Assembly: GCF_000400485.1 (NCBI RefSeq)
Contig: NZ_ASHR01000035.1
Span: forward strand, 1 to 64,000
Length of the DNA: 64,000 nt
DNA from: Agrococcus pavilionensis RW1
GTDB lineage: Bacteria > Actinomycetota > Actinomycetes > Actinomycetales > Microbacteriaceae
Reading direction: 5' to 3'
Shown: piece after piece, positions 1-64,000 of the stretch
Layout: every line of letters starts with the position of its first letter
Numbering within the stretch: the first letter of the stretch is position 1
Program-made: the position numbers and the translations under genes
The notes under the pieces: generated by a model
What the model was told of the DNA's origin: nothing
The model's input: only the letters and a program-made list of their open reading frames with translations
The model's database searches: none

Positions 1-94
1 CCGCGCTCAAAGAAGCTGAGGCACGTCGGCCGGTTTGCACGCGGCCGAGGCGTGCGGTAACGTCTTCCCTCGGTAGTCATGTGCTCCGGCGCAT

Positions 95-167
95 GGCCCC
101 ATCGTTTAGCGGCCTAGGACACCGCCCTTTCACGGCGGCAGCACGGGTTCGAATCCCGTTGGGGTCA
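95..167 (+). tRNA. tRNA-Glu (anticodon TTC)
   Basis: A 73-base cloverleaf. The acceptor arm GGCCCCA (95-101) pairs with TGGGGTC (160-166), with one G-T pair. The anticodon stem CCGCC/GGCGG (122-126/134-138) closes the loop CTTTCAC, giving anticodon TTC at 129-131. The T-loop TTCGAAT is intact. The CCA end is not encoded. It is the first of three closely spaced tRNA genes on the same strand. Confidence 0.96.
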
Positions 168-208
168 CTCTCTCTCGGATTCGTCTGTACGATGGGTACT
201 ACCGGAAT

Positions 209-283
209 GGCCCTGTAGCGCAGTTTGGTTAGCGCGCCGCCCTGTCACGGCGGAGGTCGCGGGTTCAAGTCCCGTCAGGGTCG
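209..283 (+). tRNA. tRNA-Asp (anticodon GTC)
   Basis: A 75-base cloverleaf. Acceptor GGCCCTG (209-215) pairs with CAGGGTC (276-282), discriminator G283, followed by genomic CCA at 284-286. The anticodon loop CTGTCAC (242-248) gives GTC at 244-246. It lies 41 bases after tRNA-Glu and is probably cotranscribed with it. Confidence 0.96.
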
Positions 284-293
284 CCATTGCCCT

Positions 294-342
294 GGCCCTC
301 TCGAGAGAGAGGGCCTCGTGCAAGGGCGGGCGTGAGCCCGCC
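294..342 (+). terminator. Two strong hairpins between tRNA-Asp and tRNA-Phe
   Basis: Hairpin 1 is GGCCCTCTC (294-302), loop GAGA, GAGAGGGCC (307-315). Hairpin 2 is GGCGGGC (325-331), loop GTGA, GCCCGCC (336-342). Both have perfect arms and tetraloops. They could end the Glu/Asp transcript or act as processing structures. No T-run follows either hairpin, so termination is inferred. Confidence 0.45.
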
Positions 343-360
343 TCGGCTCCTCGAGAGCCT

Positions 361-433
361 GGCTCTGTAGCTCAGTTGGTAGAGCGTTCGACTGAAAATC
401 GAAAGGTCACCGGATCGATGCCGGTCGGAGCCA
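361..433 (+). tRNA. tRNA-Phe (anticodon GAA)
   Basis: A 73-base cloverleaf. Acceptor GGCTCTG (361-367) pairs with CGGAGCC (426-432), discriminator A433, genomic CCA at 434-436. The anticodon stem TTCGA/TCGAA holds the loop CTGAAAA, anticodon GAA. The T-loop TTCGAT-type sequence is slightly atypical (GGATCGATGCC). Confidence 0.95.
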
Positions 434-442
434 CCATCGACA

Positions 443-462
443 GCCCCCGCCACGGCGGGGGC
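443..462 (+). terminator. Bidirectional terminator hairpin
   Basis: GCCCCCGCC (443-451) pairs with GGCGGGGGC (454-462) and is followed on the plus strand by TTCGTCGTT. It sits between tRNA-Phe and the 3' end of the minus-strand oxidoreductase gene, so it can serve both. Confidence 0.65.
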
Positions 463-489
463 TTCGTCGTTCCCGGTGCAGCGCCGGCG

Positions 490-1167
490 TTAGTCGCCGA
501 TGAGCGCCCGCAGCGTCGGCGCGTCCTCGTTGGCGCCGAAGGCCGGGAAGCCCGGCTGCAGCCGCAGGCCCGCCGCGAGCGAGTCGAGCACGACCGGGTC
601 GAACCCGAAGTCGTCGACGAGCTGCGCGACGAGCGCGACGTCGTCGGCGCTGTCGCCCGCGACCGCGATCGCCCGCCGCTGCGGGCTCCCGGATGAGCGG
701 GGCCAGTCGGCGAGGTCGTGGTAGCCCATGTGGTTGAACGCCTTCACGACGCGCGACTCGGGCAGGGACTCCTGCACGATCGTGCTCGTCGGCCGCTCGG
801 GGTCGGTGAACTCGTCGCGGATGCCGTCCGTCTCCCACCAGTAGTTCATGGCGTCGACGACGAGCTTGCCGCGCAGCTCCGCGACGGGGATCCGGTCGTA
901 CTGACCGAGCGGCAGCGCGAGGATGACGACATCGGCCGCGCCGGCGACCTCGGCGGCGAGCATCGGCTCGGCACCCGGCGCCATGTACTCGGCGATGAGT
1001 CGGATGCGCGCGGGCGAACCCGACGCGGCGATGAGCGTGCGGTGGCCGGCGGCGAGCGAGTGCCGCGCGAGCACGGTGCCGATCTTGCCGGCCCCGAGGA
1101 TGCCGATCGTGAGCGTCTCGCGGGGTCGCTCGGCGTCGGCGATGCTCGATGCGACCGTGTGCGTCAT
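490..1167 (-). CDS. NAD(P)-binding oxidoreductase of the F420-dependent NADP reductase type
   Basis: Predicted 225-residue cytosolic reductase with an N-terminal Rossmann fold. The dinucleotide-binding motif GILGAGKIG is at about residues 22-30, and a conserved-looking NYWWETDG segment lies near residue 110. Layout and length fit the COG2085 family, which includes F420H2:NADP oxidoreductases and many uncharacterised NADPH-binding oxidoreductases. The start chosen is the ATG giving MTHTVASS. The reading frame stays open well upstream, but without conserved sequence. The gene is alone on its strand, with a decayed sigma-factor remnant upstream and a terminator hairpin after its stop. The substrate cannot be read from the sequence, and F420 use is not proven. 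Confidence 0.8.
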
Positions 1168-1364
1168 GCGGATGCTCTCCTCGTGCCGAGTGCTCGTCGT
1201 GCGGGTCGAGTGTGGCAACGCGGCCTGGAGGTTTCCCATTCCGCAGCTGCCGGTCGCCCGTAGGGTGCTGGCATGCGCGACACGGGTGTCGCATCCCGCC
1301 CCTGCCGTTCGTAGGCCTGATGACGCGGCCGACGCCTCGCGGGCGTGCCGCGACCCGGTCGGGG

Positions 1365-1732
1365 TGCGCCCGTTCACCTCACCGCGATCAGCGCCGTGCA
1401 CACCGCGGCGCCGACGGCGCGCGAGACCGACTGGTCGCGGATCGTCGCGCTCTACGACCGGCTCGTCGCGCTCGATCCGTCGCCATCGTGCGGCTCGACC
1501 GGGCGGTGGCGATCGGTGAGGCCGACGGCCCGGCCGCGGCGCTCGACGAGGTCGACCGGGTCGCCGACGACCTCGACGGCTGCCACGCGCTGCACGCGAC
1601 GCGGGCCGATCTGCTCCGGCGGCTCGAGCGCACCGCCGAGGCCGCGCGGCGTACGACCGCGCCCTCGAGCTCGCCGGCAACGCCGCCGAGCGCGCCTACC
1701 TCGCCCGGCGGCGCGACGAGCTCGCCGAGTGA
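1365..1732 (+). pseudogene. Remnant of an ECF RNA polymerase sigma factor (C-terminal part, frameshifted)
   Basis: Three consecutive reading frames spell the C-terminal half of an actinobacterial ECF sigma factor with a TPR-like tail. Frame 1 reads [12 protein letters not shown]...[19 protein letters not shown] (about 1375-1485). The next frame reads [19 protein letters not shown]...[18 protein letters not shown] (about 1486-1650). The third reads [27 protein letters not shown] and ends at TGA 1730-1732. Each junction is explained by loss of one base. The N-terminal sigma-2 and sigma-4 domains are absent, so this is a decayed fragment and not just one assembly error. Family assignment is from memory of the conserved C-terminal motif set. 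Confidence 0.7.
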
Positions 1733-1745
1733 CCGCGCTCGCCGC

Positions 1746-2189
1746 TCAGTCGGTCGAGTCGACGAGCGGCTCTGCTGCCGGGTCGGGTTGCGGCCCGCGG
1801 TGGAAGCGGCGGCCGCTCACGCGCGAGAGCTCGATGCGCACGAACTCGCGCTTGACGCTCGGCACGAGCGGCCGGATGGGCAGTTGCTCGGCCTGCTCGA
1901 GCTCGCTGCTCGACTCGAGCCGGCGCGCCCTGCCGTGGGCGACAACGCTCCACGCCTCGCGCTCGCCGATGTGGTCGATCTCGAACACGACGTCGTCGGC
2001 GAGCAGCACCCCCGCGAGCTTCGTGCCCGGCGCGGTGCGGAACGTGATGTGCCGGCCGTCGGCGTGGTAGTTGACGGGGAAGACCTCGAGCGCGTCGGCG
2101 ATGCGGAACGCGATGCGCCCGAACTCGAAGGCGCGCAGCAGCTTGAGGCACTCGTCCTCGCTGATCTCGATCATCCCGGCGGTGCTCAT
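1746..2189 (-). CDS. Pyridoxamine 5'-phosphate oxidase-fold flavin/nucleotide-binding protein
   Basis: About 147 residues with the split-barrel PPOX pattern: LLRAFEFGRIAFRIADALEVFPVNYHADGRHITFRT, then a KLAGVLLADDVVFEIDHI segment. Proteins of this class bind FMN, F420 or haem and are mostly uncharacterised small reductases in actinobacteria. A GTG six bases upstream (2195) could also start translation; I chose the ATG that gives MSTAGMIEIS. No clear Shine-Dalgarno sequence is visible for either. The gene lies just after the sigma-factor remnant and just before an unrelated minus-strand lipid pair. Confidence 0.78.
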   Translation of the reverse strand: MSTAGMIEISEDECLKLLRAFEFGRIAFRIADALEVFPVNYHADGRHITFRTAPGTKLAGVLLADDVVFEIDHIGEREAWSVVAHGRARRLESSSELEQAEQLPIRPLVPSVKREFVRIELSRVSGRRFHRGPQPDPAAEPLVDSTD

Positions 2190-2238
2190 GGCCACATCGT
2201 GCCAAAGCCGCGCCGCCCGCGCCAGGGGTGCGGCCGCG

Positions 2239-2877
2239 TCAGCGCTCGCGCTGGGCCCGCTCCCCGCGCAGCCGCGCGGCGAGCCCGGCCTCGTCGGCGA
2301 GCCGCGGCTCGGTCGTCAGCTCGCGGTTGATGCCCACCTTGTCGGCGTAGAAGGCGCGGATGCGCTCCATGTCGGCCGGCACGTCACCCGTGAGCGCGAT
2401 GGTCGGCCCGAGCCCCGTCGTGCGGGTCGTCGAGTCGACGAAGCCGAGCGTGACGGGCAGGCCGGCCTCGAGCGCGATGCGGTAGAAGCCGCTGCGCCAC
2501 TGCTGCGACCTCCGGGTGCCGTCGGGCGTCACGACGATCACCGCGCGCGGATCGTCGCGCACGAGCGCGATGATGCGCTCGACGAGGCCCGACGGGTCGT
2601 CGCGATCGACCGGGATGCCCCCGAGGCGGTGCATCGCCCAGCCGAGCGGGCCCTCGAACAGCTCGCGCTTGCCGAGCCAGCGCACCGGCAGGCGCGCGTC
2701 CCACGAGATCGCGAGCATGAGCACGAAGTCGCGGTTGGAGGTGTGCGGGGCGCCGATGAGCAGCCGCGCGCCATCGACGGGCGGCTGCTCGCGCACGAGC
2801 TGCCAGGGGCTGAGCGCCCAGTGCAGCTGCGCGATCGCGTGACGGACAGGCTGCCGCTTCGGTGCCCTCCGGCTCAT
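2239..2877 (-). CDS. 1-acyl-glycerol-3-phosphate acyltransferase-like (PlsC-type) protein
   Basis: 212 residues. The acyltransferase signature H-X4-D is present as HTSNRD (about residue 44) and the later PDGTRR block (about residue 119) matches the PEGTR phosphate-binding block of PlsC enzymes, so acyl transfer to a lysolipid at the membrane is likely. It is shorter than typical PlsC and has no obvious N-terminal membrane anchor. Its ATG overlaps the TGA of the desaturase gene (ATGA), so the two are translationally coupled. The pairing suggests joint control of fatty-acid composition. The exact acceptor lipid is unknown. Confidence 0.82.
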   Translation of the reverse strand: MSRRAPKRQPVRHAIAQLHWALSPWQLVREQPPVDGARLLIGAPHTSNRDFVLMLAISWDARLPVRWLGKRELFEGPLGWAMHRLGGIPVDRDDPSGLVERIIALVRDDPRAVIVVTPDGTRRSQQWRSGFYRIALEAGLPVTLGFVDSTTRTTGLGPTIALTGDVPADMERIRAFYADKVGINRELTTEPRLADEAGLAARLRGERAQRER

Positions 2878-3968
2878 CGCCTCGTCGCCAGCATCGGGCA
2901 CTCGAACGGGTCGCGGGCGGCGAGCCCGACGCGGTTCAGGTAGCGGACGACCGATGCGTACGCGCCGACCATGTTCGTCTCGGTGTAGGCGATGCCGTGC
3001 TCGCGGCAGTGGGCGCGCACGATCTCGCTCGCCGCGCGCAGGTGCGGGCGGGCCATGTTGGGGAACAGGTGGTGCTCCACCTGGTAGTTGAGGCCGCCCA
3101 TGAGCGTGCTCATGCCCCAGCCGCGGATGTTGCGCGACGTCCTCACCTGCTTCGTGAAGAAGTCGAGCTTCGCGTCGCGGCTGACGGTCGGCATCCCCTT
3201 GTGGTTCGGGGCGAAGGATGCGCCCATGCCGATGCCGAAGACCGCGAGCTGCACGCCGAGGAAGGCGAGTGCCATGAGCGGCGGCATGACGAGCAGCAGG
3301 AACGTGATGAGCAGCGCGAAGCGGCCGGCGATGAGGCCGAGCTCGAGCCAGCGGCCCACGACCGGGCGGCGCTCGAGGAGCGTCGCGATCGAGCGCACGT
3401 GCAGGTTGGCGCCCTCGAACGCCAGCAGCGGGAAGAACAGCCAGCCCTGGCGCCGCGTGACCCAGCGCTGGATGCCGCGGGCCTTCTTCGCGTCGCTCGG
3501 CAGGAACGAGATCGTGTCGATCTCGATGTCGGGGTCGCGGCCGATCTGGTTGGGGTTCGCGTGGTGGCGCGAGTGCTTCGTCATCCACCACTGGTGGCTG
3601 ATGCCGACGATGCCGGCGGCGAGGATGCGCCCGAGCCGGTCGTTCGCAGGGCCCGATCGCAGCACCTGGCGGTGCGAGGCCTCGTGCGCGATGAACGCGA
3701 TCTGCGTGAGGACGACGCCGAGACCGGCGGCGATGAGCAGCTGGAACCACGAGTCGCCGAGCAGCACGGAGCCGACGAGCAGCCCCACGAGCGCGAGGCC
3801 GAGACCGGCCATGAGCCACGCGTAGAAGCCGACCCTGCGCTCGAGCAGGCCCGCGTCACGCACGGCCTTCGCGACCACCCGGAAGTCGGCGCGCGCTCCT
3901 CGCTCGGAGGGCGGTGTGGTGGCGCGGAGCTCGCCTTGCGTGCTCCTCACGGCGGTCATCGTGGTCAT
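2874..3968 (-). CDS. Membrane fatty acid (acyl-CoA/acyl-lipid) desaturase
   Basis: 364 residues with the three histidine boxes of membrane di-iron desaturases: HEASHRQ (about residue 91), KHSRHH (about 131) and QVEHHLFPNM (about 294). Between them are hydrophobic segments for four membrane passes. The enzyme introduces a double bond in acyl chains using O2 and reduced ferredoxin or cytochrome b5-type donors. The final box QVEHH resembles front-end/acyl-lipid desaturases found in actinobacteria. The start ATG at 3968 has a GAGAGGGG ribosome-binding site five bases upstream. First gene of a two-gene operon with the acyltransferase. Confidence 0.93.
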   Translation of the reverse strand: MTTMTAVRSTQGELRATTPPSERGARADFRVVAKAVRDAGLLERRVGFYAWLMAGLGLALVGLLVGSVLLGDSWFQLLIAAGLGVVLTQIAFIAHEASHRQVLRSGPANDRLGRILAAGIVGISHQWWMTKHSRHHANPNQIGRDPDIEIDTISFLPSDAKKARGIQRWVTRRQGWLFFPLLAFEGANLHVRSIATLLERRPVVGRWLELGLIAGRFALLITFLLLVMPPLMALAFLGVQLAVFGIGMGASFAPNHKGMPTVSRDAKLDFFTKQVRTSRNIRGWGMSTLMGGLNYQVEHHLFPNMARPHLRAASEIVRAHCREHGIAYTETNMVGAYASVVRYLNRVGLAARDPFECPMLATRR

Positions 3969-4023
3969 GGTGCCCCTCTCGGGCTCGTCGGCGACTTCCC
4001 AGCCGATGCGGGCCTGGTGACCT

Positions 4024-4066
4024 TCACGATCGTGACCCCGGATGCTTTACAGCGTATGGCGTACGC
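4024..4066. promoter_or_regulatory. Two candidate operator palindromes upstream of the desaturase operon
   Basis: A perfect 12-base palindrome TCACGATCGTGA spans 4024-4035. A second dyad, GCGTA(TGGCG)TACGC, spans 4052-4066. Both lie 56-98 bases upstream of the desaturase start, where a regulator of membrane fluidity could act. No regulator gene is adjacent. Function is inferred only from symmetry and position. Confidence 0.4.
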
Positions 4067-4181
4067 AATTCCGGAGGCCGCATACGTCCTGTGGATCGCG
4101 TCTGCATCCGCGGGCGCGCGGCCCGCGACGGCATCGAGGGGACCCGCCCTGCGGCGGATCTCCTCGATGGACGGCGGCGGC

Positions 4182-6371
4182 TCAGCGGGTCGCGAGCTCC
4201 GCGTCGTGCTCGTCGTCAGCAGCATCCGCCGACGGCGCCGACACCGAGTCGGCCGAGGGCGCCGACATGACGTCGGCCGGCGGCACGGGCGCCGCGCCCG
4301 CCGTCGCGATCGGCTGCGCCGACGGGTCGGACGCGCGCCCCCGCTTCTCGGGCACCGGAAGGGTGCCGGCGGCCCGGAGCTGCGCGTAGTGCGCCATCGC
4401 CTCGGCCTGGCGCTCGGCCTCGGCGCCGGTCGCGATGTGCGCGCGCAGGTGCTCGTCGCCGAGGCCGAAGGCCGCGGAGAGGTCGAGCGCGTGCGGCCGC
4501 AGCTTCTGCAGCAGCACCTCGATCGTCGAGGTCACGGCCTTCGAGCGGGCACCCGAGAGCCGGCCGTTCTCGAGGTGCCACGCGGCGTGCTCCTCGATGA
4601 TCGTGAGCGCGAAGAGGTCGCGCACGTGCGTCATGACCTCCTTGGTCGCCGCGGGCATCCGCTCCACGGCCGCGTCGAGCGCGTCGTACTGCTGCAGCTC
4701 GACCCACGCGCGCGCGGCCTCGATGAGCTCGTGCTGCTCGTCGTTGAACGCGGCGGCGGCGCCGGCCTGGTCCTTCGGCGCGTTCCGCAGCCGGCCGGCG
4801 ATGTCGGCGACCATCTGCTCGACGCGGTCCTCGAGCAGGTCGCGCTGCACGTCGCGGTCACGGAGCGCGAGCGACGACTTCTTGACGTTGCGGAGGTCGC
4901 GCACGTCCTGCGAGAGCGTGCGCAGGCCGACGAACGACGTCGCGCGATCGAAGAGCTGGTCGGCCGCGAAGCGGGCGATGTCGGCCTTCGAGGCGCCCTT
5001 GAACTGCTTGGAGAAGTCGCCGAGCAGGCGCTTGCCGACGAGCTGCAGCAGCACCGTGTTGTCGCCCTCGAACGTGACGTAGACGTCGAGGTCGGCGCGC
5101 AGCTGCACGATGCGGTTCTCGCCGAGGAAGCCCGCACCGCCGCACGCCTCGCGCGCCTCCTGCAGCGTGTCGAGCGCCTGCCACGTCGAGAGTGCCTTGA
5201 GCCCGGCGGCGAGCGTCTCCAGGTCCTCGCGCTCCTCGGGGGTGTCGGTGCGGCCCGAGAAGACGCCGTCGAACTTCGTCAGCAGGATCTCGTGCGCGTA
5301 CGACTGCGCGTAGGCCTTCGCGAGCCGCGTGAACAGCCGGCGCTGGTGCCGGCGGTAGTCGAGCAGCACCTCCTCCTCGGCGTTGCTCGAGGCGTTGAAC
5401 TGGCGCCGCTCGGTGCCGTAGCGGATCGCGATCGCGAGTGCAGCCTTCTGCGCGACGACGGCGGCGCCGTCGAGCGAGACGCGGCCCTGCACGAGCGTGC
5501 CGAGCATCGTGAAGAAGCGCCGGCCGGGGCTGGCGATCGGGCTCGAGTAGGTGCCGTCGGGCGCGACGTCGCCGTAGCGGTTGAGCAGGTTCGTGCGCGG
5601 CACGCGCACGTGGGTGAAGTGGAGGCGGCCGTTGTCGATGCCGTTGAGCCCGCCCTTGTAGCCGTCGTCCTCGCCCCCGACGCCCGGCAGGAACGCACCG
5701 TCGTCGTCGCGGAGCGGCACGTAGAACGCGTGCACGCCGTGGTCGACGCCCCGCGTGTGCAGCTTCGCGAAGACGACCGCGTGCTTGCCGTGGAGCGCGG
5801 CGTTGCCCAGGTAGTCCTTCCACGCACCGCGGAACGGCGTGTGGATGACGAACTCCTCGGAGGCCTCGTCGTAGGTCGCGGTCGTGCCGATCGAGGCGAC
5901 GTCCGAGCCGTGGCCCGTCTCGGTCATCGCGAAGGCGCCCGGCACGTCGAGGCTGATGATGGCCGGCAGCAGCTCATCGTGGTGGCGCCGCGTGCCGAGG
6001 TGCAGCACCGCCGCACCGAACAGCCCGTACTGCACGCCCGACTTGATCTGCAGGCTCGGGTCGGCGAGCACGAGCTCCTCGAACCCGGCGATGTTGCCGC
6101 CGTGATCGTCGGCGCCGCCGAAGCGCTCCGGGAAGGCGGCGTGGACGGCGCCGTCGGCGACCAGCATGTGCATCTGCTCGAGCACGCGCTCGCGGTGGTC
6201 GGCCATCGTCAGGTCGTCGACGCGCTGGTAGCGGGGGTCGGCGACCTTGGCTCGCGCGGCGAGGCGGCGCTCGGCCCACGTGCCGAGCAGGTCGCGGCCG
6301 AGCCAGTCGACGTCGACCCGGCCCTGCGGGCGCGGGCTCGTCGAGCGCTGGCGGTCGGTGCGGTCGGCCAT
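4182..6371 (-). CDS. Acyl-CoA dehydrogenase/oxidase, long actinobacterial type
   Basis: 729 residues, far longer than the usual 380-residue acyl-CoA dehydrogenase, matching the acyl-CoA oxidase-like class with an added C-terminal helical domain. The FAD-domain segment AFAMTETGHGSDV (about residue 145), the RRQFN segment and EACGGAGFLGENRI (about 420) are typical of the family. It would oxidise acyl-CoA to enoyl-CoA, passing electrons to ETF or O2. The last 35 residues are a low-complexity A/S/P/D tail containing two APSAD repeats. The ATG at 6371 is fixed by a perfect GGAGGAACC ribosome-binding site; longer starts are therefore rejected. Monocistronic. Confidence 0.9.
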   Translation of the reverse strand: MADRTDRQRSTSPRPQGRVDVDWLGRDLLGTWAERRLAARAKVADPRYQRVDDLTMADHRERVLEQMHMLVADGAVHAAFPERFGGADDHGGNIAGFEELVLADPSLQIKSGVQYGLFGAAVLHLGTRRHHDELLPAIISLDVPGAFAMTETGHGSDVASIGTTATYDEASEEFVIHTPFRGAWKDYLGNAALHGKHAVVFAKLHTRGVDHGVHAFYVPLRDDDGAFLPGVGGEDDGYKGGLNGIDNGRLHFTHVRVPRTNLLNRYGDVAPDGTYSSPIASPGRRFFTMLGTLVQGRVSLDGAAVVAQKAALAIAIRYGTERRQFNASSNAEEEVLLDYRRHQRRLFTRLAKAYAQSYAHEILLTKFDGVFSGRTDTPEEREDLETLAAGLKALSTWQALDTLQEAREACGGAGFLGENRIVQLRADLDVYVTFEGDNTVLLQLVGKRLLGDFSKQFKGASKADIARFAADQLFDRATSFVGLRTLSQDVRDLRNVKKSSLALRDRDVQRDLLEDRVEQMVADIAGRLRNAPKDQAGAAAAFNDEQHELIEAARAWVELQQYDALDAAVERMPAATKEVMTHVRDLFALTIIEEHAAWHLENGRLSGARSKAVTSTIEVLLQKLRPHALDLSAAFGLGDEHLRAHIATGAEAERQAEAMAHYAQLRAAGTLPVPEKRGRASDPSAQPIATAGAAPVPPADVMSAPSADSVSAPSADAADDEHDAELATR

Positions 6372-6482
6372 GGTTCCTCCTTCAGGACAGGACGGATGCG
6401 TCCTCACGGTAGGCACGACCCTCGAGACCGCGCGAGGGCGTTGGTCGCGACCGCAATCGCAGCCGGGGACGCCTCACGACCT

Positions 6483-6501
6483 GTTGTGTCGGATCCACAA
6501 C
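6483..6501. promoter_or_regulatory. Candidate operator upstream of the long acyl-CoA dehydrogenase gene
   Basis: Inverted repeat GTTGTG (6483-6488), 7-base spacer, CACAAC (6496-6501), about 110 bases upstream of the start codon. A partly similar CCAACAC follows. The form fits a TetR-type fatty-acid regulator site, but no regulator gene is adjacent, so the role is inferred. Confidence 0.4.
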
Positions 6502-6541
6502 GGTCCAACACATCCGCTGTCTGGGTCCGCAGGGTCTCGAG

Positions 6542-8008
6542 TCAACCCATCCCGTCGAAGATCGGCTCGCCCGCGACGAGCGTGAGCTCGACCGGCATGG
6601 CGCGCAGGGCCGCGGCGGCTCCGTGCGGGTCGTCGGTCGCGGGGAGCGGCGCACCGAGCACGACGAGGTCGGCGAGCTCGCCCACGGCGATGCGCGTGCG
6701 GCTCGATGCGGCGATCGCCTGCTCGAGCGAGAGCGCCTCCTCCGGCTGCCACGGCGCCTCGTCGCCGCGCGTGCGGGTGACGGCGGTCGCGATGCCGAGC
6801 CAGGGGTCGAGGGGCGTGACGGGAGCGTCGGAGCCGAGCACGACGCGCACGCCCGCGTCGACGAGGGAGCGCAAGCGATAGGCATCGCGCGAGCGGTCCG
6901 ACCACAGCGAGGCCATGAGCTCGCGGTCGTCGAGCGCGTGCTCCGGCTGCACCGAGGCGACGATGCCGAGCCTCGCCATGCGCGGGATGTCGACGCCCGC
7001 GACGAGCTGCGCGTGCTCGATGCGCCCGCCGACGCCGGCGCGCTCGAAGGCGTCGATCGCCGCGGTGACGGCCGCATCGCCGATCGCGTGGACCATGGCA
7101 TCGAGCCCGAGCTCGGCGGCCCGTGCGAGCAGCCGATCGAGCGCCTCGTCGTCGACGTTGCGCACGCCCCGGCCGAAGTCGCCGCCGTCGACCTTGGCGC
7201 TCGAGGTGCCGTACGGATGCGCGGTCCACGCCGTGCGCGTGCCGAGCGAGCCGTCGGAGATCACCTTGAGCCCGCCCACGCGGGCGCGGCCCGCGATGAC
7301 GTCGCCCGAGCGCAGCCCGCGCTCGGCGGCGAGCTCGAGCTCGTCGGCGTAGATGCCGACGTCGACGCGCGTCGGTGTCGCCCGGCCGGGACGCATCCAC
7401 TGCCCGACGGCGTCGCCGAACTCGAGGTCGACGACGCCGACGACGCCGCGCGATGCCGCGGCAGCCAGGGCGTCGACGACGTGGCGGTCGAGCGCGTCGG
7501 GGTCGAGCATGGCCTCGACGACGCCGAGCGCGGCGAATGCGGCGTCCTCGCGCAGCAGCGCACCGTCGAGCTCGAGCCCGAGGCGCGCGAGCATCGCGGT
7601 GTTCGGCCACGAGCAGTGGACGTCGCTCGAGACGACGAGCGTCGGCACCGAGCCGGTCGCCTCGTCGAGCAGCGCACGGGTCGGGGCGGCGGGCCAGAGG
7701 CCGTCGCGCATGCCGACGAGCACGAGCGGGTCGGGGCCCGAGTGGCGCACGACTGCCGCCGTCGCGATCGCGGCGGCCTCCTCGGCCGACTCCGCGGCGA
7801 GCACGCTCTGGCGCGTGCGATGCCGCGCCCACTGGCTCATGTGCGTGTGCTCGTCCCACAGCCCGGGGATGACGACCGCGCCCTCGAGGTCTCGGCGCTC
7901 CCCCGTCGACGGCGTCGATCCCGCCGGGCTGACGCGCTCGATCTCACCGTCGACGATGTCGATGTCGGTCAGGGAGCCGTCGAGGAGCCGGGCGTTCGCG
8001 AGTCGCAT
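6542..8008 (-). CDS. Amidohydrolase (Amidohydro_3/YtcJ-like)
   Basis: 488-residue metal-dependent hydrolase. The metal-binding HxH is in DEHTHM (His54, His56). LKVISDGSLGTRTAW (about residue 240) and the late GSDAPVTPLDPWLGI block (about 388) are hallmarks of the YtcJ branch of the amidohydrolase superfamily. These enzymes hydrolyse exocyclic amides or formamides with one or two divalent metals; natural substrates are mostly unknown. No signal peptide, so cytosolic. The start ATG has CACAAT six bases upstream, a leaderless-type promoter. It stands alone between the acyl-CoA dehydrogenase and two tiny membrane genes. Confidence 0.86.
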   Translation of the reverse strand: MRLANARLLDGSLTDIDIVDGEIERVSPAGSTPSTGERRDLEGAVVIPGLWDEHTHMSQWARHRTRQSVLAAESAEEAAAIATAAVVRHSGPDPLVLVGMRDGLWPAAPTRALLDEATGSVPTLVVSSDVHCSWPNTAMLARLGLELDGALLREDAAFAALGVVEAMLDPDALDRHVVDALAAAASRGVVGVVDLEFGDAVGQWMRPGRATPTRVDVGIYADELELAAERGLRSGDVIAGRARVGGLKVISDGSLGTRTAWTAHPYGTSSAKVDGGDFGRGVRNVDDEALDRLLARAAELGLDAMVHAIGDAAVTAAIDAFERAGVGGRIEHAQLVAGVDIPRMARLGIVASVQPEHALDDRELMASLWSDRSRDAYRLRSLVDAGVRVVLGSDAPVTPLDPWLGIATAVTRTRGDEAPWQPEEALSLEQAIAASSRTRIAVGELADLVVLGAPLPATDDPHGAAAALRAMPVELTLVAGEPIFDGMG

Positions 8009-8014
8009 GGCTCC

Positions 8015-8020
8015 ATTGTG
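8015..8020 (-). promoter_or_regulatory. Leaderless-type -10 element for the amidohydrolase
   Basis: CACAAT on the minus strand, exactly six bases from the ATG at 8008. The same TANNNT-like hexamer at this distance recurs before many genes in the window. Confidence 0.45.
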
Positions 8021-8053
8021 GGGCCGCGGCGCGAGCCCGCCGTGCGCGCCGCG

Positions 8054-8233
8054 TCAGTGCGCGGATCGCGGCTCGCGGCGGCGCGCGATGCGCTCGAGAT
8101 CGGGCTTCCGGCGCGGCGCCTGCTGGCGCAGGAGCACGACGACGGTCGCGAGCGATCCGACGGCGCCGATCGCGGCGATGACGGCGAGCCACGTGGGATC
8201 CGTGGCGACGCTGCTGGCCCAGGTCGCTTCCAT
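8054..8233 (-). CDS. Small single-pass membrane protein
   Basis: 59 residues: a short N-terminus, one membrane segment WLAVIAAIGAVGSLATVVVLL (about residues 15-35), then a strongly basic tail (RQQAPRRKPDLERIARRREPR). Its membrane segment and the following RQxAP match those of the frameshifted gene directly upstream, so the two look like tandem paralogues. Function unknown. No clear Shine-Dalgarno sequence; the call rests on composition and on the paralogue. Confidence 0.5.
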   Translation of the reverse strand: MEATWASSVATDPTWLAVIAAIGAVGSLATVVVLLRQQAPRRKPDLERIARRREPRSAH

Positions 8234-8282
8234 GCGTCGATGATGCGCTCGCCGCCGCGCGAGCGCCAGGGGCCGATTCGCG

Positions 8283-8319
8283 GCAGACGGCCCGGCGATC
8301 GAGTGGCCGGGCCGTCTGC
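8283..8319 (-). terminator. Strong terminator hairpin after the frameshifted small membrane gene
   Basis: A 14-bp perfect stem (8283-8296 with 8306-8319) and a 9-base loop, starting 19 bases past the stop at 8338 on the minus strand. Its place marks 8338, not the earlier stop at 8391, as the original gene end. Confidence 0.75.
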
Positions 8320-8337
8320 GGTCGGGATGCGGATGGG

Positions 8338-8621
8338 TCATCGGGCGGGCACCGCGCCGCCCCAGATGGCGGCGTCGATGACGGGCTGCGTCATCTGCGG
8401 CGCGAGGCCGTTGCCGGGTGCATCGAGGCGGTGCGAGACCTGCTCCTCGAGCGCGGCGGCGACGCGTCGCGCGTCGTGGTCGAGCGAGCGGTCGCGGAGC
8501 TGGGCGCTGCGCTCCGCATCGGTGGCGACACGGGCGCGCGCTGGCGGACCAGCGCGAAGACGGTGGCGACGATCGCGACGGCACCGAGGGCGACGAGGAT
8601 GAGGAGCCAGGTGATGTTCAT
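8338..8621 (-). pseudogene. Small membrane protein gene with an apparent frameshift
   Basis: Starts with MNITWLLILVALGAVAIVATVFALVRQRAP in one frame, which closely matches the neighbour at 8054-8233. That frame then degenerates into S/T/R/P-rich sequence and stops at 8391. The alternative frame continues with protein-like sequence, RVATDAERSAQLRDRSLDHD then ARRVAAALEEQVSHRLD, to a stop at 8338, directly before a strong terminator. A one-base shift near 8530 would join them into a product of about 94 residues with one membrane segment and a soluble tail. Either the gene is broken, or it is programmed frameshifting or a sequence error. Function unknown. Confidence 0.55.
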
Positions 8622-8650
8622 GGCAGGAAGTCTGCGCTTGCCAAGATCCC

Positions 8651-8682
8651 GCCACGAGTGGCAGAATCGTCAATGTCCGACA
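8651..8682. promoter_or_regulatory. Candidate GlxA-type regulator operators
   Basis: Two dyads lie in the divergent gap: GCCAC(GA)GTGGC at 8651-8662 and TGTC(C)GACA at 8674-8682. Regulators of the DJ-1/AraC type often bind just upstream of their own gene. Assignment is by position and symmetry only. Confidence 0.4.
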
Positions 8683-8715
8683 ACATCCTGCCAATCACTC
8701 CGAGGGGGGCGCGCG

Positions 8716-9723
8716 ATGCTCAAGGTGGCCTGCATCGTCGACGACGACGTCAGTGCGTTCGAGCTCGCAGTCGCGGGCGAGGTCTTCGGATACGACCGCA
8801 CCGACCGAGGCGTGCCGCGGCACGACTTCCGCGTCGTGACGCAGACGCCCGGGCCCGTGCGCGTCGCCGGCGGGCTCGACCTGCCGATGATGGTCGAGCA
8901 CGGGCTCGGCTTCGCCGACGAGGCCGACCTGCTCATCCTCACGCCGTACGCGCAGTGCGAGTACGACGGCGAGTGCTCGCTCGCCGTCTCGCGGGTGCTG
9001 CAGCGCGCCGTCGAGCGCGGCGCTCGCGTGCTCGCGCTGTGCTCGGGAGCGTTCGTCGCCGCGAAGGCCGGCATCCTCGACGGCCGGCGAGCGACGACGC
9101 ACTGGCGGCACATCGACGGCCTCGCCGCGCAGTTCCCGCACATCGCGCTCGAGCGCGACGCGCTGTGGGTCGACGACGGACCCGTCACGACGAGCGCCGG
9201 CACGGCCGCGGCGATCGACGCGTCGCTGCACGTCGTGCGCCAGCTGCACGGCGCGCAAGCCGCCGCGGTCATCGCCCGCTCGATGGTCGTGCCGCCGCTG
9301 CGCGACGGCGGCCAGTCGCAGTTCGCGGTCGGGCCGGTCGCCGAGCAGCGCGCCGAGACGCTCGCGCCGCTCATCGACTGGATGGTCGCGCACCTCGACG
9401 AGGAGCACACCGTCGCCTCGCTCGCGCGGCGGGCGAACCTCTCGGAGCGAACGTTCGCGCGCCGGTTCCGCGAGGAGCTCGGCACGACGCCCGCCGCGTG
9501 GCTCACGTCGCAGCGCGTGCAGCGCGCGCAAGCGCTGCTCGAGGCGACCGACCTCGGCCTCGACGTCGTCGCGCAGCAGGCGGGGTTCGGCACAGCTGCG
9601 CTGCTGCGGCACCACTTCACGCGGCAGCTGCGCGTCTCGCCCTCGGCCTACCGACGCCGCTTCGCGGTGCCGGAGACGGCCGCGGCGGCTCAGCCGAGCG
9701 CGCTCCAGCCCGGCGGCATGTAG
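8716..9723 (+). CDS. GlxA family transcriptional regulator (DJ-1/PfpI-like domain plus AraC HTH)
   Basis: 335 residues. The N-terminal half is a class I amidotransferase/DJ-1-like domain with the cysteine elbow ALCSGAF (about residue 112) and the ATTHWRH block. The C-terminal 100 residues form an AraC double helix-turn-helix (SLARRANLSERTFARRFREE and DVVAQQAGFGTAALLRHHF). Such regulators usually sense a small metabolite through the first domain and activate a neighbouring operon. The start ATG is preceded by GAGGGGGG; more upstream in-frame starts run into the promoter region. The 3' end overlaps the convergent gene by 34 bases. Its target is not evident. Confidence 0.9.
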   Translation: MLKVACIVDDDVSAFELAVAGEVFGYDRTDRGVPRHDFRVVTQTPGPVRVAGGLDLPMMVEHGLGFADEADLLILTPYAQCEYDGECSLAVSRVLQRAVERGARVLALCSGAFVAAKAGILDGRRATTHWRHIDGLAAQFPHIALERDALWVDDGPVTTSAGTAAAIDASLHVVRQLHGAQAAAVIARSMVVPPLRDGGQSQFAVGPVAEQRAETLAPLIDWMVAHLDEEHTVASLARRANLSERTFARRFREELGTTPAAWLTSQRVQRAQALLEATDLGLDVVAQQAGFGTAALLRHHFTRQLRVSPSAYRRRFAVPETAAAAQPSALQPGGM

Positions 9724-10724
9724 CCCTCCGCCTCGAGCACGAACCGGCCGAGCGGCGTCGGCGGGCGCTTCTGGATCTTCGGCACCGACGAGCGCAGCTC
9801 CTTGAACGGCTTGCCGTACACCGTCACCTCGCGGCGATCCTCGAACTCGATGCCGGGCCTGGGCATCGGGATCGTCAGCACGCGACCGGTCGCCCACTCC
9901 GGCTCCGCCGGCATGACGGGCTGCAGCTCGATCGCGCGGCCGTCCGGGAACATGAAGCCCCCGAAGGCGACAGGGTCGCCGCCGTCGACGGGCGTGAGCC
10001 ACCGCATCCAGACGCCCGGGTCGAACTCCGGCAGCTCGGCTGGCGCCGCCTGCTCGACGGCTCGGCGGCTGCCGACCCGCCAGCGCTCGTAGGGCACGGC
10101 CTCGGCGTGGTCGCCGAAGGCGCGCGGCGCGAGCAGCCGCAGCTGGACGACGGCGTCGCCGGCCTCGATCGCCGCGACCGCCGCGTCGAGCCCCTCGACG
10201 GGCTCGGCCTCGTAGTGCCACGGGTGGAGCGACTTGCCGTAGGCGGTCGAAGGCTCGATCCAGAGCGTCTCGCCGCCCTCGTCGAGCTCGACCTCGACGC
10301 GCAGCGCGGCGCCACCCTCGTCGAGCGCCCACAGGCCGAACGGGTTGACCGGCTGATCGCCCTCGCGCTCGAGCGGCGGCTCCTGCGGCAGGAACGCCTC
10401 GGCGTCGGAGGCGATCAGGAGGTCCTGCTCGCCCGACTCCCACTCGTCGTCGAGCGTCGCGTCCTCGCGCACCGGCGCCGCGGGCGACTCGAGCTCGAGG
10501 TCGACTCCGATGAGCCAGCCGATCTCGGCATCGCTGTCGACCACTTGCTTGACGAGCGTGCTGTAGACGCCGGCGGGGATCTCGCCCGCGCCCTCGGGCA
10601 CGCGGAGGTAGGTGCGGCGCTGCCCCATCGGATGGTTCGAGAGGCGGATCTCGACGATCGGGCCGCGACGCGACTCGAGGTAGCCGACGTGCGGGAAGGA
10701 GAGGTCGCCGACGAGCTGGGTCAC
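9690..10724 (-). CDS. Uncharacterised 344-residue protein
   Basis: I do not recognise a family. The predicted protein is acidic, soluble, without signal peptide or membrane segment, rich in Glu, Pro and Trp. Features are an N-terminal beta-rich segment (VGYLESRRGPIVEIRLSNHP), an acidic linker near residues 90-130, and a C-terminal block with KPFKELRSSVPKIQKRPPTPLGRFVLEAEGYMPPGW. Base composition and codon use match its neighbours, so it is a genuine gene. It begins with GTG, and TACCGT lies six bases upstream, a leaderless pattern. A palindromic repeat array abuts this promoter. The 3' end overlaps the convergent regulator gene. Confidence 0.7.
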   Translation of the reverse strand: MTQLVGDLSFPHVGYLESRRGPIVEIRLSNHPMGQRRTYLRVPEGAGEIPAGVYSTLVKQVVDSDAEIGWLIGVDLELESPAAPVREDATLDDEWESGEQDLLIASDAEAFLPQEPPLEREGDQPVNPFGLWALDEGGAALRVEVELDEGGETLWIEPSTAYGKSLHPWHYEAEPVEGLDAAVAAIEAGDAVVQLRLLAPRAFGDHAEAVPYERWRVGSRRAVEQAAPAELPEFDPGVWMRWLTPVDGGDPVAFGGFMFPDGRAIELQPVMPAEPEWATGRVLTIPMPRPGIEFEDRREVTVYGKPFKELRSSVPKIQKRPPTPLGRFVLEAEGYMPPGWSALG

Positions 10725-10730
10725 GCGTCA

Positions 10731-10736
10731 ACGGTA
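10731..10736 (-). promoter_or_regulatory. Leaderless-type -10 element of the 344-residue protein gene
   Basis: TACCGT on the minus strand, six bases before the GTG at 10724. The sequence directly upstream is the palindromic repeat, so any -35 element lies within the repeat. Confidence 0.5.
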
Positions 10737-10740
10737 GCCC

Positions 10741-10871
10741 GGTCTCGATACGCCCGGCCTGCGGCCGGGCTACTCGACCAACGGGCGGAGGGGCGGCCTG
10801 CGGCCGGGCTGCTCGACCGACGGGCGGAGGAGCGGCCCGCGGCCGGGCTGCTCGACCGACGGGCGAAGGGG
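10741..10871. repeat. REP-like palindromic repeat array, family A (three partial units)
   Basis: Begins with GGTCTCGATACGC, a GC-rich hairpin centre (CCGGCCTGCGGCCGG) and CTACTCGACCAACGGG. Two further copies of the hairpin-plus-CTGCTCGACCGACGGG half follow in tandem at a period of about 40 bases. The same family occurs at 52658-52960 (inside a coding region) and 62391-62590. Here it fills the gap between treZ and the gene at 9690-10724. Confidence 0.85.
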
Positions 10872-10873
10872 CG

Positions 10874-12598
10874 CTAGGCGAGCAGCGCGCCCGAGCCGGG
10901 CGGGAGCGTCAGCTCGCCCTCGAGCGCGACGTCAGGGTGGGTCGCGAAGCGCAGCTCGGTGCGAGCGACCGCGACCGTCTGCGGCTCGCGAGCGACGTTG
11001 ATGACGATCTCGACCGCATCCGCCATGCCCGCTCGACGCACGAGGCGCAGCACGCGCCGCTCCTCGTCGACCTCGACGCGGTTGCGCGAGTAGTGCGGGT
11101 CGGTGAGCGCCTCGAGCTCGCGCCGCAGCCTCGCGAGCTGCCGGTAGCCCTCGAGCACGCGCGCGTGGCGCCCGCCCTGCGGCTCCGACCAGTCGAGCTT
11201 CGAGCGCTCGAACGTCGCGGGGTCCTGCGGGTCGGGCACGACGGCCGGGTCCCAGCCCATCTGCTCGAACTCCTCGAGCCGGCCCTCGGCGGTCGCCGTG
11301 CCGAGCTCGGGCTCGGGGTGCGACGTGAAGAACTGGAACGGCGTCGACGCCGCCCACTCCTCGCCCATGAACAGCATCGGCGTGAACGGGCCGGCGTAGA
11401 GCAGCAGCGCCGCGCACAGCAGCTGCGACTCGTCGAGCACCTCGGTGATGCGATCGCCGCGAGCGCGGTTGCCGATCTGGTCGTGGTTCTGCGCCGACAC
11501 GACGAGCCGCCACGACAGCGAGCGCTCGACGTCGATCGGGTGCCCGTGGTCGCGACCGCGGAACGACGAGTAGGTGCTGTCGTGGAAGAAGCCGCGCTCG
11601 AGCGCCTTGCCGAGCGCCGCGAGCGGCTCGAAGTCGGCGTAGTAGCCCGCCGTCTCGCCCGTGAGGGCGACGTGCACGCCGTGATGGAAGTCATCCGACC
11701 ACTGGCCGTCGAGGCCGTAGCCGCCGCCCTCGCGCGGCGTGATGAGCTTCGGGTCGTTCATGTCGCTCTCGGCGATGAGCTCGAGCGGCCGCCCGAGGTG
11801 CGCGGCCAGCGCCGCCGTCTCGATCGCCATCTCCTCGAGGATGTGCGTCTCGCCCTCGTCGTGGAGCGCGTGCACCGCGTCGAGCCGCAGCGCATCCACG
11901 TGCATGTCCTCGAACCAGAAGCGCACGTTGTCGAGGATGGTGCGGCGCACCTCCGGCTCGGCGAGGTTGACGTGCTCGCCCCATGTCGAGCGGCCCGCGC
12001 TCGAGAGGTAGGGCCCGTAGAGCGGCAGGTAGTTGCCCGAGGGCCCCAGGTGGTTGTAGACGACGTCCTGCACGACCGCGAGCCCCGCGGCGTGCGCGGC
12101 GTCGACGAAGCGCTGGTAGGCGTCGGGGCCGCCGTAGCCCTCGTGCACCGCGAACCAGGCGACGCCGTCGTAGCCCCAGTTGTGCGTGCCATTGAAGGCG
12201 TTCATCGGCAGCAGCTCGACGTGCGTGACGCCGATCTCGCGGAGGTGGTCGAGCCGGCCGGCGGCCGCCTCGAGCGTGCCCTCAGGCGTGAACGTGCCGA
12301 CGTGCAGCTCGTAGATCACGCCGCCCGCGATCGGCTTGCCGGTCCAGCCCGCGTCCTGCCAGGCGTGGGCGGATGCGTCCCACACGCGGGAGCGCTCGTG
12401 GACGCCGCGGGGCTGGCGCCGGCTGCGCGGATCGGGCCGCACCGCGTCGTCGTCGTCGATCTGGAAGCCGTAGTCGCCGGCCGGCGCGAGCGCTTGCCAC
12501 CAGCCGCCCTCGGCGCTCGTCATCTCGACGGACTCCTCGTCGGCGACGACGCGCATCCGCTCGGCGTTCGGCGCCCAGACCCGGTATTCGTGCAGCAT
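10874..12598 (-). CDS. treZ: Malto-oligosyltrehalose trehalohydrolase
   Basis: 574-residue GH13 enzyme that releases trehalose from maltooligosyl trehalose in the cytosol, the last step of the TreXYZ route. The N-terminal carbohydrate-binding beta domain starts with [12 protein letters not shown]. Catalytic GH13 regions are all present: DVVYNHLGP (I), [10 protein letters not shown] with the Asp nucleophile (II), [10 protein letters not shown] with the acid/base Glu (III) and [10 protein letters not shown] (IV). Length fits the family. It follows treX and treY on the same strand but is separated from treY by a membrane protein gene. TAGCCT lies six bases upstream of the ATG, so it probably has its own leaderless promoter. 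Confidence 0.95.
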
Positions 12599-12604
12599 GC
12601 AAGC

Positions 12605-12610
12605 AGGCTA
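12605..12610 (-). promoter_or_regulatory. Leaderless-type -10 element of treZ
   Basis: TAGCCT on the minus strand, six bases before the ATG at 12598. The same hexamer at the same distance precedes the next upstream gene (13262-13267). Confidence 0.5.
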
Positions 12611-12667
12611 GGGCGGCCGCCCGCCGCGAGCCTGCCGGTTGCCTGGGAGCCGCTCGGCTCGGTCTCG

Positions 12668-13255
12668 CTACCGCTGCGCGGAGCGCGCGGCGAACCACTC
12701 GTTGGCCGCCGGCAGGAAGAGCAGCACGACGCTCAGGATCGAGATGAGCGAGCCGAAGTTGAGCCCCTGGCCGGAGGCGAGCGACGTGACGATGCCGATC
12801 GCGGCGAGCACGGCGAGCACGATGCGGGCCCAGTTGCGGCCCTTCGTGGCGAACAGGAGCACGACGACCTGCGCCACCACGAGCACGGCAGCCACGGCGA
12901 CGAGCGCGCCGACGACGCCGAGCGCCCCGGGCTCCCCCGCGCCCGCGAGCGCGAGCAGACCGATGAGGGCGAGGCCGATGCCGATCACGCCGAGCACCAC
13001 GCCTGCCCACTGGATGCCGAGGCCCCACTTGACGACCGCCGGCATGGGCATCCCGGCGCCGTACGACGCGGGCTGTCCGTGCTGCCCGCCCTGGCCGTAG
13101 GGCGCGTAGCTCACCGGCTGCTCGGCGTAGGGCTGGCCCTGCTGGGGCTGCCCGTACGGCGCCGGCGATCCGTACTGGCCGGACTGCCCGTGCTGGGGCT
13201 GCTGCCCGTATCGCGGCTGCTGCGGGTCTTCGGGCGTGGGCGCGTCGTGCTGCAT
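12668..13255 (-). CDS. Membrane protein with Q/G/Y/P-rich N-terminus
   Basis: 195 residues. Residues 1-75 are low-complexity and soluble (repeats of YGQ, GQPY, PYGQ types). Then come four hydrophobic segments (about residues 76-97, 103-140, 147-163 and 168-187) and a short basic end. This architecture is common in actinobacterial membrane proteins of unknown function. It sits between treY and treZ, interrupting the usual trehalose gene order, and has its own TAGCCT promoter-like hexamer six bases from the ATG. No catalytic motif is visible; any link with trehalose metabolism is only positional. Confidence 0.75.
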   Translation of the reverse strand: MQHDAPTPEDPQQPRYGQQPQHGQSGQYGSPAPYGQPQQGQPYAEQPVSYAPYGQGGQHGQPASYGAGMPMPAVVKWGLGIQWAGVVLGVIGIGLALIGLLALAGAGEPGALGVVGALVAVAAVLVVAQVVVLLFATKGRNWARIVLAVLAAIGIVTSLASGQGLNFGSLISILSVVLLFLPAANEWFAARSAQR

Positions 13256-13261
13256 GAGGGC

Positions 13262-13267
13262 AGGCTA
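13262..13267 (-). promoter_or_regulatory. Leaderless-type -10 element
   Basis: TAGCCT on the minus strand, six bases before the ATG at 13255. Confidence 0.5.
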
Positions 13268-13496
13268 TGCCCCTGCTGTGCCGAGCGCACCCTCCGGTGC
13301 CGCGGCGCGCCGACCCGCGGCGGAGGGGCCGAGCACACCCACCAGCAGCCCGACCCCTCCGGCGGCGACGCGACCGGGCCGGCGCCGCGATGAATGCGGC
13401 GCGAGCCGAGCCGCGAGCTCCAGCGCGCGATACTCGCACATCCTAGTAACAGCGTCTGCGAACGCGCCGAGAGCATGCCCGTCGCTGAGCGATCAA

Positions 13497-13517
13497 CCCC
13501 GGTCGAGCGAGCCGGGG
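13497..13517 (-). terminator. Hairpin after treY
   Basis: CCCCGG (13497-13502) and CCGGGG (13512-13517) with a 9-base loop, just past the treY stop on the minus strand. There is no T-run beyond a single TTG, so termination is tentative. Confidence 0.4.
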
Positions 13518-13522
13518 CGCCG

Positions 13523-15844
13523 TCAGTCGGCGCGCGTGAGGAGCGCGACCGGCAGCGTCGAGAGGAGGTCGGCGAGCCGGGTCTCCCCGCCCCGCAGCTC
13601 CTTCGTCGTCAGCAGCTCGCGCCAGCGGCCCTCTGGCAGCTGGATCGTCGTGTCGCCCCAGCCGCCGCGCTGGGCGAGCCCGATCGGCAGTCGCGTCGCG
13701 ACCGCGATCGCACCGCCGCGGTCGAAGGCGATCGCGTGCGCCGCAGCCTCGCCGTGCAGCAGGATCGGCGCGTAGTCGGCGAAGCGCTCGGGGTGGTCGC
13801 GACGCAGGCGCAGCGCCTCGCGCACGAGCCGGGTCTTCGCGACCTCGAGGTCCCACCCGCCCGACAGCGGCGAGCGCGCGGACTCGCGCAGCGCATCCAT
13901 CCGTGCCCAATCGATCGGGCGGCGGTTGTCGGGGTCGACGAGCGACTGCTCGAGCGCCTCGGAGCCCTGGTAGACGTCGGGGAAGCCGGGGATCGTGAGG
14001 CTCAGGAGCTTCGCGCTCAGCACGTTCGCGCGGAACCCGGCGTCGGTCGACGCGAGGAACGCCTCGACGTCGCCCCTCGCGGGCTCCCGCAGCACTTGCC
14101 GCACGAGCTCGGTGAGGTTGGCCTCGAACTCCGCGTCGGGGGCCGTCCAGTGCGTGATGTCGTCGGCCTCGCGCGACGCCTTCTCTGTGTAGGCGAGGAG
14201 CCGCTCCTCGCTCGCCGGCCACGCGCCGACGATCGCCTGCAGCAGCAGGTTGACGAAGGGCCGGCCCTGCTTGGGCGCGAAGACGAGCAGCTTGTCGAGC
14301 AGCGCCTCCCACTCCCCCGGCACCTCGGAGATGGTCGTGATGCGCGCGCGCACGTCCTCGCCGCGCTTCGTGTCGTGGGTCGAGAGGGCGTTCATGGCGA
14401 GCGGCCACTCCTGCTGGCGCTGTGCCATCGAGGTGTGGAACTCCTCGACGCCGACGGCGAACACCTCGGGGTCGCCGCCCACCTCGTTGAGGCTCGTGAG
14501 CCGCGAGTAGCGGTAGAACGCGGTGTCCTCGACGCCCTTCGCCATCACCATGCCGCTCGTCTGCTGGAAGCGCAGCGCGGCGGGCTGCTCGGGGTTGCCG
14601 AGCACGGGCAGGAGCGCATCGATCGTGGCGGCGAGGTCGGGCCGGTGCTGCTTCGCGAGCTCGGCCGCCCGGCCGAGGTGCTCGCGCCCCTCGGGCAGGT
14701 AGGAGCGGTAGACGGGGAAGCACGCGAGCAGCTCGGCGATCGCGTCGGCGGCGTCGGCCGGCGCGCCGCGGTCTCCCCACGCATCCGCCGCGCGCACCTC
14801 GCGCTCGAGCCGCAGCACCTCGGCGCGCAGGAGACGATCGGCGATGCCGCGCTTCGTGCCGTGGATCATCTCGGCCCAGTCGACGCGCTCGCCGCCGCGC
14901 AGCCGCGCGTCGAGCGCGTCGAGCGGCTCGGCCCCGGCGGGGTCGGTGAGCACGCGGTCGATGAGCCCGAGCGTGTCGTAGCCGGTCGTGCCGGCGGTCG
15001 CCCAGCGCGGCAGCTCCTCCCCCGGCTCGAGGATCTTCTCGACGAGCACGAACGCGCCGCCCGTGAGCCGGTCGAGGTCGTCGAGGTAGCCCGCGGGGTC
15101 GCGCAAGCCGTCCGGGTGGTCGACGCGCAGGCCCTGCACGAGCCGCTCGTCGAACCAGCGCGCGATCTCGGCGTGCGTCGCCTCGAAGACCTCGGGCAGC
15201 TCGACCCGCACGGCGGCGAGCGTCGAGACCGCGAAGAAGCGCCGGTAGTTCAGCTGGTCGTCGCCCTGCTTCCAGTGCCCGAGCCGGTAGTGCTGCCGCT
15301 CGAGCACCTCGTGCGGCGTGCCCTCGCCGGTGCCGGGTGCGATCGGCAGCCGCGTGTCCCAGTACCGGAGCGCCTCGCCGCCGTCCTCGATGGCGAGGTG
15401 GCCGACGGTGCCGTCCTCCGACCAGTCGTCGTCGCCGACGATCGGCAGCAGCAGCTTGCCGCCGCCCGCGTCCCAGTCGACGTCGAAGTACGGCGCGATC
15501 GCGCTCTCGCGCCCCTCTCGCAGCAGCTGCCACCACCACGCGTTGTGCTCGGGCACCGCGACGCCCATGTGGTTCGGCACGATGTCGACGAGCACGCCCA
15601 TGCCGAGCCTGCGCGCCTCCTGCGCCACCGCATCCAGTCCCTCGGAGCCGCCGCGCGACGCGTCGATCCGCGCGTGCGAGACGACGTCGTAGCCGTGGTT
15701 CGAGCCGGGCTCGGCGTCGAGGATCGGCGAGAGGTACACCCAGTCGACCCCGAGGTCGGCGAGCGCCTCGAGCCGGGCGGCCGCGTCGAGGAGCGTGAAC
15801 TCCTCGCTGATCTGCAGTCGGTAGGTGCTCTGCGGCGCGTGCAC
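13523..15844 (-). CDS. treY: Malto-oligosyltrehalose synthase
   Basis: 773-residue GH13 enzyme that converts the reducing-end alpha-1,4 bond of a maltodextrin into the alpha-1,1 bond of trehalose. It begins STYRLQISEEFTLLDAAARL, typical of TreY. GH13 regions: VDIVPNHMGV (I), GLRVDHPDGL (II, nucleophile), VEKILEPGE (III, acid/base) and LSTHDTKRGED (IV). Length fits the family. The start is a GTG; the ribosome-binding site GAGGAG lies inside the treX stop region, so the two are coupled with an 8-base gap. The frame stays open far upstream through treX, but that part is antisense-like noise and is excluded. Confidence 0.95.
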   Translation of the reverse strand: MHAPQSTYRLQISEEFTLLDAAARLEALADLGVDWVYLSPILDAEPGSNHGYDVVSHARIDASRGGSEGLDAVAQEARRLGMGVLVDIVPNHMGVAVPEHNAWWWQLLREGRESAIAPYFDVDWDAGGGKLLLPIVGDDDWSEDGTVGHLAIEDGGEALRYWDTRLPIAPGTGEGTPHEVLERQHYRLGHWKQGDDQLNYRRFFAVSTLAAVRVELPEVFEATHAEIARWFDERLVQGLRVDHPDGLRDPAGYLDDLDRLTGGAFVLVEKILEPGEELPRWATAGTTGYDTLGLIDRVLTDPAGAEPLDALDARLRGGERVDWAEMIHGTKRGIADRLLRAEVLRLEREVRAADAWGDRGAPADAADAIAELLACFPVYRSYLPEGREHLGRAAELAKQHRPDLAATIDALLPVLGNPEQPAALRFQQTSGMVMAKGVEDTAFYRYSRLTSLNEVGGDPEVFAVGVEEFHTSMAQRQQEWPLAMNALSTHDTKRGEDVRARITTISEVPGEWEALLDKLLVFAPKQGRPFVNLLLQAIVGAWPASEERLLAYTEKASREADDITHWTAPDAEFEANLTELVRQVLREPARGDVEAFLASTDAGFRANVLSAKLLSLTIPGFPDVYQGSEALEQSLVDPDNRRPIDWARMDALRESARSPLSGGWDLEVAKTRLVREALRLRRDHPERFADYAPILLHGEAAAHAIAFDRGGAIAVATRLPIGLAQRGGWGDTTIQLPEGRWRELLTTKELRGGETRLADLLSTLPVALLTRAD

Positions 15845-15852
15845 GGATCTCC

Positions 15853-18096
15853 TCAGTCCTGGGGTTCGGATGCGTCGGCGGCGACCGTGGGGATCGCACC
15901 GGTCGCGAGACCGTTCGTCGCCGCGATCGAGGCCGCGACCGAGAAGTCCTGCTCGACCGGCGGCCGGTGCTCGCGGAGCACGAGCAGCGCGCGCGGCGCG
16001 ATGCGGAGCGCGGTGCCGGCATCGACGCGGCCGTCGTGCGGCTCGTGCGCGCCGGTGTCGATGAGCACGTCCCACGCCTCCGAGTACTCGCTCGGCGGCA
16101 GCGTGAGCTCGCGCTCCTCGTCGGAGGCGCTGCAGTAGATGAGGAAGTGGTCGTCGACGATCCGCTCGCCGCGCTCGCCGCGGCCGGCGATGCCGTGGCC
16201 GTTCAGGTACATGCCGACGGTCTTCTCGCTCGCCGCGGCATCCCAGTCGCCGTCCTCCATCGGGGTGCCGTCGCCGCGCAGCCACACGATGTCGTTGAGC
16301 CGCTCGCCGTTGCCCGTGCGCACCGTCGTGCCGGTGAAGAAGCGCTTCCGGCGGAAGGTCGGGTGGTCGTGGCGCAGCTGCGCGATCGCGGCCGTGAACT
16401 CGATGAGCGGCTGGTCGATCGCCGACCAGTCGATCCAGCTGAGCTCGGAGTCCTGCGCGTAGGTGTTGTTGTTGCCCTGCTGCGTGCGGCCGAGCTCGTC
16501 GCCGTGCAGGATCATCGGCACGCCCTGGCTCAGCAGCAGCGTCGCGAGGAAGTTGCGCTGCTGGCGCGCGCGCACGGCGAGGATCTCCGGGTCGTCGGTC
16601 GGCCCCTCGACGCCGTAGTTGTAGGAGCGGTTGTGGCTCTCGCCGTCGTTGCCGTCCTCGCCGTTGGCCTCGTTGTGCTTCTCGTTGTAGCTGACGAGGT
16701 CGCGGAGCGTGAAGCCGTCGTGCGCGGTGACGAAGTTGATGGATGCGACGGGCCGGCGACCCGAGTGCTCGTACAGGTCGGCGGAGCCGGCCAGGCGGCT
16801 CGCGAACTCCCCGAGCGCGGTCGGCTCCCCGCGCCAGAAGTCGCGCACCTGGTCGCGGTACTTGCCGTTCCACTCCGTCCACTGCGGCGGGAAGTTGCCC
16901 ACCTGGTAGCCGCCCGGGCCGATGTCCCACGGCTCGGCGATGAGCTTGACCTGGCTGATCACCGGGTCCTGCTGCACGAGCTCGAAGAAGGTCGACAGCC
17001 GGTCGACGTCGTAGAACTCGCGCGCGAGCGTGGAGGCGAGGTCGAAGCGGAAGCCGTCGACGTGCATCTCGGTCACCCAGTAGCGCAGGCTGTCCATGAT
17101 CATCTGCAGCGCGTGCGGGTGGGCGACGTTGAGGCTGTTGCCCGTGCCGGTGTAGTCCATGTAGAACTGCTCGTCGCCCTCGACGAGCCGGTAGTAGGCC
17201 TGGTTGTCGATGCCGCGCCACGAGAGCGTCGGGCCCATGTGGTTGCCCTCGGCGGTGTGGTTGTAGACGACGTCGAGGATGACCTCGATGCCGGCGGCGT
17301 GCAGCGCCTTCACCATCGCCTTGAACTCCTGCACCTGCTGGCCGCGCTCGCCCGTCCCCGCGTACTCCGCGTGCGGGGCGAAGAAGCTCAGGGTGTTGTA
17401 GCCCCAGTAGTTGCGCAGGCCCTTCTCGAGCAGCACCGCGTCGTGCACGAACTGGTGCACGGGCATGAGCTCGATCGCCGTCACGCCGATCTTCTGCAGG
17501 TGGGCGATGATCGACGGATGCGCGAGGCCCGCGTAGGTGCCCCGGAGCGCCTCCGGCACGTCGGGATGGGTCTGCGTGAGCCCCTTGACGTGCGCCTCGT
17601 AGATGACCGTCTCGTTGTAGGGCGTGCGCGGGTAGCGGTCGCCGGTCCAGTCGAAGAACGGGTTGATGACGACGCCCTTGACCATGTGTGGCGCGGAGTC
17701 GTCGTCGTTGCGGCTGAGCGGGTCGCCGAAGTTGTAGCTGTGGAGCGGCTGGCCCCACTCGATCGTGCCGCTCGTCGCCTTCGCGTAGGGGTCGAGGAGC
17801 AGCTTCGCGGGGTTGTGCCGCAGGCCTCGCTCGGGCTCGTAGGGGCCGTGCACCCGGTAGCCGTAGCGCTGCCCGGGCTGCACGCTCGGGAGGTAGGCGT
17901 GCCAGACGAAGGCGTCGACCTCGCTCAGCTCGACGCGGGTCTCGACGTCGTCGTCGTCGAAGAGGCACAGCTCGACGCGCTCCGCCGACTCCGTGAAGAT
18001 GGCGAAGTTCGTGCCGGTGCCGTCGAAGGTCGCGCCCAGCGGGTAGGGCTGGCCGGGCCAGACCTGGAGCTCGGAGGCGGAAGCGGTGTCAGTCAT
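15853..18096 (-). CDS. treX: Glycogen debranching enzyme (isoamylase type)
   Basis: 747 residues, GlgX/TreX family: it hydrolyses alpha-1,6 branches in glycogen, giving the linear dextrins used by TreY and TreZ encoded downstream. N-terminal CBM48 domain (PLGATFDGTGTNFAIF), then GH13 catalytic barrel: DVVYNHTAEG (I), GFRFDLASTL (II, nucleophile), LIAEPWD (III), NFVTAHDGFTL (IV). The C-terminal 25 residues are a disordered A-rich tail. First gene of the trehalose locus; TACACT lies seven bases before the ATG. The alternative name glgX would also fit; I use treX because of the treY/treZ context. Confidence 0.94.
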   Translation of the reverse strand: MTDTASASELQVWPGQPYPLGATFDGTGTNFAIFTESAERVELCLFDDDDVETRVELSEVDAFVWHAYLPSVQPGQRYGYRVHGPYEPERGLRHNPAKLLLDPYAKATSGTIEWGQPLHSYNFGDPLSRNDDDSAPHMVKGVVINPFFDWTGDRYPRTPYNETVIYEAHVKGLTQTHPDVPEALRGTYAGLAHPSIIAHLQKIGVTAIELMPVHQFVHDAVLLEKGLRNYWGYNTLSFFAPHAEYAGTGERGQQVQEFKAMVKALHAAGIEVILDVVYNHTAEGNHMGPTLSWRGIDNQAYYRLVEGDEQFYMDYTGTGNSLNVAHPHALQMIMDSLRYWVTEMHVDGFRFDLASTLAREFYDVDRLSTFFELVQQDPVISQVKLIAEPWDIGPGGYQVGNFPPQWTEWNGKYRDQVRDFWRGEPTALGEFASRLAGSADLYEHSGRRPVASINFVTAHDGFTLRDLVSYNEKHNEANGEDGNDGESHNRSYNYGVEGPTDDPEILAVRARQQRNFLATLLLSQGVPMILHGDELGRTQQGNNNTYAQDSELSWIDWSAIDQPLIEFTAAIAQLRHDHPTFRRKRFFTGTTVRTGNGERLNDIVWLRGDGTPMEDGDWDAAASEKTVGMYLNGHGIAGRGERGERIVDDHFLIYCSASDEERELTLPPSEYSEAWDVLIDTGAHEPHDGRVDAGTALRIAPRALLVLREHRPPVEQDFSVAASIAATNGLATGAIPTVAADASEPQD

Positions 18097-18103
18097 CGGG
18101 CTG

Positions 18104-18109
18104 AGTGTA
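18104..18109 (-). promoter_or_regulatory. Leaderless-type -10 element of treX
   Basis: TACACT on the minus strand, seven bases before the ATG at 18096. It would drive treX-treY. Confidence 0.45.
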
Positions 18110-18162
18110 TGGCGGGGCTCCTGTGGCGGGGCTGGAGGTCCAGCACCGCTGCTCCCACCGCA

Positions 18163-18636
18163 CTAGTCGCCGACCACGCGCTCCTCGCCGCCCGTGATGC
18201 GCAGCAGCTCGGCGTAGGTCAGCATGAAGACGGTGTCGGCCGTGCCGGCCGCCGCCGAGAGCTGCTCGTAGTCGGCGAGTGCGACGTCCACGATCGTGCG
18301 GATGGGCGCGGGGTGCCCGAGCGGCGCGACGCCGCCGATCACCTGGCCGGTCGCGGCTCGCACCTGCTCGGGCGTCGCGCGCTCGATCGGCCCGTCGCCG
18401 AGCTGCGCGGAGAGCGCGGCCGTGTCGACGCGGTGGCGACCCGACGTCATCACGAGCAGGGGCGCATCCGCCATCCAGAAGATGAGCGAGTTGGCGATCG
18501 CGCCGACGTCGATGCCGAGCGCCGCCGCCGCGGCCTTCGCCGTGTGGGTGCCCTCGGGGAAGCGGATGATCTCGCGGTCGATGCCGAGCGCGGCGAGCTC
18601 TCGCCGGATGGCCTCGGCCCTGGGAGGCAGCGTCAT
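18163..18636 (-). CDS. YbaK/EbsC-type aminoacyl-tRNA deacylase
   Basis: 157 residues matching the YbaK/ProX editing-domain fold: TAKAAAAALGIDVGAIANSLIFW near residues 31-55, with conserved Lys in HTAKAAA, a TSGRHRVD block and GGVAPLGHP (about residue 100). These proteins hydrolyse misacylated tRNAs (for example Cys- or Ala-tRNA-Pro) in trans. The ATG chosen gives MTLPPRAEAI. It is read on the same strand as the ABC pair upstream but with a 20-base gap. A weak GCTGGA/TCCAGC hairpin (18131-18144) follows the stop. Confidence 0.88.
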   Translation of the reverse strand: MTLPPRAEAIRRELAALGIDREIIRFPEGTHTAKAAAAALGIDVGAIANSLIFWMADAPLLVMTSGRHRVDTAALSAQLGDGPIERATPEQVRAATGQVIGGVAPLGHPAPIRTIVDVALADYEQLSAAAGTADTVFMLTYAELLRITGGEERVVGD

Positions 18637-18655
18637 GCCCTCATCATCGCGGATG

Positions 18656-19762
18656 TCACGCGATGCGGCTGCCGGGCGCGAGCGTGCGGGCGGGGGCGCG
18701 CACGGCGCCGATCGCGCCCCACACCGCGAGCGCCGCGAGCGCGAGGTGGATGGCGAGGCCGACGAACCAGCTCGGCACCGTGCGCTCGTAGACCTCCTCG
18801 GCCGTCTCGCCTTGCCACGCCCCGCTCGGCAGGATCTCCGGGCACTCCTCCTGCACCGGCTCGAGCTGGGCGTAGCGCACGCCGCTCGCGATCTGGCCGA
18901 GCAGGTCGTCGGGGTAGCCGCTCGCGTCGAAATGCGGCGGCACGGCGTCGGCGAGGATGACGTAGGGGTTCGCGGCGAGCAGCGGCCACACGCGATCGGG
19001 CCGCGGCACGGTCGTCTCGAACGTGCGATCGGTGACGCGGCACGTCGTCGCATCGGTCGTCTCGTCCCAGTCCCACTCGACCTCGTTGTAGGTCTCCTCG
19101 CTCTGGAACGCGATCGTCGCGACGCCGAAGCCGATGAGCGTGCCGACGCTGAAGAACGCGACGACGAGGTAGGTGACGACCGTCGAGAGCACGGGCCGGC
19201 GGATGAGCCCGGAGAGCCCGACGCCGATCGCCGAGACGACGCCGATCTCGACCACGACGACCGGGATCGCGACCGCGACCGCCTCGATGCGCAGCCCGCC
19301 GAGCAGCGCCGAGCCGAGCATGAACGGCGCGCACACGAGCAGGAAGCCGAGCGAGGCGATCCACGCACCGAGCACCTTGCCGAGCACGAGCTGCCCGGCC
19401 GTCACCTGCGTCACCTGCGTCGCGGCGAGCGTGCCGCCGTCGCGGTCGCCGTTGATGGCGTTGCCGCTGAGCGCGGGCGTCACGAGCGAGGTGACGAGCA
19501 TGACGAGGAAGATCGTGGTCGAGAAGATCGCGCCGCCGAGGTCGCGCTGGTAGTCGGCGAGCGACAGGAACAGCACGACGATGACGCCGCCGACGACGAG
19601 GCCGACGACGACGAGCAGCACGTACCAGGCGACGCTCCGCACGCGCTGCGCGAGCTCGAGCCGCACGACCACGCCGAGCATCCGCATCCACGCCCCGAAC
19701 CCGCGCGCGGGAGGCTGCACGGGCGCCGGCGCCTCGGGAGGAAGGGTCGCTGTCTGGCTCAT
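18656..19762 (-). CDS. ABC transporter permease (ABC-2 type)
   Basis: 368 residues with six or more membrane segments: TM1 near residues 42-68, a cluster at 85-200, and a last one near 335-355. A periplasm-facing loop of about 100 residues contains two cysteines (ATTCRVTD and QEECPEI). Architecture fits the ABC-2/NatB-like exporters that pair with a separate ATPase. Its ATG overlaps the stop of the ATPase gene (ATGA), so the two form one exporter. Substrate is unknown; drug, lipid or Na+ export are possibilities seen in this family. Confidence 0.87.
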   Translation of the reverse strand: MSQTATLPPEAPAPVQPPARGFGAWMRMLGVVVRLELAQRVRSVAWYVLLVVVGLVVGGVIVVLFLSLADYQRDLGGAIFSTTIFLVMLVTSLVTPALSGNAINGDRDGGTLAATQVTQVTAGQLVLGKVLGAWIASLGFLLVCAPFMLGSALLGGLRIEAVAVAIPVVVVEIGVVSAIGVGLSGLIRRPVLSTVVTYLVVAFFSVGTLIGFGVATIAFQSEETYNEVEWDWDETTDATTCRVTDRTFETTVPRPDRVWPLLAANPYVILADAVPPHFDASGYPDDLLGQIASGVRYAQLEPVQEECPEILPSGAWQGETAEEVYERTVPSWFVGLAIHLALAALAVWGAIGAVRAPARTLAPGSRIA

Positions 19763-20787
19763 CGGCGGCCTCCCGCGAGTCCGAGGTAGGTGCGCTCGAT
19801 GTCGCCGACGGCGGGCGCGAAGTGGACGATCGGCACGCCCGCGGCCACGAGCCGCTGCAGCAGGTCGGCGGCGTGCTCCTCCCGGTCCAGCGCGATGAGG
19901 GCGACATCGCCCTCGAGCCGCACTCGGTCGAAGGCCACGCCGATGCTCGCGAGCTGGTAGCTCAGCGCCCGCGGGTCGAGCGCGCGGACCCGCCACTCGC
20001 GAGCCGCCTGCCGGGCGAGCACGAGTCGCTCGCCGCCGACGACCTCGCCGCGGTCGACGAAGACGGCGTCCTGCGCGATCTCGTCGAGCTCCGAGAGGTC
20101 GTGGCTCGAGATCAGCACGGTGCCGCCCGCGGTCGCGAAGCCGCGCAGCAGCTCGCGCAGCTCGAGGCGCGAGGTGGGGTCGAGGCCGGCGGCCGGTTCG
20201 TCGAGCAGCAGCACGCGCGGGCGGTGCACGAGCGCGCGAGCGAGCCCGAGCCGCTGCTGCTGGCCGCGCGAGAGCACGCGGCTCGGCCGGTTCGCGAGCT
20301 CCTCGAGCCGCGCTTGCACGATGAGCTCGTCGGCGCGGTCCCGCGCGACGCGCTCCGGCAGCCCGTGCAGGCGCCCGACGGTGACGAGGATCTGTCGCGG
20401 CGAGAGCGTGCGCCACGTGCCGAGTACGTCGGGCATCCACCCCATCGCACGCCGCACGGCCCGCGGGTCGCGCACGGGGTCGGCGCCCGCAACGCGGATC
20501 GCGCCGGCGTCGGGGGCGAGCAGCGACGCGAGCATGAGCATGAGGGTCGTCTTGCCCGCGCCGTTCGGGCCGATGAGCCCCGTCACCCGGCCGGGCTTCG
20601 CGTGGAAGGTCATCGCCCGCACCGCGTGCACGCCGCCGAAGCTGCGCCGGAGCCCGTCGACGACGATGCCGTCGGCGGCGAGGTCGACGCCGTCGTGCGG
20701 GCGCGCGGGGTCGATGGCGACCGGGTCGACGAAGACGGGGGATGCCGGCAGCGGCTCGGGCGCGCCGGGGCTCGCGGGCGCGCTCAT
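19759..20787 (-). CDS. ABC transporter ATP-binding protein
   Basis: 342 residues. Walker A GPNGAGKTT (about residue 85), a Q-loop region MGWMPD, signature LSRGQQQRLGLARAL (about 178), Walker B RVLLLDEPAAGLDP (about 199) and the H-loop ISSHDLSE. A C-terminal 90-residue domain is typical of ABC-2 exporters. A 40-residue N-terminal extension rich in Pro and Ala precedes the domain. I start at the ATG giving MSAPASPG; a further 36 residues upstream in frame are low-quality sequence and no ribosome-binding site is seen for either. Couples to the downstream permease by ATGA. Confidence 0.9.
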   Translation of the reverse strand: MSAPASPGAPEPLPASPVFVDPVAIDPARPHDGVDLAADGIVVDGLRRSFGGVHAVRAMTFHAKPGRVTGLIGPNGAGKTTLMLMLASLLAPDAGAIRVAGADPVRDPRAVRRAMGWMPDVLGTWRTLSPRQILVTVGRLHGLPERVARDRADELIVQARLEELANRPSRVLSRGQQQRLGLARALVHRPRVLLLDEPAAGLDPTSRLELRELLRGFATAGGTVLISSHDLSELDEIAQDAVFVDRGEVVGGERLVLARQAAREWRVRALDPRALSYQLASIGVAFDRVRLEGDVALIALDREEHAADLLQRLVAAGVPIVHFAPAVGDIERTYLGLAGGRR

Positions 20788-20921
20788 CGTGGGCGCCGGC
20801 GGCAGGAGGGACGATCCATAGCCACATCCTGGGGCTCGCGCCCCAGGAGCGGAACAGGCTCGCCCGAAGATCATCCTCTGGCGTGACGCGCGCACGGCCG
20901 CTCGAGGCGGCGGCGCCGTCC

Positions 20922-20927
20922 TACGCT
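20922..20927 (+). promoter_or_regulatory. Leaderless-type -10 element of the EamA gene
   Basis: TACGCT, six bases before the GTG at 20934. The intervening GGAGGG could alternatively act as a Shine-Dalgarno sequence for a longer transcript. Confidence 0.45.
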
Positions 20928-20933
20928 GGAGGG

Positions 20934-21875
20934 GTGCCTGCCTCCGCCCGCTCCCTCCTGCGCGGGATCCCGACCGGCGGGCTGCTCGTGGGCGTGCCGC
21001 TCGTGCTCGGCTCGATCGCCTCAGTGCAGCTCGGCGCGTCGATCGCCAAGACGGTGCTCGACCGCATCGACCCCGCCGGGCTCACGCTCCTGCGGCTCGT
21101 CTTCGCCGCGCTCGTCGTCCTCGCGATCGCGCGCCCGCGCATCCGCTCGTGGAACGCCGCGGCGTGGCGCTCGATCGTCTTCCTCGGCCTCACGCTCGCG
21201 GGCATGAACCTGCTGTTCTACCTCGCGCTCCCCCGCATCCCGATCGCGGTCGCGGTGACGGTCGAGCTGCTCGGGCCGCTCGTGCTCGCGCTCGTGCAGT
21301 CGCGGCGAGCCGTCGACTTCGCGTGGGTCGGCGTCGCGGCGCTCGGCGTCGGCGTCATCGGCGTGCAGTCGATCGGCGGCGACCTCGACCCGGTCGGCGT
21401 GCTGCTCGCGCTTGCGGCGGGCGGCTGCTGGGCCGCCTACATCCTCGCCTCGGCGCAGGTGGGGCAGCGGGTGCCGGGCGTCGGCGGGCTCGCGGGCGCG
21501 CTCGTCATCGCGGCCGTCGCGGTGCTGCCCTTCGGGCTCCTGGGCGCGATCGACGCGGTCGCCGCCGACCCGAGCGTGCTGCTGCCGGCGTTCGGGATCG
21601 CGATGCTCTCGAGCGCGATCGCCTACGGCCTCGAGCTGCTCGCGCTGCGGCGCGTGCCGACGCGCGTGTTCGGCATCCTCATGGCGCTCGAACCGGCGTC
21701 GGCGGCGCTGTTCGGCTTCCTCGTCATCGGCGAGCTGCTCACCGGTTGGGACCTGCTCGCGATCGCGCTCGTCATCATCGCCTCGGCGGGCGTCGCGCTC
21801 ACCGCCGCGCGCGCGAGGCGCGAACCGCCGCCCATGACGGGGCCGAGCGGGCTCCAGCTGCCGCCGCTCCCCTGA
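20934..21875 (+). CDS. EamA family drug/metabolite exporter
   Basis: 313 residues with ten predicted membrane segments in two EamA repeats. The second repeat carries LALRRVPTRVFGILMALEPASAALFGFLVIGE, the signature seen in RhtA/YdcZ-like threonine/homoserine exporters. It would export amino acids or related metabolites by proton antiport at the inner membrane. GTG start with GGAGGG directly upstream and TACGCT before that. Divergent from the ABC exporter operon; the gap of 146 bases holds both promoters. Confidence 0.88.
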   Translation: MPASARSLLRGIPTGGLLVGVPLVLGSIASVQLGASIAKTVLDRIDPAGLTLLRLVFAALVVLAIARPRIRSWNAAAWRSIVFLGLTLAGMNLLFYLALPRIPIAVAVTVELLGPLVLALVQSRRAVDFAWVGVAALGVGVIGVQSIGGDLDPVGVLLALAAGGCWAAYILASAQVGQRVPGVGGLAGALVIAAVAVLPFGLLGAIDAVAADPSVLLPAFGIAMLSSAIAYGLELLALRRVPTRVFGILMALEPASAALFGFLVIGELLTGWDLLAIALVIIASAGVALTAARARREPPPMTGPSGLQLPPLP

Positions 21876-21911
21876 ACCGCTCGGGGCGGAGACGGCGCGG
21901 GCGCCGCCTGC

Positions 21912-21917
21912 CACGAT
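21912..21917 (+). promoter_or_regulatory. Leaderless-type -10 element
   Basis: CACGAT, six bases before the GTG at 21924. The spacer is GGATGC, part of the over-used heptamer GGATGCG. Confidence 0.4.
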
Positions 21918-21923
21918 GGATGC

Positions 21924-22433
21924 GTGGAGGGGCACGACGACGACGCGGCGCGCTGGGCACCGCCCGAGCGCCGGGCGGCAGCGGGTGCAGGCGGCGACGG
22001 TCGCGCCGAGCCGGATGCCCCGTCGGCGGCCGCACCGTGGACGCGCAGGATCCGCCCGCCGCGGGAGCCCGCCGACGCATCCGCACCGCTGGACGCGGGG
22101 CCCGTGCCCGTGCCGGAGCTGCCGTGGGAGCCGCCGCCGGAGCACGAGCGGCGCGCGCGGCGCGAGCCGCGCATGTGGCCGATCGCCGTCGGCGTCGCGG
22201 CGCTCGCGGTGCTCGCGTGCATCCCCCACTGGGTCGCACCGACCGTGGCGATCATGGTCGCGCTCGTCGGCATCCCGGTCGCGTGGGGCTTCCGCCGCAT
22301 CTCGCAGGGGCGCCGGCGCGTGCAGTACATCGTCGTGGTGCTGACGCTGCTGCTGACGGTCGCGCTCTCGGTCGTCGCCCCGCTCCTCTGGCTGCGGCTC
22401 GGGGTGCTGCAGCCGCTGCAGCTGCCGAGCTGA
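21924..22433 (+). CDS. Membrane protein with acidic/proline-rich N-terminal tail
   Basis: 169 residues. The first 85 are charged and Pro/Ala-rich, probably disordered and cytosolic, then three hydrophobic segments (about residues 85-104, 106-120 and 133-157) separated by a basic loop RRISQGRRR. No family recognised. The GTG start follows a CACGAT hexamer at leaderless spacing. It lies 48 bases after the EamA gene on the same strand and may be expressed with it. Confidence 0.65.
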   Translation: MEGHDDDAARWAPPERRAAAGAGGDGRAEPDAPSAAAPWTRRIRPPREPADASAPLDAGPVPVPELPWEPPPEHERRARREPRMWPIAVGVAALAVLACIPHWVAPTVAIMVALVGIPVAWGFRRISQGRRRVQYIVVVLTLLLTVALSVVAPLLWLRLGVLQPLQLPS

Positions 22434-22482
22434 CGCGAACTCGCGCATTGACGCGCGCGGGCTCGGCGAGCAGGGTCGGCGC

Positions 22483-23076
22483 ATGGCCACGATCACCGCG
22501 ACCGAGAGCATCACGCTCGACGGCGTCATGCAGGCACCCGCCGCGCCCGAGGAGGACACGAGGGGCGGGTTCGCGCACGGCGGCTGGGCGGCGCCGTTCG
22601 CGAACGACGAGCAGCTGGCGATCATGGGCGAGGGCATGGCGACGACGAGCGGCATGCTCCTCGGCCGCCGCACCTACGACGACGTCGTCGGGCACTGGCT
22701 CTCGGCGCCCGAGCCGAACCCCTTCGGCGACTTCCTGCGGCGCACGCCCAAGTGGGTCGCCTCGCGCTCGGGCGCGCCGGTCGCGCATCCCTCGTCGACG
22801 CTGCTGCACGGCGAGGCGGTCGAGACCGTCGCGCGGCTCAAGCAAGAGGTCGACGGGGAGCTCTCGATCCTCGGCAGCGGCGAGCTCGTGCGGGCGCTGC
22901 ACGCGGCGGGGCTCGTCGACCGCTTCGTGCTGCTCGTGCACCCCGTCACGCTCGGCAGCGGCACGCGACTGTTCGGCGAGGGGCCGCGGCGCGACCTCGA
23001 GCTGCGGCGGGCGGACACCACGAGCACCGGCGTGGCGATCCTGCAGCTCGCGGTGCGGCGGGCGGCGACGGCCTAA
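22483..23076 (+). CDS. Dihydrofolate reductase family protein (RibD C-terminal-like)
   Basis: 197 residues. MATITATESITLDGVMQAP, then GGWAAP near residue 33, LLGRRTYDDVVGHW near 60 and ILGSGELVRALHAAGLVD near 125 are the standard pattern of the YyaP/YwjB branch of the RibD C-terminal (DHFR-like) fold. Family members are NADPH-dependent reductases with unknown substrates. True DHFR (FolA) is less likely because its folate-binding motifs are missing. ATG start; followed by a strong hairpin. Confidence 0.88.
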   Translation: MATITATESITLDGVMQAPAAPEEDTRGGFAHGGWAAPFANDEQLAIMGEGMATTSGMLLGRRTYDDVVGHWLSAPEPNPFGDFLRRTPKWVASRSGAPVAHPSSTLLHGEAVETVARLKQEVDGELSILGSGELVRALHAAGLVDRFVLLVHPVTLGSGTRLFGEGPRRDLELRRADTTSTGVAILQLAVRRAATA

Positions 23077-23092
23077 CGAGCGGACACGGCGA

Positions 23093-23115
23093 AGGCCCGG
23101 TCGTCGACCGGGCCT
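23093..23115. terminator. Bidirectional terminator hairpin
   Basis: AGGCCCGGTCG (23093-23103) and CGACCGGGCCT (23105-23115) form an almost perfect palindrome between the reductase gene (plus) and tRNA-Gly (minus). Confidence 0.7.
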
Positions 23116-23120
23116 CGTGG

Positions 23121-23191
23121 AGCGGATGACGGGAATCGAACCCGCGCTATCAGCTTGGGAAGCTGAAGTTCTGCCATTGAACTACATCCGC
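23121..23191 (-). tRNA. tRNA-Gly (anticodon CCC)
   Basis: A 71-base cloverleaf on the minus strand: acceptor GCGGATG/CATCCGC, anticodon stem TCAGC/GCTGA with loop TTCCCAA, anticodon CCC. T-arm CGGGTTCGATTCCCG is intact. CCA is not encoded (discriminator T followed by CC). Confidence 0.95.
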
Positions 23192-23264
23192 AGTGCCGCT
23201 CTCGCAGCGCCCCCATCGTACGACACCTCGACCGGCCGCGCATCGGAGGGCCCTCACGCGGCGG

Positions 23265-24749
23265 TCAGCCGCAGTGCTCGAGCGCCGCGACCCCCGCACC
23301 GAGGTCCGCCTCGGTGCCGAGCAGGACCACCTCGCTCGGGCGGTAGGTGCTCTCGAGCATCGCGAGCGTGCCGGCCGGCACGCACGATGGGGCCGTCAGC
23401 AGCAGCGGTCCCACGCGGTTCGCGAGCGCGGCGGCCGCGAGCGCGTCCGGGAAGTCGTAGCCCGGGGCGAGCAGCACCGTCTCCCGCTCGGCGACCGAAC
23501 CCCGTCTGGCCGCGAGGACGTTGGTCGCGAAGCGGTCGCTGCCCGCGAGGCGCGAGGGCCGCAGGGCCGTAGCCTCGATGATCGAGCGCTCCGTCGCGAT
23601 CGAGACCGACGGCGTCCCGCCGGCGATGGTGATCGAGACGAGGCTGCGCTCGTCGAGGAAGTCGCGCAGCGCCGGCGCGAGCTCGCCCGGCGGCGTCAGC
23701 AGCACCGGCGCGCCCCGCTGCGCAGCGATCGGGGCGGCGCTCAGCGCATCCGCGAAGCCGAGTCCCGAGGCGATGTACGCCTCGGCCGAGCCGGGGAACG
23801 CGTCGCGCGCGATCGCGGCGCTCGTGGCGTAGCGGTCGGCACCCGCGATGCGGTCGACCTGCGCGAGCGGCACGAGCTCCCGGACGGCGGTCTCGACGCC
23901 CGCCGAGATCGCGCCGTACCCGCCCACGACGACGACCCTCGCGGGAGCGAGTCGCGCGAGCTCCTCGCCGACGGCTGCCGGCAGCTGCTCGCGCTGCGTC
24001 AGCAGCAGCGCGCCGCCCGGCTGGGCCGCCGCGGGCGCGGCGCTCAGCGCGTCGGCGAAGGCCTCGCCCGAGACGAGGTAGGCGGTCTGCACCGTCGCCG
24101 GGTCGTTGTAGCGGCGCGAGAGCAGCACGGCGGATTCGAAGCGATCGGCGCCAGCGACGCGCGACACCGTCGGCCCGGTCGGCACGGGCGGCGCCGCCGG
24201 CTCGACGCTCGCCGCGGCCTCGGCGCCGATGGCATCGAGCCACGCGCGCACGTCGACGAAGGCGTCGATCGCATCCGGGTTGCGGTAGCGCCCGAAGTGC
24301 ACGGTGCCGTACATCTTCCCGTCATCGCCGATCGCGATGCCGACGCCCATGACGGTGAAGTCGCGCGTGAGCGCGGCCTCGTGCGACGGCGACGCGATCC
24401 ACTGGTCGACGAGGCCGAGCGCGTCGCGATCCCAGCGCGACGCGATGATCTCGCCCTCGCGCGAGGAACCGCGCGGGAGGTGCGAACCGGGGTCGGGGCT
24501 GTGGGCGAAGACCCCCGTCTCGGCCATCTCGAGGCTCCACTCGAGCGAGCCCTCGGAGATCTCGGGCGAGAACAGCAGCGGCTCGAGGTCCTTCGCCGCG
24601 CGGTAGGCGTTGATGCCGTCGAAGACGGCGGCGACGCGCTCGATCTGCGCCGGCACCTCGGGCGGCTCGACCGCCGGCGTCGGCGCAGCGGCGATGACGC
24701 CGATGCCTACCATCGCGGCGGTCAGCACCGCCACCAGCTGCTGCTTCAA
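23265..24749 (-). CDS. Secreted CAP/SCP-domain protein with three cell-wall-binding repeats
   Basis: 494 residues. An N-terminal signal peptide (LVAVLTAAMVGIGVIAAA) is followed by a CAP domain (about residues 40-185: AYRAAKDLEPL, HSPDP, ASPSHEAAL, MGVGIAIG) and three CWB type 2 repeats, each starting with AGADRF, AGADRY or AGSDRF and carrying a FADALSAAP or FPDALAAAA block. The protein is probably exported and bound to cell-wall polymers. I choose the TTG at 24749, with GGGGGA upstream, because it places the signal peptide at the very N-terminus; longer starts would precede it by 40 unrelated residues. The function of the CAP domain here is unknown. Confidence 0.88.
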   Translation of the reverse strand: MKQQLVAVLTAAMVGIGVIAAAPTPAVEPPEVPAQIERVAAVFDGINAYRAAKDLEPLLFSPEISEGSLEWSLEMAETGVFAHSPDPGSHLPRGSSREGEIIASRWDRDALGLVDQWIASPSHEAALTRDFTVMGVGIAIGDDGKMYGTVHFGRYRNPDAIDAFVDVRAWLDAIGAEAAASVEPAAPPVPTGPTVSRVAGADRFESAVLLSRRYNDPATVQTAYLVSGEAFADALSAAPAAAQPGGALLLTQREQLPAAVGEELARLAPARVVVVGGYGAISAGVETAVRELVPLAQVDRIAGADRYATSAAIARDAFPGSAEAYIASGLGFADALSAAPIAAQRGAPVLLTPPGELAPALRDFLDERSLVSITIAGGTPSVSIATERSIIEATALRPSRLAGSDRFATNVLAARRGSVAERETVLLAPGYDFPDALAAAALANRVGPLLLTAPSCVPAGTLAMLESTYRPSEVVLLGTEADLGAGVAALEHCG

Positions 24750-24928
24750 GGGAGTCCCCCGGCCCGTGTCGGCCGTCCTCGTCGACGGCGCGCACGGGCA
24801 ACGTAACACCGTCCGCGCTGTCCCCCAGCGCTCTCGGCGACTCTTGAGCCAAGCCTGCTCGAAGGCGCCGAGGCCCAGCATCCGCTCATGGCGCGATCAG
24901 CCGCTCGCGCCTCCGGCGCGGCGCGCGG

Positions 24929-25261
24929 CTACGCCGTGGACGGCTTGTACGGGTGCGCGACGACGTCGGCCTGCTCGGGGTGCTTCTCGAGCCATCGCTG
25001 CACGAACGTGCACTGCGGCACGATGCGGCGACCCGCCTCGCGCGCCTCCGCGATCGCGAAGGCGGCGAGCGCGCTGCCCACGCCGTGCCCGCCGAACGCC
25101 TCGCCGACGACGGTGTGCTGGAGCGTGCGCTCGCCCGTCTCCTCGTCGTCCGCGTAGGAGAGCACGCCGGCGAGCTGGCTGCCGATGTGCGCCTCGAAGC
25201 GCCAGCGGTCGGAGTCGTCGCCCACGACGACGTGGGTGCCGGGCGCTGCAGGTTCGGTCAT
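24929..25261 (-). CDS. GNAT-like N-acetyltransferase (YidJ/COG2388 type)
   Basis: 110 residues, about two-thirds of a normal GNAT domain, as usual for this branch. It contains the acetyl-CoA loop EAFGGHGVGSALAAFAI (about residues 52-68) and the diagnostic end CTFVQRWLEKHPEQADVV. Probably a small cytosolic acyl-CoA-binding acetyltransferase of unknown substrate. Two further in-frame ATG codons upstream (25270 and 25297) are possible; the one used gives MTEPAAPGTH. Confidence 0.82.
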   Translation of the reverse strand: MTEPAAPGTHVVVGDDSDRWRFEAHIGSQLAGVLSYADDEETGERTLQHTVVGEAFGGHGVGSALAAFAIAEAREAGRRIVPQCTFVQRWLEKHPEQADVVAHPYKPSTA

Positions 25262-25300
25262 GCCGCCCATCCAACCCTGCGGGCGGATGGGCGACAAGGC

Positions 25301-26179
<879 letters not shown>

Positions 26180-26234
26180 GGTGCGATGATCGTAAGGCCG
26201 GGTTCCTGCGGATCGGCCCTCGGGCCCGCCGGAC

Positions 26235-27284
26235 TCACGGCACCCGGTGGAGCCACTCCTCGGTCGCGAACTTCGAGCGGATGCGCTCCTCGGCCTCGGC
26301 GAGCTCGGCCTCGGTGAGCGCGCCCTCGGTGCCGCCGTAGAGCCGGCGGAACGTGCCCTTGAGCGCCTCCTGCACCTCGGCCTTCGGCATGCCGGTCTGC
26401 GACTTGAGCGGGTCGACGCGCTTCTTCGCGCTCGTCGTGCCCTTGTCGCTCAGCTTCTCTCGCCCGATGCGCAGCACCTCGGTCATCTTGTCGGCGTCGA
26501 TGTCGTAGGACATCGTCGCGTGGTGCAGCACCGCGCCGGAGGCGAGCCGCTTCTGCGCGGCGCCGCCGATCTTGCCCCGCGCCGACGTGATGTCGTTGAG
26601 CGGCGCGTAGTACGCGTCGATGCCGAGTCCCTTGAGCGCCTCGATGACCCACGCGTCGAGGAACGCGTAGGAGTCCTGGAAGCTCATGCCCTGCACGAGG
26701 TCGCCCGGCACGTAGAGCGAGTAGGTGATCGCGTTGTCGGGCTCGGAGAACATCGCGCCGCCGCCCGTGATGCGGCGGATGACGGGGATGCCGTGGCGCT
26801 CGGCGTTCTCGGGGTCGACCTCGTTGCGGTACGACTGGAACGAGCCGAGGTAGACGGCGGGCCCCGCGAGGTTCCAGAAGCGCAGGGTCGGCCCGCGGGA
26901 GCCCGCGCCGACGGCCTCGGTGAGCACCTCGTCGAGCGCGACGTGCACGATCGGCAGGCGCGGCTCGTCGTCGATGATCGTCCACTCGTAGTCGCTGAAC
27001 GAGCTCGCGTGCTGGAGCGCGCGGCGGATCGCGACGCCGACCGACTCGGGCGTGAAGCCGAGCAGCACCGCGTCCTGCGGCAGCGCGCGCTTGATCGCCT
27101 CGCCGATCTCGGCGGCGGTCGCGGTGACGGGCAGGCCGTCGACCGCGGCGTCGATCGTGCCGAGCGCGTCGTCGGGCTCGAGGAAGAAGTCGCCCGCGAG
27201 CCGGAAGCCGGCGATGCGGCCGTCCTGCTCCTCGAGGTCGACGACCACGAGCTTGCCGCCGGGGACCTTGTACTCGCCGTGCAT
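26235..27284 (-). CDS. Lipoate-protein ligase A with the accessory domain at the N-terminus
   Basis: 349 residues. Residues 1-80 (HGEYKVPGGKLVVVDLEEQDGR onward, with GDFFLEPDDAL) look like the small domain that normally forms the C-terminus of LplA. Residues 90-330 form the ligase domain: GPTLRFWNLAGPAVYLGSFQ, RRITGGGAMFSEPDNAITYSL and the catalytic Lys segment ARGKIGGAAQKR. The protein would attach lipoate to E2 and H-protein lysines using ATP. The order is thus permuted relative to the E. coli enzyme. TAGGCT lies seven bases before the ATG. It lies downstream of two hydrolase genes with a 10-base gap. Confidence 0.9.
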   Translation of the reverse strand: MHGEYKVPGGKLVVVDLEEQDGRIAGFRLAGDFFLEPDDALGTIDAAVDGLPVTATAAEIGEAIKRALPQDAVLLGFTPESVGVAIRRALQHASSFSDYEWTIIDDEPRLPIVHVALDEVLTEAVGAGSRGPTLRFWNLAGPAVYLGSFQSYRNEVDPENAERHGIPVIRRITGGGAMFSEPDNAITYSLYVPGDLVQGMSFQDSYAFLDAWVIEALKGLGIDAYYAPLNDITSARGKIGGAAQKRLASGAVLHHATMSYDIDADKMTEVLRIGREKLSDKGTTSAKKRVDPLKSQTGMPKAEVQEALKGTFRRLYGGTEGALTEAELAEAEERIRSKFATEEWLHRVP

Positions 27285-27291
27285 GGCCCTC

Positions 27292-27297
27292 AGCCTA
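27292..27297 (-). promoter_or_regulatory. Leaderless-type -10 element of the lipoate ligase gene
   Basis: TAGGCT on the minus strand, seven bases before the ATG at 27284; it overlaps the end of the upstream hydrolase gene. An internal promoter is likely. Confidence 0.45.
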
Positions 27298-28317
27298 GGC
27301 GGATGCGCGTCTCGAGCGCAGGCCGGCGGAGCGCGGCGCGCGCAGCGTGGCCGTCGCCCACGCGCGCATGACGCCGTACGCCTCGGCGCGCGGCTCGGGC
27401 CACGAGAGGAACACGTCGTGGATCGCGCGGTCGATCCGCGCGATCGTGACGACCGAGCCGATCCGCGTCGCCGCGCGCGCGATGTCGTCGACCGTGAGCA
27501 CCGAGTCGGAGCTCGTGAGCTCGTCGACCCACCGGAACGGCGGCGTCGAGCGCGCCGAGAGCAGCACGAGCGCGGGGCAGCCGACGTCGACGCCGGCCGC
27601 GATCCGCTGGTGACCCGCGAGCACGGCGTTGAGCCAGCCGGGGAGGATCGCGAAGGCCTCCGCCGGCCGCCAGCGCTCGCGCCCCTCGGCGGTCGGGAGC
27701 GAGCCGATCTCGCGCTGCGCTCGCGCGTAGGTGCTCAGCTCGATCGCGGGCGGTGCGCTGAGCGGCGCAACGCGCGCGTGCGCGCGCAGCAGCGGCGCGA
27801 TGGCCTGCCGCGCGAGCGCGCCCGTCTGCAGCTCGAGCCACGGGCTGTTGAGGATGAGCGCGGCGGCGACGCCGGGGTGCCTCGCAGCCCAGAGGGTGAG
27901 CGTGAGCCCGCCGGTCGAGTGGCCGAGCAGCACGAGGCGGCGGGAGCGCGGCTCGCCGTCGTGGCCGATCGCGTCGAGCGCCGCCGCGATGTCGGCGTCG
28001 TAGGCGTCGAGCGAGTCGACGTAGCCGGGCGTCTGCCCGTCGCGCAGCGACCGGCCGTACTTGCGCAGGTCGAGGGCGTAGAAGCGCGCGCCGAGGTCGT
28101 TCCAGGACTGCGCGAGCTCGGCCTGGAAGAAGTAGTCGGACCAGCCGTGCACGTACAGCACGTCGACGTCGCGGAGCGGTCCGAGCATCCGCTGCCCCCA
28201 CCCCGGCAGGCGGCGCACGAGCGTCGCGACGACCTGCCCCTCGGCATCGTCGCCGAGCGGGAGCGTGCGCTGCTCGAACGGGGCACCGAGCACGTCGGGG
28301 ATCCACGGCTCGGCCAC
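27295..28317 (-). CDS. Alpha/beta hydrolase
   Basis: 340 residues. Nucleophile elbow GHSTGG (about residue 132, Ser), oxyanion region VLYVHGWSDYFFQ (about 54), and a late D/H pair suggested by ARIDRAIHDVFLS. The family covers lipases and esterases; I cannot name the substrate. GTG start, with TAGGCT six bases upstream, although the gene follows the next hydrolase by only nine bases. It is the second hydrolase in a minus-strand run tetR-hydrolase-hydrolase-lplA-terC. Confidence 0.85.
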   Translation of the reverse strand: MAEPWIPDVLGAPFEQRTLPLGDDAEGQVVATLVRRLPGWGQRMLGPLRDVDVLYVHGWSDYFFQAELAQSWNDLGARFYALDLRKYGRSLRDGQTPGYVDSLDAYDADIAAALDAIGHDGEPRSRRLVLLGHSTGGLTLTLWAARHPGVAAALILNSPWLELQTGALARQAIAPLLRAHARVAPLSAPPAIELSTYARAQREIGSLPTAEGRERWRPAEAFAILPGWLNAVLAGHQRIAAGVDVGCPALVLLSARSTPPFRWVDELTSSDSVLTVDDIARAATRIGSVVTIARIDRAIHDVFLSWPEPRAEAYGVMRAWATATLRAPRSAGLRSRRASA

Positions 28318-28326
28318 CTCGACAGC

Positions 28327-29214
28327 CTAGGCGCCGGGCGTCTCGATCCGAGGCTCGAAGAGGCGTTCGTCGAGCCACGCGGTGAGGTCGTCGAGCACCT
28401 TCTGACGATTGATCTCGTTGAAGATCTCGTGCCGCGCGCCGGGGTAGATCGTGAGCGTCACGTCGTCGAGGCCTCCGCGCCGGCGGTAGGCCTCCGCGAG
28501 CCGCCGCATCGACTTGGCGCCGCCGAGCGAGTCGTCGGAGCCGCCCGCGATGAGCAGCGGGATGGGCGGCTGGATGCGCTTCGGCACGCCGTAGAGGCGC
28601 GTGCCGTCGGCGACGCCGAAGAGCGGGAGCACCTTCGCGGGGAAGGTCAGCGGGTCGTCGACGAAGGCGCTGACGATCGCGGGATCGCGCGAAAGCCACT
28701 CGTAGCCGGTCGAGCCCAGGTGCGCGTGACGGGCGTTGAGGTCGCCGGCGTTCATCCAGCCGGGCACGCGGTAGGCGGTGCCGCTCAGCACTGCCGCGTC
28801 GACGAGGTCGCTGCGGCTGTTGAGCAGGATCTGCGTCGAGAGCGAGCCCCACGAGTGCCCGACGATCGCGATCGGGATCGTCGTGTGCTCGGCCCGCATG
28901 CGCTTGAGCACGTTGACGAGGTCGCCGACCACGGCGCGCATGCCGCCGGGGCCGAGCCGGCCGAGCTTCGTGACGTCGCCGCCGTGCTGCTCGACGCCCG
29001 TCGCGCCGTGCCCGCGCTGATCGATGGCCCACACGGCGTATCCCGCCTGCACGAGTCGCTGCGCGACGTGCTCGTAGCGCAGGGCGTGCTCACCGAGGCC
29101 GTGCGCGATGAGCACCGCCGCCTTCGGCCGGCCCGGCTGCCACTTGTAGAGGTGGATCGTGACCCCCTGGAGGTCGACGAACGTCGACTCGTCGCGGAGG
29201 GCGGTGATCTGCAT
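28327..29214 (-). CDS. Alpha/beta hydrolase, monoacylglycerol lipase-like
   Basis: 295 residues. LIAHGLGEHALRYEHVAQRLVQAGYAVWAIDQRGHG (about residues 35-70) and the nucleophile elbow GHSWGS (about 120) match bacterial monoacylglycerol lipases/lysophospholipases; the catalytic His lies in PGARHEIFNE (about 265) and the Asp in SDDSLG. It likely cleaves acylglycerols or lysolipids in the cytosol. TAGACT lies seven bases before the ATG. It directly follows the TetR gene (10 bases). Confidence 0.9.
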   Translation of the reverse strand: MQITALRDESTFVDLQGVTIHLYKWQPGRPKAAVLIAHGLGEHALRYEHVAQRLVQAGYAVWAIDQRGHGATGVEQHGGDVTKLGRLGPGGMRAVVGDLVNVLKRMRAEHTTIPIAIVGHSWGSLSTQILLNSRSDLVDAAVLSGTAYRVPGWMNAGDLNARHAHLGSTGYEWLSRDPAIVSAFVDDPLTFPAKVLPLFGVADGTRLYGVPKRIQPPIPLLIAGGSDDSLGGAKSMRRLAEAYRRRGGLDDVTLTIYPGARHEIFNEINRQKVLDDLTAWLDERLFEPRIETPGA

Positions 29215-29224
29215 GCCGCGGAGT

Positions 29225-29815
29225 CTACGTCGAGCGCTCGGGAGGCTCCGGCATCGCGGCCTCGCCGGCGGCGCGAGCCGCGAGCGCGCCGCGCACCACG
29301 ACCTCGAGCAGCGGGCGGGGGTCGCGCTCGTCGTGGCGCGCGATCCGGTGCAGGATGACGCCTTCGCTCGCGGCCATCAGCGCCTCCGCTCCGGTCGCGG
29401 GATCGGCCGCGCCGACCGCGCGCATCGCGGCGACGACGACCTCGACGTACGCGGCGCGAGAGGCGCTGATCCTCGAGCGCAGCCGCTCGTCGCGGTCCGC
29501 CTCGAGGAAGAGGGCGAGCCGCGCCGCCGTGGCGGTGCGCAGCGCTCCGGTCACGAGCTCGATCGCTCGCGCGGCCTGCTCGACGAGCTCCTCGACGGTC
29601 GTCGCATCCATCGGCCGCAACCCCTGCAGCTCCGCCGCGACGAGCCCGTCGGACGCGCCGTCGATGAGCGCGGCACGGGTGCGGAAGTGGTTCGACGTCG
29701 AGCCCTGCGGGAGGCCCGCCAGCTCGTCGACCCGGCGATGCGTGAGCGCCCGCGCGCCCTCCGTGCCGAGCAGCTCGAGCGCTGCGGCGACGATGCGTTC
29801 TCGAGTCGAGGTCAC
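29225..29815 (-). CDS. TetR family transcriptional regulator
   Basis: 196 residues. N-terminal helix-turn-helix (RIVAAALELLGTEGARALTHRRVDELAGLPQGSTSNHFRTRAAL, residues 7-50) and a helical ligand domain. It probably represses its own operon (two hydrolases downstream) and the divergent hydrolase at 29878: the shared gap contains two copies of the same palindrome. The ligand is unknown; the surrounding alpha/beta hydrolases suggest an ester or lipid. Confidence 0.92.
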   Translation of the reverse strand: MTSTRERIVAAALELLGTEGARALTHRRVDELAGLPQGSTSNHFRTRAALIDGASDGLVAAELQGLRPMDATTVEELVEQAARAIELVTGALRTATAARLALFLEADRDERLRSRISASRAAYVEVVVAAMRAVGAADPATGAEALMAASEGVILHRIARHDERDPRPLLEVVVRGALAARAAGEAAMPEPPERST

Positions 29816-29829
29816 GATGCCACTGTAGG

Positions 29830-29866
29830 ACTACATCCGTAGTGGCGTGTCTACTACAGCCGTAGT
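29830..29866. promoter_or_regulatory. Twin TetR operators ACTAC-N4-GTAGT
   Basis: Two near-identical palindromes, ACTACATCCGTAGT (29830-29843) and ACTACAGCCGTAGT (29853-29866), with centres 23 bases apart. The second extends to six-base arms and runs into the -10 hexamer of the plus-strand gene. They occupy most of the 62-base gap between tetR and the divergent hydrolase gene, so they are very likely the operator pair of the adjacent TetR protein. Confidence 0.8.
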
Positions 29867-29871
29867 ACCGT
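29866..29871 (+). promoter_or_regulatory. Leaderless-type -10 element overlapping the second TetR operator
   Basis: TACCGT six bases before the ATG at 29878. Its first base is the last base of the operator, so bound TetR would block it. Confidence 0.55.
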
Positions 29872-29877
29872 GCGGCC

Positions 29878-30765
29878 ATGACGACGACGACCACCGCGCC
29901 CATGCCGGAGCTGGCAGGCGCGACGCACCGACGCATCCGGGTCGGCGATCTCTCGATGCACGTCGCGGAGGCGGGTCGCGGCAGGCCCGTGCTGCTGCTG
30001 CACGGCTCCCCGCAGCACTGGTTCGAGTGGCGGCGCGTCGTGCCCGAGCTCGCCGGCGACCACCGGCTGCACATGCCCGATCTGCGCGGGGCCGGCTGGA
30101 GCGAGTCGCCTCGGCACGGGTTCGACGTCGACTCGCAGCTGCACGACGTCCTGGGACTGCTCGACGCGCTCGGCGGCGAGCCGCCCGTGCTCGTCACCCA
30201 CGACTACAGCGCCTTCCTCGGCTGGCGCATCGCGTTCGACCACCCCGACCGCATCGCGGGGCTCGTCGCGCTCGGCTCCCCGCACCCGTGGACGCGGCCG
30301 ACCGGCGCGATGCTGACGCAGCTGTGGCGCGTGTGGTTCCAGCCGGTGCTCGCGACGCCCGGCGTCGGCGCATGGAGCGCGCGAACCGGCAAGCAGCGCA
30401 TCGTGCGCTACATGCTCGACTGGCAGCGCGAGACCTTCGACGAGGCCGAGCGCGAGGCGTTCCTCGCCGTCTGGCGCGAGCCCGAGAAGGCGCGCGGCCT
30501 CTCGGCGATCTACCGTCGGCTCATCCTGCCCGGCATGGCGGCGATGAGCCGCGGGGCGTGGGACGGGCGCCACCTCGCGCTGCCCACGCGCATCGTGCTC
30601 GCGGGCGAGGATCCGGTGCTCACCGAGGCCACGCTCGGGCCCTGGCGCGGCACGGCCGCCGACCTGCGGATCTCGACCGCTCGGGGCTCGGGCCACTACA
30701 TCGCGAACGATCGGCCGGATGCGGTCGCCGACGCGGTGAAGGAGCTCACCGGCCTGATCGACTGA
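29878..30765 (+). CDS. Alpha/beta hydrolase, epoxide hydrolase/haloacetate dehalogenase-like
   Basis: 295 residues. The oxyanion motif HGSPQ (about residue 42) and, at the nucleophile position, HDYSA (about 103) with Asp in place of Ser. This Asp type is found in epoxide hydrolases and haloalkane/haloacetate dehalogenases. The catalytic His is in GSGHYIANDRPD (about 275). So it probably opens an epoxide or displaces a halide. Divergent from tetR and controlled by the twin operator. No Shine-Dalgarno sequence; TACCGT lies six bases upstream. Confidence 0.85.
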   Translation: MTTTTTAPMPELAGATHRRIRVGDLSMHVAEAGRGRPVLLLHGSPQHWFEWRRVVPELAGDHRLHMPDLRGAGWSESPRHGFDVDSQLHDVLGLLDALGGEPPVLVTHDYSAFLGWRIAFDHPDRIAGLVALGSPHPWTRPTGAMLTQLWRVWFQPVLATPGVGAWSARTGKQRIVRYMLDWQRETFDEAEREAFLAVWREPEKARGLSAIYRRLILPGMAAMSRGAWDGRHLALPTRIVLAGEDPVLTEATLGPWRGTAADLRISTARGSGHYIANDRPDAVADAVKELTGLID

Positions 30766-30771
30766 GCAGCG

Positions 30772-33030
30772 TCACACCGCCGCGAGCCGCTTCGCGAGGT
30801 GCCGGCCGGTGAGGGAGTCGCCGGGCTCGGTCGCGAGCGCGATCGGCGTGCCCTCGAACACGACGCGTCCGCCCTGCGCGCCCGCGCCGGGCCCGAGGTC
30901 GATGAGCCAATCGGCGCGCGAGACGACGTCGAGGTTGTGCTCGATGACGATGACCGTGCGGCCGGCGTCGACGATGCGGTCGAGCAGCCGGATGAGGTTG
31001 TCGACGTCGGCCATGTGGAGTCCGGTCGTCGGCTCGTCGAGCACGATGACGTCGGCGGTCGTGCCCATCTCGATCGCGAGCTTGAGCCGCTGCCGCTCGC
31101 CGCCCGAGAGCGAGGTGAGCGTCTGCCCGAGCGTGATGTAGCCGATGCCGACGTCGACGAGCCGGCCGAGCATCGGGCGCACCTGCTTCTCGGTGAAGAA
31201 GCCGGCGGCCTCCTCGATCGACATGTCGAGCACGTCGCCGATCGACTTGCCGCGCAGCTCGTACTCGAGCACCTCCGCCGTGAAGCGCCGACCGCCGCAC
31301 AGCTCGCACGGCGTCGTCACGCCGGCCATGAACGCGAGGTCGGAGTAGATGACGCCAAGGCCCTTGCACTCGGGGCACGCGCCCTCGGAGTTCGCCGAGA
31401 AGAGCGCGGGCTTGACGCCGTTCGCGGTCGCGAAGGCCTTGCGGATGGGCTCGAGGATGCCCGTGTAGGTCGCGGGGTTCGACCGCCGCGAGCCCTTGAT
31501 CGCCGATTGGTCGACGAACGCGACGCCGTCCCGCGGCAGCGAGCCGTGGATGAGCGACGACTTGCCCGAGCCCGCGACCCCCGTGACGGCCACGAGCACG
31601 CCCGTGGGCACATCCACGTCGACGCCCTGCAGGTTGTGCTCGCGCGCGTCGCGGATCTCGAGCCTGCCGGCGGGCGTGCGCACCTGGGCCTTCAGCTGCT
31701 GCCGGTGCTCGAGGTGCTCGCCCGTGCGCGTGCCCGAGGCCCGCAGCTCGTCGAAGGTGCCCTCGAACACCACCCGGCCGCCGTGCACGCCGGCGCCCGG
31801 GCCGAGGTCGAAGACACGGTCGGCGATCGCCATCACCTCGGGCTTGTGCTCGACGACGAGCACGGTGTTGCCCTTGTCGCGCAGCCGCCGGAGCAGCTCG
31901 TTCATGCGCTGCACGTCGTGCGGGTGGAGGCCGGCGGTCGGCTCGTCGAAGACGTAGGCGACGTCGGTGAGCGCCGAACCCATGTGGCGCACCATCTTCG
32001 TGCGCTGCGCCTCGCCGCCCGAGAGGCTGCCGGCGGGGCGGTCGAGCGAGAGGTAGCCGAGGCCGATCGCGTCGAAGGTCTCGAGCAGGTCGACGAGCTT
32101 CGCGCGCAGCGGCGCGGTCGCGGCGCCGCCCGCATCGGGCGGGATGGCGGCGACGAAGGCAGCGAGGTCGGTGAGCTGCATCGCGGTCGCCTCGGCGATC
32201 GTCACGCCCTGCACGCGCACCTCGCGCGCGGCGGCGTTGAGCCGCGAGCCGCCGCACTCGGGGCACGCCTCGAAGGTCGCGGCGCGCTCGACGATCGCGC
32301 GGAGCGTCGGCTTCATCGAGTCGACGTCCTTGACGAAGACGCTCTTGCGGAGCTTCGGGATGAGGCCCTCGTAGGTCATGTTGAAGCCGGCGAACGCGAG
32401 CTTCCGCTCCTCGCCGTGCAGGAAGGTGTGCAGCTCGTCGTCGGTGTAGTCGGCGATCCGCTTGTCGGGGTCGAGCAGGCCCGAGTCGGCGTAGATCTTC
32501 CAGTACCAGGTGCCGACGCCGTAGTTCGGGAAGTCGATCGCGCCCTCGTTGAGGCTCTTCGAGCGGTCGACGATGACATCGACGTCGATCGTCGACACGC
32601 GGCCGAGGCCCTCGCACGCGAGGCACATGCCGCGCGGATCGTTGAAGGAGAGCATCACCGACGACTCGAGCCGCGGCGTGCCGACGCGCGAGTAGAGCAC
32701 GCGGAGCATGGTGTACGCGTCGGTCGCGGTGCCGACGGTCGAGCGCGAATTCGCGCCCATCTGGTCCTGGCTGACGAGGATCGCCGCGGTGAGCCCCTCG
32801 AGGCTGTCGGCGTCGGGCTGGGGCGACGGCGGCATGAAGCCCTGCACGAACGCGTCGTAGGTCTCGTCGATGAGGCGACGCGACTCGGCCGCGATCGTGC
32901 CGAACACGAGGCTCGACTTGCCGGAGCCGGAGACGCCGGTGAAGACGCTCAGCTGCCGCTTGGGGATGTCGACGTCGACGCCCTGCAGGTTGTTCTCCCG
33001 CGCGCCACGCACCGCGATGTGCTCGATCAC
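30772..33030 (-). CDS. Short UvrA-like ABC ATPase (drug-resistance/DrrC-like)
   Basis: 752 residues with two ABC modules as in UvrA: Walker A TGVSGSGKSS (about 35) and TGVAGSGKSS (about 490), signatures LSGGEAQR and LSGGERQR, Walker B VFDEPTAGLHP and VLDEPTTGLHM. CxxC zinc-type pairs occur as CLACEG, CPECGG, CPECKG and CELCGG. It is about 200 residues shorter than UvrA and seems to lack the UvrB-binding insertion, like the UvrA paralogues tied to drug resistance. It probably binds DNA but not the standard repair complex. GTG start with TAGGTT six bases upstream. Confidence 0.88.
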   Translation of the reverse strand: MIEHIAVRGARENNLQGVDVDIPKRQLSVFTGVSGSGKSSLVFGTIAAESRRLIDETYDAFVQGFMPPSPQPDADSLEGLTAAILVSQDQMGANSRSTVGTATDAYTMLRVLYSRVGTPRLESSVMLSFNDPRGMCLACEGLGRVSTIDVDVIVDRSKSLNEGAIDFPNYGVGTWYWKIYADSGLLDPDKRIADYTDDELHTFLHGEERKLAFAGFNMTYEGLIPKLRKSVFVKDVDSMKPTLRAIVERAATFEACPECGGSRLNAAAREVRVQGVTIAEATAMQLTDLAAFVAAIPPDAGGAATAPLRAKLVDLLETFDAIGLGYLSLDRPAGSLSGGEAQRTKMVRHMGSALTDVAYVFDEPTAGLHPHDVQRMNELLRRLRDKGNTVLVVEHKPEVMAIADRVFDLGPGAGVHGGRVVFEGTFDELRASGTRTGEHLEHRQQLKAQVRTPAGRLEIRDAREHNLQGVDVDVPTGVLVAVTGVAGSGKSSLIHGSLPRDGVAFVDQSAIKGSRRSNPATYTGILEPIRKAFATANGVKPALFSANSEGACPECKGLGVIYSDLAFMAGVTTPCELCGGRRFTAEVLEYELRGKSIGDVLDMSIEEAAGFFTEKQVRPMLGRLVDVGIGYITLGQTLTSLSGGERQRLKLAIEMGTTADVIVLDEPTTGLHMADVDNLIRLLDRIVDAGRTVIVIEHNLDVVSRADWLIDLGPGAGAQGGRVVFEGTPIALATEPGDSLTGRHLAKRLAAV

Positions 33031-33036
33031 GCAGCG

Positions 33037-33042
33037 AACCTA
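33037..33042 (-). promoter_or_regulatory. Leaderless-type -10 element of the UvrA-like gene
   Basis: TAGGTT on the minus strand, six bases before the GTG at 33030. The palindromic repeat begins 25 bases further upstream. Confidence 0.5.
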
Positions 33043-33066
33043 GCGCGCACCGCCCACGCGGGCGAG

Positions 33067-33176
33067 GCGCCCTTCGCGCAGAGTGCCAGCACTCTGCGCG
33101 AAGGGCGCGGGCCGCAGAGTGTCGGCACTCTGTCGTTCTCGAGGGTCGCGGACCGCAGAGTGTCGGCACTCTGCGG
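33067..33176. repeat. Palindromic repeat array, family B (core GCAGAGTG/CACTCTGC)
   Basis: Three palindromes in 110 bases: 33067-33108 (two perfect 20-base arms around CA), 33115-33132 (CAGAGTG, TCGG, CACTCTG) and 33153-33176 (CCGCAGAGTG, TCGG, CACTCTGCGG). Related copies lie at 63124-63184. They fill the gap between the UvrA-like gene and the TPP enzyme gene. Confidence 0.85.
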
Positions 33177-33411
33177 CTCGGGAAGCCGCGCTCGTCTTGG
33201 CGCGGGGTGAAGATACTGGGATCTTTCGCGCGGGGAGATCAGCCGCTCGGGTCGGCGCGGCGCGTAGCGTCGGGTGCGGTTCGGCACCTTCGACCCCTCG
33301 GCCCCGCTCGCCACCGCGAGCCTCCCGGCCCCGCGAGAGCCCGCTCGGCGACCCGCCCGAAGCGATGGCGACTCACACCTCGCATCACTCCTGCCGAAAC
33401 TTGGAGCACTC
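33177..33411. other. Rest of the 381-base gap; no gene recognised
   Basis: Between the repeat array and the TPP enzyme start. It contains GCGGGGTGAAGATACTGGGATC-like sequence (a possible promoter around 33205-33230) but no convincing coding region. Reading frames here lack conserved protein sequence. Confidence 0.4.
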
Positions 33412-35100
33412 TTGACCCAGCTCATGCCCGCGCCGACGCGCCAGGCCGAACCCACGCATCCCCACCCCGCCACCGAGACCGCGGGCCACGCGATCGTCCG
33501 CGTGCTCGAAGAGCACGGCATCCGGCGCGCCTTCGTCGTGCCGGGCGAGAGCTACCTCGAGGTGCTCGACGGGCTGCACGACTCGAGCATCGAGACGGTC
33601 GTGTGCCGCCACGAGGGCGGCGCGGCCTACATGGCCGAGGCGGAGGGCAAGCTCGGGCCGCTGCCGGGCATCGCGATGGTGACGCGCGGGCCGGGCGCGG
33701 CGAACGCGCTCGTCGGCGTGCACACCGCGTGGCAGGACTCGACGCCGATGGTGCTGTTCATCGGCCTCATCCCGCTCGCGCACCGGCACAAGGAGGCGTT
33801 CCAGGAGTTCGACGTCGACGGCTGGTTCGCCGCCGGCGCGAAGAGCGTGGTCACGCTCGACGTCGCCGAGCGGGCGCAGGAGGTCGTCGCCGACGCGCTG
33901 TTCCTCGCTCGCGCCGGGCGCCCGGGGCCGGTCGTCGTCGGGCTGCCGGAAGACGTCATCCGGGAGTCGATCGAGCGGCACCCGCAGCCGCAGCTGCCGG
34001 TCGCCGACGGCGGCATGACGGCGCACGACCTCGACGCCCTGCGCGACGCCCTCGCGACCGCCGAGAAGCCGCTCTTCGTCACCGGCGGCAGCGACTGGGA
34101 CGCCCAGGCGTCGGCCCGGCTCACCCGCTGGCTCGAGCGGCACCGCCTGCCAGCGGTCGCCGAGTGGCGCACCGAGGGCATCGTGCCGTTCGACTCTCCC
34201 TCCTACGCGGGCCCGATCGGCTACGGCCGCCCGAAGCCGACGCTCGACGTGCTCGAGGAGTGCGACCTGCTCGTCTTCGTCGGCACGCTCCCCGGCGACG
34301 TCATCACGAACGGCTTCCTCGTGCGGCAGGGCTGGGAGCGCCGCAACTTCCTCGTCTCGATCGACCCGACCCTGCGCGGCCGCTCGGGCGCCGTGAGCCA
34401 CCACATCCTCGCTCGCCCGAGCGCCTTCGCCCGCGACCTCGAGCGGATCGAGCTCGCGCCCGACGATCGCCGCGCCGAGTGGACCGCGAGGCTCCGCGAG
34501 CAGCAGGTCGCCTTCAGCGCGCTCCCGGGCCTCGAGCCCGGCGCGGGCCGCGCCTCGATGGCGACCGTCATGGCGCACCTCGTGCCGCAGCTCGAGCACG
34601 ACGCGCTCGTCACGTTCGGCGCCGGCGAGCACACCAACTGGGCGCACCGCTACTTCCCCACCCGCGCCTACCCCTCGATGGTGAGCTGCGGCAACGGGTC
34701 GATGGGGTACTCGATCCCATCGGCTGTCGCCGCCTCGCTGCACTTCCCCGAGCGGCAGGTCGTCTCGATCGCGGGCGACGGCGAGTTCCTCATGAACGGC
34801 CAGGAGCTCGCGACCGCCGCGCAGGTCGGGGCCACGCCGCTCGTCGTGCTCGTCGACAACCAGGAGTACGGCACCATCCGCACGCACCAGGAGCGGCGCC
34901 ACCCGGGCCGCGTCTCGGGCACGCAGCTCGAGAACCCCGACTTCGCGATGCTCGCTCGCGCCTACGGCGGGCACGGCATCGCGGCCGAGCGCGACGCCGA
35001 CGTGCCGGCCGCGGTCGAGGAGGCGCTGCGGCTGTGGCGCGAGGGCGGACGCTTCGTGCTGCTGCACGTCGTCACCGAGCAGCGCGAGCAGGCCTACTGA
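33412..35100 (+). CDS. Thiamine pyrophosphate enzyme, acetolactate synthase/benzoylformate decarboxylase-like
   Basis: 562 residues in the usual three domains. N-terminal PYR domain with GESYLEVLDGL and the catalytic Glu in CRHEGGAAYMAEAEGKL; a central NAD/FAD-like domain; C-terminal PP domain with the ThDP motif GDGEFLMNGQELATAAQ ending in DNQEYGT. It is a 2-oxo-acid decarboxylase or carboligase; it lacks features that would fix the substrate, and no small IlvN subunit follows. The TTG at 33412 has GGAG five bases upstream and is chosen over the ATG at 33424, which has none at a useful distance. The end overlaps the convergent VanZ-like gene by seven bases. Confidence 0.85.
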   Translation: MTQLMPAPTRQAEPTHPHPATETAGHAIVRVLEEHGIRRAFVVPGESYLEVLDGLHDSSIETVVCRHEGGAAYMAEAEGKLGPLPGIAMVTRGPGAANALVGVHTAWQDSTPMVLFIGLIPLAHRHKEAFQEFDVDGWFAAGAKSVVTLDVAERAQEVVADALFLARAGRPGPVVVGLPEDVIRESIERHPQPQLPVADGGMTAHDLDALRDALATAEKPLFVTGGSDWDAQASARLTRWLERHRLPAVAEWRTEGIVPFDSPSYAGPIGYGRPKPTLDVLEECDLLVFVGTLPGDVITNGFLVRQGWERRNFLVSIDPTLRGRSGAVSHHILARPSAFARDLERIELAPDDRRAEWTARLREQQVAFSALPGLEPGAGRASMATVMAHLVPQLEHDALVTFGAGEHTNWAHRYFPTRAYPSMVSCGNGSMGYSIPSAVAASLHFPERQVVSIAGDGEFLMNGQELATAAQVGATPLVVLVDNQEYGTIRTHQERRHPGRVSGTQLENPDFAMLARAYGGHGIAAERDADVPAAVEEALRLWREGGRFVLLHVVTEQREQAY

Positions 35101-35612
35101 GGGGTGCGGATGCGTCGGTCGGCCGGGCGGTCCGCGCCCGGCCGCGCTCGCCGCGCGATCGCGAGCGCCGCGACCGCGAGCAGCGCGCCGACCGCGGCGC
35201 CGACGCCGTTCGCGAGCGCGTCGTCGGCAGCGCACGAGCGGCCGAGCGCCGGCACGAGCGCTTGCACGGCCTCGATCGCGAGCGCGAGCACGATGGTGAC
35301 GGCGGCGCCGAGCGCCGGCCTGCGGCTCGCGACACCGACGAGCAGCGCGAGCGGCACCGTGAGCACGACGTTCGCGAGCGGCTCCGGGGCCGTGAGCCGC
35401 GCCTCGACGACGAGGACGCAACCCGCGTCGAGCTCGCGACCCGTCGGGCTGAGCGTCGCGACGAGCACGGCGAGCGCCGCGAGGGCGGCGAGGGTCCACG
35501 CGGCGCGCGGCCGACTGACGAGCAGCGCGCCGATGGGCGGCGACAGCAGCGCGAGCGCGGCGAGCGCCGCGGGCGCGAGCCAGGGGTAGCCGGCGAGGAT
35601 CGTCGAGAGCAC
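35094..35612 (-). CDS. VanZ-like membrane protein
   Basis: 172 residues with five hydrophobic segments. The VanZ core is visible as IEAVQALVPALGRSCAADDALANGVGAAVGA (about residues 107-140), which preserves the E-x2-Q and D-x3-N-x2-GA pattern. VanZ proteins are linked to low-level teicoplanin resistance, but most members have no known role. GTG start, with TAGCGT six bases upstream. Confidence 0.8.
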   Translation of the reverse strand: MLSTILAGYPWLAPAALAALALLSPPIGALLVSRPRAAWTLAALAALAVLVATLSPTGRELDAGCVLVVEARLTAPEPLANVVLTVPLALLVGVASRRPALGAAVTIVLALAIEAVQALVPALGRSCAADDALANGVGAAVGALLAVAALAIARRARPGADRPADRRIRTPQ

Positions 35613-35618
35613 CTCGAG

Positions 35619-35624
35619 ACGCTA
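35619..35624 (-). promoter_or_regulatory. Leaderless-type -10 element of the VanZ-like gene
   Basis: TAGCGT on the minus strand, six bases before the GTG at 35612. Confidence 0.5.
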
Positions 35625-35671
35625 GCCCGGATCGGGCGCGGTGCGCGTCGCCCGAGCGGATGACTGCGGAC

Positions 35672-35677
35672 TACGAT
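35672..35677 (+). promoter_or_regulatory. -10 element for the nucleobase permease gene
   Basis: TACGAT about 43 bases before the ATG. Unlike most promoters in the window it leaves room for a leader with an AAGGA ribosome-binding site. Confidence 0.4.
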
Positions 35678-35719
35678 CCGAGAGGCGGTCGCCGCCGCCC
35701 GGAACACCGAAGGAACCAC

Positions 35720-37036
35720 ATGTTCACCTGGCGCCTCCGCGACGCGTCGCGACTGACCGCATCCGACCTCGTGCTCCCCGAGGAGCGGCTCGCCTGGCCC
35801 CGCACCATCGGCCTCGGCATGCAGCACGTCGTGGCGATGTTCGGCGCGACCTTCCTCGTGCCGATCATCACGGGCTTCCCGCCGTCGACGACGCTGCTGT
35901 TCTCAGGGCTCGGCACGATGCTCTTCCTCCTGATCACGAAGAACCGGCTGCCGAGCTACCTCGGCTCGTCGTTCGCTTTCCTCGCGCCCATCGGAGCCGC
36001 GACCGAGATCGGCGGGCCGGGCTTCGCGCTCTCGGGCGTCATCCTCGTCGGGCTGCTGCTCGCGCTCGTCGGCGTCATCGTGCACTTCTCGGGCACCCGC
36101 TGGATCGGCGCCGTCATGCCACCGGTCGTCTCGGGCACGATCGTCGCGCTCATCGGCTTCAACCTGGCCCCGGCCGCGCGCGACAACTTCGTGAAGGACC
36201 CGCTGCTCGCGGCCATCACGCTGCTCGCGATCGTGCTGACGTCGGTGCTCTTCCGCGGCATGGTCGCGCGCCTCGCGATCCTGCTCGGCGTCGTCCTCGG
36301 CTACGTCATCGCGCTGCTGACGGGCCGCGTCGACCCCGAGAAGCTCGAGGCGATCGAGGACGCCGCGTGGATCGGGCTCCCGACCTTCACGTCGCCGACG
36401 TTCGATCCCGCGCTGCTGCCGGCGATCCTCATGTTCGTGCCGGTCGTGCTGCCGCTCGTCGCCGAGAACCTCGGGCACGTCAAGGGCGTCGGCCAGCTGC
36501 TCGACCGCGACCTCGACCCGCTCGCGGGCCGCGCGCTCTTCGCCGACGGCATCGCCACCACCATCGCGGGCACGTTCGGCGGCTCGCCGACGACCACGTA
36601 CGGCGAGAACATCGGCGTCATGAGCGCGACGCGCGTGTTCTCGACGGCCGCCTACTGGATCGCCGCGATCACCGCGGTGCTGCTGGGCCTCTCGCCGAAG
36701 GTCGGCGCGGTCATCTTCGCCACTCCTGACGGCGTGCTCGGCGGCGTGACGACGGCGCTCTACGGCCTCATCGGCATCATCGGCGTGCGCATCTGGGTCG
36801 AGAACAAGGTCGACTTCTCGATCCCGCGCAACCAGTTCGCCGCGGGCGTCGGCCTCATCGTGGCGATCGCCGACTTCACGCTCGCCTCGGGGCAGATCTC
36901 GTTCGGCGGCATCGTGCTCGGCACGGTCGCGACCCTCGTGATCTACCACCTGATGGCCGCGCTCGAGCGGCTCCGCGGCCGCCCCGCGGCGGTGCGCGAC
37001 GACCACGCGCCGCCCGCGACGACGACGACCGACTGA
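35720..37036 (+). CDS. Uracil/xanthine permease (NCS2 family)
   Basis: 438 residues, about 12-14 membrane segments. Family features include the start LGMQHVVAMFGATFLVPIITGF (about residues 32-55) and the substrate-site motif GGSPTTTYGENIGVM (about 288-302). It would import uracil or a purine with H+. The ATG giving MFTWRLRD has AAGGA seven bases upstream; the 20 residues that could precede it are not conserved-looking. The C-terminus is a short disordered P/T-rich tail. Monocistronic. Confidence 0.92.
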   Translation: MFTWRLRDASRLTASDLVLPEERLAWPRTIGLGMQHVVAMFGATFLVPIITGFPPSTTLLFSGLGTMLFLLITKNRLPSYLGSSFAFLAPIGAATEIGGPGFALSGVILVGLLLALVGVIVHFSGTRWIGAVMPPVVSGTIVALIGFNLAPAARDNFVKDPLLAAITLLAIVLTSVLFRGMVARLAILLGVVLGYVIALLTGRVDPEKLEAIEDAAWIGLPTFTSPTFDPALLPAILMFVPVVLPLVAENLGHVKGVGQLLDRDLDPLAGRALFADGIATTIAGTFGGSPTTTYGENIGVMSATRVFSTAAYWIAAITAVLLGLSPKVGAVIFATPDGVLGGVTTALYGLIGIIGVRIWVENKVDFSIPRNQFAAGVGLIVAIADFTLASGQISFGGIVLGTVATLVIYHLMAALERLRGRPAAVRDDHAPPATTTTD

Positions 37037-37076
37037 GCCCGGCGCATCCGTCGCTCGCGCCGGGCCGCCGCGCGGG

Positions 37077-38618
37077 CTACCGGGCGGCCTCGAGCTCGCG
37101 TTCGCCCGCCTCGACGAGCGGCATCGACGTCGTGTCGATGAGGGGGTTCTCGTCCTGCGTCGCGACGAGCTCGACCGCCTCGGCGCGCGACTCGACCGTC
37201 GGCACCGAGCCGATGAGCGGGCGCCGCGCCGTCTCGCGCATGCCGAGCACCGCGAGGCCGCCGACGATGCCGAAGAACATGATGTAGAACGCCGGCATGT
37301 AGGGGTTGCCGGTCAGGTCGATGAGGGCCTGGCTGAACAGCGGCGTCGTGCCGCCGAACAGCGAGACCGAGAGGTTGTAGGCGATCGCCATCGCGCCGAA
37401 GCGCGACGCCGTGGGGAAGAGCGCCGGCAGCGTCGCCGCCGAGCAGCCGATCCACAGCGCGACCGGCACCGCGACCATCACGAGCGCGATCATGACGGCC
37501 CACAGCTCGCCCACCTGCATGAGCGCGAACGCGGGCAGGATGAGCACGACGACGGAGGCGGACGCCATGAGGTAGACGGGCTTGCGGCCGATGCGGTCGG
37601 AGAGCCGGCCGAGCAGCGGCAGGAGCGCCGAGAGCAGCAGCAGCACCGGCACGGTCGCGAGCGCCGCGGTCACCGTCGAGAGCCCGACGGTCGCCTCGAG
37701 GTAGGTGGGCATGTAGCTCGTGAGCGCGTAGCCCGCCGTGTTCGTCGCGGCGACGACGGCCATCGCGACGAGCACCGCGCGCCAGTGGTGGCGGAGGATG
37801 CCGAGGATGCCGTGGCGCGCCATCGGGTCGTCGGCGTCGGTGTGCGGGGCCTCCTGCGCGACCTCGTAGGCGGGCGTCTCGGGGATCCGCAGGCGGAACC
37901 AGATCGCGACGACGCCGAGCGGGATGGCGATGAGGAAGGGGATGCGCCAGCCGTAGTCGACCATCGCGCCGGCCCCGGAGACCGACTCCGTGATCCAGGT
38001 CGTGAGGGCGACGACCGAGGCGCCGGCGGCGAAGCCGACGTAGGAGCCGACGTCGAGCCACGACGACCAGAAGCCGCGCGAGCGGTCGGGCGAGAACTCG
38101 GCGACGTAGGTGGTCGCGCCGGCGTACTCGCCGCCGGTCGAGAAGCCCTGCACCATCTTCAGCAGGTAGAGCGGCAGGATCGCCCACGCGCCGATCTGCG
38201 CGGCGGTCGGCAGCACGCCGATGAGCGCCGTCGCGGCGGCCATCATCGCCATCGTGAGGAAGAGCACCCGCTGCCGGCCGATGCGGTCGCCGAGCGGGCC
38301 GAGCACGAGGCCGCCGAGCGGGCGGACGAGGAACGAGATCGCGAAGCCGAGCAGCACGACGAGCAGCCCGAGGCCCTCGTCCATCCCGGCGGTGAAGACC
38401 GCGGTCATCGTCACGGCGAGGTAGCCGTAGATGCCGAAGTCGAACCACTCCATGAAGTTGCCGACGACGGTGCCCGAGATCGCCTGCCGCACGCGCCCGG
38501 TCTTCACCACGAGCACGTCGTCGACCTCGAGCCTCCGCAGCTCCCCGGTCGTGGCGGGCGGATCGGCGGATGCGTCGGGTCGCGTCGAGCGGGAGTCGGC
38601 GGGGTGGCTGGCGGGCAT
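37077..38618 (-). CDS. MFS transporter, metabolite:H+ symporter (MHS) family
   Basis: 513 residues, 12 membrane segments. The MHS family pattern is clear: GNFMEWFDFGIYGYLA at TM1, RPLGGLVLGPLGDRIGRQ in loop 2-3, a STGGEYAGATTYVAE block in TM4-5 and LGRLSDRIGRKP between TM8 and TM9. Members (ProP, ShiA, KgtP) take up osmolytes or organic acids with H+. Termini of 40-50 residues are cytosolic. Substrate unknown; proline/betaine or a dicarboxylate are possibilities. Confidence 0.92.
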   Translation of the reverse strand: MPASHPADSRSTRPDASADPPATTGELRRLEVDDVLVVKTGRVRQAISGTVVGNFMEWFDFGIYGYLAVTMTAVFTAGMDEGLGLLVVLLGFAISFLVRPLGGLVLGPLGDRIGRQRVLFLTMAMMAAATALIGVLPTAAQIGAWAILPLYLLKMVQGFSTGGEYAGATTYVAEFSPDRSRGFWSSWLDVGSYVGFAAGASVVALTTWITESVSGAGAMVDYGWRIPFLIAIPLGVVAIWFRLRIPETPAYEVAQEAPHTDADDPMARHGILGILRHHWRAVLVAMAVVAATNTAGYALTSYMPTYLEATVGLSTVTAALATVPVLLLLSALLPLLGRLSDRIGRKPVYLMASASVVVLILPAFALMQVGELWAVMIALVMVAVPVALWIGCSAATLPALFPTASRFGAMAIAYNLSVSLFGGTTPLFSQALIDLTGNPYMPAFYIMFFGIVGGLAVLGMRETARRPLIGSVPTVESRAEAVELVATQDENPLIDTTSMPLVEAGERELEAAR

Positions 38619-38695
38619 GGCTATACGCGTCTCGTCTCTTGACTCGGTTCCGTGGATCGTCGCGGGCGCAGGAGCGCTCGCCGCGGCGGTGGACG

Positions 38696-38709
38696 ACGGT
38701 AACGACCGT
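38696..38709. promoter_or_regulatory. Candidate operator upstream of the MHS transporter gene
   Basis: Inverted repeat ACGGT(AACG)ACCGT, 78 bases upstream of the start codon. No adjacent regulator gene. Symmetry and place are the only evidence. Confidence 0.35.
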
Positions 38710-38739
38710 TCCTGAGTCGCCCTCGCACGGCGATTCGCT

Positions 38740-38771
38740 ACCCGCGTGCGCGTGCGCGTCCGCGCGCGGGT
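38740..38771 (-). terminator. Hairpin after the FAD oxidase gene
   Basis: ACCCGCG (38740-38746) and CGCGGGT (38765-38771), with further GC pairing inside, ten bases after the stop at 38781 on the minus strand. Confidence 0.5.
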
Positions 38772-38780
38772 GCTGAGGCC

Positions 38781-39929
38781 TCAGGCCACGCGGCTCGCGG
38801 CGAAGCGGCGCGGGTCGAGGAAGCCGATGTCGGTGAAGGGCGCCTCGTCGACCGCGAGCTGCGCGGCGAGCTCGCCGAGCGCGGCGGCGTGCTTGAAGGA
38901 GTGCCCCGAGCAGCCGCCCGCGACGACGACCCGGCCCGACGCATCCGTCGGCCCGACGAGGAACTGCCCATCGGGGGTGTGCGCCATGGTGCACGTCGTC
39001 GACTCGGCCGGCTCGGGCTCGAGGTCGGGGAAGGTCGCCGCGACGAGCGCCGCGATGCCGTCGGTCTCGCCAGCGTGCACCTCGCGGTCGATCGCGTCGG
39101 GATCGTCGGGCTCGAACGGGCCGTCGAACTCGGGCCCGACCTTCGCGAGATCGCCCGCGAGCGCGCCGTGGCCCCAGATCCACTGCCCGGTGCCCGGCGC
39201 GGTGCGGATGAAGACCGGCAGGCGGTCGATGGATGCGTCGTGGCCGTCGCGCGCGCGGAACCACGTCATCACGACGCGATGGGGCACGAGCGGCACGTCC
39301 GCCAGCTGGCCGAGCCACGGCCCGGCGGCGAGCACGACGCGGCGGGCGCGCACGTCGCCGGCCGCGAGCCGCACCACGACGCCGTCGCCGTCCGGCTCGA
39401 TTGCGAGCACGCGCTCGCCGGTGCGGATGCGCGCCCCGGCGGCGCGCGCGGCGTCGACCGCCGCGACGATCGCGGCCTCCGGTCGGAGGATGCCCGCCTC
39501 CGGGTCCCACAAGCCGATGTCGCCGGGCTCGAGCCGTGCGTGGCCCGGGAGCCAGCGCTCGAGCTCGTCGGCGGTCAGCCGCTCGACCGGCAGGTCGTGC
39601 TCTCGCGCCGCGGCGAGCGTGCCCTCGATGATGCGCGATCCGGGCCGGCCGATCATGATCGCGCCGGTCTCGAGCAGCAGCTCCTCCCCGCTCGACGCCT
39701 CGAGCTCGCGCCACAGCTCGCGCGCGCGGCGCGCGATGGGGGTCAACCCCGGGTGCTCGAGGCACGCGACGCGGAACAGCCGCGTGCGCCCGTGCGAGCC
39801 GCCCCACGCGTGCCCCGGCTGGTGCTGGTCGATCCCGACGACGTCGCGCCCGCGAGCGGCGAGCCGCCACGCGGCGCTCGAGCCGATCGCGCCGAGGCCG
39901 ACGACCGCGACGTCCGCTCGCTCACCCAT
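38781..39929 (-). CDS. FAD-dependent amine oxidase (sarcosine/N-methyltryptophan oxidase-like)
   Basis: 382 residues, DAO fold. The FAD-binding motif VVGLGAIGSSAAWRLA is at residues 9-24, and the end GGCSGHSFKHAAALGELAA (about 346-364) is the characteristic segment of monomeric sarcosine and N-methyltryptophan oxidases. The Cys in STTCTMAHTPDGQF (about 317) is at the place of the covalent flavin link in that family. It would oxidise a secondary amine, releasing H2O2. Start ATG with TAGCGT six bases upstream. Monocistronic, divergent from the flavin monooxygenase operon. Confidence 0.88.
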   Translation of the reverse strand: MGERADVAVVGLGAIGSSAAWRLAARGRDVVGIDQHQPGHAWGGSHGRTRLFRVACLEHPGLTPIARRARELWRELEASSGEELLLETGAIMIGRPGSRIIEGTLAAAREHDLPVERLTADELERWLPGHARLEPGDIGLWDPEAGILRPEAAIVAAVDAARAAGARIRTGERVLAIEPDGDGVVVRLAAGDVRARRVVLAAGPWLGQLADVPLVPHRVVMTWFRARDGHDASIDRLPVFIRTAPGTGQWIWGHGALAGDLAKVGPEFDGPFEPDDPDAIDREVHAGETDGIAALVAATFPDLEPEPAESTTCTMAHTPDGQFLVGPTDASGRVVVAGGCSGHSFKHAAALGELAAQLAVDEAPFTDIGFLDPRRFAASRVA

Positions 39930-39935
39930 GCTCGA

Positions 39936-39941
39936 ACGCTA
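39936..39941 (-). promoter_or_regulatory. Leaderless-type -10 element of the FAD oxidase gene
   Basis: TAGCGT on the minus strand, six bases before the ATG at 39929. Confidence 0.5.
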
Positions 39942-40004
39942 CCGACGCGCCCGGGCGCCGGGCGCATCCGCCCGCAACACGAGGACACGCAGGCAGATCC
40001 GACG

Positions 40005-40080
40005 GATTTGAACGATCAGCCGTCCCGGAGGAATACGCTGTCGGCACGACCCGTTGCACTGATTATTCGATTTTGAACGA
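40005..40080 (+). promoter_or_regulatory. Promoter region of the flavin monooxygenase operon with a direct repeat
   Basis: GATTTGAACGA (40005-40015) recurs as GATTTTGAACGA (40069-40080). This AT-rich 76-base stretch is unusual for the window. TACGCT lies between them (about 40034). The two copies could be sites for the MarR protein encoded as the third gene of the operon. Confidence 0.4.
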
Positions 40081-40105
40081 CTTGCTCGCGACGGAAGGAC
40101 CCCCA

Positions 40106-41296
40106 ATGAGCAGCATGCAGTTCGGCATCTTCTCGGTGAGCGACATCACCGAGGACCCGACCACCGGCCGCACGCCGACCGAGCACGAGCGCATCCGGGC
40201 GTGGGTCGCGATGGCGAAGAAGGCCGAGGAGGTCGGCCTCGACGTCTTCGCCGCCGGCGAGCACCACAACCCGCCGTTCTTCTCCTCGTCGCCCACGACG
40301 ATCCTCGGCTACATCGCCGCGCAGACCGAGCGGCTCATCCTCTCGACCGCGACGACGCTCATCACGACGAACGACCCGGTGAAGATCGCCGAGGACTTCG
40401 CGATGCTGCAGCACCTCGCCGACGGCCGCGTCGACCTCACGCTCGGCCGCGGCAACACCGGCCCGGTCTACCCGTGGTTCGGCAAGGACATCCGCGACGG
40501 CATCGAGCTCGCGATCGAGAACTACGCGCTGCTGCACAAGCTGTGGCGCGAGCCGGTCGTGAACTGGCAGGGCAAGCACCGCACACCGCTCACGGGCTAC
40601 ACCTCGACGCCCGCGCCGCTCGACGGCGTCGCGCCCTTCGTGTGGCACGGCTCGATCCGCTCGCCGCAGATCGCCGAGCAGGCGGCGTACTACGGCGACG
40701 GCTTCTTCCACAACAACATCTTCTGGAACAAGGAGCACACCGAGCGGATGGTGCGGCTCTACCGCAACCGCTTCGCGCACTACGGCCACGGCGAGCCCGA
40801 GCAGGCGATCGTCGGCCTCGGCGGCCAGGTCTTCATGAAGCCGACCGAGCGCGAGGCGAAGGAGCGGTTCCGCCCGTTCTTCGACGTCGCCCCCGTCTAC
40901 GGCCACGGCCCCTCGCTCGAGGAGTTCACCGAGGCGACGCCGCTCACCGTCGGCACGCCCGAGCAGGTCATCGAGCGGACGCTCTCGTTCCGCGACTTCG
41001 CGGGCGACTACCAGCGCCAGCTCTTCCTCATCGACCACGCCGGCCTCCCGCTCGAGGAGGTGCTCGAGCAGATCGAGATCCTCGGCACGGAGGTCGTGCC
41101 GGTGCTGCGGCAGGAGTTCGACCGCGTGCGCCAGCCCGGGGTGCCGGATGCGCCCACGCACGCCGCGCGCGTCGCGGCCGCGCGGGAGGCGGGCACGCAG
41201 CTCGGCGAGCAGGGCCGCGCGTGGCAGGAGCAGGGCGCGCGCAGCGACCTCGACACCGGCGCGGCGATCGCTCAGCAGGCGGGAGAGGCGCGATGA
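40106..41296 (+). CDS. Luciferase-like (LLM class) flavin-dependent monooxygenase
   Basis: 396 residues, bacterial luciferase fold. MQFGIFSVSDITEDP at the start, the GEHHNPPF block (about residue 52), ADGRVDLTLGRGNTGPVYPWFG (about 113-135) and SPQIAEQAAYYGDGFF. LLM enzymes use FMNH2 or F420 to oxidise organic substrates. The next gene encodes a likely FMN reductase, so FMNH2 supply in trans is the natural reading (CE1758/CE1759-type pair). Start ATG has GAAGGA seven bases upstream; a TTG 33 bases earlier is rejected. Stop overlaps the next ATG (ATGA). Confidence 0.9.
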   Translation: MSSMQFGIFSVSDITEDPTTGRTPTEHERIRAWVAMAKKAEEVGLDVFAAGEHHNPPFFSSSPTTILGYIAAQTERLILSTATTLITTNDPVKIAEDFAMLQHLADGRVDLTLGRGNTGPVYPWFGKDIRDGIELAIENYALLHKLWREPVVNWQGKHRTPLTGYTSTPAPLDGVAPFVWHGSIRSPQIAEQAAYYGDGFFHNNIFWNKEHTERMVRLYRNRFAHYGHGEPEQAIVGLGGQVFMKPTEREAKERFRPFFDVAPVYGHGPSLEEFTEATPLTVGTPEQVIERTLSFRDFAGDYQRQLFLIDHAGLPLEEVLEQIEILGTEVVPVLRQEFDRVRQPGVPDAPTHAARVAAAREAGTQLGEQGRAWQEQGARSDLDTGAAIAQQAGEAR

Positions 41297-41910
41297 GCGA
41301 GCCGCGGATCGCGGTCGTCTCGGCCGGCCTCGGCGACCCCTCGAGCACGAGGCTGCTCGCCGACCGGCTGCGCGACGCGACGCTCTCGGCGCTCACGGGG
41401 CACGGCCAGACCGCCGAGGCCGTCGACGTCGTGCTGCGGCCGCTCGCGCAGGACATCGCCGCGCACATGCTCACGCACAACCCCTCGGGGGCGCTCGCCG
41501 CCGCGATCAGGGAGGTCGTCGACGCCGAGGCGATCATCGCCGTGACGCCGACGTTCAACATGTCGTACTCGGGGCTGTTCAAGTCGTTCTTCGACGTCAT
41601 CGAGGAGGGGCAGCTCGCCTCGATCCCCACGGCGCTCGGCGCGACGGGCGGCTCGGCGCGCCACTCGATGGTGATGGACACCGCGATGCGGCCGATGTTC
41701 GCCTACCTCAAGGCGCAGGTCGTGCCCACCGGGGTCTTCGCCGCGAGCGAGGACTGGGGCACGGCATCCGGCCTCGAGCGCCGCATCGCGCGCGCGGGGC
41801 AAGAGCTCGCCGACCTCATGGTCGCGATGCCGCGACGGCGCGAGGCCGACCCGTTCGACGTCGAGAGCGACGCGTTCGTCTCGTTCGAGCAGATGCTGGG
41901 GCACGCGTGA
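41293..41910 (+). CDS. NADPH-dependent FMN reductase (CE1759-type)
   Basis: 205 residues, flavodoxin-like fold. IAVVSAGLGDPSSTRLLADRL (residues 5-25), TPTFNMSYSGLFKSFFDVI (about 84-102) and GATGGSARHSMVMDTAMRPMF (about 116-136) form the FMN-binding loops of this family. It would reduce FMN with NAD(P)H for the monooxygenase. It is coupled on both sides by 4-base overlaps: ATGA with the monooxygenase and GTGA with marR. Confidence 0.9.
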   Translation: MSEPRIAVVSAGLGDPSSTRLLADRLRDATLSALTGHGQTAEAVDVVLRPLAQDIAAHMLTHNPSGALAAAIREVVDAEAIIAVTPTFNMSYSGLFKSFFDVIEEGQLASIPTALGATGGSARHSMVMDTAMRPMFAYLKAQVVPTGVFAASEDWGTASGLERRIARAGQELADLMVAMPRRREADPFDVESDAFVSFEQMLGHA

Positions 41911-42392
41911 GCGCGGCTCGCGGCAAGCCGACGGCGTCGCAGACCTGGCGCGAGTACTTCGAGGGCTCGAGCCTGCTCGAGAACGAGCTCGAGCGGCGCC
42001 TCAAGGAGGCCGCCGACATGGACCTCGGCGAGTTCAACATCCTGCTCGTGCTGCACGAGGCCGAGGGCTCGCGGATGCGCATGGGCGACCTCGCGCGCGC
42101 GATCGCGTTCGCGCCCGGCCGGCTGACGTATCGCGTCGCCGCGCTCGAGCGCTCGGGGCTCGTGCGGCGCGAGCAGAGCCCGACCGACCGCCGCGGCACT
42201 GAGGCGGTGCTGACGGATGCGGGGCGGCAGCGCCTGCGGAAGGCGCGTCCCGTGCACGCCCGGCACGTCGAGGAGCTCTTCCTCGGCGGCCTCGACGACG
42301 AGGCGATCGCGGTGCTGCACCGCGTGTTCGGCCCCTTGCGCTCGAGCCTCCTCGGCCGCGGCGCGGCCGACGCGAGCGGCGCGGCCGAGTAG
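41907..42392 (+). CDS. MarR family transcriptional regulator
   Basis: 161 residues. Winged helix-turn-helix with MRMGDLARAIAFAPGRLTYRVAALERSGLVRREQSPTDRRGTEAVLTDAG (about residues 53-102). It is the third gene of the monooxygenase operon, GTG start overlapping the reductase stop (GTGA). It likely autoregulates the operon in response to the enzyme's substrate or product. The AT-rich repeat pair before 40106 is the candidate binding site. Confidence 0.9.
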   Translation: MSAARGKPTASQTWREYFEGSSLLENELERRLKEAADMDLGEFNILLVLHEAEGSRMRMGDLARAIAFAPGRLTYRVAALERSGLVRREQSPTDRRGTEAVLTDAGRQRLRKARPVHARHVEELFLGGLDDEAIAVLHRVFGPLRSSLLGRGAADASGAAE

Positions 42393-42467
42393 CCGCCGGC
42401 AGCGCGCCTCGCGCAACTCGCCGGGCGCTCGCACCGCATCCGTACCCCGATCGTCGCGCGCGCCTGC

Positions 42468-42473
42468 GACGAT
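42468..42473 (+). promoter_or_regulatory. Leaderless-type -10 element of the first APH-fold kinase gene
   Basis: GACGAT, six bases before the ATG at 42480. Confidence 0.4.
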
Positions 42474-42479
42474 GGGTGC

Positions 42480-43598
42480 ATGCGTGAGCAGGCGCTGCTG
42501 GAGAAGGCGATCGGTCGCACCGGTCGCCTCGTCGCCGTCGAGCCCTTCGGGCACGGCAGCATCGCGCGCTTCACGATCGACGACGGCGAGTGGGCCGGCG
42601 AGTGGTTCGTCGACACCTCGCGGCAGCCGGTCGCGGTCGAGACCGGCTTCGTCGTCAGCACGAGCGACGGCGTCCCTGTCGCCCGCATCTGGAAGCATCC
42701 GCTCGACCCGCGCCTGCCGGCGCTGCGCACGGCCGTCGACCCCGAGCGGCTCGCGCGCATCTCGGCCGCGGCGGGCAGCAGCGGCCGGATCGAGGCGCGC
42801 GTGCTCGCCTACCGCCCGGGCCGCCGCGCCGTCGTGCGCATCACGCAGCACGGCGTGCACCTGTTCGTGAAGGTCGTGCGGCCCGCGGAGGCCGAGGACC
42901 TCGTGGCGATCCACGAGGCGTGCCGCTCGGTCGGCGTGCCCGCGCCCGAGGTCGTGCACTGGTCGCCGTCGGGCGTCGTCGTCGTGCGCGACGCGATCGG
43001 CACGCCCGGCCCCGTCACGGCCGCGACGATGCCGGCCGACGACGTCGTCGACGCGGTCGACGCGCTCCGCGAGCGGCTGCTCACGGTGCGCACGCGCCGC
43101 ATCGCGCGCGCCTCGGTCGCGACGCGCATCGACTGGCACCTCGCGCGCATCGGCGAGGCACTCCCCGACCGCGCCGCCGACGTGCGAGCGCTCGCGCCCT
43201 TCGTGATCGCGAACGCGCGCCGCGTCGGCCCGCCGCGCGTCATCCACGGCGACCTCCACATCGGCCAGCTCTTCTTCCACGGCAGCGCCGTCTCGTCGGT
43301 CATCGACGTCGACACCGCGGGGCTCGGCGACCCCGCCGACGACTGCGCCGCCTTCGTCGGGCACGCGACCGCGAGCGCCGTGCGCAACGACGTCGCGGGG
43401 CGCGCGGCCGATGCCGAGCTGCTGCAGGACCTCGCCGACGCCGCCGAGGAGCGCTGGCTCGACTCGGCGCACACGCGAGCGCTCACGGCGCTGCACCTGC
43501 TCGGCCACGGCATCCGCGCCGCCGAGCGATCGCCCGAGGCGGCGAGCCTGCTGCTCGATCGCGCGCTCGAGGTCACGGGGCTCCGGCCCCGCCGCTGA
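42480..43598 (+). CDS. Phosphotransferase of the aminoglycoside phosphotransferase (APH) fold, copy 1
   Basis: 372 residues. An N-terminal domain of about 80 residues (EWFVDTSRQPVAVETGFVV and ARIWKHPLDPRLPAL) precedes a kinase domain: YRPGRRAVVRI (about 119), the Lys in LFVKVVRP (about 138), the catalytic loop VIHGDLHIGQLFF (about 253) and the metal motif VIDVDTAGLGDPADD (about 275). The Brenner loop reads HGDLHIGQ, with Gln where most family members have Asn. It is clearly paralogous to the gene at 45913. The pair flanks a two-component system. Substrate unknown; antibiotic resistance should not be assumed. Confidence 0.8.
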   Translation: MREQALLEKAIGRTGRLVAVEPFGHGSIARFTIDDGEWAGEWFVDTSRQPVAVETGFVVSTSDGVPVARIWKHPLDPRLPALRTAVDPERLARISAAAGSSGRIEARVLAYRPGRRAVVRITQHGVHLFVKVVRPAEAEDLVAIHEACRSVGVPAPEVVHWSPSGVVVVRDAIGTPGPVTAATMPADDVVDAVDALRERLLTVRTRRIARASVATRIDWHLARIGEALPDRAADVRALAPFVIANARRVGPPRVIHGDLHIGQLFFHGSAVSSVIDVDTAGLGDPADDCAAFVGHATASAVRNDVAGRAADAELLQDLADAAEERWLDSAHTRALTALHLLGHGIRAAERSPEAASLLLDRALEVTGLRPRR

Positions 43599-43613
43599 GC
43601 CGGCGGCGGCCGC

Positions 43614-44276
43614 TCACACGAGCCGGTAGCCCATCCCCCGCACCGTCTCGATGCGCTCCGCGCCGAGCTTGTTGCGGAGGTAGCGGATGTACACGTCGAC
43701 GACGTTCGAGCCCGGGTCGAAGTCGTAGCCCCACACGCGAGAGAGCAGCTGCTCGCGCGAGAGCACCTGGCCCGCGTGGCGCACGAGCTCCTCGGCGAGC
43801 GCGAACTCGCGGCCCGAGAGCTCGACCTCGCGGCCGTCGACGCTCGCGCGCCGGGTGCGGACGTCGAGCGCGAGGCCCTGGTGCGAGAGCTGCGCGACCG
43901 GCTGGCCGCTCGGCGCGGCGCTCGCCATCCGCAGCCGCACGCGCGCGAGCAGCTCGTCGAAGCGGAAGGGCTTGGCCATGTAGTCGTCGGCGCCGCCCTC
44001 GAGCCCCGCGACGGTGTCGGCACCGCCCGCGCGCGCCGTGAGGATGATGACCGGCATCGTCGAGCCCGAGCCGCGCAGCTGCGCGAGCACCTCGAAGCCG
44101 TCCAAGCCCGGCAGCCCGATGTCGAGCACGAGCAGGTCGAACTCGTCGGTGAGCGCGAGGTCGAGCGCCTCGGGGCCCGTCGTCGCGACGCGCGTCGAGA
44201 AGCCCGCGGCCGCGAGCCCCTTCTCGACGAACGACGCGATGCGCGCCTCGTCCTCCGCGATCAGGATCGATGCCAT
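43614..44276 (-). CDS. OmpR/PhoB family response regulator
   Basis: 220 residues. Receiver domain with the acidic pair EDE (residues 8-10), phosphoacceptor Asp in LLVLDIGLPGLDG (about residue 52), TAR and Lys in DYMAKPF (about 102). C-terminal winged helix DNA-binding domain with SREQLLSRVWGYDFDPGSNVVDVYIRYLRNKLG. The start overlaps the kinase gene's end by 16 bases. Likely binds the GATGAG direct repeats upstream of the kinase gene. Confidence 0.95.
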   Translation of the reverse strand: MASILIAEDEARIASFVEKGLAAAGFSTRVATTGPEALDLALTDEFDLLVLDIGLPGLDGFEVLAQLRGSGSTMPVIILTARAGGADTVAGLEGGADDYMAKPFRFDELLARVRLRMASAAPSGQPVAQLSHQGLALDVRTRRASVDGREVELSGREFALAEELVRHAGQVLSREQLLSRVWGYDFDPGSNVVDVYIRYLRNKLGAERIETVRGMGYRLV

Positions 44277-45811
44277 GGCTGCTCCTCGCTGTCGGTCTGG
44301 GATCGGGCGTCGGGTCGGGCGTCGAGCCGGGCGCGATCGACGGCGCCCCGGGGCGGATGCGCGCCACCGGCGGCGGGGACGACGGCGCCCGGGAGGGTGA
44401 GCCGGAACTCGGAGCCGACCGAGGCATCCGTCGCCCTGGCATCCACGACCGACGCCGAGCCGCCGTGGCGCTCCGCGATGAGGGTCACGATCGCGAGCCC
44501 GAGCCCCGAGCCGCCGTCGCCCCGCCCCTCCGCGACGCCGCGGCGGAAGCGCTCGAAGATGACGGCCTTGAGCTCGTCCGGCACGCCCGGTCCGCGGTCG
44601 CGCACGAACAGCTGCAGGTCGCGGCCGAGCACGCGCGCGCCGATCGCGATCGGGCCGCGCGCGTGCCGCGCGGCGTTCGCGACGAGCTGCAGCATCGCTT
44701 GCGTGATGCGGTCGGGATCGAGCACGGCGACCGCGGCCACCGCCTCGACCCCGGGCTCGAGCTCGGCGCCGTCGATCGCGCGCGCCTTCTCGGCGATCTG
44801 CTCGAGCAGGGCCGCGACGTCGGTCTGCCGCAGCTCGAAGGCGCCCGGGTCGCGCAGCCGCGCCGCTGCGCGCAGGTCGTCGACGAGCCGCGCCATGCGG
44901 TCGAGCTCGTCGATCGCGAGGTCGCGGGTCGCCTCGACGTCGGCCGGGTCGTGCGCGTCGACGAGCTCGAGGTGCCCGCGCACGATCGTGATGGGCGTCT
45001 TGAGCTCGTGGCCCACATCGCGCAGCAGCTCGCGCTGGCTGCCGAGCGCGCCGCCGAGCCGGTCGAGCATGCCGTTGACGGTGATCGCGAGCTGCGACAC
45101 GTCGTCGCGGCTCGACCCGACGGGGATGCGCTCCGAGAGGCTCGCGGCCGAGGAGCGCTCGGCGACCTCGCGCATCCGCCGGATGGGGCGCAGCAGCCGG
45201 TCGGAGACGAGCAGGCCGACGAGGAACGTCGCCGCGGTCGTGACGAGCGCCGTGATCGTGAACACGCGCGCGGCGCCGTCGAGCTCGGCGAGCTCGGCAT
45301 CGACGTCGTAGCCGGTGACGAAGACGGCGGCGGGCGGCGCGCCCTCGTCGACGTCGCCCACCACGACGGGCGCCGCGAGGTAGCGCACGGTGCGCTCGCC
45401 GCCCGCGTAGGTGCCGACCACGACCTCGTGCCCGGCGGTCTCGGCGACGACGCGCTCGACGAAGCCCGGCAGCCGGTCGAGCGGCACGTCGGTCGCGATG
45501 CCCGGCACGAGCGCCGCGCTGCCGTCGACGATGCCGAGCGTGCCGGTGTTGTCATCCGGCGCGAGCCGCTGCACGACCGCCCGCAGCGCTTGCGCGGAGT
45601 CGGCCCACGCGTCGTCGGCGACGATGAAGCTCGCCGACTCGAGCGCCGCGCGCAGGTTCGCCTCGATCTGCTCGAGCGTGCGCGAGCGCTCCGCGACGTA
45701 GGCGACCCCGCCGGCCACGAACGCCGAGACGAGCGCGAGGAGCGTCAGCAGCCCGACGATGCGCGAGCGCACCGTCCATGGGCGCAGTCGCCTCCGCTCG
45801 GGATGGGCCAT
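44261..45811 (-). CDS. Sensor histidine kinase
   Basis: 516 residues. TM1 at about 18-42, an extracytoplasmic sensor of about 140 residues, TM2 at about 190-210, HAMP, HisKA with the phosphoacceptor in DVGHELKTPITIVRGH (about 275), and HATPase with VANAARHARG, DRGPGVPDE and GGSGLGLAIV. It partners the response regulator whose start it overlaps. The ATG at 45811 is used; a TTG 12 bases upstream is possible and a GGAGG lies between them. The signal is unknown. Confidence 0.93.
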   Translation of the reverse strand: MAHPERRRLRPWTVRSRIVGLLTLLALVSAFVAGGVAYVAERSRTLEQIEANLRAALESASFIVADDAWADSAQALRAVVQRLAPDDNTGTLGIVDGSAALVPGIATDVPLDRLPGFVERVVAETAGHEVVVGTYAGGERTVRYLAAPVVVGDVDEGAPPAAVFVTGYDVDAELAELDGAARVFTITALVTTAATFLVGLLVSDRLLRPIRRMREVAERSSAASLSERIPVGSSRDDVSQLAITVNGMLDRLGGALGSQRELLRDVGHELKTPITIVRGHLELVDAHDPADVEATRDLAIDELDRMARLVDDLRAAARLRDPGAFELRQTDVAALLEQIAEKARAIDGAELEPGVEAVAAVAVLDPDRITQAMLQLVANAARHARGPIAIGARVLGRDLQLFVRDRGPGVPDELKAVIFERFRRGVAEGRGDGGSGLGLAIVTLIAERHGGSASVVDARATDASVGSEFRLTLPGAVVPAAGGAHPPRGAVDRARLDARPDARSQTDSEEQPWHRS

Positions 45812-45844
45812 GCCTCCATTCAACCCCCGCGGTCGCGGGGCGGC

Positions 45845-45861
45845 GATGAGCCGAGGATGAG
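45845..45861. promoter_or_regulatory. Candidate response-regulator box: GATGAG direct repeat at 11-base period
   Basis: GATGAG at 45845-45850 and again at 45856-45861. Direct repeats at 11 bases fit OmpR-type regulators, which bind one face of the helix. The site lies in the 101-base divergent gap between the sensor kinase gene and the second APH-fold kinase gene, so it could control both. A related GATGAGAG occurs at 47131. Confidence 0.55.
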
Positions 45862-45912
45862 AGGCCCCTCGCGATCGGCCCGCGCCGCCCGGCGATCTGG
45901 TCGAATGGCCGT

Positions 45913-47151
45913 GTGGATGCAGCGATCGACGGGCGCGCCCAGAGCGCCGAGGAGCGGATGCTGCGCGACGCCCTCGGCGAGCAGCTCGAGGGCGAGCTGC
46001 GCATCATCAGCCGCGAGCCGTTCGGCGGCGGCGCGCTCACGGGCTTCGAGGAGCTCTCACCCCAGGCGCGCTACTGGTACGTCGACACCTCCGGCAAGCG
46101 GGTCGAGGCCGAGACGGGCTTCGTGCTCGGCGACCCGGGGCGCCCCGACGCGCGCATCTGGCTGCACCCGGCCGATCCCCGCTTGCCCGCCCTCGCCCCC
46201 GCATCCTTCCCCGCCGCCGCGGCGACGCTCATGGGCCGGCTCGGCGTCTCGATCGACCGCCCGCCCGAGCTGCTCGTCTACCGGCCCGGCAAGCGGGCGA
46301 TGTTCCGGATGCGCGCGGGCGAGCGGGAGACCTACCTCAAGATCGTGCGCCCGTCGGCCTCCGGCTCGATCGTCGAGCTGCAGGAGTCGCTGCGCGCGGG
46401 CGGCGTGCCCGTGCCGCACATCACCGGCTGGTCGGAGCTCGGGATCGTGCTCACCGAGACGGCCGACGGCGTGCCGCTGACCTCGCGGCTCGCCGAGCTC
46501 GAGCCCGATCGGCTGCTCGACTCGATCGACGCGCTGCGCGAGCGGATCGCCGCGGTCGACACCGGCCGCGACGCGCGCGCCTCGCTCGCGCTGCGGCACG
46601 ACTGGTACCTCGCGCGCATCGACGCGGCGCTCGCCAGGGCAGCGGAGGGCGACCCGGCGGTCGCCCCGTCGGCGGTGCTCCGCGACCACCTCGCCGCCGT
46701 GACGGCGGTCGTGACGGGCGCCGACGCATCCGCCCTCGTCGTCGACGAGGCCGAGCGGCGCACGATCCACGGCGACCTGCACGTCGGGCAGCTGTTCGTC
46801 GACGCCGACGACGCGAGCGCGATCGCGGGCGTCATCGACATCGACACCGCGGGGCTCGGCGACCCGGCCGACGACGAGGCGGCGCTCATCGCCCACCTCA
46901 TCGCCTCGATCGCGCTCGCGCGGCGCGACGAGGGCCGCTCGGCGGGCTTCCGGCGGCTGCTCGACGCCGCGGCCGCGCGCTGGCTCGCCCCCGGGCGGCC
47001 GGGCCGGGCGCGCGTCGCGCACCGCACCGCCGTGCACGTGCTCGCGCACGCGCTCGCGCCGATCGAGCGCGGCGACCTCGAGACCGCGGAGGTCGAGCTC
47101 GCGCTCGGCCGCGACATCCTGCGCGATGCAGATGAGAGACCTCTCATCTGA
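45913..47151 (+). CDS. Phosphotransferase of the APH fold, copy 2
   Basis: 412 residues, paralogous to the protein at 42480 along its whole length: WYVDTSGKRVEAETGFVL, ARIWLHPADPRLPAL, YRPGKRAMFRM, TYLKIVRP, IHGDLHVGQLF (about 289) and VIDIDTAGLGDPADDEA (about 311). The Brenner loop has the same unusual HGDLHxGQ. Extra length is mainly in the linker near residues 245-285. GTG start. It is divergent from the sensor kinase gene and shares its candidate regulator box. Substrate unknown. Confidence 0.8.
   Translation: MDAAIDGRAQSAEERMLRDALGEQLEGELRIISREPFGGGALTGFEELSPQARYWYVDTSGKRVEAETGFVLGDPGRPDARIWLHPADPRLPALAPASFPAAAATLMGRLGVSIDRPPELLVYRPGKRAMFRMRAGERETYLKIVRPSASGSIVELQESLRAGGVPVPHITGWSELGIVLTETADGVPLTSRLAELEPDRLLDSIDALRERIAAVDTGRDARASLALRHDWYLARIDAALARAAEGDPAVAPSAVLRDHLAAVTAVVTGADASALVVDEAERRTIHGDLHVGQLFVDADDASAIAGVIDIDTAGLGDPADDEAALIAHLIASIALARRDEGRSAGFRRLLDAAAARWLAPGRPGRARVAHRTAVHVLAHALAPIERGDLETAEVELALGRDILRDADERPLI
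47129..47150. promoter_or_regulatory. Perfect 10-bp palindrome across the stop of the second kinase gene
   Basis: CAGATGAGAG (47129-47138), centre AC, CTCTCATCTG (47141-47150). It contains GATGAG in both orientations and overlaps the TGA at 47149-47151. It lies 42 bases before the next gene, so it may be a second response-regulator site there, or a terminator-type hairpin. Confidence 0.5.
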
Positions 47152-47191
47152 GCGTCCTCCCGCCCTCACGGAGACCGGCGAGGGTGGAGGC

Positions 47192-47524
47192 ATGCAGCGG
47201 AAGCAGTGGGTGCTCGTCGGCACCGCGGGGGCGCTCACCCTCGCGGGGCTCAGCGTGGGCGCGATGGGGATCGCGAACGCGATGCAGGTGCAGGACGCGG
47301 CAGGCTCGCCCGTCGCCGGCATCGAGCTGCGCGGCGAGCGCTCGAGCACGGGCGACGGCTCGGCACCGGGCGCGAAGGCCGCCGCGGGCACGATCGTCGC
47401 GCCCTCGCCGACCGAGGCGGCGGTCTCCGCTCAAGAGGTGCCCGCCCCGGAGCCCGTGCCGGCCCCGGCCCCGGTCGCGCCGGCCGGCTCCGCGAGCGCC
47501 GCCTCGGCCGGCTCGAACGGCTGA
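47192..47524 (+). CDS. Small exported or membrane-anchored P/A-rich protein
   Basis: 110 residues. The N-terminus MQRKQWVLVGTAGALTLAGL continues into a hydrophobic segment ending GIANAM, a signal peptide or anchor. The rest is low-complexity Ala/Pro/Ser/Gly with a PAPEPVPAPAPV run; no Cys, so not a lipoprotein. GAGGG is seven bases before the ATG. It follows the second APH-fold kinase gene, with the GATGAG palindrome between them, so it may be a target of the two-component system. Function unknown. Confidence 0.65.
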   Translation: MQRKQWVLVGTAGALTLAGLSVGAMGIANAMQVQDAAGSPVAGIELRGERSSTGDGSAPGAKAAAGTIVAPSPTEAAVSAQEVPAPEPVPAPAPVAPAGSASAASAGSNG

Positions 47525-47579
47525 CGCCGACCGGATCGCGCGCCGATCGGCGCGCGATCGCCGTCGACCTCGCGGCGGG

Positions 47580-47598
47580 TCGTTTGGTAGACTAACGA
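47580..47598. promoter_or_regulatory. MarR operator overlapping a leaderless-type promoter
   Basis: TCGTT (47580-47584), 9-base spacer, AACGA (47594-47598). The -10 hexamer TAGACT (47588-47593) sits inside it, six bases before the ATG at 47600. Autoregulation by the MarR protein encoded downstream is the simple reading. Confidence 0.55.
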
Positions 47599-47599
47599 A

Positions 47600-48019
47600 A
47601 TGCCGACCATCGCCCTCGCCGACGCCTTCCGGGTCGCCCTCGTGCGCATGGGCAGGCGCATGCGGGCCGAGCGGGTCGACGAGGCGCTCTCGCTCCACCA
47701 CCTCTCGGCGCTCGGCGCGCTGCAGGTCGTCGAGGAGCCCACCCTCGCCCGCATCGCGGCGTGCGAGGGCGTGAAGCCGCCGAGCATGGTCAAGACGCTC
47801 CAGCACCTCGAGTCGCTCGGCTACGTCGAGCGCCGCGACCACCCGAGCGACGGCCGCATGGTGCTCTTCGCGATCAGCGAGAAGGGCGGGCAGATGATCG
47901 CCGAGACGCGCGAGCGCCGCAACCGCGCGCTCGCCGAGGCGATCGACGCGCTGAGCCCCGAGGACCGCGAGGCGCTCGTGCGCGCCATCCCCGTCATCCA
48001 GAGGCTCGCCGAACGATGA
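47600..48019 (+). CDS. MarR family transcriptional regulator
   Basis: 139 residues. HTH with LARIAACEGVKPPSMVKTLQHLESLGYVERRDHPSDGRMVLFAISEKG (about residues 50-98). It heads a two-gene operon with an MFS exporter (ATGA overlap), a frequent drug-efflux arrangement in which MarR represses the pump until a compound binds. Confidence 0.92.
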   Translation: MPTIALADAFRVALVRMGRRMRAERVDEALSLHHLSALGALQVVEEPTLARIAACEGVKPPSMVKTLQHLESLGYVERRDHPSDGRMVLFAISEKGGQMIAETRERRNRALAEAIDALSPEDREALVRAIPVIQRLAER

Positions 48020-49281
48020 TGTTCCGCTCCCTGCGCCTGTTCAACTACCGCACGTGGTTCACCGGCGCCCTCATCTCGAACATCGGCGCGTGGATGCAGT
48101 CCACCGCGCTGTCGTGGACCGTGCTCACGGTGCTCACCAACAACGACGCGACCGCGGTCGGCGTCAACATGGCGCTGCAGTTCGGTCCCCAGCTGCTGCT
48201 CGTGCCGGTCTCGGGGCTCATCGCCGACAAGTACGACCGCCGCAAGGTGCTGCTCGTGACGCAATCGGCGATGGGCATCCTCGCGCTCATCCTGGGCATC
48301 GTCGTCACCGCGGGCGTCGTCGAGCTGTGGCACGTGCAGCTGTTCGCCCTCGCCTTCGGCATCGTGCAGTCGTTCGACAACCCGGCGCGGCAGGCGTTCG
48401 TCTCGCAGATCGTCGGGCAGGACGACATCGCCAACGCGGTCGCCCTCAACTCCGCCTCGTTCCACGGCGCGCGCCTCGTCGGCCCGGCCGTCGCGGGCCT
48501 CTTGATCGCGCTCGTCGCGCCCGGCCCGGTGTTCCTCATCAACGCCGTGACCTTCATCGCGATGATCGTCGCGCTCCTGCGGCTGCGCACCGACGAGCTG
48601 CGGCCGAGCCCGCGCGGCGCGAAGGGGCTCGGCGACATCGTCGCGGGCTTCCGCTACGTGAAGAAGCGCGGCGACCTCATGATCGTCTTCGCGATGGCGT
48701 TCATCCTCGGCACCTTCGGGCTCAACTTCCCCATCTACATCTCGACCATGACGAGCGTCGAGTACGAGGCGCAGGCCGACACCTTCGGCATCCTCTCGAG
48801 CGCGATGGCGATCGGCTCGGTCGCGGGCGCGCTGCTCGCCGCTCGCGCCGCGCGCCCGCGCTGGACCCTCATCGTCGGCGGCCTGGGCCTGTTCGTGCTC
48901 GGCTGCCTCGCGGCGGCGGTCTCGCCGCACATCGTGCTGTTCGGCGTCGCGCTCGTCGTGGCGGGCTTCACGGCGCAGCTGTTCATGACCAACGCCAACT
49001 CGATGGTGCAGCTCACGAGCGCGCCCGAGATGCGCGGCCGCGTCATGGCGCTCTACGGCGCGGTCTTCATGGGCGGCACCCCGATCGGCGCGCCGATCGT
49101 CGGCTGGGTGGCGGATGCGTGGGGCCCGCGGGCGGGACTCCTCGTCGCGGCCGCGACGTGCCTCGTCGCCTTCGCGGTCGGCGCCATCTGGTGGATCCGC
49201 GTGCGCCGCTCCGACCGCATGAGCCGCACCGGCACGCTCACGCTGCCGCCGCCCACCGAGCAGATCGACATCGCCAAGTAG
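48016..49281 (+). CDS. MFS transporter (MFS_3/EntS-like exporter)
   Basis: 421 residues, about 11-12 membrane segments. The start FRSLRLFNYRTWFTGALISNIGAWMQSTALSWTVL, the loop DKYDRRKVLL and the block FDNPARQAFVSQIVGQDDIANAVALNSASFHGARLVGPA (about 115-155) are diagnostic of the enterobactin-exporter-like MFS_3 group. Probably exports a drug or siderophore-like compound. Translationally coupled to marR. A C-terminal tail of about 20 residues is cytosolic. Confidence 0.93.
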   Translation: MMFRSLRLFNYRTWFTGALISNIGAWMQSTALSWTVLTVLTNNDATAVGVNMALQFGPQLLLVPVSGLIADKYDRRKVLLVTQSAMGILALILGIVVTAGVVELWHVQLFALAFGIVQSFDNPARQAFVSQIVGQDDIANAVALNSASFHGARLVGPAVAGLLIALVAPGPVFLINAVTFIAMIVALLRLRTDELRPSPRGAKGLGDIVAGFRYVKKRGDLMIVFAMAFILGTFGLNFPIYISTMTSVEYEAQADTFGILSSAMAIGSVAGALLAARAARPRWTLIVGGLGLFVLGCLAAAVSPHIVLFGVALVVAGFTAQLFMTNANSMVQLTSAPEMRGRVMALYGAVFMGGTPIGAPIVGWVADAWGPRAGLLVAAATCLVAFAVGAIWWIRVRRSDRMSRTGTLTLPPPTEQIDIAK

Positions 49282-49304
49282 CCTCGGTCGCGGTCGCGGT
49301 CGCG

Positions 49305-49919
49305 TCAGCCGCGTCGCCGCCACCCCGACACCGCGAGCGCCTCGTCGAGCGCGTCGTGCACCGCGAGCCGCTCGAGCGAGTCGAGCTCCTCGCGAGCGCC
49401 GGCCGACGCGGGCGCCCGACCGGGCGCGCCGACGCGCACGGTCGAGCCGCCGCTCTGGCGCAGCATCGCGGTCGGCGTCTCGATGACGTCAGCATGCTCG
49501 AGCTCTCCCCCGCCCGCATCGCGCAGCTCGCAGCGCTCCTCGCCCCACGAGCCGACGCGCCACCGCACCTCGATGTGCGCACCCGCGTGATGCACGGCGC
49601 ACGGGCTGTCGGCGAGCCGGCGGGCGAGCTCGCTCGCGACGTCCGCGAGCGCCCAGCGCCCCTCGCCGCTCACCGCCGCGGGCTGCGGCCGCGCCGCCGC
49701 GAGCGGCATCGCGCGCCGTCGCCGATCGCGCAGCATCCCCCGCACCGCGAAGCCGACGAGCAGCGCGCCGACGACGAAGCACGCGGCCGGCACGAGCAGC
49801 ACGAGCGTCTCGACGTCGAGCGCCCAGCGCCGCGGCACGGCGAGCATCGCGGCGAGCACCGCCGCGCCGACGGCGGTGAAGAGCGCGCCGATCAGCAGCG
49901 GCACGAGCCGCCGCGTCAC
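49305..49919 (-). CDS. Membrane protein with cytosolic domain, unknown function
   Basis: 204 residues. Two membrane segments (about residues 5-27 and 38-60), a basic stretch RDRRRRAMPL and a soluble domain of about 130 residues with WRVGSWGEERCELRDAGGGELEHADV. No family recognised. The GTG start overlaps the TauE gene's stop (GTGA), so it is coupled to that exporter gene. It converges on the MFS gene, with a short run of GGTCGC repeats (49286-49303) between them. Confidence 0.7.
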   Translation of the reverse strand: MTRRLVPLLIGALFTAVGAAVLAAMLAVPRRWALDVETLVLLVPAACFVVGALLVGFAVRGMLRDRRRRAMPLAAARPQPAAVSGEGRWALADVASELARRLADSPCAVHHAGAHIEVRWRVGSWGEERCELRDAGGGELEHADVIETPTAMLRQSGGSTVRVGAPGRAPASAGAREELDSLERLAVHDALDEALAVSGWRRRG

Positions 49920-50710
49920 GCCTTGCGGCTCGACTGCACGGCCTCGATGACGAGCCGGACGATGAGCACCGCGAGGAAGACGGCGAAGACGATGGAAGCC
50001 GTGCGCGGGTCGAGCAGGTTGGCGACGGCCGCGCCGAGCGCGGTCGTGACGCACGCGGAGAGCCCCACGACGAGCGCGGAGCGCAGGTCGACGTTCTTGC
50101 GCCGCAGGTTGCCGATCGTGCCGGAGATCGCGGTGGGGATCATCATCGCGAGCGACGTGCCCTTCGCGACGAGGTCGCTCTGCCCGAAGAGCAGGATGAG
50201 CATCGGCACGATGATGATGCCGCCGCCGACGCCGAGGATGCCCGAGAGCACGCCCGTGCAGAAGCCGAGCACGACGAGCCCGATGATCGGCAGCACCGTG
50301 AGCTCGAGCTCCGCCTCGCGCGAGGGGACGACGAGGAAGAGGCTCACGGCGACCGCGGCGAGGAAGACGATGAACGCCCAGCGGATCGCGAGCAGCGGCA
50401 GCCGGTGCAGCAGCTGGGCGCCGACCTGCGCGCCGGTCACCGAGCCGACCACGAGGATCAGCGCGACGAGCCAGTCCACCTGCTCGAGCGCCGCGTAGCT
50501 CGCGACGCCGACGAGCGCGGCCGGCACGATCGCGGCGAGCGAGGTGCCCGCCGCGAGCCGGCGCTCGAAGCCGGCCGCGAGCACGAGGAGCGGCACGATG
50601 ACGATGCCGCCGCCGATGCCGAACATGCCCGAGAGGAACCCGGCGAAGAGGCCGATCCCGATGAGCGACCACAGCGGGCGACGGCGGGTGGCCTCGAGAT
50701 CGTCTGTCAC
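49916..50710 (-). CDS. TauE/SafE family sulfite/sulfoacetate exporter-like protein
   Basis: 264 residues with eight hydrophobic segments in two repeats. Each begins with the family signature: GFLSGMFGIGGGIVIVPLL (about residue 20) and GVLSGILGVGGGIIIVPML (about 150). Members export small organosulfur or carboxylate anions. GTG start, decided by the position of the first repeat. Coupled by GTGA to the downstream membrane gene. Confidence 0.92.
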   Translation of the reverse strand: MTDDLEATRRRPLWSLIGIGLFAGFLSGMFGIGGGIVIVPLLVLAAGFERRLAAGTSLAAIVPAALVGVASYAALEQVDWLVALILVVGSVTGAQVGAQLLHRLPLLAIRWAFIVFLAAVAVSLFLVVPSREAELELTVLPIIGLVVLGFCTGVLSGILGVGGGIIIVPMLILLFGQSDLVAKGTSLAMMIPTAISGTIGNLRRKNVDLRSALVVGLSACVTTALGAAVANLLDPRTASIVFAVFLAVLIVRLVIEAVQSSRKA

Positions 50711-50745
50711 CCATCCATCTTGCCGTGACCGGCCGCATCCGTCGT

Positions 50746-51558
50746 TCAGGCGGTGGCGTCGACCTCCGGCCGGGCGGGAGCGCGGAGTGCGTGCGCCATC
50801 CACCACCAGGCGAAGATGCTCAGGATGATCGGCACGATGAGCGAGACGAGCGAGCCGAGCGCGACCCACGGGCCAGCCAGGGCGACGAGCTGGCCTGGGT
50901 CGGCGATGCGCTCGAGGAGGCCGGGGTCGATGGCGCCCGGATCGAAGTCGCCCGGGTCGCCGCTCCAGCCCTGCGCGCCCCAGTAGGTGTCGCTCGGGTC
51001 GAAGTCGAGGTTCGGCCCGCCGGCGAAGGGGAGGCCGCCGAACGCGGGGCCGATCGTGATCGAGCCGAGGCTGCCGAGCAGGATGTTCGCGGCAGCGGCG
51101 ATGCCGAAGCCGGCCCACGTGACGCCGACCGGGCGGTGGACGCCGCCGCGGCGGAGGATGCGGGCGCTGATCCAGAGGCCGACGAGCCAGACGACGACGC
51201 CGAGCGGGATCGCGGCGATCACCGCGATGCCGGCCGCGGAGCCGAGCCAGTCGGTGAGCTGCGGCCAGACGCCGCCGGTCGCGCTCGGACCGCCGTCGCT
51301 GAGGGCGAAGCCGATGCCGAAGATGACGGCGCTGACGATGAAGGGCAGCGCGAGGAGGAGGATCGCGGCTTGCGAGATGCCGAGGCCGAGCCAGGCGATG
51401 CCGCCGCCGATGCCGCCGGCGAGGCGGGCGCGGTGGGCGTCGGCCTTCGACAGCGGCGGCCGCGGGGTCGTCGTCTGGGTCGGCGCGACGGGCGGGACGT
51501 ACGGCTGGGCCGGCGCCTGCTGCATCGGCTGGCCCTGTGCGGGATTGGGGACGGTCAT
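50746..51558 (-). CDS. Polytopic membrane protein with proline/glutamine-rich N-terminus
   Basis: 270 residues. The first 40 are P/Q/A/T-rich and disordered, then about five hydrophobic segments (about 50-78, 105-130, 140-165 and 220-255), with a 60-residue loop rich in Gly, Asp and Pro (GGPNLDFDPSDTYWGAQGWSGDPGD). No family recognised. The domain organisation resembles the gene at 12668-13255. TAGCGT lies seven bases before the ATG. Confidence 0.7.
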   Translation of the reverse strand: MTVPNPAQGQPMQQAPAQPYVPPVAPTQTTTPRPPLSKADAHRARLAGGIGGGIAWLGLGISQAAILLLALPFIVSAVIFGIGFALSDGGPSATGGVWPQLTDWLGSAAGIAVIAAIPLGVVVWLVGLWISARILRRGGVHRPVGVTWAGFGIAAAANILLGSLGSITIGPAFGGLPFAGGPNLDFDPSDTYWGAQGWSGDPGDFDPGAIDPGLLERIADPGQLVALAGPWVALGSLVSLIVPIILSIFAWWWMAHALRAPARPEVDATA

Positions 51559-51565
51559 GCGAGCA

Positions 51566-51571
51566 ACGCTA
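51566..51571 (-). promoter_or_regulatory. Leaderless-type -10 element
   Basis: TAGCGT on the minus strand, seven bases before the ATG at 51558. Confidence 0.45.
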
Positions 51572-51600
51572 GGCGCGCGCGGGTGACCGGGCCACCCGGC

Positions 51601-51651
51601 CGCCCCGGGATCCGCCTGGGGGATGACCCCCGGTGGATCCCGCTCGGGGCG
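51601..51651 (-). terminator. Large terminator hairpin of the etf-cytochrome b operon
   Basis: Nested arms: CGCCCC/GGGGCG (51601-51606/51646-51651) and GGGATCC/GGATCCC (51607-51613/51635-51641), with a GC-rich inner stem closed by an ATGA loop. It starts five bases after the operon's last stop. Confidence 0.75.
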
Positions 51652-51655
51652 GCGG

Positions 51656-53557
51656 TCAGCGCGAGGAGACGGTGCCGAAGCGCTGCGCGATCGGCACGAG
51701 CAGCGACGGCCTCGCCGCGAACCACGCCGCGGCGATGACGAGCAGCGAGCCGGCGAAGAACGCGAAGCCGAGCCAGTCGTCGGCCTCCCGCGCCGCGTAC
51801 ATGTGGTTGAGGTTGCGCAGCGCCCCGGTCGTGAGCACGAGCAGCACGTGCGTGACGATGAACACCACGAAGTACAGCATCACGGGGAAGTGCACGGCGC
51901 GCGCCCACTCCACCGGGAAGGCGCGGTCGAGGCCAGCCTTGCCCTGCGGCCACCAGCGGCTCATGCGGATGCCCGTGATGATCGCGAGCGGCGCGGCGAC
52001 GAAGACGGTGGTGAAGTACGCGAGCTGCTGGAGCGCGTTGTAGTTCACCCAGCCGTGCTCGGTCGGCCAGTCGAGCGAGACGTACTGCAGGCCCGCCGAG
52101 ATCGCGTGCGGGAAGACCTCGAGGCTCGTCGGCACGATGCGCATCCACTGCCCGGTCGCGAACAGCAGCACGACGAAGACGAGCCCGTTGACGACCCACA
52201 GCACGTCGAGGCTCGTGTGGAGCCAGACCGACAGCGACGTCTTCTTCCCGCCGCGCTTCGGGGTCCAGTAGGCGGCGGGCTTCCGCTCGTACCGCACCTG
52301 CAGGCCCGAGCGGATGATGAGCACGATCAGCAGCGAGTTGAAGAAGTGCGACCAGTTGAGCCACGGCGGCAGGCCGACGGGCGCGCCCTCCGGCAGGTCG
52401 TAGGTGCCGGAGTACTGCTGCATGAACGCCGCGACCGGCTCGAGCCCGACGAACCAGCGGGCGATCGCGACGACGATCGTCGCGAGGCCGACGATCGCGA
52501 GCGCGACGATGATGCTGGTCGCGATCCACTGGCGCGCGGTGACCGGGCGCATCGACGGCGCGGCGGCAGCGGTCGCGGCCGACTTCGCGGCGGCGGCCGC
52601 CGGCTTCGCCGCGGCAGCGGCGGGCTTCGTCGCCGGGGCGGGCTTCGCCGCCGGCGTTGGTCGAGCCGCCGCGGGCGCCTCCACCTCCGCGGGTCGAGCA
52701 GCCGCCGCAGGCGCCTCCACCTCCGCGGGTCGAGTAGCCGCCGCAGGCGCCTCCACCTTCGCTGGTCGAGTAGCCGCCGCAGCCGGCTCCACTCCCGCTG
52801 GTCGAGTAGCCGCCGCAGGCGGCGTATCGAGACCCGCCGGCTCCGTCTCGATACGCGCGCTGCGCGCGCTACTCGACGCACGGGTGGAAGCAGGCGGCGC
52901 ATCGAGACCCGTCGGCTCCGTCTCGATGCGCGCGCTCTGCGCGCTGCTCGACGAACGGGCGGGGGCCGACGCGGCAGCGCCGGCGGGCGGCCACGGCTCG
53001 CCGCCGCGCACGCGCGGCAGCCCGCGGCGGATCGTGGCGCCGGTGTCGTGAGTGGTACCGATCTGTCGCTCGACGGGGGCGGCAGGCGGCGAATCGGTAC
53101 CACCCGGCGCGGCCTCCGGGGCGGGGGTGGTACCGATGTGTCGCTCGGCGGGGGCGGCAGGCGACGAATCGGTACCACCCAGCGATGCAGGCTCGCGCTC
53201 AGGCTCGGCGATCGGCTGCTCGACGGGCGCCGCGACGGCCGCGGCCGCACCGGCCGCAGGCGGCCACGGCTCTCCGCCGGCGACGCGCGGCAGGCCGCGC
53301 CGGATCGCGCCGGGCGGGGTCGAGTGCACGGCAGCGGGGGCGGGAGCGGGAGCCGCGGCCTCTGGCTGCTCGACCGGCACCGCCTCGACGGCGGTCGCCG
53401 CGTCGTCGCGCGGCTGCGGCGGCGCATCGGCCGCGATCGGCGCAGCGGCCGTCGCGATGGCCAGCGGGTCGGCCGCGGCGACGTCCGACGCCGGCGGCCA
53501 CGGCTCGCCGCCGGGCACGCGCGGGAGCCCCCGACGCACCGCCACCGCTCGCTCCAT
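51656..53557 (-). CDS. Cytochrome b/b6-type membrane protein with a long repeat-built N-terminal tail
   Basis: 633 residues. Residues 1-335 are disordered: three copies of RRGLPRVxGGEPWPP (about 8, 86 and 177), two copies of a GGTDSxPAAPxERxIGTT unit (128-145 and 152-169), and a run of ATRPAEVEAPA-type units (201-300) encoded by intergenic-type repeats. Residues 336-633 are a membrane domain with five or six helices and likely haem ligands in NWSHFF, WLHTSL and RAVHFPVMLYFVVFIVTH, like the b-type subunits of hydrogenases and formate dehydrogenases. It follows etfA by two bases, so it may carry electrons from ETF into the membrane. A large hairpin follows the stop. Confidence 0.82.
   Translation of the reverse strand: MERAVAVRRGLPRVPGGEPWPPASDVAAADPLAIATAAAPIAADAPPQPRDDAATAVEAVPVEQPEAAAPAPAPAAVHSTPPGAIRRGLPRVAGGEPWPPAAGAAAAVAAPVEQPIAEPEREPASLGGTDSSPAAPAERHIGTTPAPEAAPGGTDSPPAAPVERQIGTTHDTGATIRRGLPRVRGGEPWPPAGAAASAPARSSSSAQSARIETEPTGLDAPPASTRASSSARSARIETEPAGLDTPPAAATRPAGVEPAAAATRPAKVEAPAAATRPAEVEAPAAAARPAEVEAPAAARPTPAAKPAPATKPAAAAAKPAAAAAKSAATAAAAPSMRPVTARQWIATSIIVALAIVGLATIVVAIARWFVGLEPVAAFMQQYSGTYDLPEGAPVGLPPWLNWSHFFNSLLIVLIIRSGLQVRYERKPAAYWTPKRGGKKTSLSVWLHTSLDVLWVVNGLVFVVLLFATGQWMRIVPTSLEVFPHAISAGLQYVSLDWPTEHGWVNYNALQQLAYFTTVFVAAPLAIITGIRMSRWWPQGKAGLDRAFPVEWARAVHFPVMLYFVVFIVTHVLLVLTTGALRNLNHMYAAREADDWLGFAFFAGSLLVIAAAWFAARPSLLVPIAQRFGTVSSR
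52658..52960. repeat. REP-like family A repeats inside the cytochrome b gene
   Basis: Several copies of GGTCGAGTAGCCGCCGCAGG-type half units at a period of about 33 bases. Then come two inverted units built on GTCTCGATACGC, a GCGC hairpin and CTACTCGAC. Same family as 10741-10871 and 62391-62590. In this gene the repeats stay in frame and code for residues about 200-300. Confidence 0.85.
53052..53103. repeat. 52-bp inverted-repeat element, copy 1
   Basis: Bounded by GTGGTACCGAT and ATCGGTACCAC (11-bp perfect inverted ends). It lies in frame in the cytochrome b gene and codes for a GGTDSPPAAPVERQIGTT-type unit. Confidence 0.8.
53127..53178. repeat. 52-bp inverted-repeat element, copy 2
   Basis: Same ends (GTGGTACCGAT and ATCGGTACCAC) and the same length as copy 1, 23 bases away and in the same orientation and frame. 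A few internal substitutions separate the two. Confidence 0.8.
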
Positions 53558-53559
53558 CG

Positions 53560-54525
53560 TCAGCCCTTCCGCGCCTCGAGCGCCGCGGTGAGCTGCGGCA
53601 CGATCGTGAACAGGTCGCCCACGACGCCGAGGTCGGCGATCTCGAAGATCGGCGCCGACGCATCCCGGTCGATCGCGACGATCGTCTTGGCCGTCTGCAT
53701 GCCGGCGCGGTGCTGGATCGCACCCGAGATGCCGACCGCGAGGTAGAGGTCGGGCGAGACCGACGTGCCGGTCTGCCCGACCTGCGCGCTCGGCTCGACG
53801 TATCCCGCGTCGACGGCGGCGCGCGAGGCGCCGACCGCGGCGCCGAGCGTGTCGGCGAGCTGCTCGATGAGCGCGAACTGCTCCTTCGAGCCGAGCCCGC
53901 GTCCGCCCGAGACGATGCGCTTCGCCGTGCGGAGGTCGGGGCGCGTCGAGACCTGCGCGATGGGCTCGAAGCTCTCGATCGTGGCGGCGCGCCAACCGGA
54001 TGCGGTGACCTCGAGCGGCTGGACGTCGGGCGCCGCGGCCTCGGCGCGGTCGTCGATCGAGCCGAGGCGCATCGTCGCGATGAGGGGCCCGTAGGTCGCG
54101 GCCGACTCGACGTCGTACGCGCCGCCGTAGACCGAGTGGCGCACGACGACGCCCTGCTCGTCGCGCGCGACGCCGACGATGTCGGCGGCGATCGGCGCGC
54201 GCAGCCGCGCCGCGAGCCGGCCGGCCGCCTCGCGGCCCTCGACCGTCGCCGGCACGAGCACGAGCTCTGGCTGCACGAGCCGCGCGGCCGCCTCGAACGC
54301 GTCGGCCGCCGGTGCGCCGAGCTCAGCGCCCTCGACGACGGCCGTGTGCACGCGCGCCGCGCCGAACGACGCGGCCTGCTCGGCGAGGCCGGGCAGCGCA
54401 TCCGCGGGTCCGGTCACGACCGCGATGGGCGTGCCGATCGAGGCGGCGGCGCCGATGGCCTCGGCGGCACCGGCGATGAGCCCGCCCGCGGGAGCGGCGG
54501 GCAGGAGCACGAGGATGGGGTTCAC
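53560..54525 (-). CDS. etfA: Electron transfer flavoprotein, alpha subunit
   Basis: 321 residues. The C-terminal FAD domain has the family signature [41 protein letters not shown] and [29 protein letters not shown] (about residues 202-275), ending in [25 protein letters not shown]. It carries electrons from acyl-CoA dehydrogenases. GTG start overlapping the etfB stop (GTGA). Two bases later the cytochrome b gene begins. Confidence 0.96.
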
Positions 54526-55313
54526 GCGAGCCTCCGCTCGGCCAGGAAGGCCGCGATGCGCTCGCCCGCGTCGCCCTCGTCGGTGATGATGGTGCCCGCC
54601 GAGCGCGGCGGCCGCTCGGCGACCGAGGTCATGATCGAGCGCGGCGCGGCCGTCTCGTCGAGCGCCGCGCCGACCTCGTCGAGCGGCAGGTCGTCGAGCG
54701 TGAGCTGCTCGACCGGCTTCTTCTTGGCGTTCATGATGCCCCGCAGCGCCGGGAAGCGCGGGTCGGGCAGCGCCTCGGTCACCGAGACGACGGCCGGCAG
54801 CGCCGCCTGGACGACCATCGTCCCGCCGTCGGTCGCGCGCGTGCCGCGCACCGCATCCGCCGTGATCTCGAGCGACTCGAGCCGCGTGATGCCCGGCGCG
54901 TCGAGCATCTCGGCGAGCATCGCGGCCATCACGCCGCCCGTGCCGTCGGTGGATGCGTCGCCCGTGATGACGAGGTCGAAGCCCGTCTTGCGCAGGGCCG
55001 CGGCGAGCACCTCGGCGGTGCGCACGTAGTCGGCGCCCGCGAGCCGCTCGTCGGCGACGTGCACGGCGGAGGCGGCGCCCATCGCGAGCCCCTTGCGGAG
55101 CGCGGACTGCGACTCGGCCGGCGCCATCGACAGCACGACGACCTCGGCGTCGCCGGCCTGCTCGGCGTGCTGCAGCGCGGCCTCGAGGGCGCGCTCGCCG
55201 ATCTCGTCGATGACCGTCTCGCTCGCCGCGCGATCGGCGAGGCCGGTCTCGAGGTCGAGCACGCGCTGCCCGTACGTGTCCGGGACGGGCTTCAAGAGCA
55301 CGACGATCTTCAT
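54522..55313 (-). CDS. etfB: Electron transfer flavoprotein, beta subunit
   Basis: 263 residues. [17 protein letters not shown] at the start, then [18 protein letters not shown] (about 84) and [25 protein letters not shown] (about 112), the AMP-binding region of ETF-beta. It forms the ETF heterodimer with EtfA and accepts electrons from the acyl-CoA dehydrogenases encoded nearby. GAAGGG lies nine bases before the ATG. First gene of the etfB-etfA-cytochrome b operon, divergent from a marR gene. Confidence 0.96.
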
Positions 55314-55376
55314 CGAGCGGTTCCCTTCGTGGTGGGGTGCTGAGGCAACGGTACGGTGATCGAGGAGGAGGAGCCG

Positions 55377-55910
55377 ATGCCGCACAGGCCGATGCCGATG
55401 GATCCGATCGCCGAGGCCCGCCGCCAGTGGATCGAGCACGGCTGGACGGATGCCGTCCCGGGCATGACGCTCGTGACCTCGGTGAACCGCGCGCAGCAGC
55501 TGCTCGTCGCGCCGGTCGAGGCGACCCTGCGCCCCTTCTCGCTGTCGTTCGCGCGCTTCGAGGTGCTGCGGCTGCTCGCGTTCACGCGCGACGGCCGGCT
55601 GCCGATGAAGTCGGCCGTCAAGCGGCTGCAAGTGCACTCGACGAGCGTGACGAGCACGGTCGACCGGCTCGTGCGCGACGGGCTCGTGATGCGCGAGCAG
55701 CACCCGACCGACGGTCGGGCGACGGTGCTGGCGATCACGGATGCGGGGCGCGAGCTCGTCGAGCGGGCGACGGTCGCGCTCAACGAGCGCGCCTTCACGG
55801 GGCTCGACATCGACGAGGACGACGCGGCGGAGCTCGTGCGGCTCATCGCGCGGATGCGCAAGCGAGCGGGCGACTTCGAGGACCCGCGGCCGGTGGCCGA
55901 GCCGCTGTGA
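55377..55910 (+). CDS. MarR family transcriptional regulator
   Basis: 177 residues. Winged helix with [50 protein letters not shown] (about residues 76-125). The ATG has the long purine run GGAGGAGGAG four bases upstream; a GTG seven codons earlier is less likely. It is divergent from etfB with a 63-base shared gap, so it may control the ETF operon as well as itself. Confidence 0.9.
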
Positions 55911-55940
55911 GCACGCCACCGGGACCCGTTCTGCCGAGCG

Positions 55941-55960
55941 GGACCCGGTGCACCGGGTCC
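55941..55960. terminator. Perfect palindrome between convergent genes
   Basis: GGACCCGGTG (55941-55950) and its exact complement CACCGGGTCC (55951-55960). It lies between the 3' ends of marR and the enoyl-CoA hydratase gene and probably ends both transcripts. Confidence 0.6.
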
Positions 55961-56000
55961 GGTTCGGTCGAAGGGGTCCGCGGAGCGGCTCGGGAGCAGC

Positions 56001-56777
56001 TCAGCGGTGCTGGAACCTCGGCTCGCGCTTCTCACTGAACGCCGCCATCCCTTCCTTCTGGTCGGCCGTGTCGAACAGGCCGGTGAAGCGCTCCGCCTCG
56101 AGCGCGAGGCCCTCGGTGAGCGGCACCTCGAGCGCCGCGTCCATGGCCGCCTTCGCGGCGCGGAGCGCCGGCAGCGACTTCGCCGCGATGCCCGCGGCGA
56201 CCTTCCCCGCCTCCTCGAGCAGCGCATCCGCCGCCACGACGCGCGAGACGAGCCCGATGCGCTCGGCCTCCTCGGCGCCGACGCGACGCCCCGTGAGGAT
56301 GATCTCGGCCGCCTTCGGGTAGCCGACCGCGCGCACGAGCCGCTGCGTGCCACCGATGCCCGGGATGACGCCGAGCCCCACCTCGGGCAGCCCGAACGTC
56401 GCGGTGTCGGCGGCGAGGATGATGTCGCACATGAGCGCGAGCTCGCAGCCGCCGCCGAGCGCGTAGCCCGACACCGCCGCGATGACCGGCTTCTCGACGT
56501 CCGCGAACTCGAGCCACGCGTCGAAGTGGCCGTCGGCGCGCATCTCGGCGGTCGACTTCGTCGCCATCTCCTTGATGTCGGCGCCGGCGGCGAAGGCGCG
56601 CTCCGAGCCGGTCACGACGATCGCACCCACGCCGTCGTCGGCGTCGAGCTCCTTCGCGACCGCGACGACCTCGCGCATGAGCTGCGCGTTGAGCGCGTTG
56701 AGCGCCTCGGGGCGGTCGAGGTGGATCCAGGCGACGCGGTCCTGCCGCTCGACGCGGATGGTCTCGTGCTCAGTCAT
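56001..56777 (-). CDS. Enoyl-CoA hydratase
   Basis: 258 residues, crotonase fold. LDRPEALNALNAQLM (about residue 19), the oxyanion hole segment AFAAGADIKEM (about 62) and SGYALGGGCELALMCDIILA, and both catalytic Glu: GCELA (about 113) and GLPEVGLGVIPGIGGTQRL (about 133). It hydrates 2-enoyl-CoA to 3-hydroxyacyl-CoA. ATG overlaps the stop of the previous gene (ATGA). Third gene of the minus-strand operon. Confidence 0.95.
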   Translation of the reverse strand: MTEHETIRVERQDRVAWIHLDRPEALNALNAQLMREVVAVAKELDADDGVGAIVVTGSERAFAAGADIKEMATKSTAEMRADGHFDAWLEFADVEKPVIAAVSGYALGGGCELALMCDIILAADTATFGLPEVGLGVIPGIGGTQRLVRAVGYPKAAEIILTGRRVGAEEAERIGLVSRVVAADALLEEAGKVAAGIAAKSLPALRAAKAAMDAALEVPLTEGLALEAERFTGLFDTADQKEGMAAFSEKREPRFQHR

Positions 56778-57835
56778 GCGTGCTCCTCGTGCTCGGTGAC
56801 GGCGGGCAGCCGCAGGTCGCCCTCCGGCGGCGCTGCGAAGCTCGCCTCCACCATGGCAGGCGTCACGTCCGTGAGCGAGGAGGGACGCCACTGCGGCGCG
56901 CGATCCTTGTCGATGAGCTGGGCGCGCACGCCCTCGGCGAAATCGGGCTGCAGGGTCGTCGCGCGCGAGACGCGGTACTCCTCCACGAGCGCGGCCTCGA
57001 GGCTCGGCAGCTCGCGCGCGCGGCGCAGCGCCGCGAGCGTCACGGTGACGGCGAAGGGCGAGCGCTTGCGGATCGTGGCCGCGATCGCCTGCCCCTCGGG
57101 GCCGGATGCGTCGAGCCGCTCGAGCAGGGCCGTCACGTCGTCGCCCGCGAGCGCCGCGTCGAGCATCGCCCGCTCGCCCTCGAGCCGGCCCTCCGGCGGC
57201 TCGGCGGCGACGCGGCCGATCGCCTCGTCGGGCTCGGCGGTCTCGAGCGCCGCGAGGAGCTCGGGGAGCCGGCGCTCTGGCACGTAGGTGTCGGCGAGGC
57301 CGAGCAGGATCGCGTCGGCGGCGCCGAAGTGGTCGCCCGTGAGGGCGGCGCGCGTGCCGAGCTCGCCCGGCTCGCGGGTCAGCAGCCACGTCGCGCCCAC
57401 GTCGGGCACGAAGCCGATCGTCACCTCGGGGAAGCCGATGCGCGTCGAGTCGGTGACGACGCGGTGGCTCGCGTGCCCCGACAGGCCGACGCCGCCGCCG
57501 AGCACGATGCCGTGCTGGATCGCGACGACGGGCTTCGGGTAGCGGGCGATCGCGGCGTTGAGCGCGTACTCGTCGCGCCAGAAGCGGCCGGCGCTCTCGC
57601 CGCCCGTCGCGCGGATGTCGTCGACGAGCGAGACGACGTCGCCTCCCGCGCAGAGCGCCCGCCCCGCGCCCGTGATCGCCACGCGCTCGACGCGCGGGTC
57701 GTCCGCCCACTGCCGCAGCGCATCCGCGATCTCGAGCACCATCTCGTGCGTGAGCGCGTTGAGCGCCGCCTGCCGGTCGAGCACGACGACGCCGAGCGCG
57801 CCCCGCACCTCCGTCCGGACGTGCTCGCCCGTCAT
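56774..57835 (-). CDS. 3-hydroxyisobutyryl-CoA hydrolase-like enoyl-CoA hydratase family protein
   Basis: 353 residues, about 100 longer than a simple enoyl-CoA hydratase, as for HIBCH. Motifs: RALCAGGDVVSLVDD (about 62), GIVLGGGVGLSGHASHRVVTDSTRIGFPEVTIGFVPDVGATWLL (about 110-153) and the extra C-terminal helical part with FAEGVRAQLIDKDRAPQWRP (about 305). It would release 3-hydroxyisobutyrate in valine degradation. Coupled on both sides by ATGA to the acyl-CoA dehydrogenase and enoyl-CoA hydratase genes, which complete the same route. Confidence 0.9.
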   Translation of the reverse strand: MTGEHVRTEVRGALGVVVLDRQAALNALTHEMVLEIADALRQWADDPRVERVAITGAGRALCAGGDVVSLVDDIRATGGESAGRFWRDEYALNAAIARYPKPVVAIQHGIVLGGGVGLSGHASHRVVTDSTRIGFPEVTIGFVPDVGATWLLTREPGELGTRAALTGDHFGAADAILLGLADTYVPERRLPELLAALETAEPDEAIGRVAAEPPEGRLEGERAMLDAALAGDDVTALLERLDASGPEGQAIAATIRKRSPFAVTVTLAALRRARELPSLEAALVEEYRVSRATTLQPDFAEGVRAQLIDKDRAPQWRPSSLTDVTPAMVEASFAAPPEGDLRLPAVTEHEEHA

Positions 57836-59010
57836 CGCGCGCCCAGGAGCGAGCGGCCGACGATCATGCGCATCATCTCGTTCGTGCCCTCGAGGATGCG
57901 GTGCACGCGCAGGTCGCGCACGACGCGCTCGATGCCGTACTCGTGCAGGTAGCCGTAGCCGCCGTGCAGCTGCAGCGCCTCGTCGGCGACCTTGAACGCC
58001 GCGTCGGTCGCGAATCGCTTCGCCATCGCGCACGCGGCGGGCGCGTCGGGCGCCTTCGCGTCGAGCTTCGCCGCGGCCTGCACGAGCAGCGCCCGCGCCG
58101 CCTGCAGCTCGGTCTCCATGTCGGCGAGCTGGAACATCACGTGCTGCCGCGTGGCGAGCGGGGCGCCGAAGGTCGAGCGGTCCTTGACGTAGGCGATCGT
58201 GCGCTCGAGCGCGAACTGCGCGCCGCCGATCGAGCACGCGGCGATGCCGAGCCGACCGCCGTTGAGGCCGCGCATCGCGATGCCGAAGCCGTCGCCCTCC
58301 TCGCCGAGCCGGTTGGCGGCTGGCACGCGCACGCCGTCGAGCACGACCTGCTTCGTCGGCTGCGCGTTCCAGCCCATCTTGTGCTCGTCGGGCCCGAACG
58401 AGAGGCCCGGCGCGTCGGCCGGCACGATGAACGCCGAGATGCCACCCGCGCCCGGCTCGCCCGTGCGCGCCATGACGACGTAGACCGCTGAGGTGCCCGC
58501 GCCCGAGATGAACTGCTTCGTGCCGGTGAGCACGTAGTCGTCGCCGTCGCGCACGGCGCTCGTCGCGAGCGCCGCGGCGTCGGAGCCGGCGCCGGGCTCG
58601 GTGAGGCAGTAGCTCGCGAGCTGCTCCATCGAGCACAGCCCAGGCAGCCACGCGCGGCGCTGCTCGTCGGTGCCGAACGTGTCGATCATCCACGCGACCA
58701 TGTTGTGGATCGAGATGTAGGCGGCGACCGCGATGTCACCGCGCGCGAGCTCCTCGTAGATCGCGGATGCGTCCACGCGGGCGAGGCCGGATCCCCCGAC
58801 GTCCTCCCGCACGACGATCGCGCCGAGGCCGAGCGAGCCCGCCTCGCGGAGCGTCTCGACGGGGAACTCGTGGTCGGCGTCGCGCTGGTTCGCGAACGGC
58901 GCGAGGCGGGCGTCGGCGAAGTCGCGCACCGCCTCGACGAGCGCGGCGCGCTCCTCCGCGCTGATCGCCGAGGTCGTCTCGGCGGGATGGGTCAGGCTGG
59001 CGGTGCTCAC
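57832..59010 (-). CDS. Acyl-CoA dehydrogenase, isobutyryl-CoA dehydrogenase-like
   Basis: 392 residues. ASYCLTEPGAGSDAAAL (about 130), GTKQFISGAG (about 160), RSTFGAPLATRQHVMFQLADMETE (about 275) and the catalytic Glu in RVHRILEGTNEMM (about 372). With the hydrolase and hydratase genes it forms the valine pathway set isobutyryl-CoA dehydrogenase, hydratase, hydrolase. Electrons would pass to the nearby ETF. The GTG start is fixed by GAGGAGG seven bases upstream. First gene of the operon. Confidence 0.92.
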   Translation of the reverse strand: MSTASLTHPAETTSAISAEERAALVEAVRDFADARLAPFANQRDADHEFPVETLREAGSLGLGAIVVREDVGGSGLARVDASAIYEELARGDIAVAAYISIHNMVAWMIDTFGTDEQRRAWLPGLCSMEQLASYCLTEPGAGSDAAALATSAVRDGDDYVLTGTKQFISGAGTSAVYVVMARTGEPGAGGISAFIVPADAPGLSFGPDEHKMGWNAQPTKQVVLDGVRVPAANRLGEEGDGFGIAMRGLNGGRLGIAACSIGGAQFALERTIAYVKDRSTFGAPLATRQHVMFQLADMETELQAARALLVQAAAKLDAKAPDAPAACAMAKRFATDAAFKVADEALQLHGGYGYLHEYGIERVVRDLRVHRILEGTNEMMRMIVGRSLLGAR

Positions 59011-59039
59011 GGCACGACCTCCTCGTCGCATGCTTGCGC

Positions 59040-59188
59040 GTCCACTCAGTTCGGTGGACGTCCACATATCTACCACTCGCCGCGCCCGACGCGCCACCCC
59101 GCTCTGTCTTCAACCGGACAGGCGGTGGGGGGAGGAGATATGTGTCGCGCCCCACCGGCTATCCGGTTGAAGACCTCTCAGTTGAGGT
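59040..59188. promoter_or_regulatory. Divergent control region with paired CTCAGTT sites and a large dyad
   Basis: CTCAGTT occurs at 59045-59051, inside GTCCAC(TCAGTTCG)GTGGAC (59040-59059), and at 59177-59183, inside ACCTC(TCAGTT)GAGGT (59173-59188). Between them GTCTTCAACCGGA (59106-59118) pairs with TCCGGTTGAAGAC (59162-59174), and CGGTGGGG (59123-59130) pairs with CCCCACCG (59150-59157). CACATATCT (59063) also pairs with AGATATGTG (59136). The region separates two divergent acyl-CoA operons. Confidence 0.6.
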
Positions 59189-59251
59189 GGGCGGATGCGG
59201 TCGCTAGGTTCGGGGGCGATGGTGCCGATGGCGGCGCCGCGAAGGGTGCGC

Positions 59252-60010
59252 ATGGACATCACCGGGCAGGTCGCCCTCGTCACCGGCGGAGCATCGGGGC
59301 TGGGCCTCGCGACCACGCGCGCGCTGCTCGCGGCCGGCGCGAAGGTCGTCGTCGCCGACCTCGGCGGCACTCCGCAAGCCCAGGCCATCGAGCAGCTCGA
59401 GGGCGCGCGCTTCGCGGCCACCGACGTGCGCGACGAGGCCGCGGTCGCCGCGGCGCTCGACGTCGCCGCCGAGCTCGGCGACCTCCGCCTCGTCGTCAAC
59501 TGCGCCGGCGTCGCCGACGCAGCGAAGGTGCTCGGCAAGCGCGGCGTCTTCCCGCTCGAGACCTTCCAGCGCGTCATCGACATCAACCTCGTGGGCACGT
59601 TCAACGTCATCCGCCTCGCCACCGAGCGCATGGCCGCGCTCGAGCCGATCGGCGAGGAGCGGGGCGTGATCGTGAGCACCGCATCCGTCGCCGCCTTCGA
59701 CGGCCAGATCGGGCAGGCCGCCTACTCCGCGTCGAAGGCGGGCGTCGCCGGCATGACGCTGCCGCTCGCGCGCGAGCTCGCGGCGCTGCAGATCCGCGTC
59801 ATGACGATCGCGCCGGGCCTGTTCGAGACGCCGATGCTCGCGGGCCTGCCCGAGGCCGCGCAGGCTTCGCTCGGCCAGCAGGTGCCGCACCCCGCCCGGC
59901 TCGGCAAGCCCGAGGAGTACGCGCTCCTCGTCACGCAGATCGTCGCGAACCCCATGCTCAACGGCGAGACCATCCGGCTCGACGGCTCCATCCGAATGGC
60001 AGCGAGGTAG
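59252..60010 (+). CDS. Short-chain dehydrogenase, 3-hydroxyacyl-CoA dehydrogenase type 2 (HSD10-like)
   Basis: 252 residues. NAD motif [16 protein letters not shown] (about 12), NCAGV (about 88), catalytic YSASK (about 160) and the HSD10-typical tail from [15 protein letters not shown] to [15 protein letters not shown]. The family oxidises 3-hydroxy-2-methylbutyryl-CoA in isoleucine degradation. GAAGGG upstream fixes the ATG giving MDITGQ. First gene of a three-gene plus-strand operon with an acyl-CoA dehydrogenase (6-base gap) and thiolase. Confidence 0.93.
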
Positions 60011-60016
60011 GTCACG

Positions 60017-61177
60017 ATGCGCTCGAGCTTCTACGACGACGAGCACGACGCGTTCCGCGAGAGCGTGCGCGAGTTCACCGCCCGCCACATCGCGCCCCAC
60101 TACGCGCAGTGGGAGGAGGCGGGCATGATCGGCGACGAGCTCTACCCGCTCATGGGAGAGGCGGGGCTCATCGGCATCGCCGTGCCCGAGGAGCACGGCG
60201 GCATGGGCGTCGACGACTACCGCTTCCGCATGGTCATCAGCGAGGAGTTCGCCCGCATCGGCGCCGCGTCCGTCAACGCGACGCTCGGCGTGCACGACGA
60301 CATCGTGCTCCCCTACCTCATGGACCTCGGCACACCCGAGCAGCTCGAGCGCTGGCTGCCGCCGATGGCCGCCGGCACCTCGATCGGCGCGATCGGCATG
60401 ACCGAGCCCGGCGCGGGCAGCGACCTGCAGGGCATCCACTCGAACGCCGTGCGCGACGGCGACGACTGGATCCTCAACGGCTCGAAGACCTTCATCACGA
60501 ACGGCTTCCACGCCGACAAGGTGCTCGTCTTCGCGCGCACCGACCCGGCGGCCGGCTCGCGCGGCTTCACGCTCTTCCTGGTCGAGGACGGCATGGCGGG
60601 CTTCGAGCGCGGCCGCAAGCTCAAGAAGCTCGGCCTGCACGCGCAGGACACGGCGGAGCTCTTCTTCAAGGACGTGCGCATCCCCGCCGCGAACGTCGTC
60701 GGCGAGCCGGGCCAGGGCCTCGTCTACCTCATGCAGCGGCTGCCGCGCGAGCGGCTGTCGATCGCGTGCGGCGCGCTCTCGTCGGCCGAGGCCGCCTACG
60801 ACTGGGGCCGCGAGTACGTCTTCCAGCGGCAGGCGTTCGGCGGCGCGGTCGGCGACCTGCCGACGGTGCGCTTCACGCTCGCCGAGCTCGAGACCGAGCT
60901 CGACGTGACGCGCGCCTACGTCGAGCGCTGCATCCTGGCGCTCAACGAGCAGCACCTCACGACCGTCGACGCCTCGAAGGCGAAGTGGTGGGCGACCGAG
61001 CTCGAGCAGCGCGTCATCACGCGCAGCCTGCAGCTGCACGGCGGCTACGGCTTCATGGACGAGTTCCCCATCTCGCGCGCGTTCCGCGACTCGCGCGTGC
61101 AGACGATCTACGGCGGCACGACCGAGATCATGAAGGAGATCATCGCGCGCGACATCGCGAAGCGCTCGAAGGCGTGA
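60017..61177 (+). CDS. Acyl-CoA dehydrogenase (long-/branched-chain type)
   Basis: 386 residues. IGMTEPGAGSDLQGI (about 131), GSKTFITNG (about 155) and LHGGYGFMDEFPISRAFRDSRVQTIYGGTTEIM (about 339-371). At the usual late Glu position it has Gly (IYGGT); the base is probably the Glu in LPRERLSIACGAL (about 245), as in long-chain and isovaleryl-CoA dehydrogenases. It may act on 2-methylbutyryl-CoA, given the HSD10-like and thiolase neighbours; chain length cannot be read directly. Confidence 0.92.
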   Translation: MRSSFYDDEHDAFRESVREFTARHIAPHYAQWEEAGMIGDELYPLMGEAGLIGIAVPEEHGGMGVDDYRFRMVISEEFARIGAASVNATLGVHDDIVLPYLMDLGTPEQLERWLPPMAAGTSIGAIGMTEPGAGSDLQGIHSNAVRDGDDWILNGSKTFITNGFHADKVLVFARTDPAAGSRGFTLFLVEDGMAGFERGRKLKKLGLHAQDTAELFFKDVRIPAANVVGEPGQGLVYLMQRLPRERLSIACGALSSAEAAYDWGREYVFQRQAFGGAVGDLPTVRFTLAELETELDVTRAYVERCILALNEQHLTTVDASKAKWWATELEQRVITRSLQLHGGYGFMDEFPISRAFRDSRVQTIYGGTTEIMKEIIARDIAKRSKA

Positions 61178-61207
61178 GCGATGCAGCGGCGGCGGAGGGG
61201 ATGACGG

Positions 61208-62389
61208 ATGCGTGAGGCAGTGATCGTCGACGCGGTGCGCACCGCGTCGGGCAAGGGCAAGCCGGGCGGCGCGCTGCACGGCGTGCACCCGGTCGACCTG
61301 CTCGCGAGCGTGCTCGAGCAGCTCGTCGCGCGCACGGGCATCGACCCCGCGATCGTCGACGACGTCATCGGCGGCTGCGTGCAGCAGGTCGGCGAGCAGT
61401 CGGGCAACGTGACGCGCAACGCCCTGCTCGCCGCCGGCTTCCCCGAGCACGTGCCCGGCACATCCATCGACCGGCAGTGCGGCTCGAGCCAGCAGGCCGC
61501 GACGTTCGCGGCGCAGGCGATCATGGCCGGCTCGCAGGACGTCGTGATCGCGTGCGGCGTCGAGTCGATGAGCCGGCTGCCGCTCGGCACCGCCGCGATC
61601 GAGCGCGACATCCACGGCGCCAGGCTCGCCGAGCGCTACCCCGACGGGCTCGTGCACCAGGGCATCTCGGCCGAGCTCATCGCCGCGAAGTGGGGCTTCA
61701 GCCGCGCCGAGCTCGACGACCTCGCCGCCCGCTCGCACGAGCTCGCCGCGGCGGCCGCGGCCGACGGCCGCTTCGACGGGGAGGTCGTGCCGATCGCGAC
61801 CCCGGCGGGCGAGCACGTGCGCGACGAGACCGTGCGTGCCTCGACGACGCGCGAGGGGCTCGCCGAGCTCAAGCCCTCGTTCGAGCACCCGCGCTACGCG
61901 GAGCGCTTCCCTCAGATCGAGTGGAGCATCACGCCCGGCAACTCCTCGCCGCTCACCGACGGCGCCTCGGCGGCGCTCATCATGTCGCGCGAGAAGGCGG
62001 ATGCGCTGGGCCTCCGACCGCGCGCCCGCTTCGTCGCGTTCTCGGTCGTGGGCGACGACCCGATCATGATGCTCACCGGCCCGATCCCGGCGACGGCGAA
62101 GGTGCTCGACCGGGCCGGGATGCGCATCGACGAGATCGACGCGTTCGAGGTGAACGAGGCGTTCGCGTCGGTGCCGCTCGCGTGGCTGCGCGAGACCGGC
62201 GCCGACCTCGAGCGCCTCAACCCGCGCGGCGGCGCGATCGCGCTCGGCCACGCGCTCGGCTCGTCCGGCACGCGGCTGCTCGCGACGCTCGTCAACGAGC
62301 TCGAGCACAGCGGCGGCCGCTACGGCTTGCAGACGATGTGCGAGGGCGCGGGGATGGCGAACGCGACGATCATCGAGCGTCTCGACTGA
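61208..62389 (+). CDS. Acetyl-CoA acetyltransferase (thiolase)
   Basis: 393 residues. Active-site Cys in DRQCGSSQQA (about 94), NEAFASVP (about 316), His in GHALGSSG (about 344) and CEGAGMANA with the second Cys (about 378). It cleaves 3-ketoacyl-CoA (such as 2-methylacetoacetyl-CoA) to acetyl-CoA and a shorter acyl-CoA. ATG chosen over an out-of-frame ATG seven bases upstream. It ends directly at a family A repeat block. Confidence 0.95.
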   Translation: MREAVIVDAVRTASGKGKPGGALHGVHPVDLLASVLEQLVARTGIDPAIVDDVIGGCVQQVGEQSGNVTRNALLAAGFPEHVPGTSIDRQCGSSQQAATFAAQAIMAGSQDVVIACGVESMSRLPLGTAAIERDIHGARLAERYPDGLVHQGISAELIAAKWGFSRAELDDLAARSHELAAAAAADGRFDGEVVPIATPAGEHVRDETVRASTTREGLAELKPSFEHPRYAERFPQIEWSITPGNSSPLTDGASAALIMSREKADALGLRPRARFVAFSVVGDDPIMMLTGPIPATAKVLDRAGMRIDEIDAFEVNEAFASVPLAWLRETGADLERLNPRGGAIALGHALGSSGTRLLATLVNELEHSGGRYGLQTMCEGAGMANATIIERLD

Positions 62390-62390
62390 C

Positions 62391-62590
62391 CCGCTCGTCG
62401 AGTAGCGCGCGCAGCGCGCGCCCCCGCTCGTCGAGTAGCGCGCGCAGCGCGCGTATCGAGACGGAGCAGGCCGGTCTCGATATGCCGCCTCCGGCGGCTA
62501 CTCGACCAGCGGAGGGGGGCGCCGCCTCCGGCGGCTACTCGACCAGCGGAGGGGGGCGCCACCTCCGGCGGCTACTCGACCGACGGTGCG
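62391..62590. repeat. REP-like family A repeat array
   Basis: Two CTCGTCGAGTAGCGCGCGC hairpin units, then GTATCGAGAC, GGTCTCGATATGCC and three CTCCGGCGGCTACTCGACC units at a period of about 41 bases. The last unit overlaps the 3' end of the glutathione peroxidase gene and provides its TAG stop. Confidence 0.85.
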
Positions 62591-63063
62591 GCGAGCGCCT
62601 GCTCCACCTGCGGCCGCAGCTCGTCGGGCGTCGTCGTCGGGGCGAAGCGCTCGATCACGCGGCCGTCGCGCCCGACGAGGAACTTGGTGAAGTTCCACTT
62701 GATCGCGCCCCCGAGCATCCCCTTCTTCTCGTCCTTGAGCCACTGGAAGACGGGATGCGTCGACGGGCCGTTGACCTCGATCGGTGCGAACATCGGGAAG
62801 CTGACGCCGTAGTTCTTCTGGCACACCTCGGCGATCTGGTCGGCCGAGTCGTGCTCCTGCTTGAAGGTGTCGGAGGGGAAGCCGAGCACGACGAGGCCCT
62901 CGTCCTGCAGCTCGCGGTAGAGCTGCTCGAGCCCCTCGAACTGCGGCGCGAGCCCGCACTGGCTCGCGGTGTTGACGACGAGCACGACCTTGCCCTCGAA
63001 GTCCTTGAGGTCGACCTGCTCGCCGGTGAGGGCCTCTGCCTGGAAGTCGCTGAGCGTCGTCAT
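62572..63063 (-). CDS. Glutathione peroxidase-family thiol peroxidase
   Basis: 163 residues. The peroxidatic Cys is in NTASQCGLAPQFEGLEQLY (about 36), followed by VLGFPSDTFKQEH (about 60) and the Trp motif KWNFTKFLVGRDG (about 124). Cys replaces selenocysteine, as in bacterial Gpx; actinobacterial members usually draw electrons from thioredoxin. It reduces peroxides in the cytosol. Its last codons and TAG stop lie in a family A repeat, so the end of the protein may have been changed by the repeat insertion. Confidence 0.93.
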   Translation of the reverse strand: MTTLSDFQAEALTGEQVDLKDFEGKVVLVVNTASQCGLAPQFEGLEQLYRELQDEGLVVLGFPSDTFKQEHDSADQIAEVCQKNYGVSFPMFAPIEVNGPSTHPVFQWLKDEKKGMLGGAIKWNFTKFLVGRDGRVIERFAPTTTPDELRPQVEQALAAPSVE

Positions 63064-63123
63064 GCCGCCACTCTGCCGCGCGTTGCTATGCGCGCCCCGA
63101 GAGCCGCGCACCCGCTCGCTCCC

Positions 63124-63184
63124 CGCAGAGTGCCGGAACTCTGCGATCTCCGGGCCTCAGGACGGCAGAGTGCGGGAACTCTGC
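63124..63184. repeat. Palindromic repeat, family B, two units
   Basis: CGCAGAGT(GCCGGA)ACTCTGCG at 63124-63145 and GCAGAGT(GCGGGA)ACTCTGC at 63165-63184. The core matches the array at 33067-33176 with a GGAACTCTGC variant. It lies between the 3' end of the MFS gene and the start of the peroxidase gene. Confidence 0.8.
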
Positions 63185-63196
63185 GACCCGGCCGGC

Positions 63197-64000
63197 TCAG
63201 GCGGGCGGGGTGGCGGATGCGGTGGGCGGGGCTGGTGCGTCGAGGCGCCGGCCTGACCACGCGGCCAAGGCCGCGACCAGCACCCCGGCGGCAGCGACCG
63301 CGACGAGCCAGCGGAAGTCGACGACCGTCACCAGCGCGCTGCCGAGCGCGAGCATGAGCATCTGCGGCACGTTGATCGAGACGTTGAGCGCCGCCGACGT
63401 GCGGCCCTGCAGCCGCGGCGGCGTGAGCCGCATGCGCAGCGTGACGACGCCGACGATGATCCACGGCACGCCGAAGCCGATGAGGGCCTGCGCGCCGCCC
63501 ATCGCGCCCCAGCGCATCCACGCCTCCGCGAGCGGCCACTGCACCGCGACGAACGCGACGACCGTGCCGAGCCCGAGGAGCGCGAGCCCCGCCGCGACGA
63601 GCCGTCGCTCGCCGAGCCGCCGCAGCACCGCCGCCGAGCACAGGCCGCCGAGCAGCGCGCCGACGCCCTGGATCGCCTGCGCGGGACCGAGCGCAGCCGG
63701 CCCCTCCTGCAGGCCGTGCTCGACGAGCGGGAAGATCGTCGCGTTCAGGAGCCCCGTGATGCCGAAGCCGAGCGCTGTCGCGATCGTCAGCAGCCGCAGC
63801 AGCGGGTCGGCGAGCAGCGCGCGGAAGCCGCCAGAGAGCTCGTGCCAGTAGGTCTCGCCCTCGAGGCGCGGCTCGGGCTCCGACTCCCGGATGCGGATCG
63901 TCGTGAGCAGCACCGCCATCGTGAGGAAGCCGGCGGCGGCGAGCACGACGACCGCGGCGGGTCCGGCGGCGACGTAGAGCGCGGCCCCGAGCGCGGGGCT
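63197..64000 (-). CDS. MFS transporter (partial, runs off the window)
   Basis: At least 267 residues, 5' end beyond base 64000. About six to seven membrane segments are visible; ESEPEPRLEGETYWHELSGGFRALLADPLLRLLTIATAL is the central loop followed by the second half, with TPPRLQGRTSAALNVSINVPQML (about 60 residues from the end), as in macrolide-type MFS_3 exporters. Probably an efflux pump of unknown substrate. Confidence 0.85.
   Translation of the reverse strand, partial: SPALGAALYVAAGPAAVVVLAAAGFLTMAVLLTTIRIRESEPEPRLEGETYWHELSGGFRALLADPLLRLLTIATALGFGITGLLNATIFPLVEHGLQEGPAALGPAQAIQGVGALLGGLCSAAVLRRLGERRLVAAGLALLGLGTVVAFVAVQWPLAEAWMRWGAMGGAQALIGFGVPWIIVGVVTLRMRLTPPRLQGRTSAALNVSINVPQMLMLALGSALVTVVDFRWLVAVAAAGVLVAALAAWSGRRLDAPAPPTASATPPA

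Follow-up and report, generated by a model that had tools for sequence, protein, structure and literature searches.

Palindromic repeats in the predicted disordered spacers of an etfBA-linked cytochrome b tail in Agrococcus

Palindromic repeats that lie in frame within protein genes are known from Rickettsia and other bacteria (PMC6649704, PMC3733652). The GTAG-tagged REPs (Di Nocera et al. 2013, PMC3733652) are described as short stem-loops with GTAG beside the stem, which form head-to-head dimers and clusters and are mostly intergenic, with some of them located in genes, those of helicases included. Neutral insertion of REPs in flexible linkers was already proposed in that paper, in the main text of which the word Actinobacteria does not occur. 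In mycobacteria, the link from the electron transfer flavoprotein (ETF) to menaquinone is EtfD, for which a disordered region with conserved interspersed repeats and an AlphaFold3-predicted contact with ETF are described (PMC13083937). In the open-licence literature we found no account of palindromic repeats of the present kind in Agrococcus or Microbacteriaceae, of RPE with disorder, or of a PF01292 cytochrome with a motif tail beside etfBA, and nothing relevant on b-type cytochromes linked to ETF in actinobacteria. That palindromic repeats can lie in frame, and that flexible linkers tolerate them, has been published before (PMC3733652, PMC6649704). As far as the open-licence literature goes, what is new here is a repeat family from actinobacteria, two proteins in which the same spacers were filled repeatedly, the choice of the forward frame, and the motif tail tied to etfBA.

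The locus lies in a window of 64,000 nucleotides (positions 1 to 64,000 of contig NZ_ASHR01000035.1) of Agrococcus pavilionensis RW1, and its repeats, families A and B, are found in a cytochrome b gene. Likened by description, they resemble the Rickettsia palindromic elements in being found both between genes and, in frame, within protein-coding sequence, and in being tolerated by the protein. They differ in the phylum, in the units (hairpins of ~30–45 nt with variable stems), and in the filling of one spacer of one gene in two genera. With the GTAG-tagged REPs they share the short palindrome (stem of 5–13 bp) in many genomic copies, the dimers with GTAG outward (52801-52877 and ~62430-62508), and the tag beside the stem, which all 24 copies have by construction, since the pattern used to find them contains GTCGAGTAG-C(stem). 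However, the conserved boxes extend past GTAG on both sides, and the RAYT transposase (PF01797), present in 5 of 14 control rings, gave no match in any of the 24 Agrococcus genomes, so that RAYT-driven movement within the genus was rejected. Because the RAYT association is missing, we describe families A and B as working like GTAG-tagged REPs and not as being such elements.

The cytochrome b gene and its motif-bearing tail

The gene occupies 51656-53557 on the minus strand and encodes 633 residues. Its ATG (53555-53557) is placed just past the stop codon (53560-53562) of etfA, the gene of the ETF alpha subunit, which is located immediately upstream (53560-54525, minus strand; PF00766, E 1.1e-35); the etfB region spans 54522-55346 on the same strand (the reading frame is that of the etfB query, and the gene start is approximate). 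A long N-terminal tail of ~335 residues, 48% of which are Ala or Pro, is followed by the membrane cytochrome b domain (51656-52552, minus strand) with six predicted long helices. The protein belongs to the cytochrome b561 family PF01292 (residues 398-584, E 1.9e-7), with 31.5 bits against the curated Pfam cut-off of 30.1, and the histidines of the heme-ligand type (columns 72, 115, 224, 238, and 253) are invariant in 25 aligned cytochrome sequences. The model of the domain has a pLDDT of 86. The best scores in VIA-align were obtained for formate dehydrogenase-N gamma (1kqf_C, Z 11.2), superoxide oxidase (10.7), and HyaC (10.1), which are middling values for helical bundles; Foldseek gave zero matches to the domain model at E ≤ 0.001, and the cytochrome profile matched none of the PDB sequences. 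The protein is comparable with PF01292 cytochrome b561, formate dehydrogenase-N gamma, and HyaC by domain assignment and, less firmly, by fold comparison, whereas the long motif tail and the etfBA neighborhood are additions. The charges of the loops suggest that the tail is cytoplasmic. An Rfam scan of 51600-53700 returned no family. The closest named relative found is A. lahaulensis DSM 17612 (G015), with 97% identity of the cytochrome domain.

The conserved content of the tail is the motif R-R-G-L-P-R-x-x-G-G-[E/D]-x-W-P, present in RW1 as RRGLPRVPGGEPWPP (motif 1, residues 8-22, 53492-53536), RRGLPRVAGGEPWPP (motif 2, residues 86-100, 53258-53302), and RRGLPRVRGGEPWPP (motif 3, residues 177-191, 52985-53029), all on the minus strand, and the repeats are confined to the spacers. 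We counted 165 instances of GLPR in 62 loci, at least one of which (L097) is a chance match in a spurious open frame; L003, L021, L022, and L045 duplicate loci already counted and were left out. Distinct motif windows that also contain GG..WP number 146. In 28 aligned full-length proteins the motif columns are invariant or nearly so, as are those of the cytochrome. When at most 150 candidates per genome were scored, a motif profile matched strongly 30 times, in 10 of 30 genomes and always in tails of this type; three further matches were weaker (E 0.005–0.008).

The spacers between GLPR starts measure 44–156 residues, with one step of 32 (L063), and they accumulate many nonsynonymous changes, third codon positions being the most variable. 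The first spacer segment shows 16 synonymous and 47 nonsynonymous codon differences between RW1 and A. lahaulensis, and motif 3 shows 8 and 0 over three genome pairs. Tails free of repeats have plain Ala/Pro-rich spacers. The spacers are predicted to be disordered, as the AlphaFold pLDDT per block of ten residues ranges within 34–51 for residues 131-300; in most of the domain it is 80–95 (two blocks have 66 and 78), and it reaches 64–65 in the blocks at motifs 1 and 2.

Repeats inside and outside the gene

The segment 52658-53178, described by the first-pass annotation as a disordered linker with in-frame repeats of two families, corresponds exactly, in coordinates and frame, to residues 127-300 of the 633-residue open reading frame (51656-53557, minus strand), and both families in it are palindromic. 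Family A consists of constant boxes in the layout TCTCGATACGC-stem-loop-GCTACTCGAC. Its strict copies number 24 in the RW1 genome, 2 of them within the cytochrome b gene, and the reversed pattern, used as a control, gave 0. In 20 distinct copies from RW1 the stem is paired in 103 of 107 cells, with compensating changes, and the pairing is similarly observed in G015 (37 of 37 cells, 7 copies), G006 (66 of 67, 15 copies), and G014 (19 of 19, 3 copies). In these four samples the flanking boxes stay constant while the stem sequence varies with compensation. Family B, GGTACCGAT...ATCGGTACC, occupies three strict places in the RW1 genome, two in the cytochrome b gene and one at position 39713 of contig C7, where a second, degenerate copy adjoins it and forms two neighboring palindromes. 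Because family B is rare in the sampled DNA (0–4 copies each), the data argue only weakly for its mobility.

Within the tail (all on the minus strand), family B is represented by the units GGTDSSPAAPAERHIGTT (residues 127-144, 53126-53179) and GGTDSPPAAPVERQIGTT (residues 152-169, 53051-53104), each recognized as a tandem repeat and by pattern match. Family A contributes a diverged unit, RSSSSAQSARIETEPTGLDA (residues 201-220, 52898-52957), a head-to-head pair with the GTAG ends outward, RASSSARSARIETEPAGLDTPPAAATRPA (residues 226-254, 52796-52882), and a 36-nt tandem array, (AAATRPAxVExP)n (residues 248-300, 52658-52816). The array was considered as a family of its own and rejected, as it is built of repeated half-units of family A (GGCGGCTACTCGACC arm). 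Tandem copies of 75 nt are found at 53033-53182 (two, 84% identical) and at 52815-52964 (two, 87%), and the 36-nt unit is repeated ~4.4 times at 52664-52821; all three periods (75, 75, and 36 nt) are multiples of three. Outside the cytochrome b gene, family A forms an intergenic cluster at 62390-62581, which includes a head-to-head composite of the kind seen in the tail, and an element with 39-nt tandem half-units at 10743-10873. The earlier statement that one of the two families also occurs between genes therefore holds for family A (clusters at 10.7 and 62.4 kb), whereas the restriction to one family had to be dropped, since the copy on contig C7 places family B outside the gene as well.

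With a slightly shorter pattern, family A was found in 11 of the 24 genomes of the genus Agrococcus among the matches listed, and among those 5 of 50 matches in A. lahaulensis and 2 of 9 in G020 are located in the cytochrome b gene. The placement by a simple codon-usage gene caller (inside/edge/intergenic) is 2/2/30 for RW1, 0/1/18 for G015, 3/0/21 for G006, and 0/0/12 for G014, which are rough counts, as copies in the cytochrome b tail are labeled intergenic or edge and the RW1 sample was picked around matches. The spacing of repeats is a multiple of three in 10 of 10 cases in the tails; outside the gene the remainders 0, 1, and 2 are found 39, 26, and 21 times (35, 23, and 18 without the two HrpA loci), so that a preference for multiples of three exists there already.

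Repeat insertion is not specific to cytochrome b, as it also concerns the HrpA helicase and probably a third gene. In HrpA, a single linker, which joins the HA2 domain to the OB domain, carries the family-A boxes. The helicase was matched in 23 of the 24 genomes of the genus; forward or reverse-right boxes are present in the linker in 15 of the 23, and none in 8. Strict genome copies, among the matches listed, accompany 10 of the 15 boxed genomes and 1 of the 8 unboxed ones (G017), so the link between HrpA boxes and strict copies is real but loose, and related variants of family A were found in genomes where strict copies are absent. The HrpA stretch is 222–235 residues long in G003, G009, G013, G022, and G023 (0 strict copies each, among the matches listed) versus 280 in RW1, and G005, G017, and G018 have longer linkers without boxes. 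In the RW1 genome, a NERD-domain/UvrD-like helicase gene (L103:2486-4426) carries an in-frame copy of family A at about residue 458.

The forward boxes in the cytochrome b tails are read in a single phase (left 15 of 15, right 15 of 15), and the same phase is repeated in HrpA (13 of 13 left and 19 of 19 right, in 23 genomes) and in Agromyces seonyuensis (1 and 1). Owing to tandem duplication within the tails and descent among the HrpA copies, these counts represent few independent events, which number at least three (Agrococcus cytochrome b, Agrococcus HrpA, and Agromyces cytochrome b). In each of the 31 copies from the window and the examined stretches, none of the three forward frames contains a stop, so that stops do not force the forward phase; in the reverse direction one frame always has a stop. 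The reading used, GLDT..ATRP, is rich in Ala, Pro, and Thr, and the other forward readings are, in the examples, Arg-rich (VSIRRLRRLLD) or Cys/Tyr-rich (SRYAACGGYST). Reverse right boxes in the cytochrome b tails are found 9 times in one phase and twice in another. The reverse-left box is in one phase in 25 of 25 cases, yet ordinary coding sequence produces it too (VETS in HrpA, GLET/VETT in the tails), and for this reason it was left out as evidence. Two genomes were excluded from the box and phase counts, namely G007, in which the frame is broken near the cytochrome by a stretch of the tail (L007) that, we assume, resembles a sequencing adapter, and G019, with a gap of 100 N in the tail (L012/L023); the tails are trouble spots of assembly.

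Tail differences between relatives and competing explanations

Repeat insertion had been suggested to have built or lengthened the tail. Lengthening is borne out by the alignment of orthologues, in which RW1, G017, and A. lahaulensis, with domains 97% identical between relatives, differ by whole in-frame repeat blocks that are gained or missing. Up to a common landmark the tails have 370 residues in RW1, 325 in G017, and 393 in A. lahaulensis. The first family-A block is missing from the G017 tail. The tail of A. lahaulensis has extra family-A blocks after motif 3, and one block between motifs 1 and 2, where RW1 and G017 carry unrelated sequence; the two family-B units are common to all three. 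The view of a tail assembled from repeats was rejected, as tails with the conserved motif exist without repeats in Agromyces, Microbacterium, Arthrobacter, Brevibacterium, and others. No species free of the repeats was found to share the linker: G002 and G011, which have 0 strict copies among the matches listed, also have 0 boxes in their tails. In other genera, 48 of 49 motif tails contain 0 or 1 box, and these tails have 9 boxes in all. The tail of Agromyces seonyuensis (L079) contains 8 boxes, with several reverse units in the frame GRVGSEA, which is not used by the Agrococcus cytochrome b tails, and one forward unit read as GLDT; it is a separate colonization of the same tail.

Exact 20-mers of the RW1 tail recur in the remainder of the window at 50 per 100 kb (the RW1 sample is the window itself, which contains two repeat clusters), and at 9.0 in G015, 13.0 in G006, 5.8 in G014, and 0 in both G002 and G011. 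The 20-mers of the G006 tail are found 39.2 times per 100 kb in the G006 sample versus 0.2–8.5 in the other samples, and in 400 kb sampled from the G006 genome individual 16-mers of its variant match as many as 23 times. For the A. lahaulensis tail the values are 8.8 in its own sample versus 11.5 in G006, and for the G014 tail 1.0 versus 3.5. As these two tails match G006 better, a private repeat variant is clear in the 20-mer table only for G006, and the lineage specificity of the tail repeats is clear only for G006 and Agromyces. In RW1, A. lahaulensis, and G006 the tail matches repeats sampled from the respective genome: repeat-matching 16-mers cover 191 of 1074, 457 of 1143, and 515 of 1143 nt, respectively, a coverage that includes single matches, some of them possibly due to chance.

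We consider it very probable that a tail of three motifs with disordered spacers was filled in frame by palindromic repeats, followed by tandem growth and selection. The three short conserved motifs would be strung on weakly constrained disordered spacers, and REP-like repeats of families A and B, otherwise mostly intergenic, would insert into these spacers in frame. Local tandem duplication would then amplify some of the inserted repeats, with unit lengths divisible by three, and selection would remove frame-breaking or harmful readings and keep the motifs. The insertion presumably proceeds by transposition-like copying, and we infer that the spacer peptides are close to neutral.

A different possibility is that the tail is untranslated, the true start being near MRPVTARQW (52552) and the repeats forming a 5' leader between etfA and the cytochrome b gene. 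Di Nocera et al. caution that N-terminal REPs can reflect misannotation (PMC3733652), high-GC DNA often has long open frames, and the simple gene caller, which is based on codon usage, left the tail copies outside the gene. This explanation is nevertheless highly improbable, given that different genera share the motif at the protein level and in frame (165 GLPR in 62 loci, 28 aligned proteins), that motif 3 shows synonymous changes only, and that in two of the three pairs changes in the family-A segment are most frequent at the third codon position (17, 16, and 41 changes by codon position in one, 25, 21, and 47 in the other). Moreover, the frame is kept across many block lengths, and HrpA uses the same forward frame between conserved domains. 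The composition of the tail, with its 48% Ala+Pro and its plain tandem repeats, could also be explained by slippage and unequal crossing-over of Ala/Pro codons with no mobile insertion, the likeness to repeats being due to chance or GC bias. We find this barely credible, as the 20-mers of the RW1 tail recur at 50 per 100 kb in the window and at 5.8–13 in G006, G015, and G014 but at 0 in G002 and G011, and the boxes are far above the codon-shuffle control: the RW1 tail has 8 family-A boxes, and 300 shuffles gave 0.18 on average and never more than 2; the values are 14 versus 0.23 and 14 versus 0.34 in two further tails.

The inserts could instead be adaptive, with spacer length or composition tuning the reach of the motifs and the single forward frame kept for function. 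The choice of a single frame where three forward frames are open, seen in at least three places, and the Ala/Pro/Thr-rich character of that reading beside the Arg-rich or Cys/Tyr-rich ones, point in this direction. Spacer lengths, however, vary widely, repeat-free tails manage with plain Ala/Pro-rich spacers, and purifying selection against bad readings accounts for the frame equally well, so we regard adaptive inserts as unlikely. In-frame filling of the spacers by palindromic repeats, with tandem growth and selection, remains our preferred explanation. The repeats have filled the same protein spacers in at least two lineages and at least two proteins; because the same spacers are filled repeatedly and insert-free relatives exist for comparison, the rate at which repeats become protein, and the reading frames that are tolerated, can be measured.

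The link to ETF and a possible role of the tail

The motif is present in 52 of 56 loci with etfA upstream and in 0 of 20 without it, as counted in 76 of 80 named loci, which are the best 80 of 197 and are related to one another, so that a Fisher test on these counts gives no realistic probability; the four with less than 2.5 kb upstream (L026, L064, L079, and L083) were excluded. The etfA-linked loci without a counted motif are L023, L072, L086, and L094, of which L023 (the named copy of G019) has an assembly gap, with the motif upstream of it. In the genus, the cytochrome and etfA are found in the same 12 genomes in equal copy numbers (3 and 3 in G020, 2 and 2 in G004, 1 and 1 in the others), the ETF alpha subunit family has no match in 11 of the 24 genomes, and G021 (340 contigs) has etfA without the cytochrome. 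The etf and cytochrome genes have seemingly been lost or gained together in Agrococcus, and since they lie together, joint loss or gain alone could explain their co-occurrence.

The ETF-QO domain PF05187 (Fer4_ETF_QO) is found neither among the Pfam matches of the cytochrome nor in any of the 24 genomes of the genus (3 of 14 control rings have it). The CCG domain (PF02754), present in 12 of 14 control rings, is likewise absent from the Pfam matches of the cytochrome and was detected in 1 of the 24 genomes (G002, 22.6 bits against a cut-off of 20.6). Like mycobacterial EtfD, the Agrococcus protein is a b-heme membrane protein that is paired with ETF and has a predicted disordered region of variable length that contains conserved repeated motifs. 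Unlike EtfD, which has CCG and FeS domains and C-terminal disorder, it has no CCG domain and no cysteine (count 0 in the whole protein), and its tail is N-terminal. From the genomic linkage and this analogy, we infer that the motifs may dock ETF and that the cytochrome may pass electrons from ETF to menaquinone. More tentatively, the protein could be a third kind of ETF:menaquinone oxidoreductase, consisting of a b-type cytochrome alone, in which the RRGLPRxxGG[E/D]xWP tail would recruit ETF and the spacers would accept mobile repeats that lengthen the docking arm, a proposal that we regard as possible but doubtful. Because only the motifs would matter in that reading, the spacers would serve as a landing pad for palindromic repeats. 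The motif tail thus offers a testable answer to how ETF electrons enter the respiratory chain of Agrococcus, in whose genomes ETF-QO was not found and EtfD-type domains gave a single weak match.

In G012, which accounts for 3 of the 30 strong matches to the motif profile, the tail is split from the cytochrome. Here (L222, L225, and L226) etfA and the three-motif tail have been joined to an unrelated C-terminus. The cytochrome domain lies ~0.8 Mb from them and has neither tail nor etfA; the cytochrome gene was split by a rearrangement.
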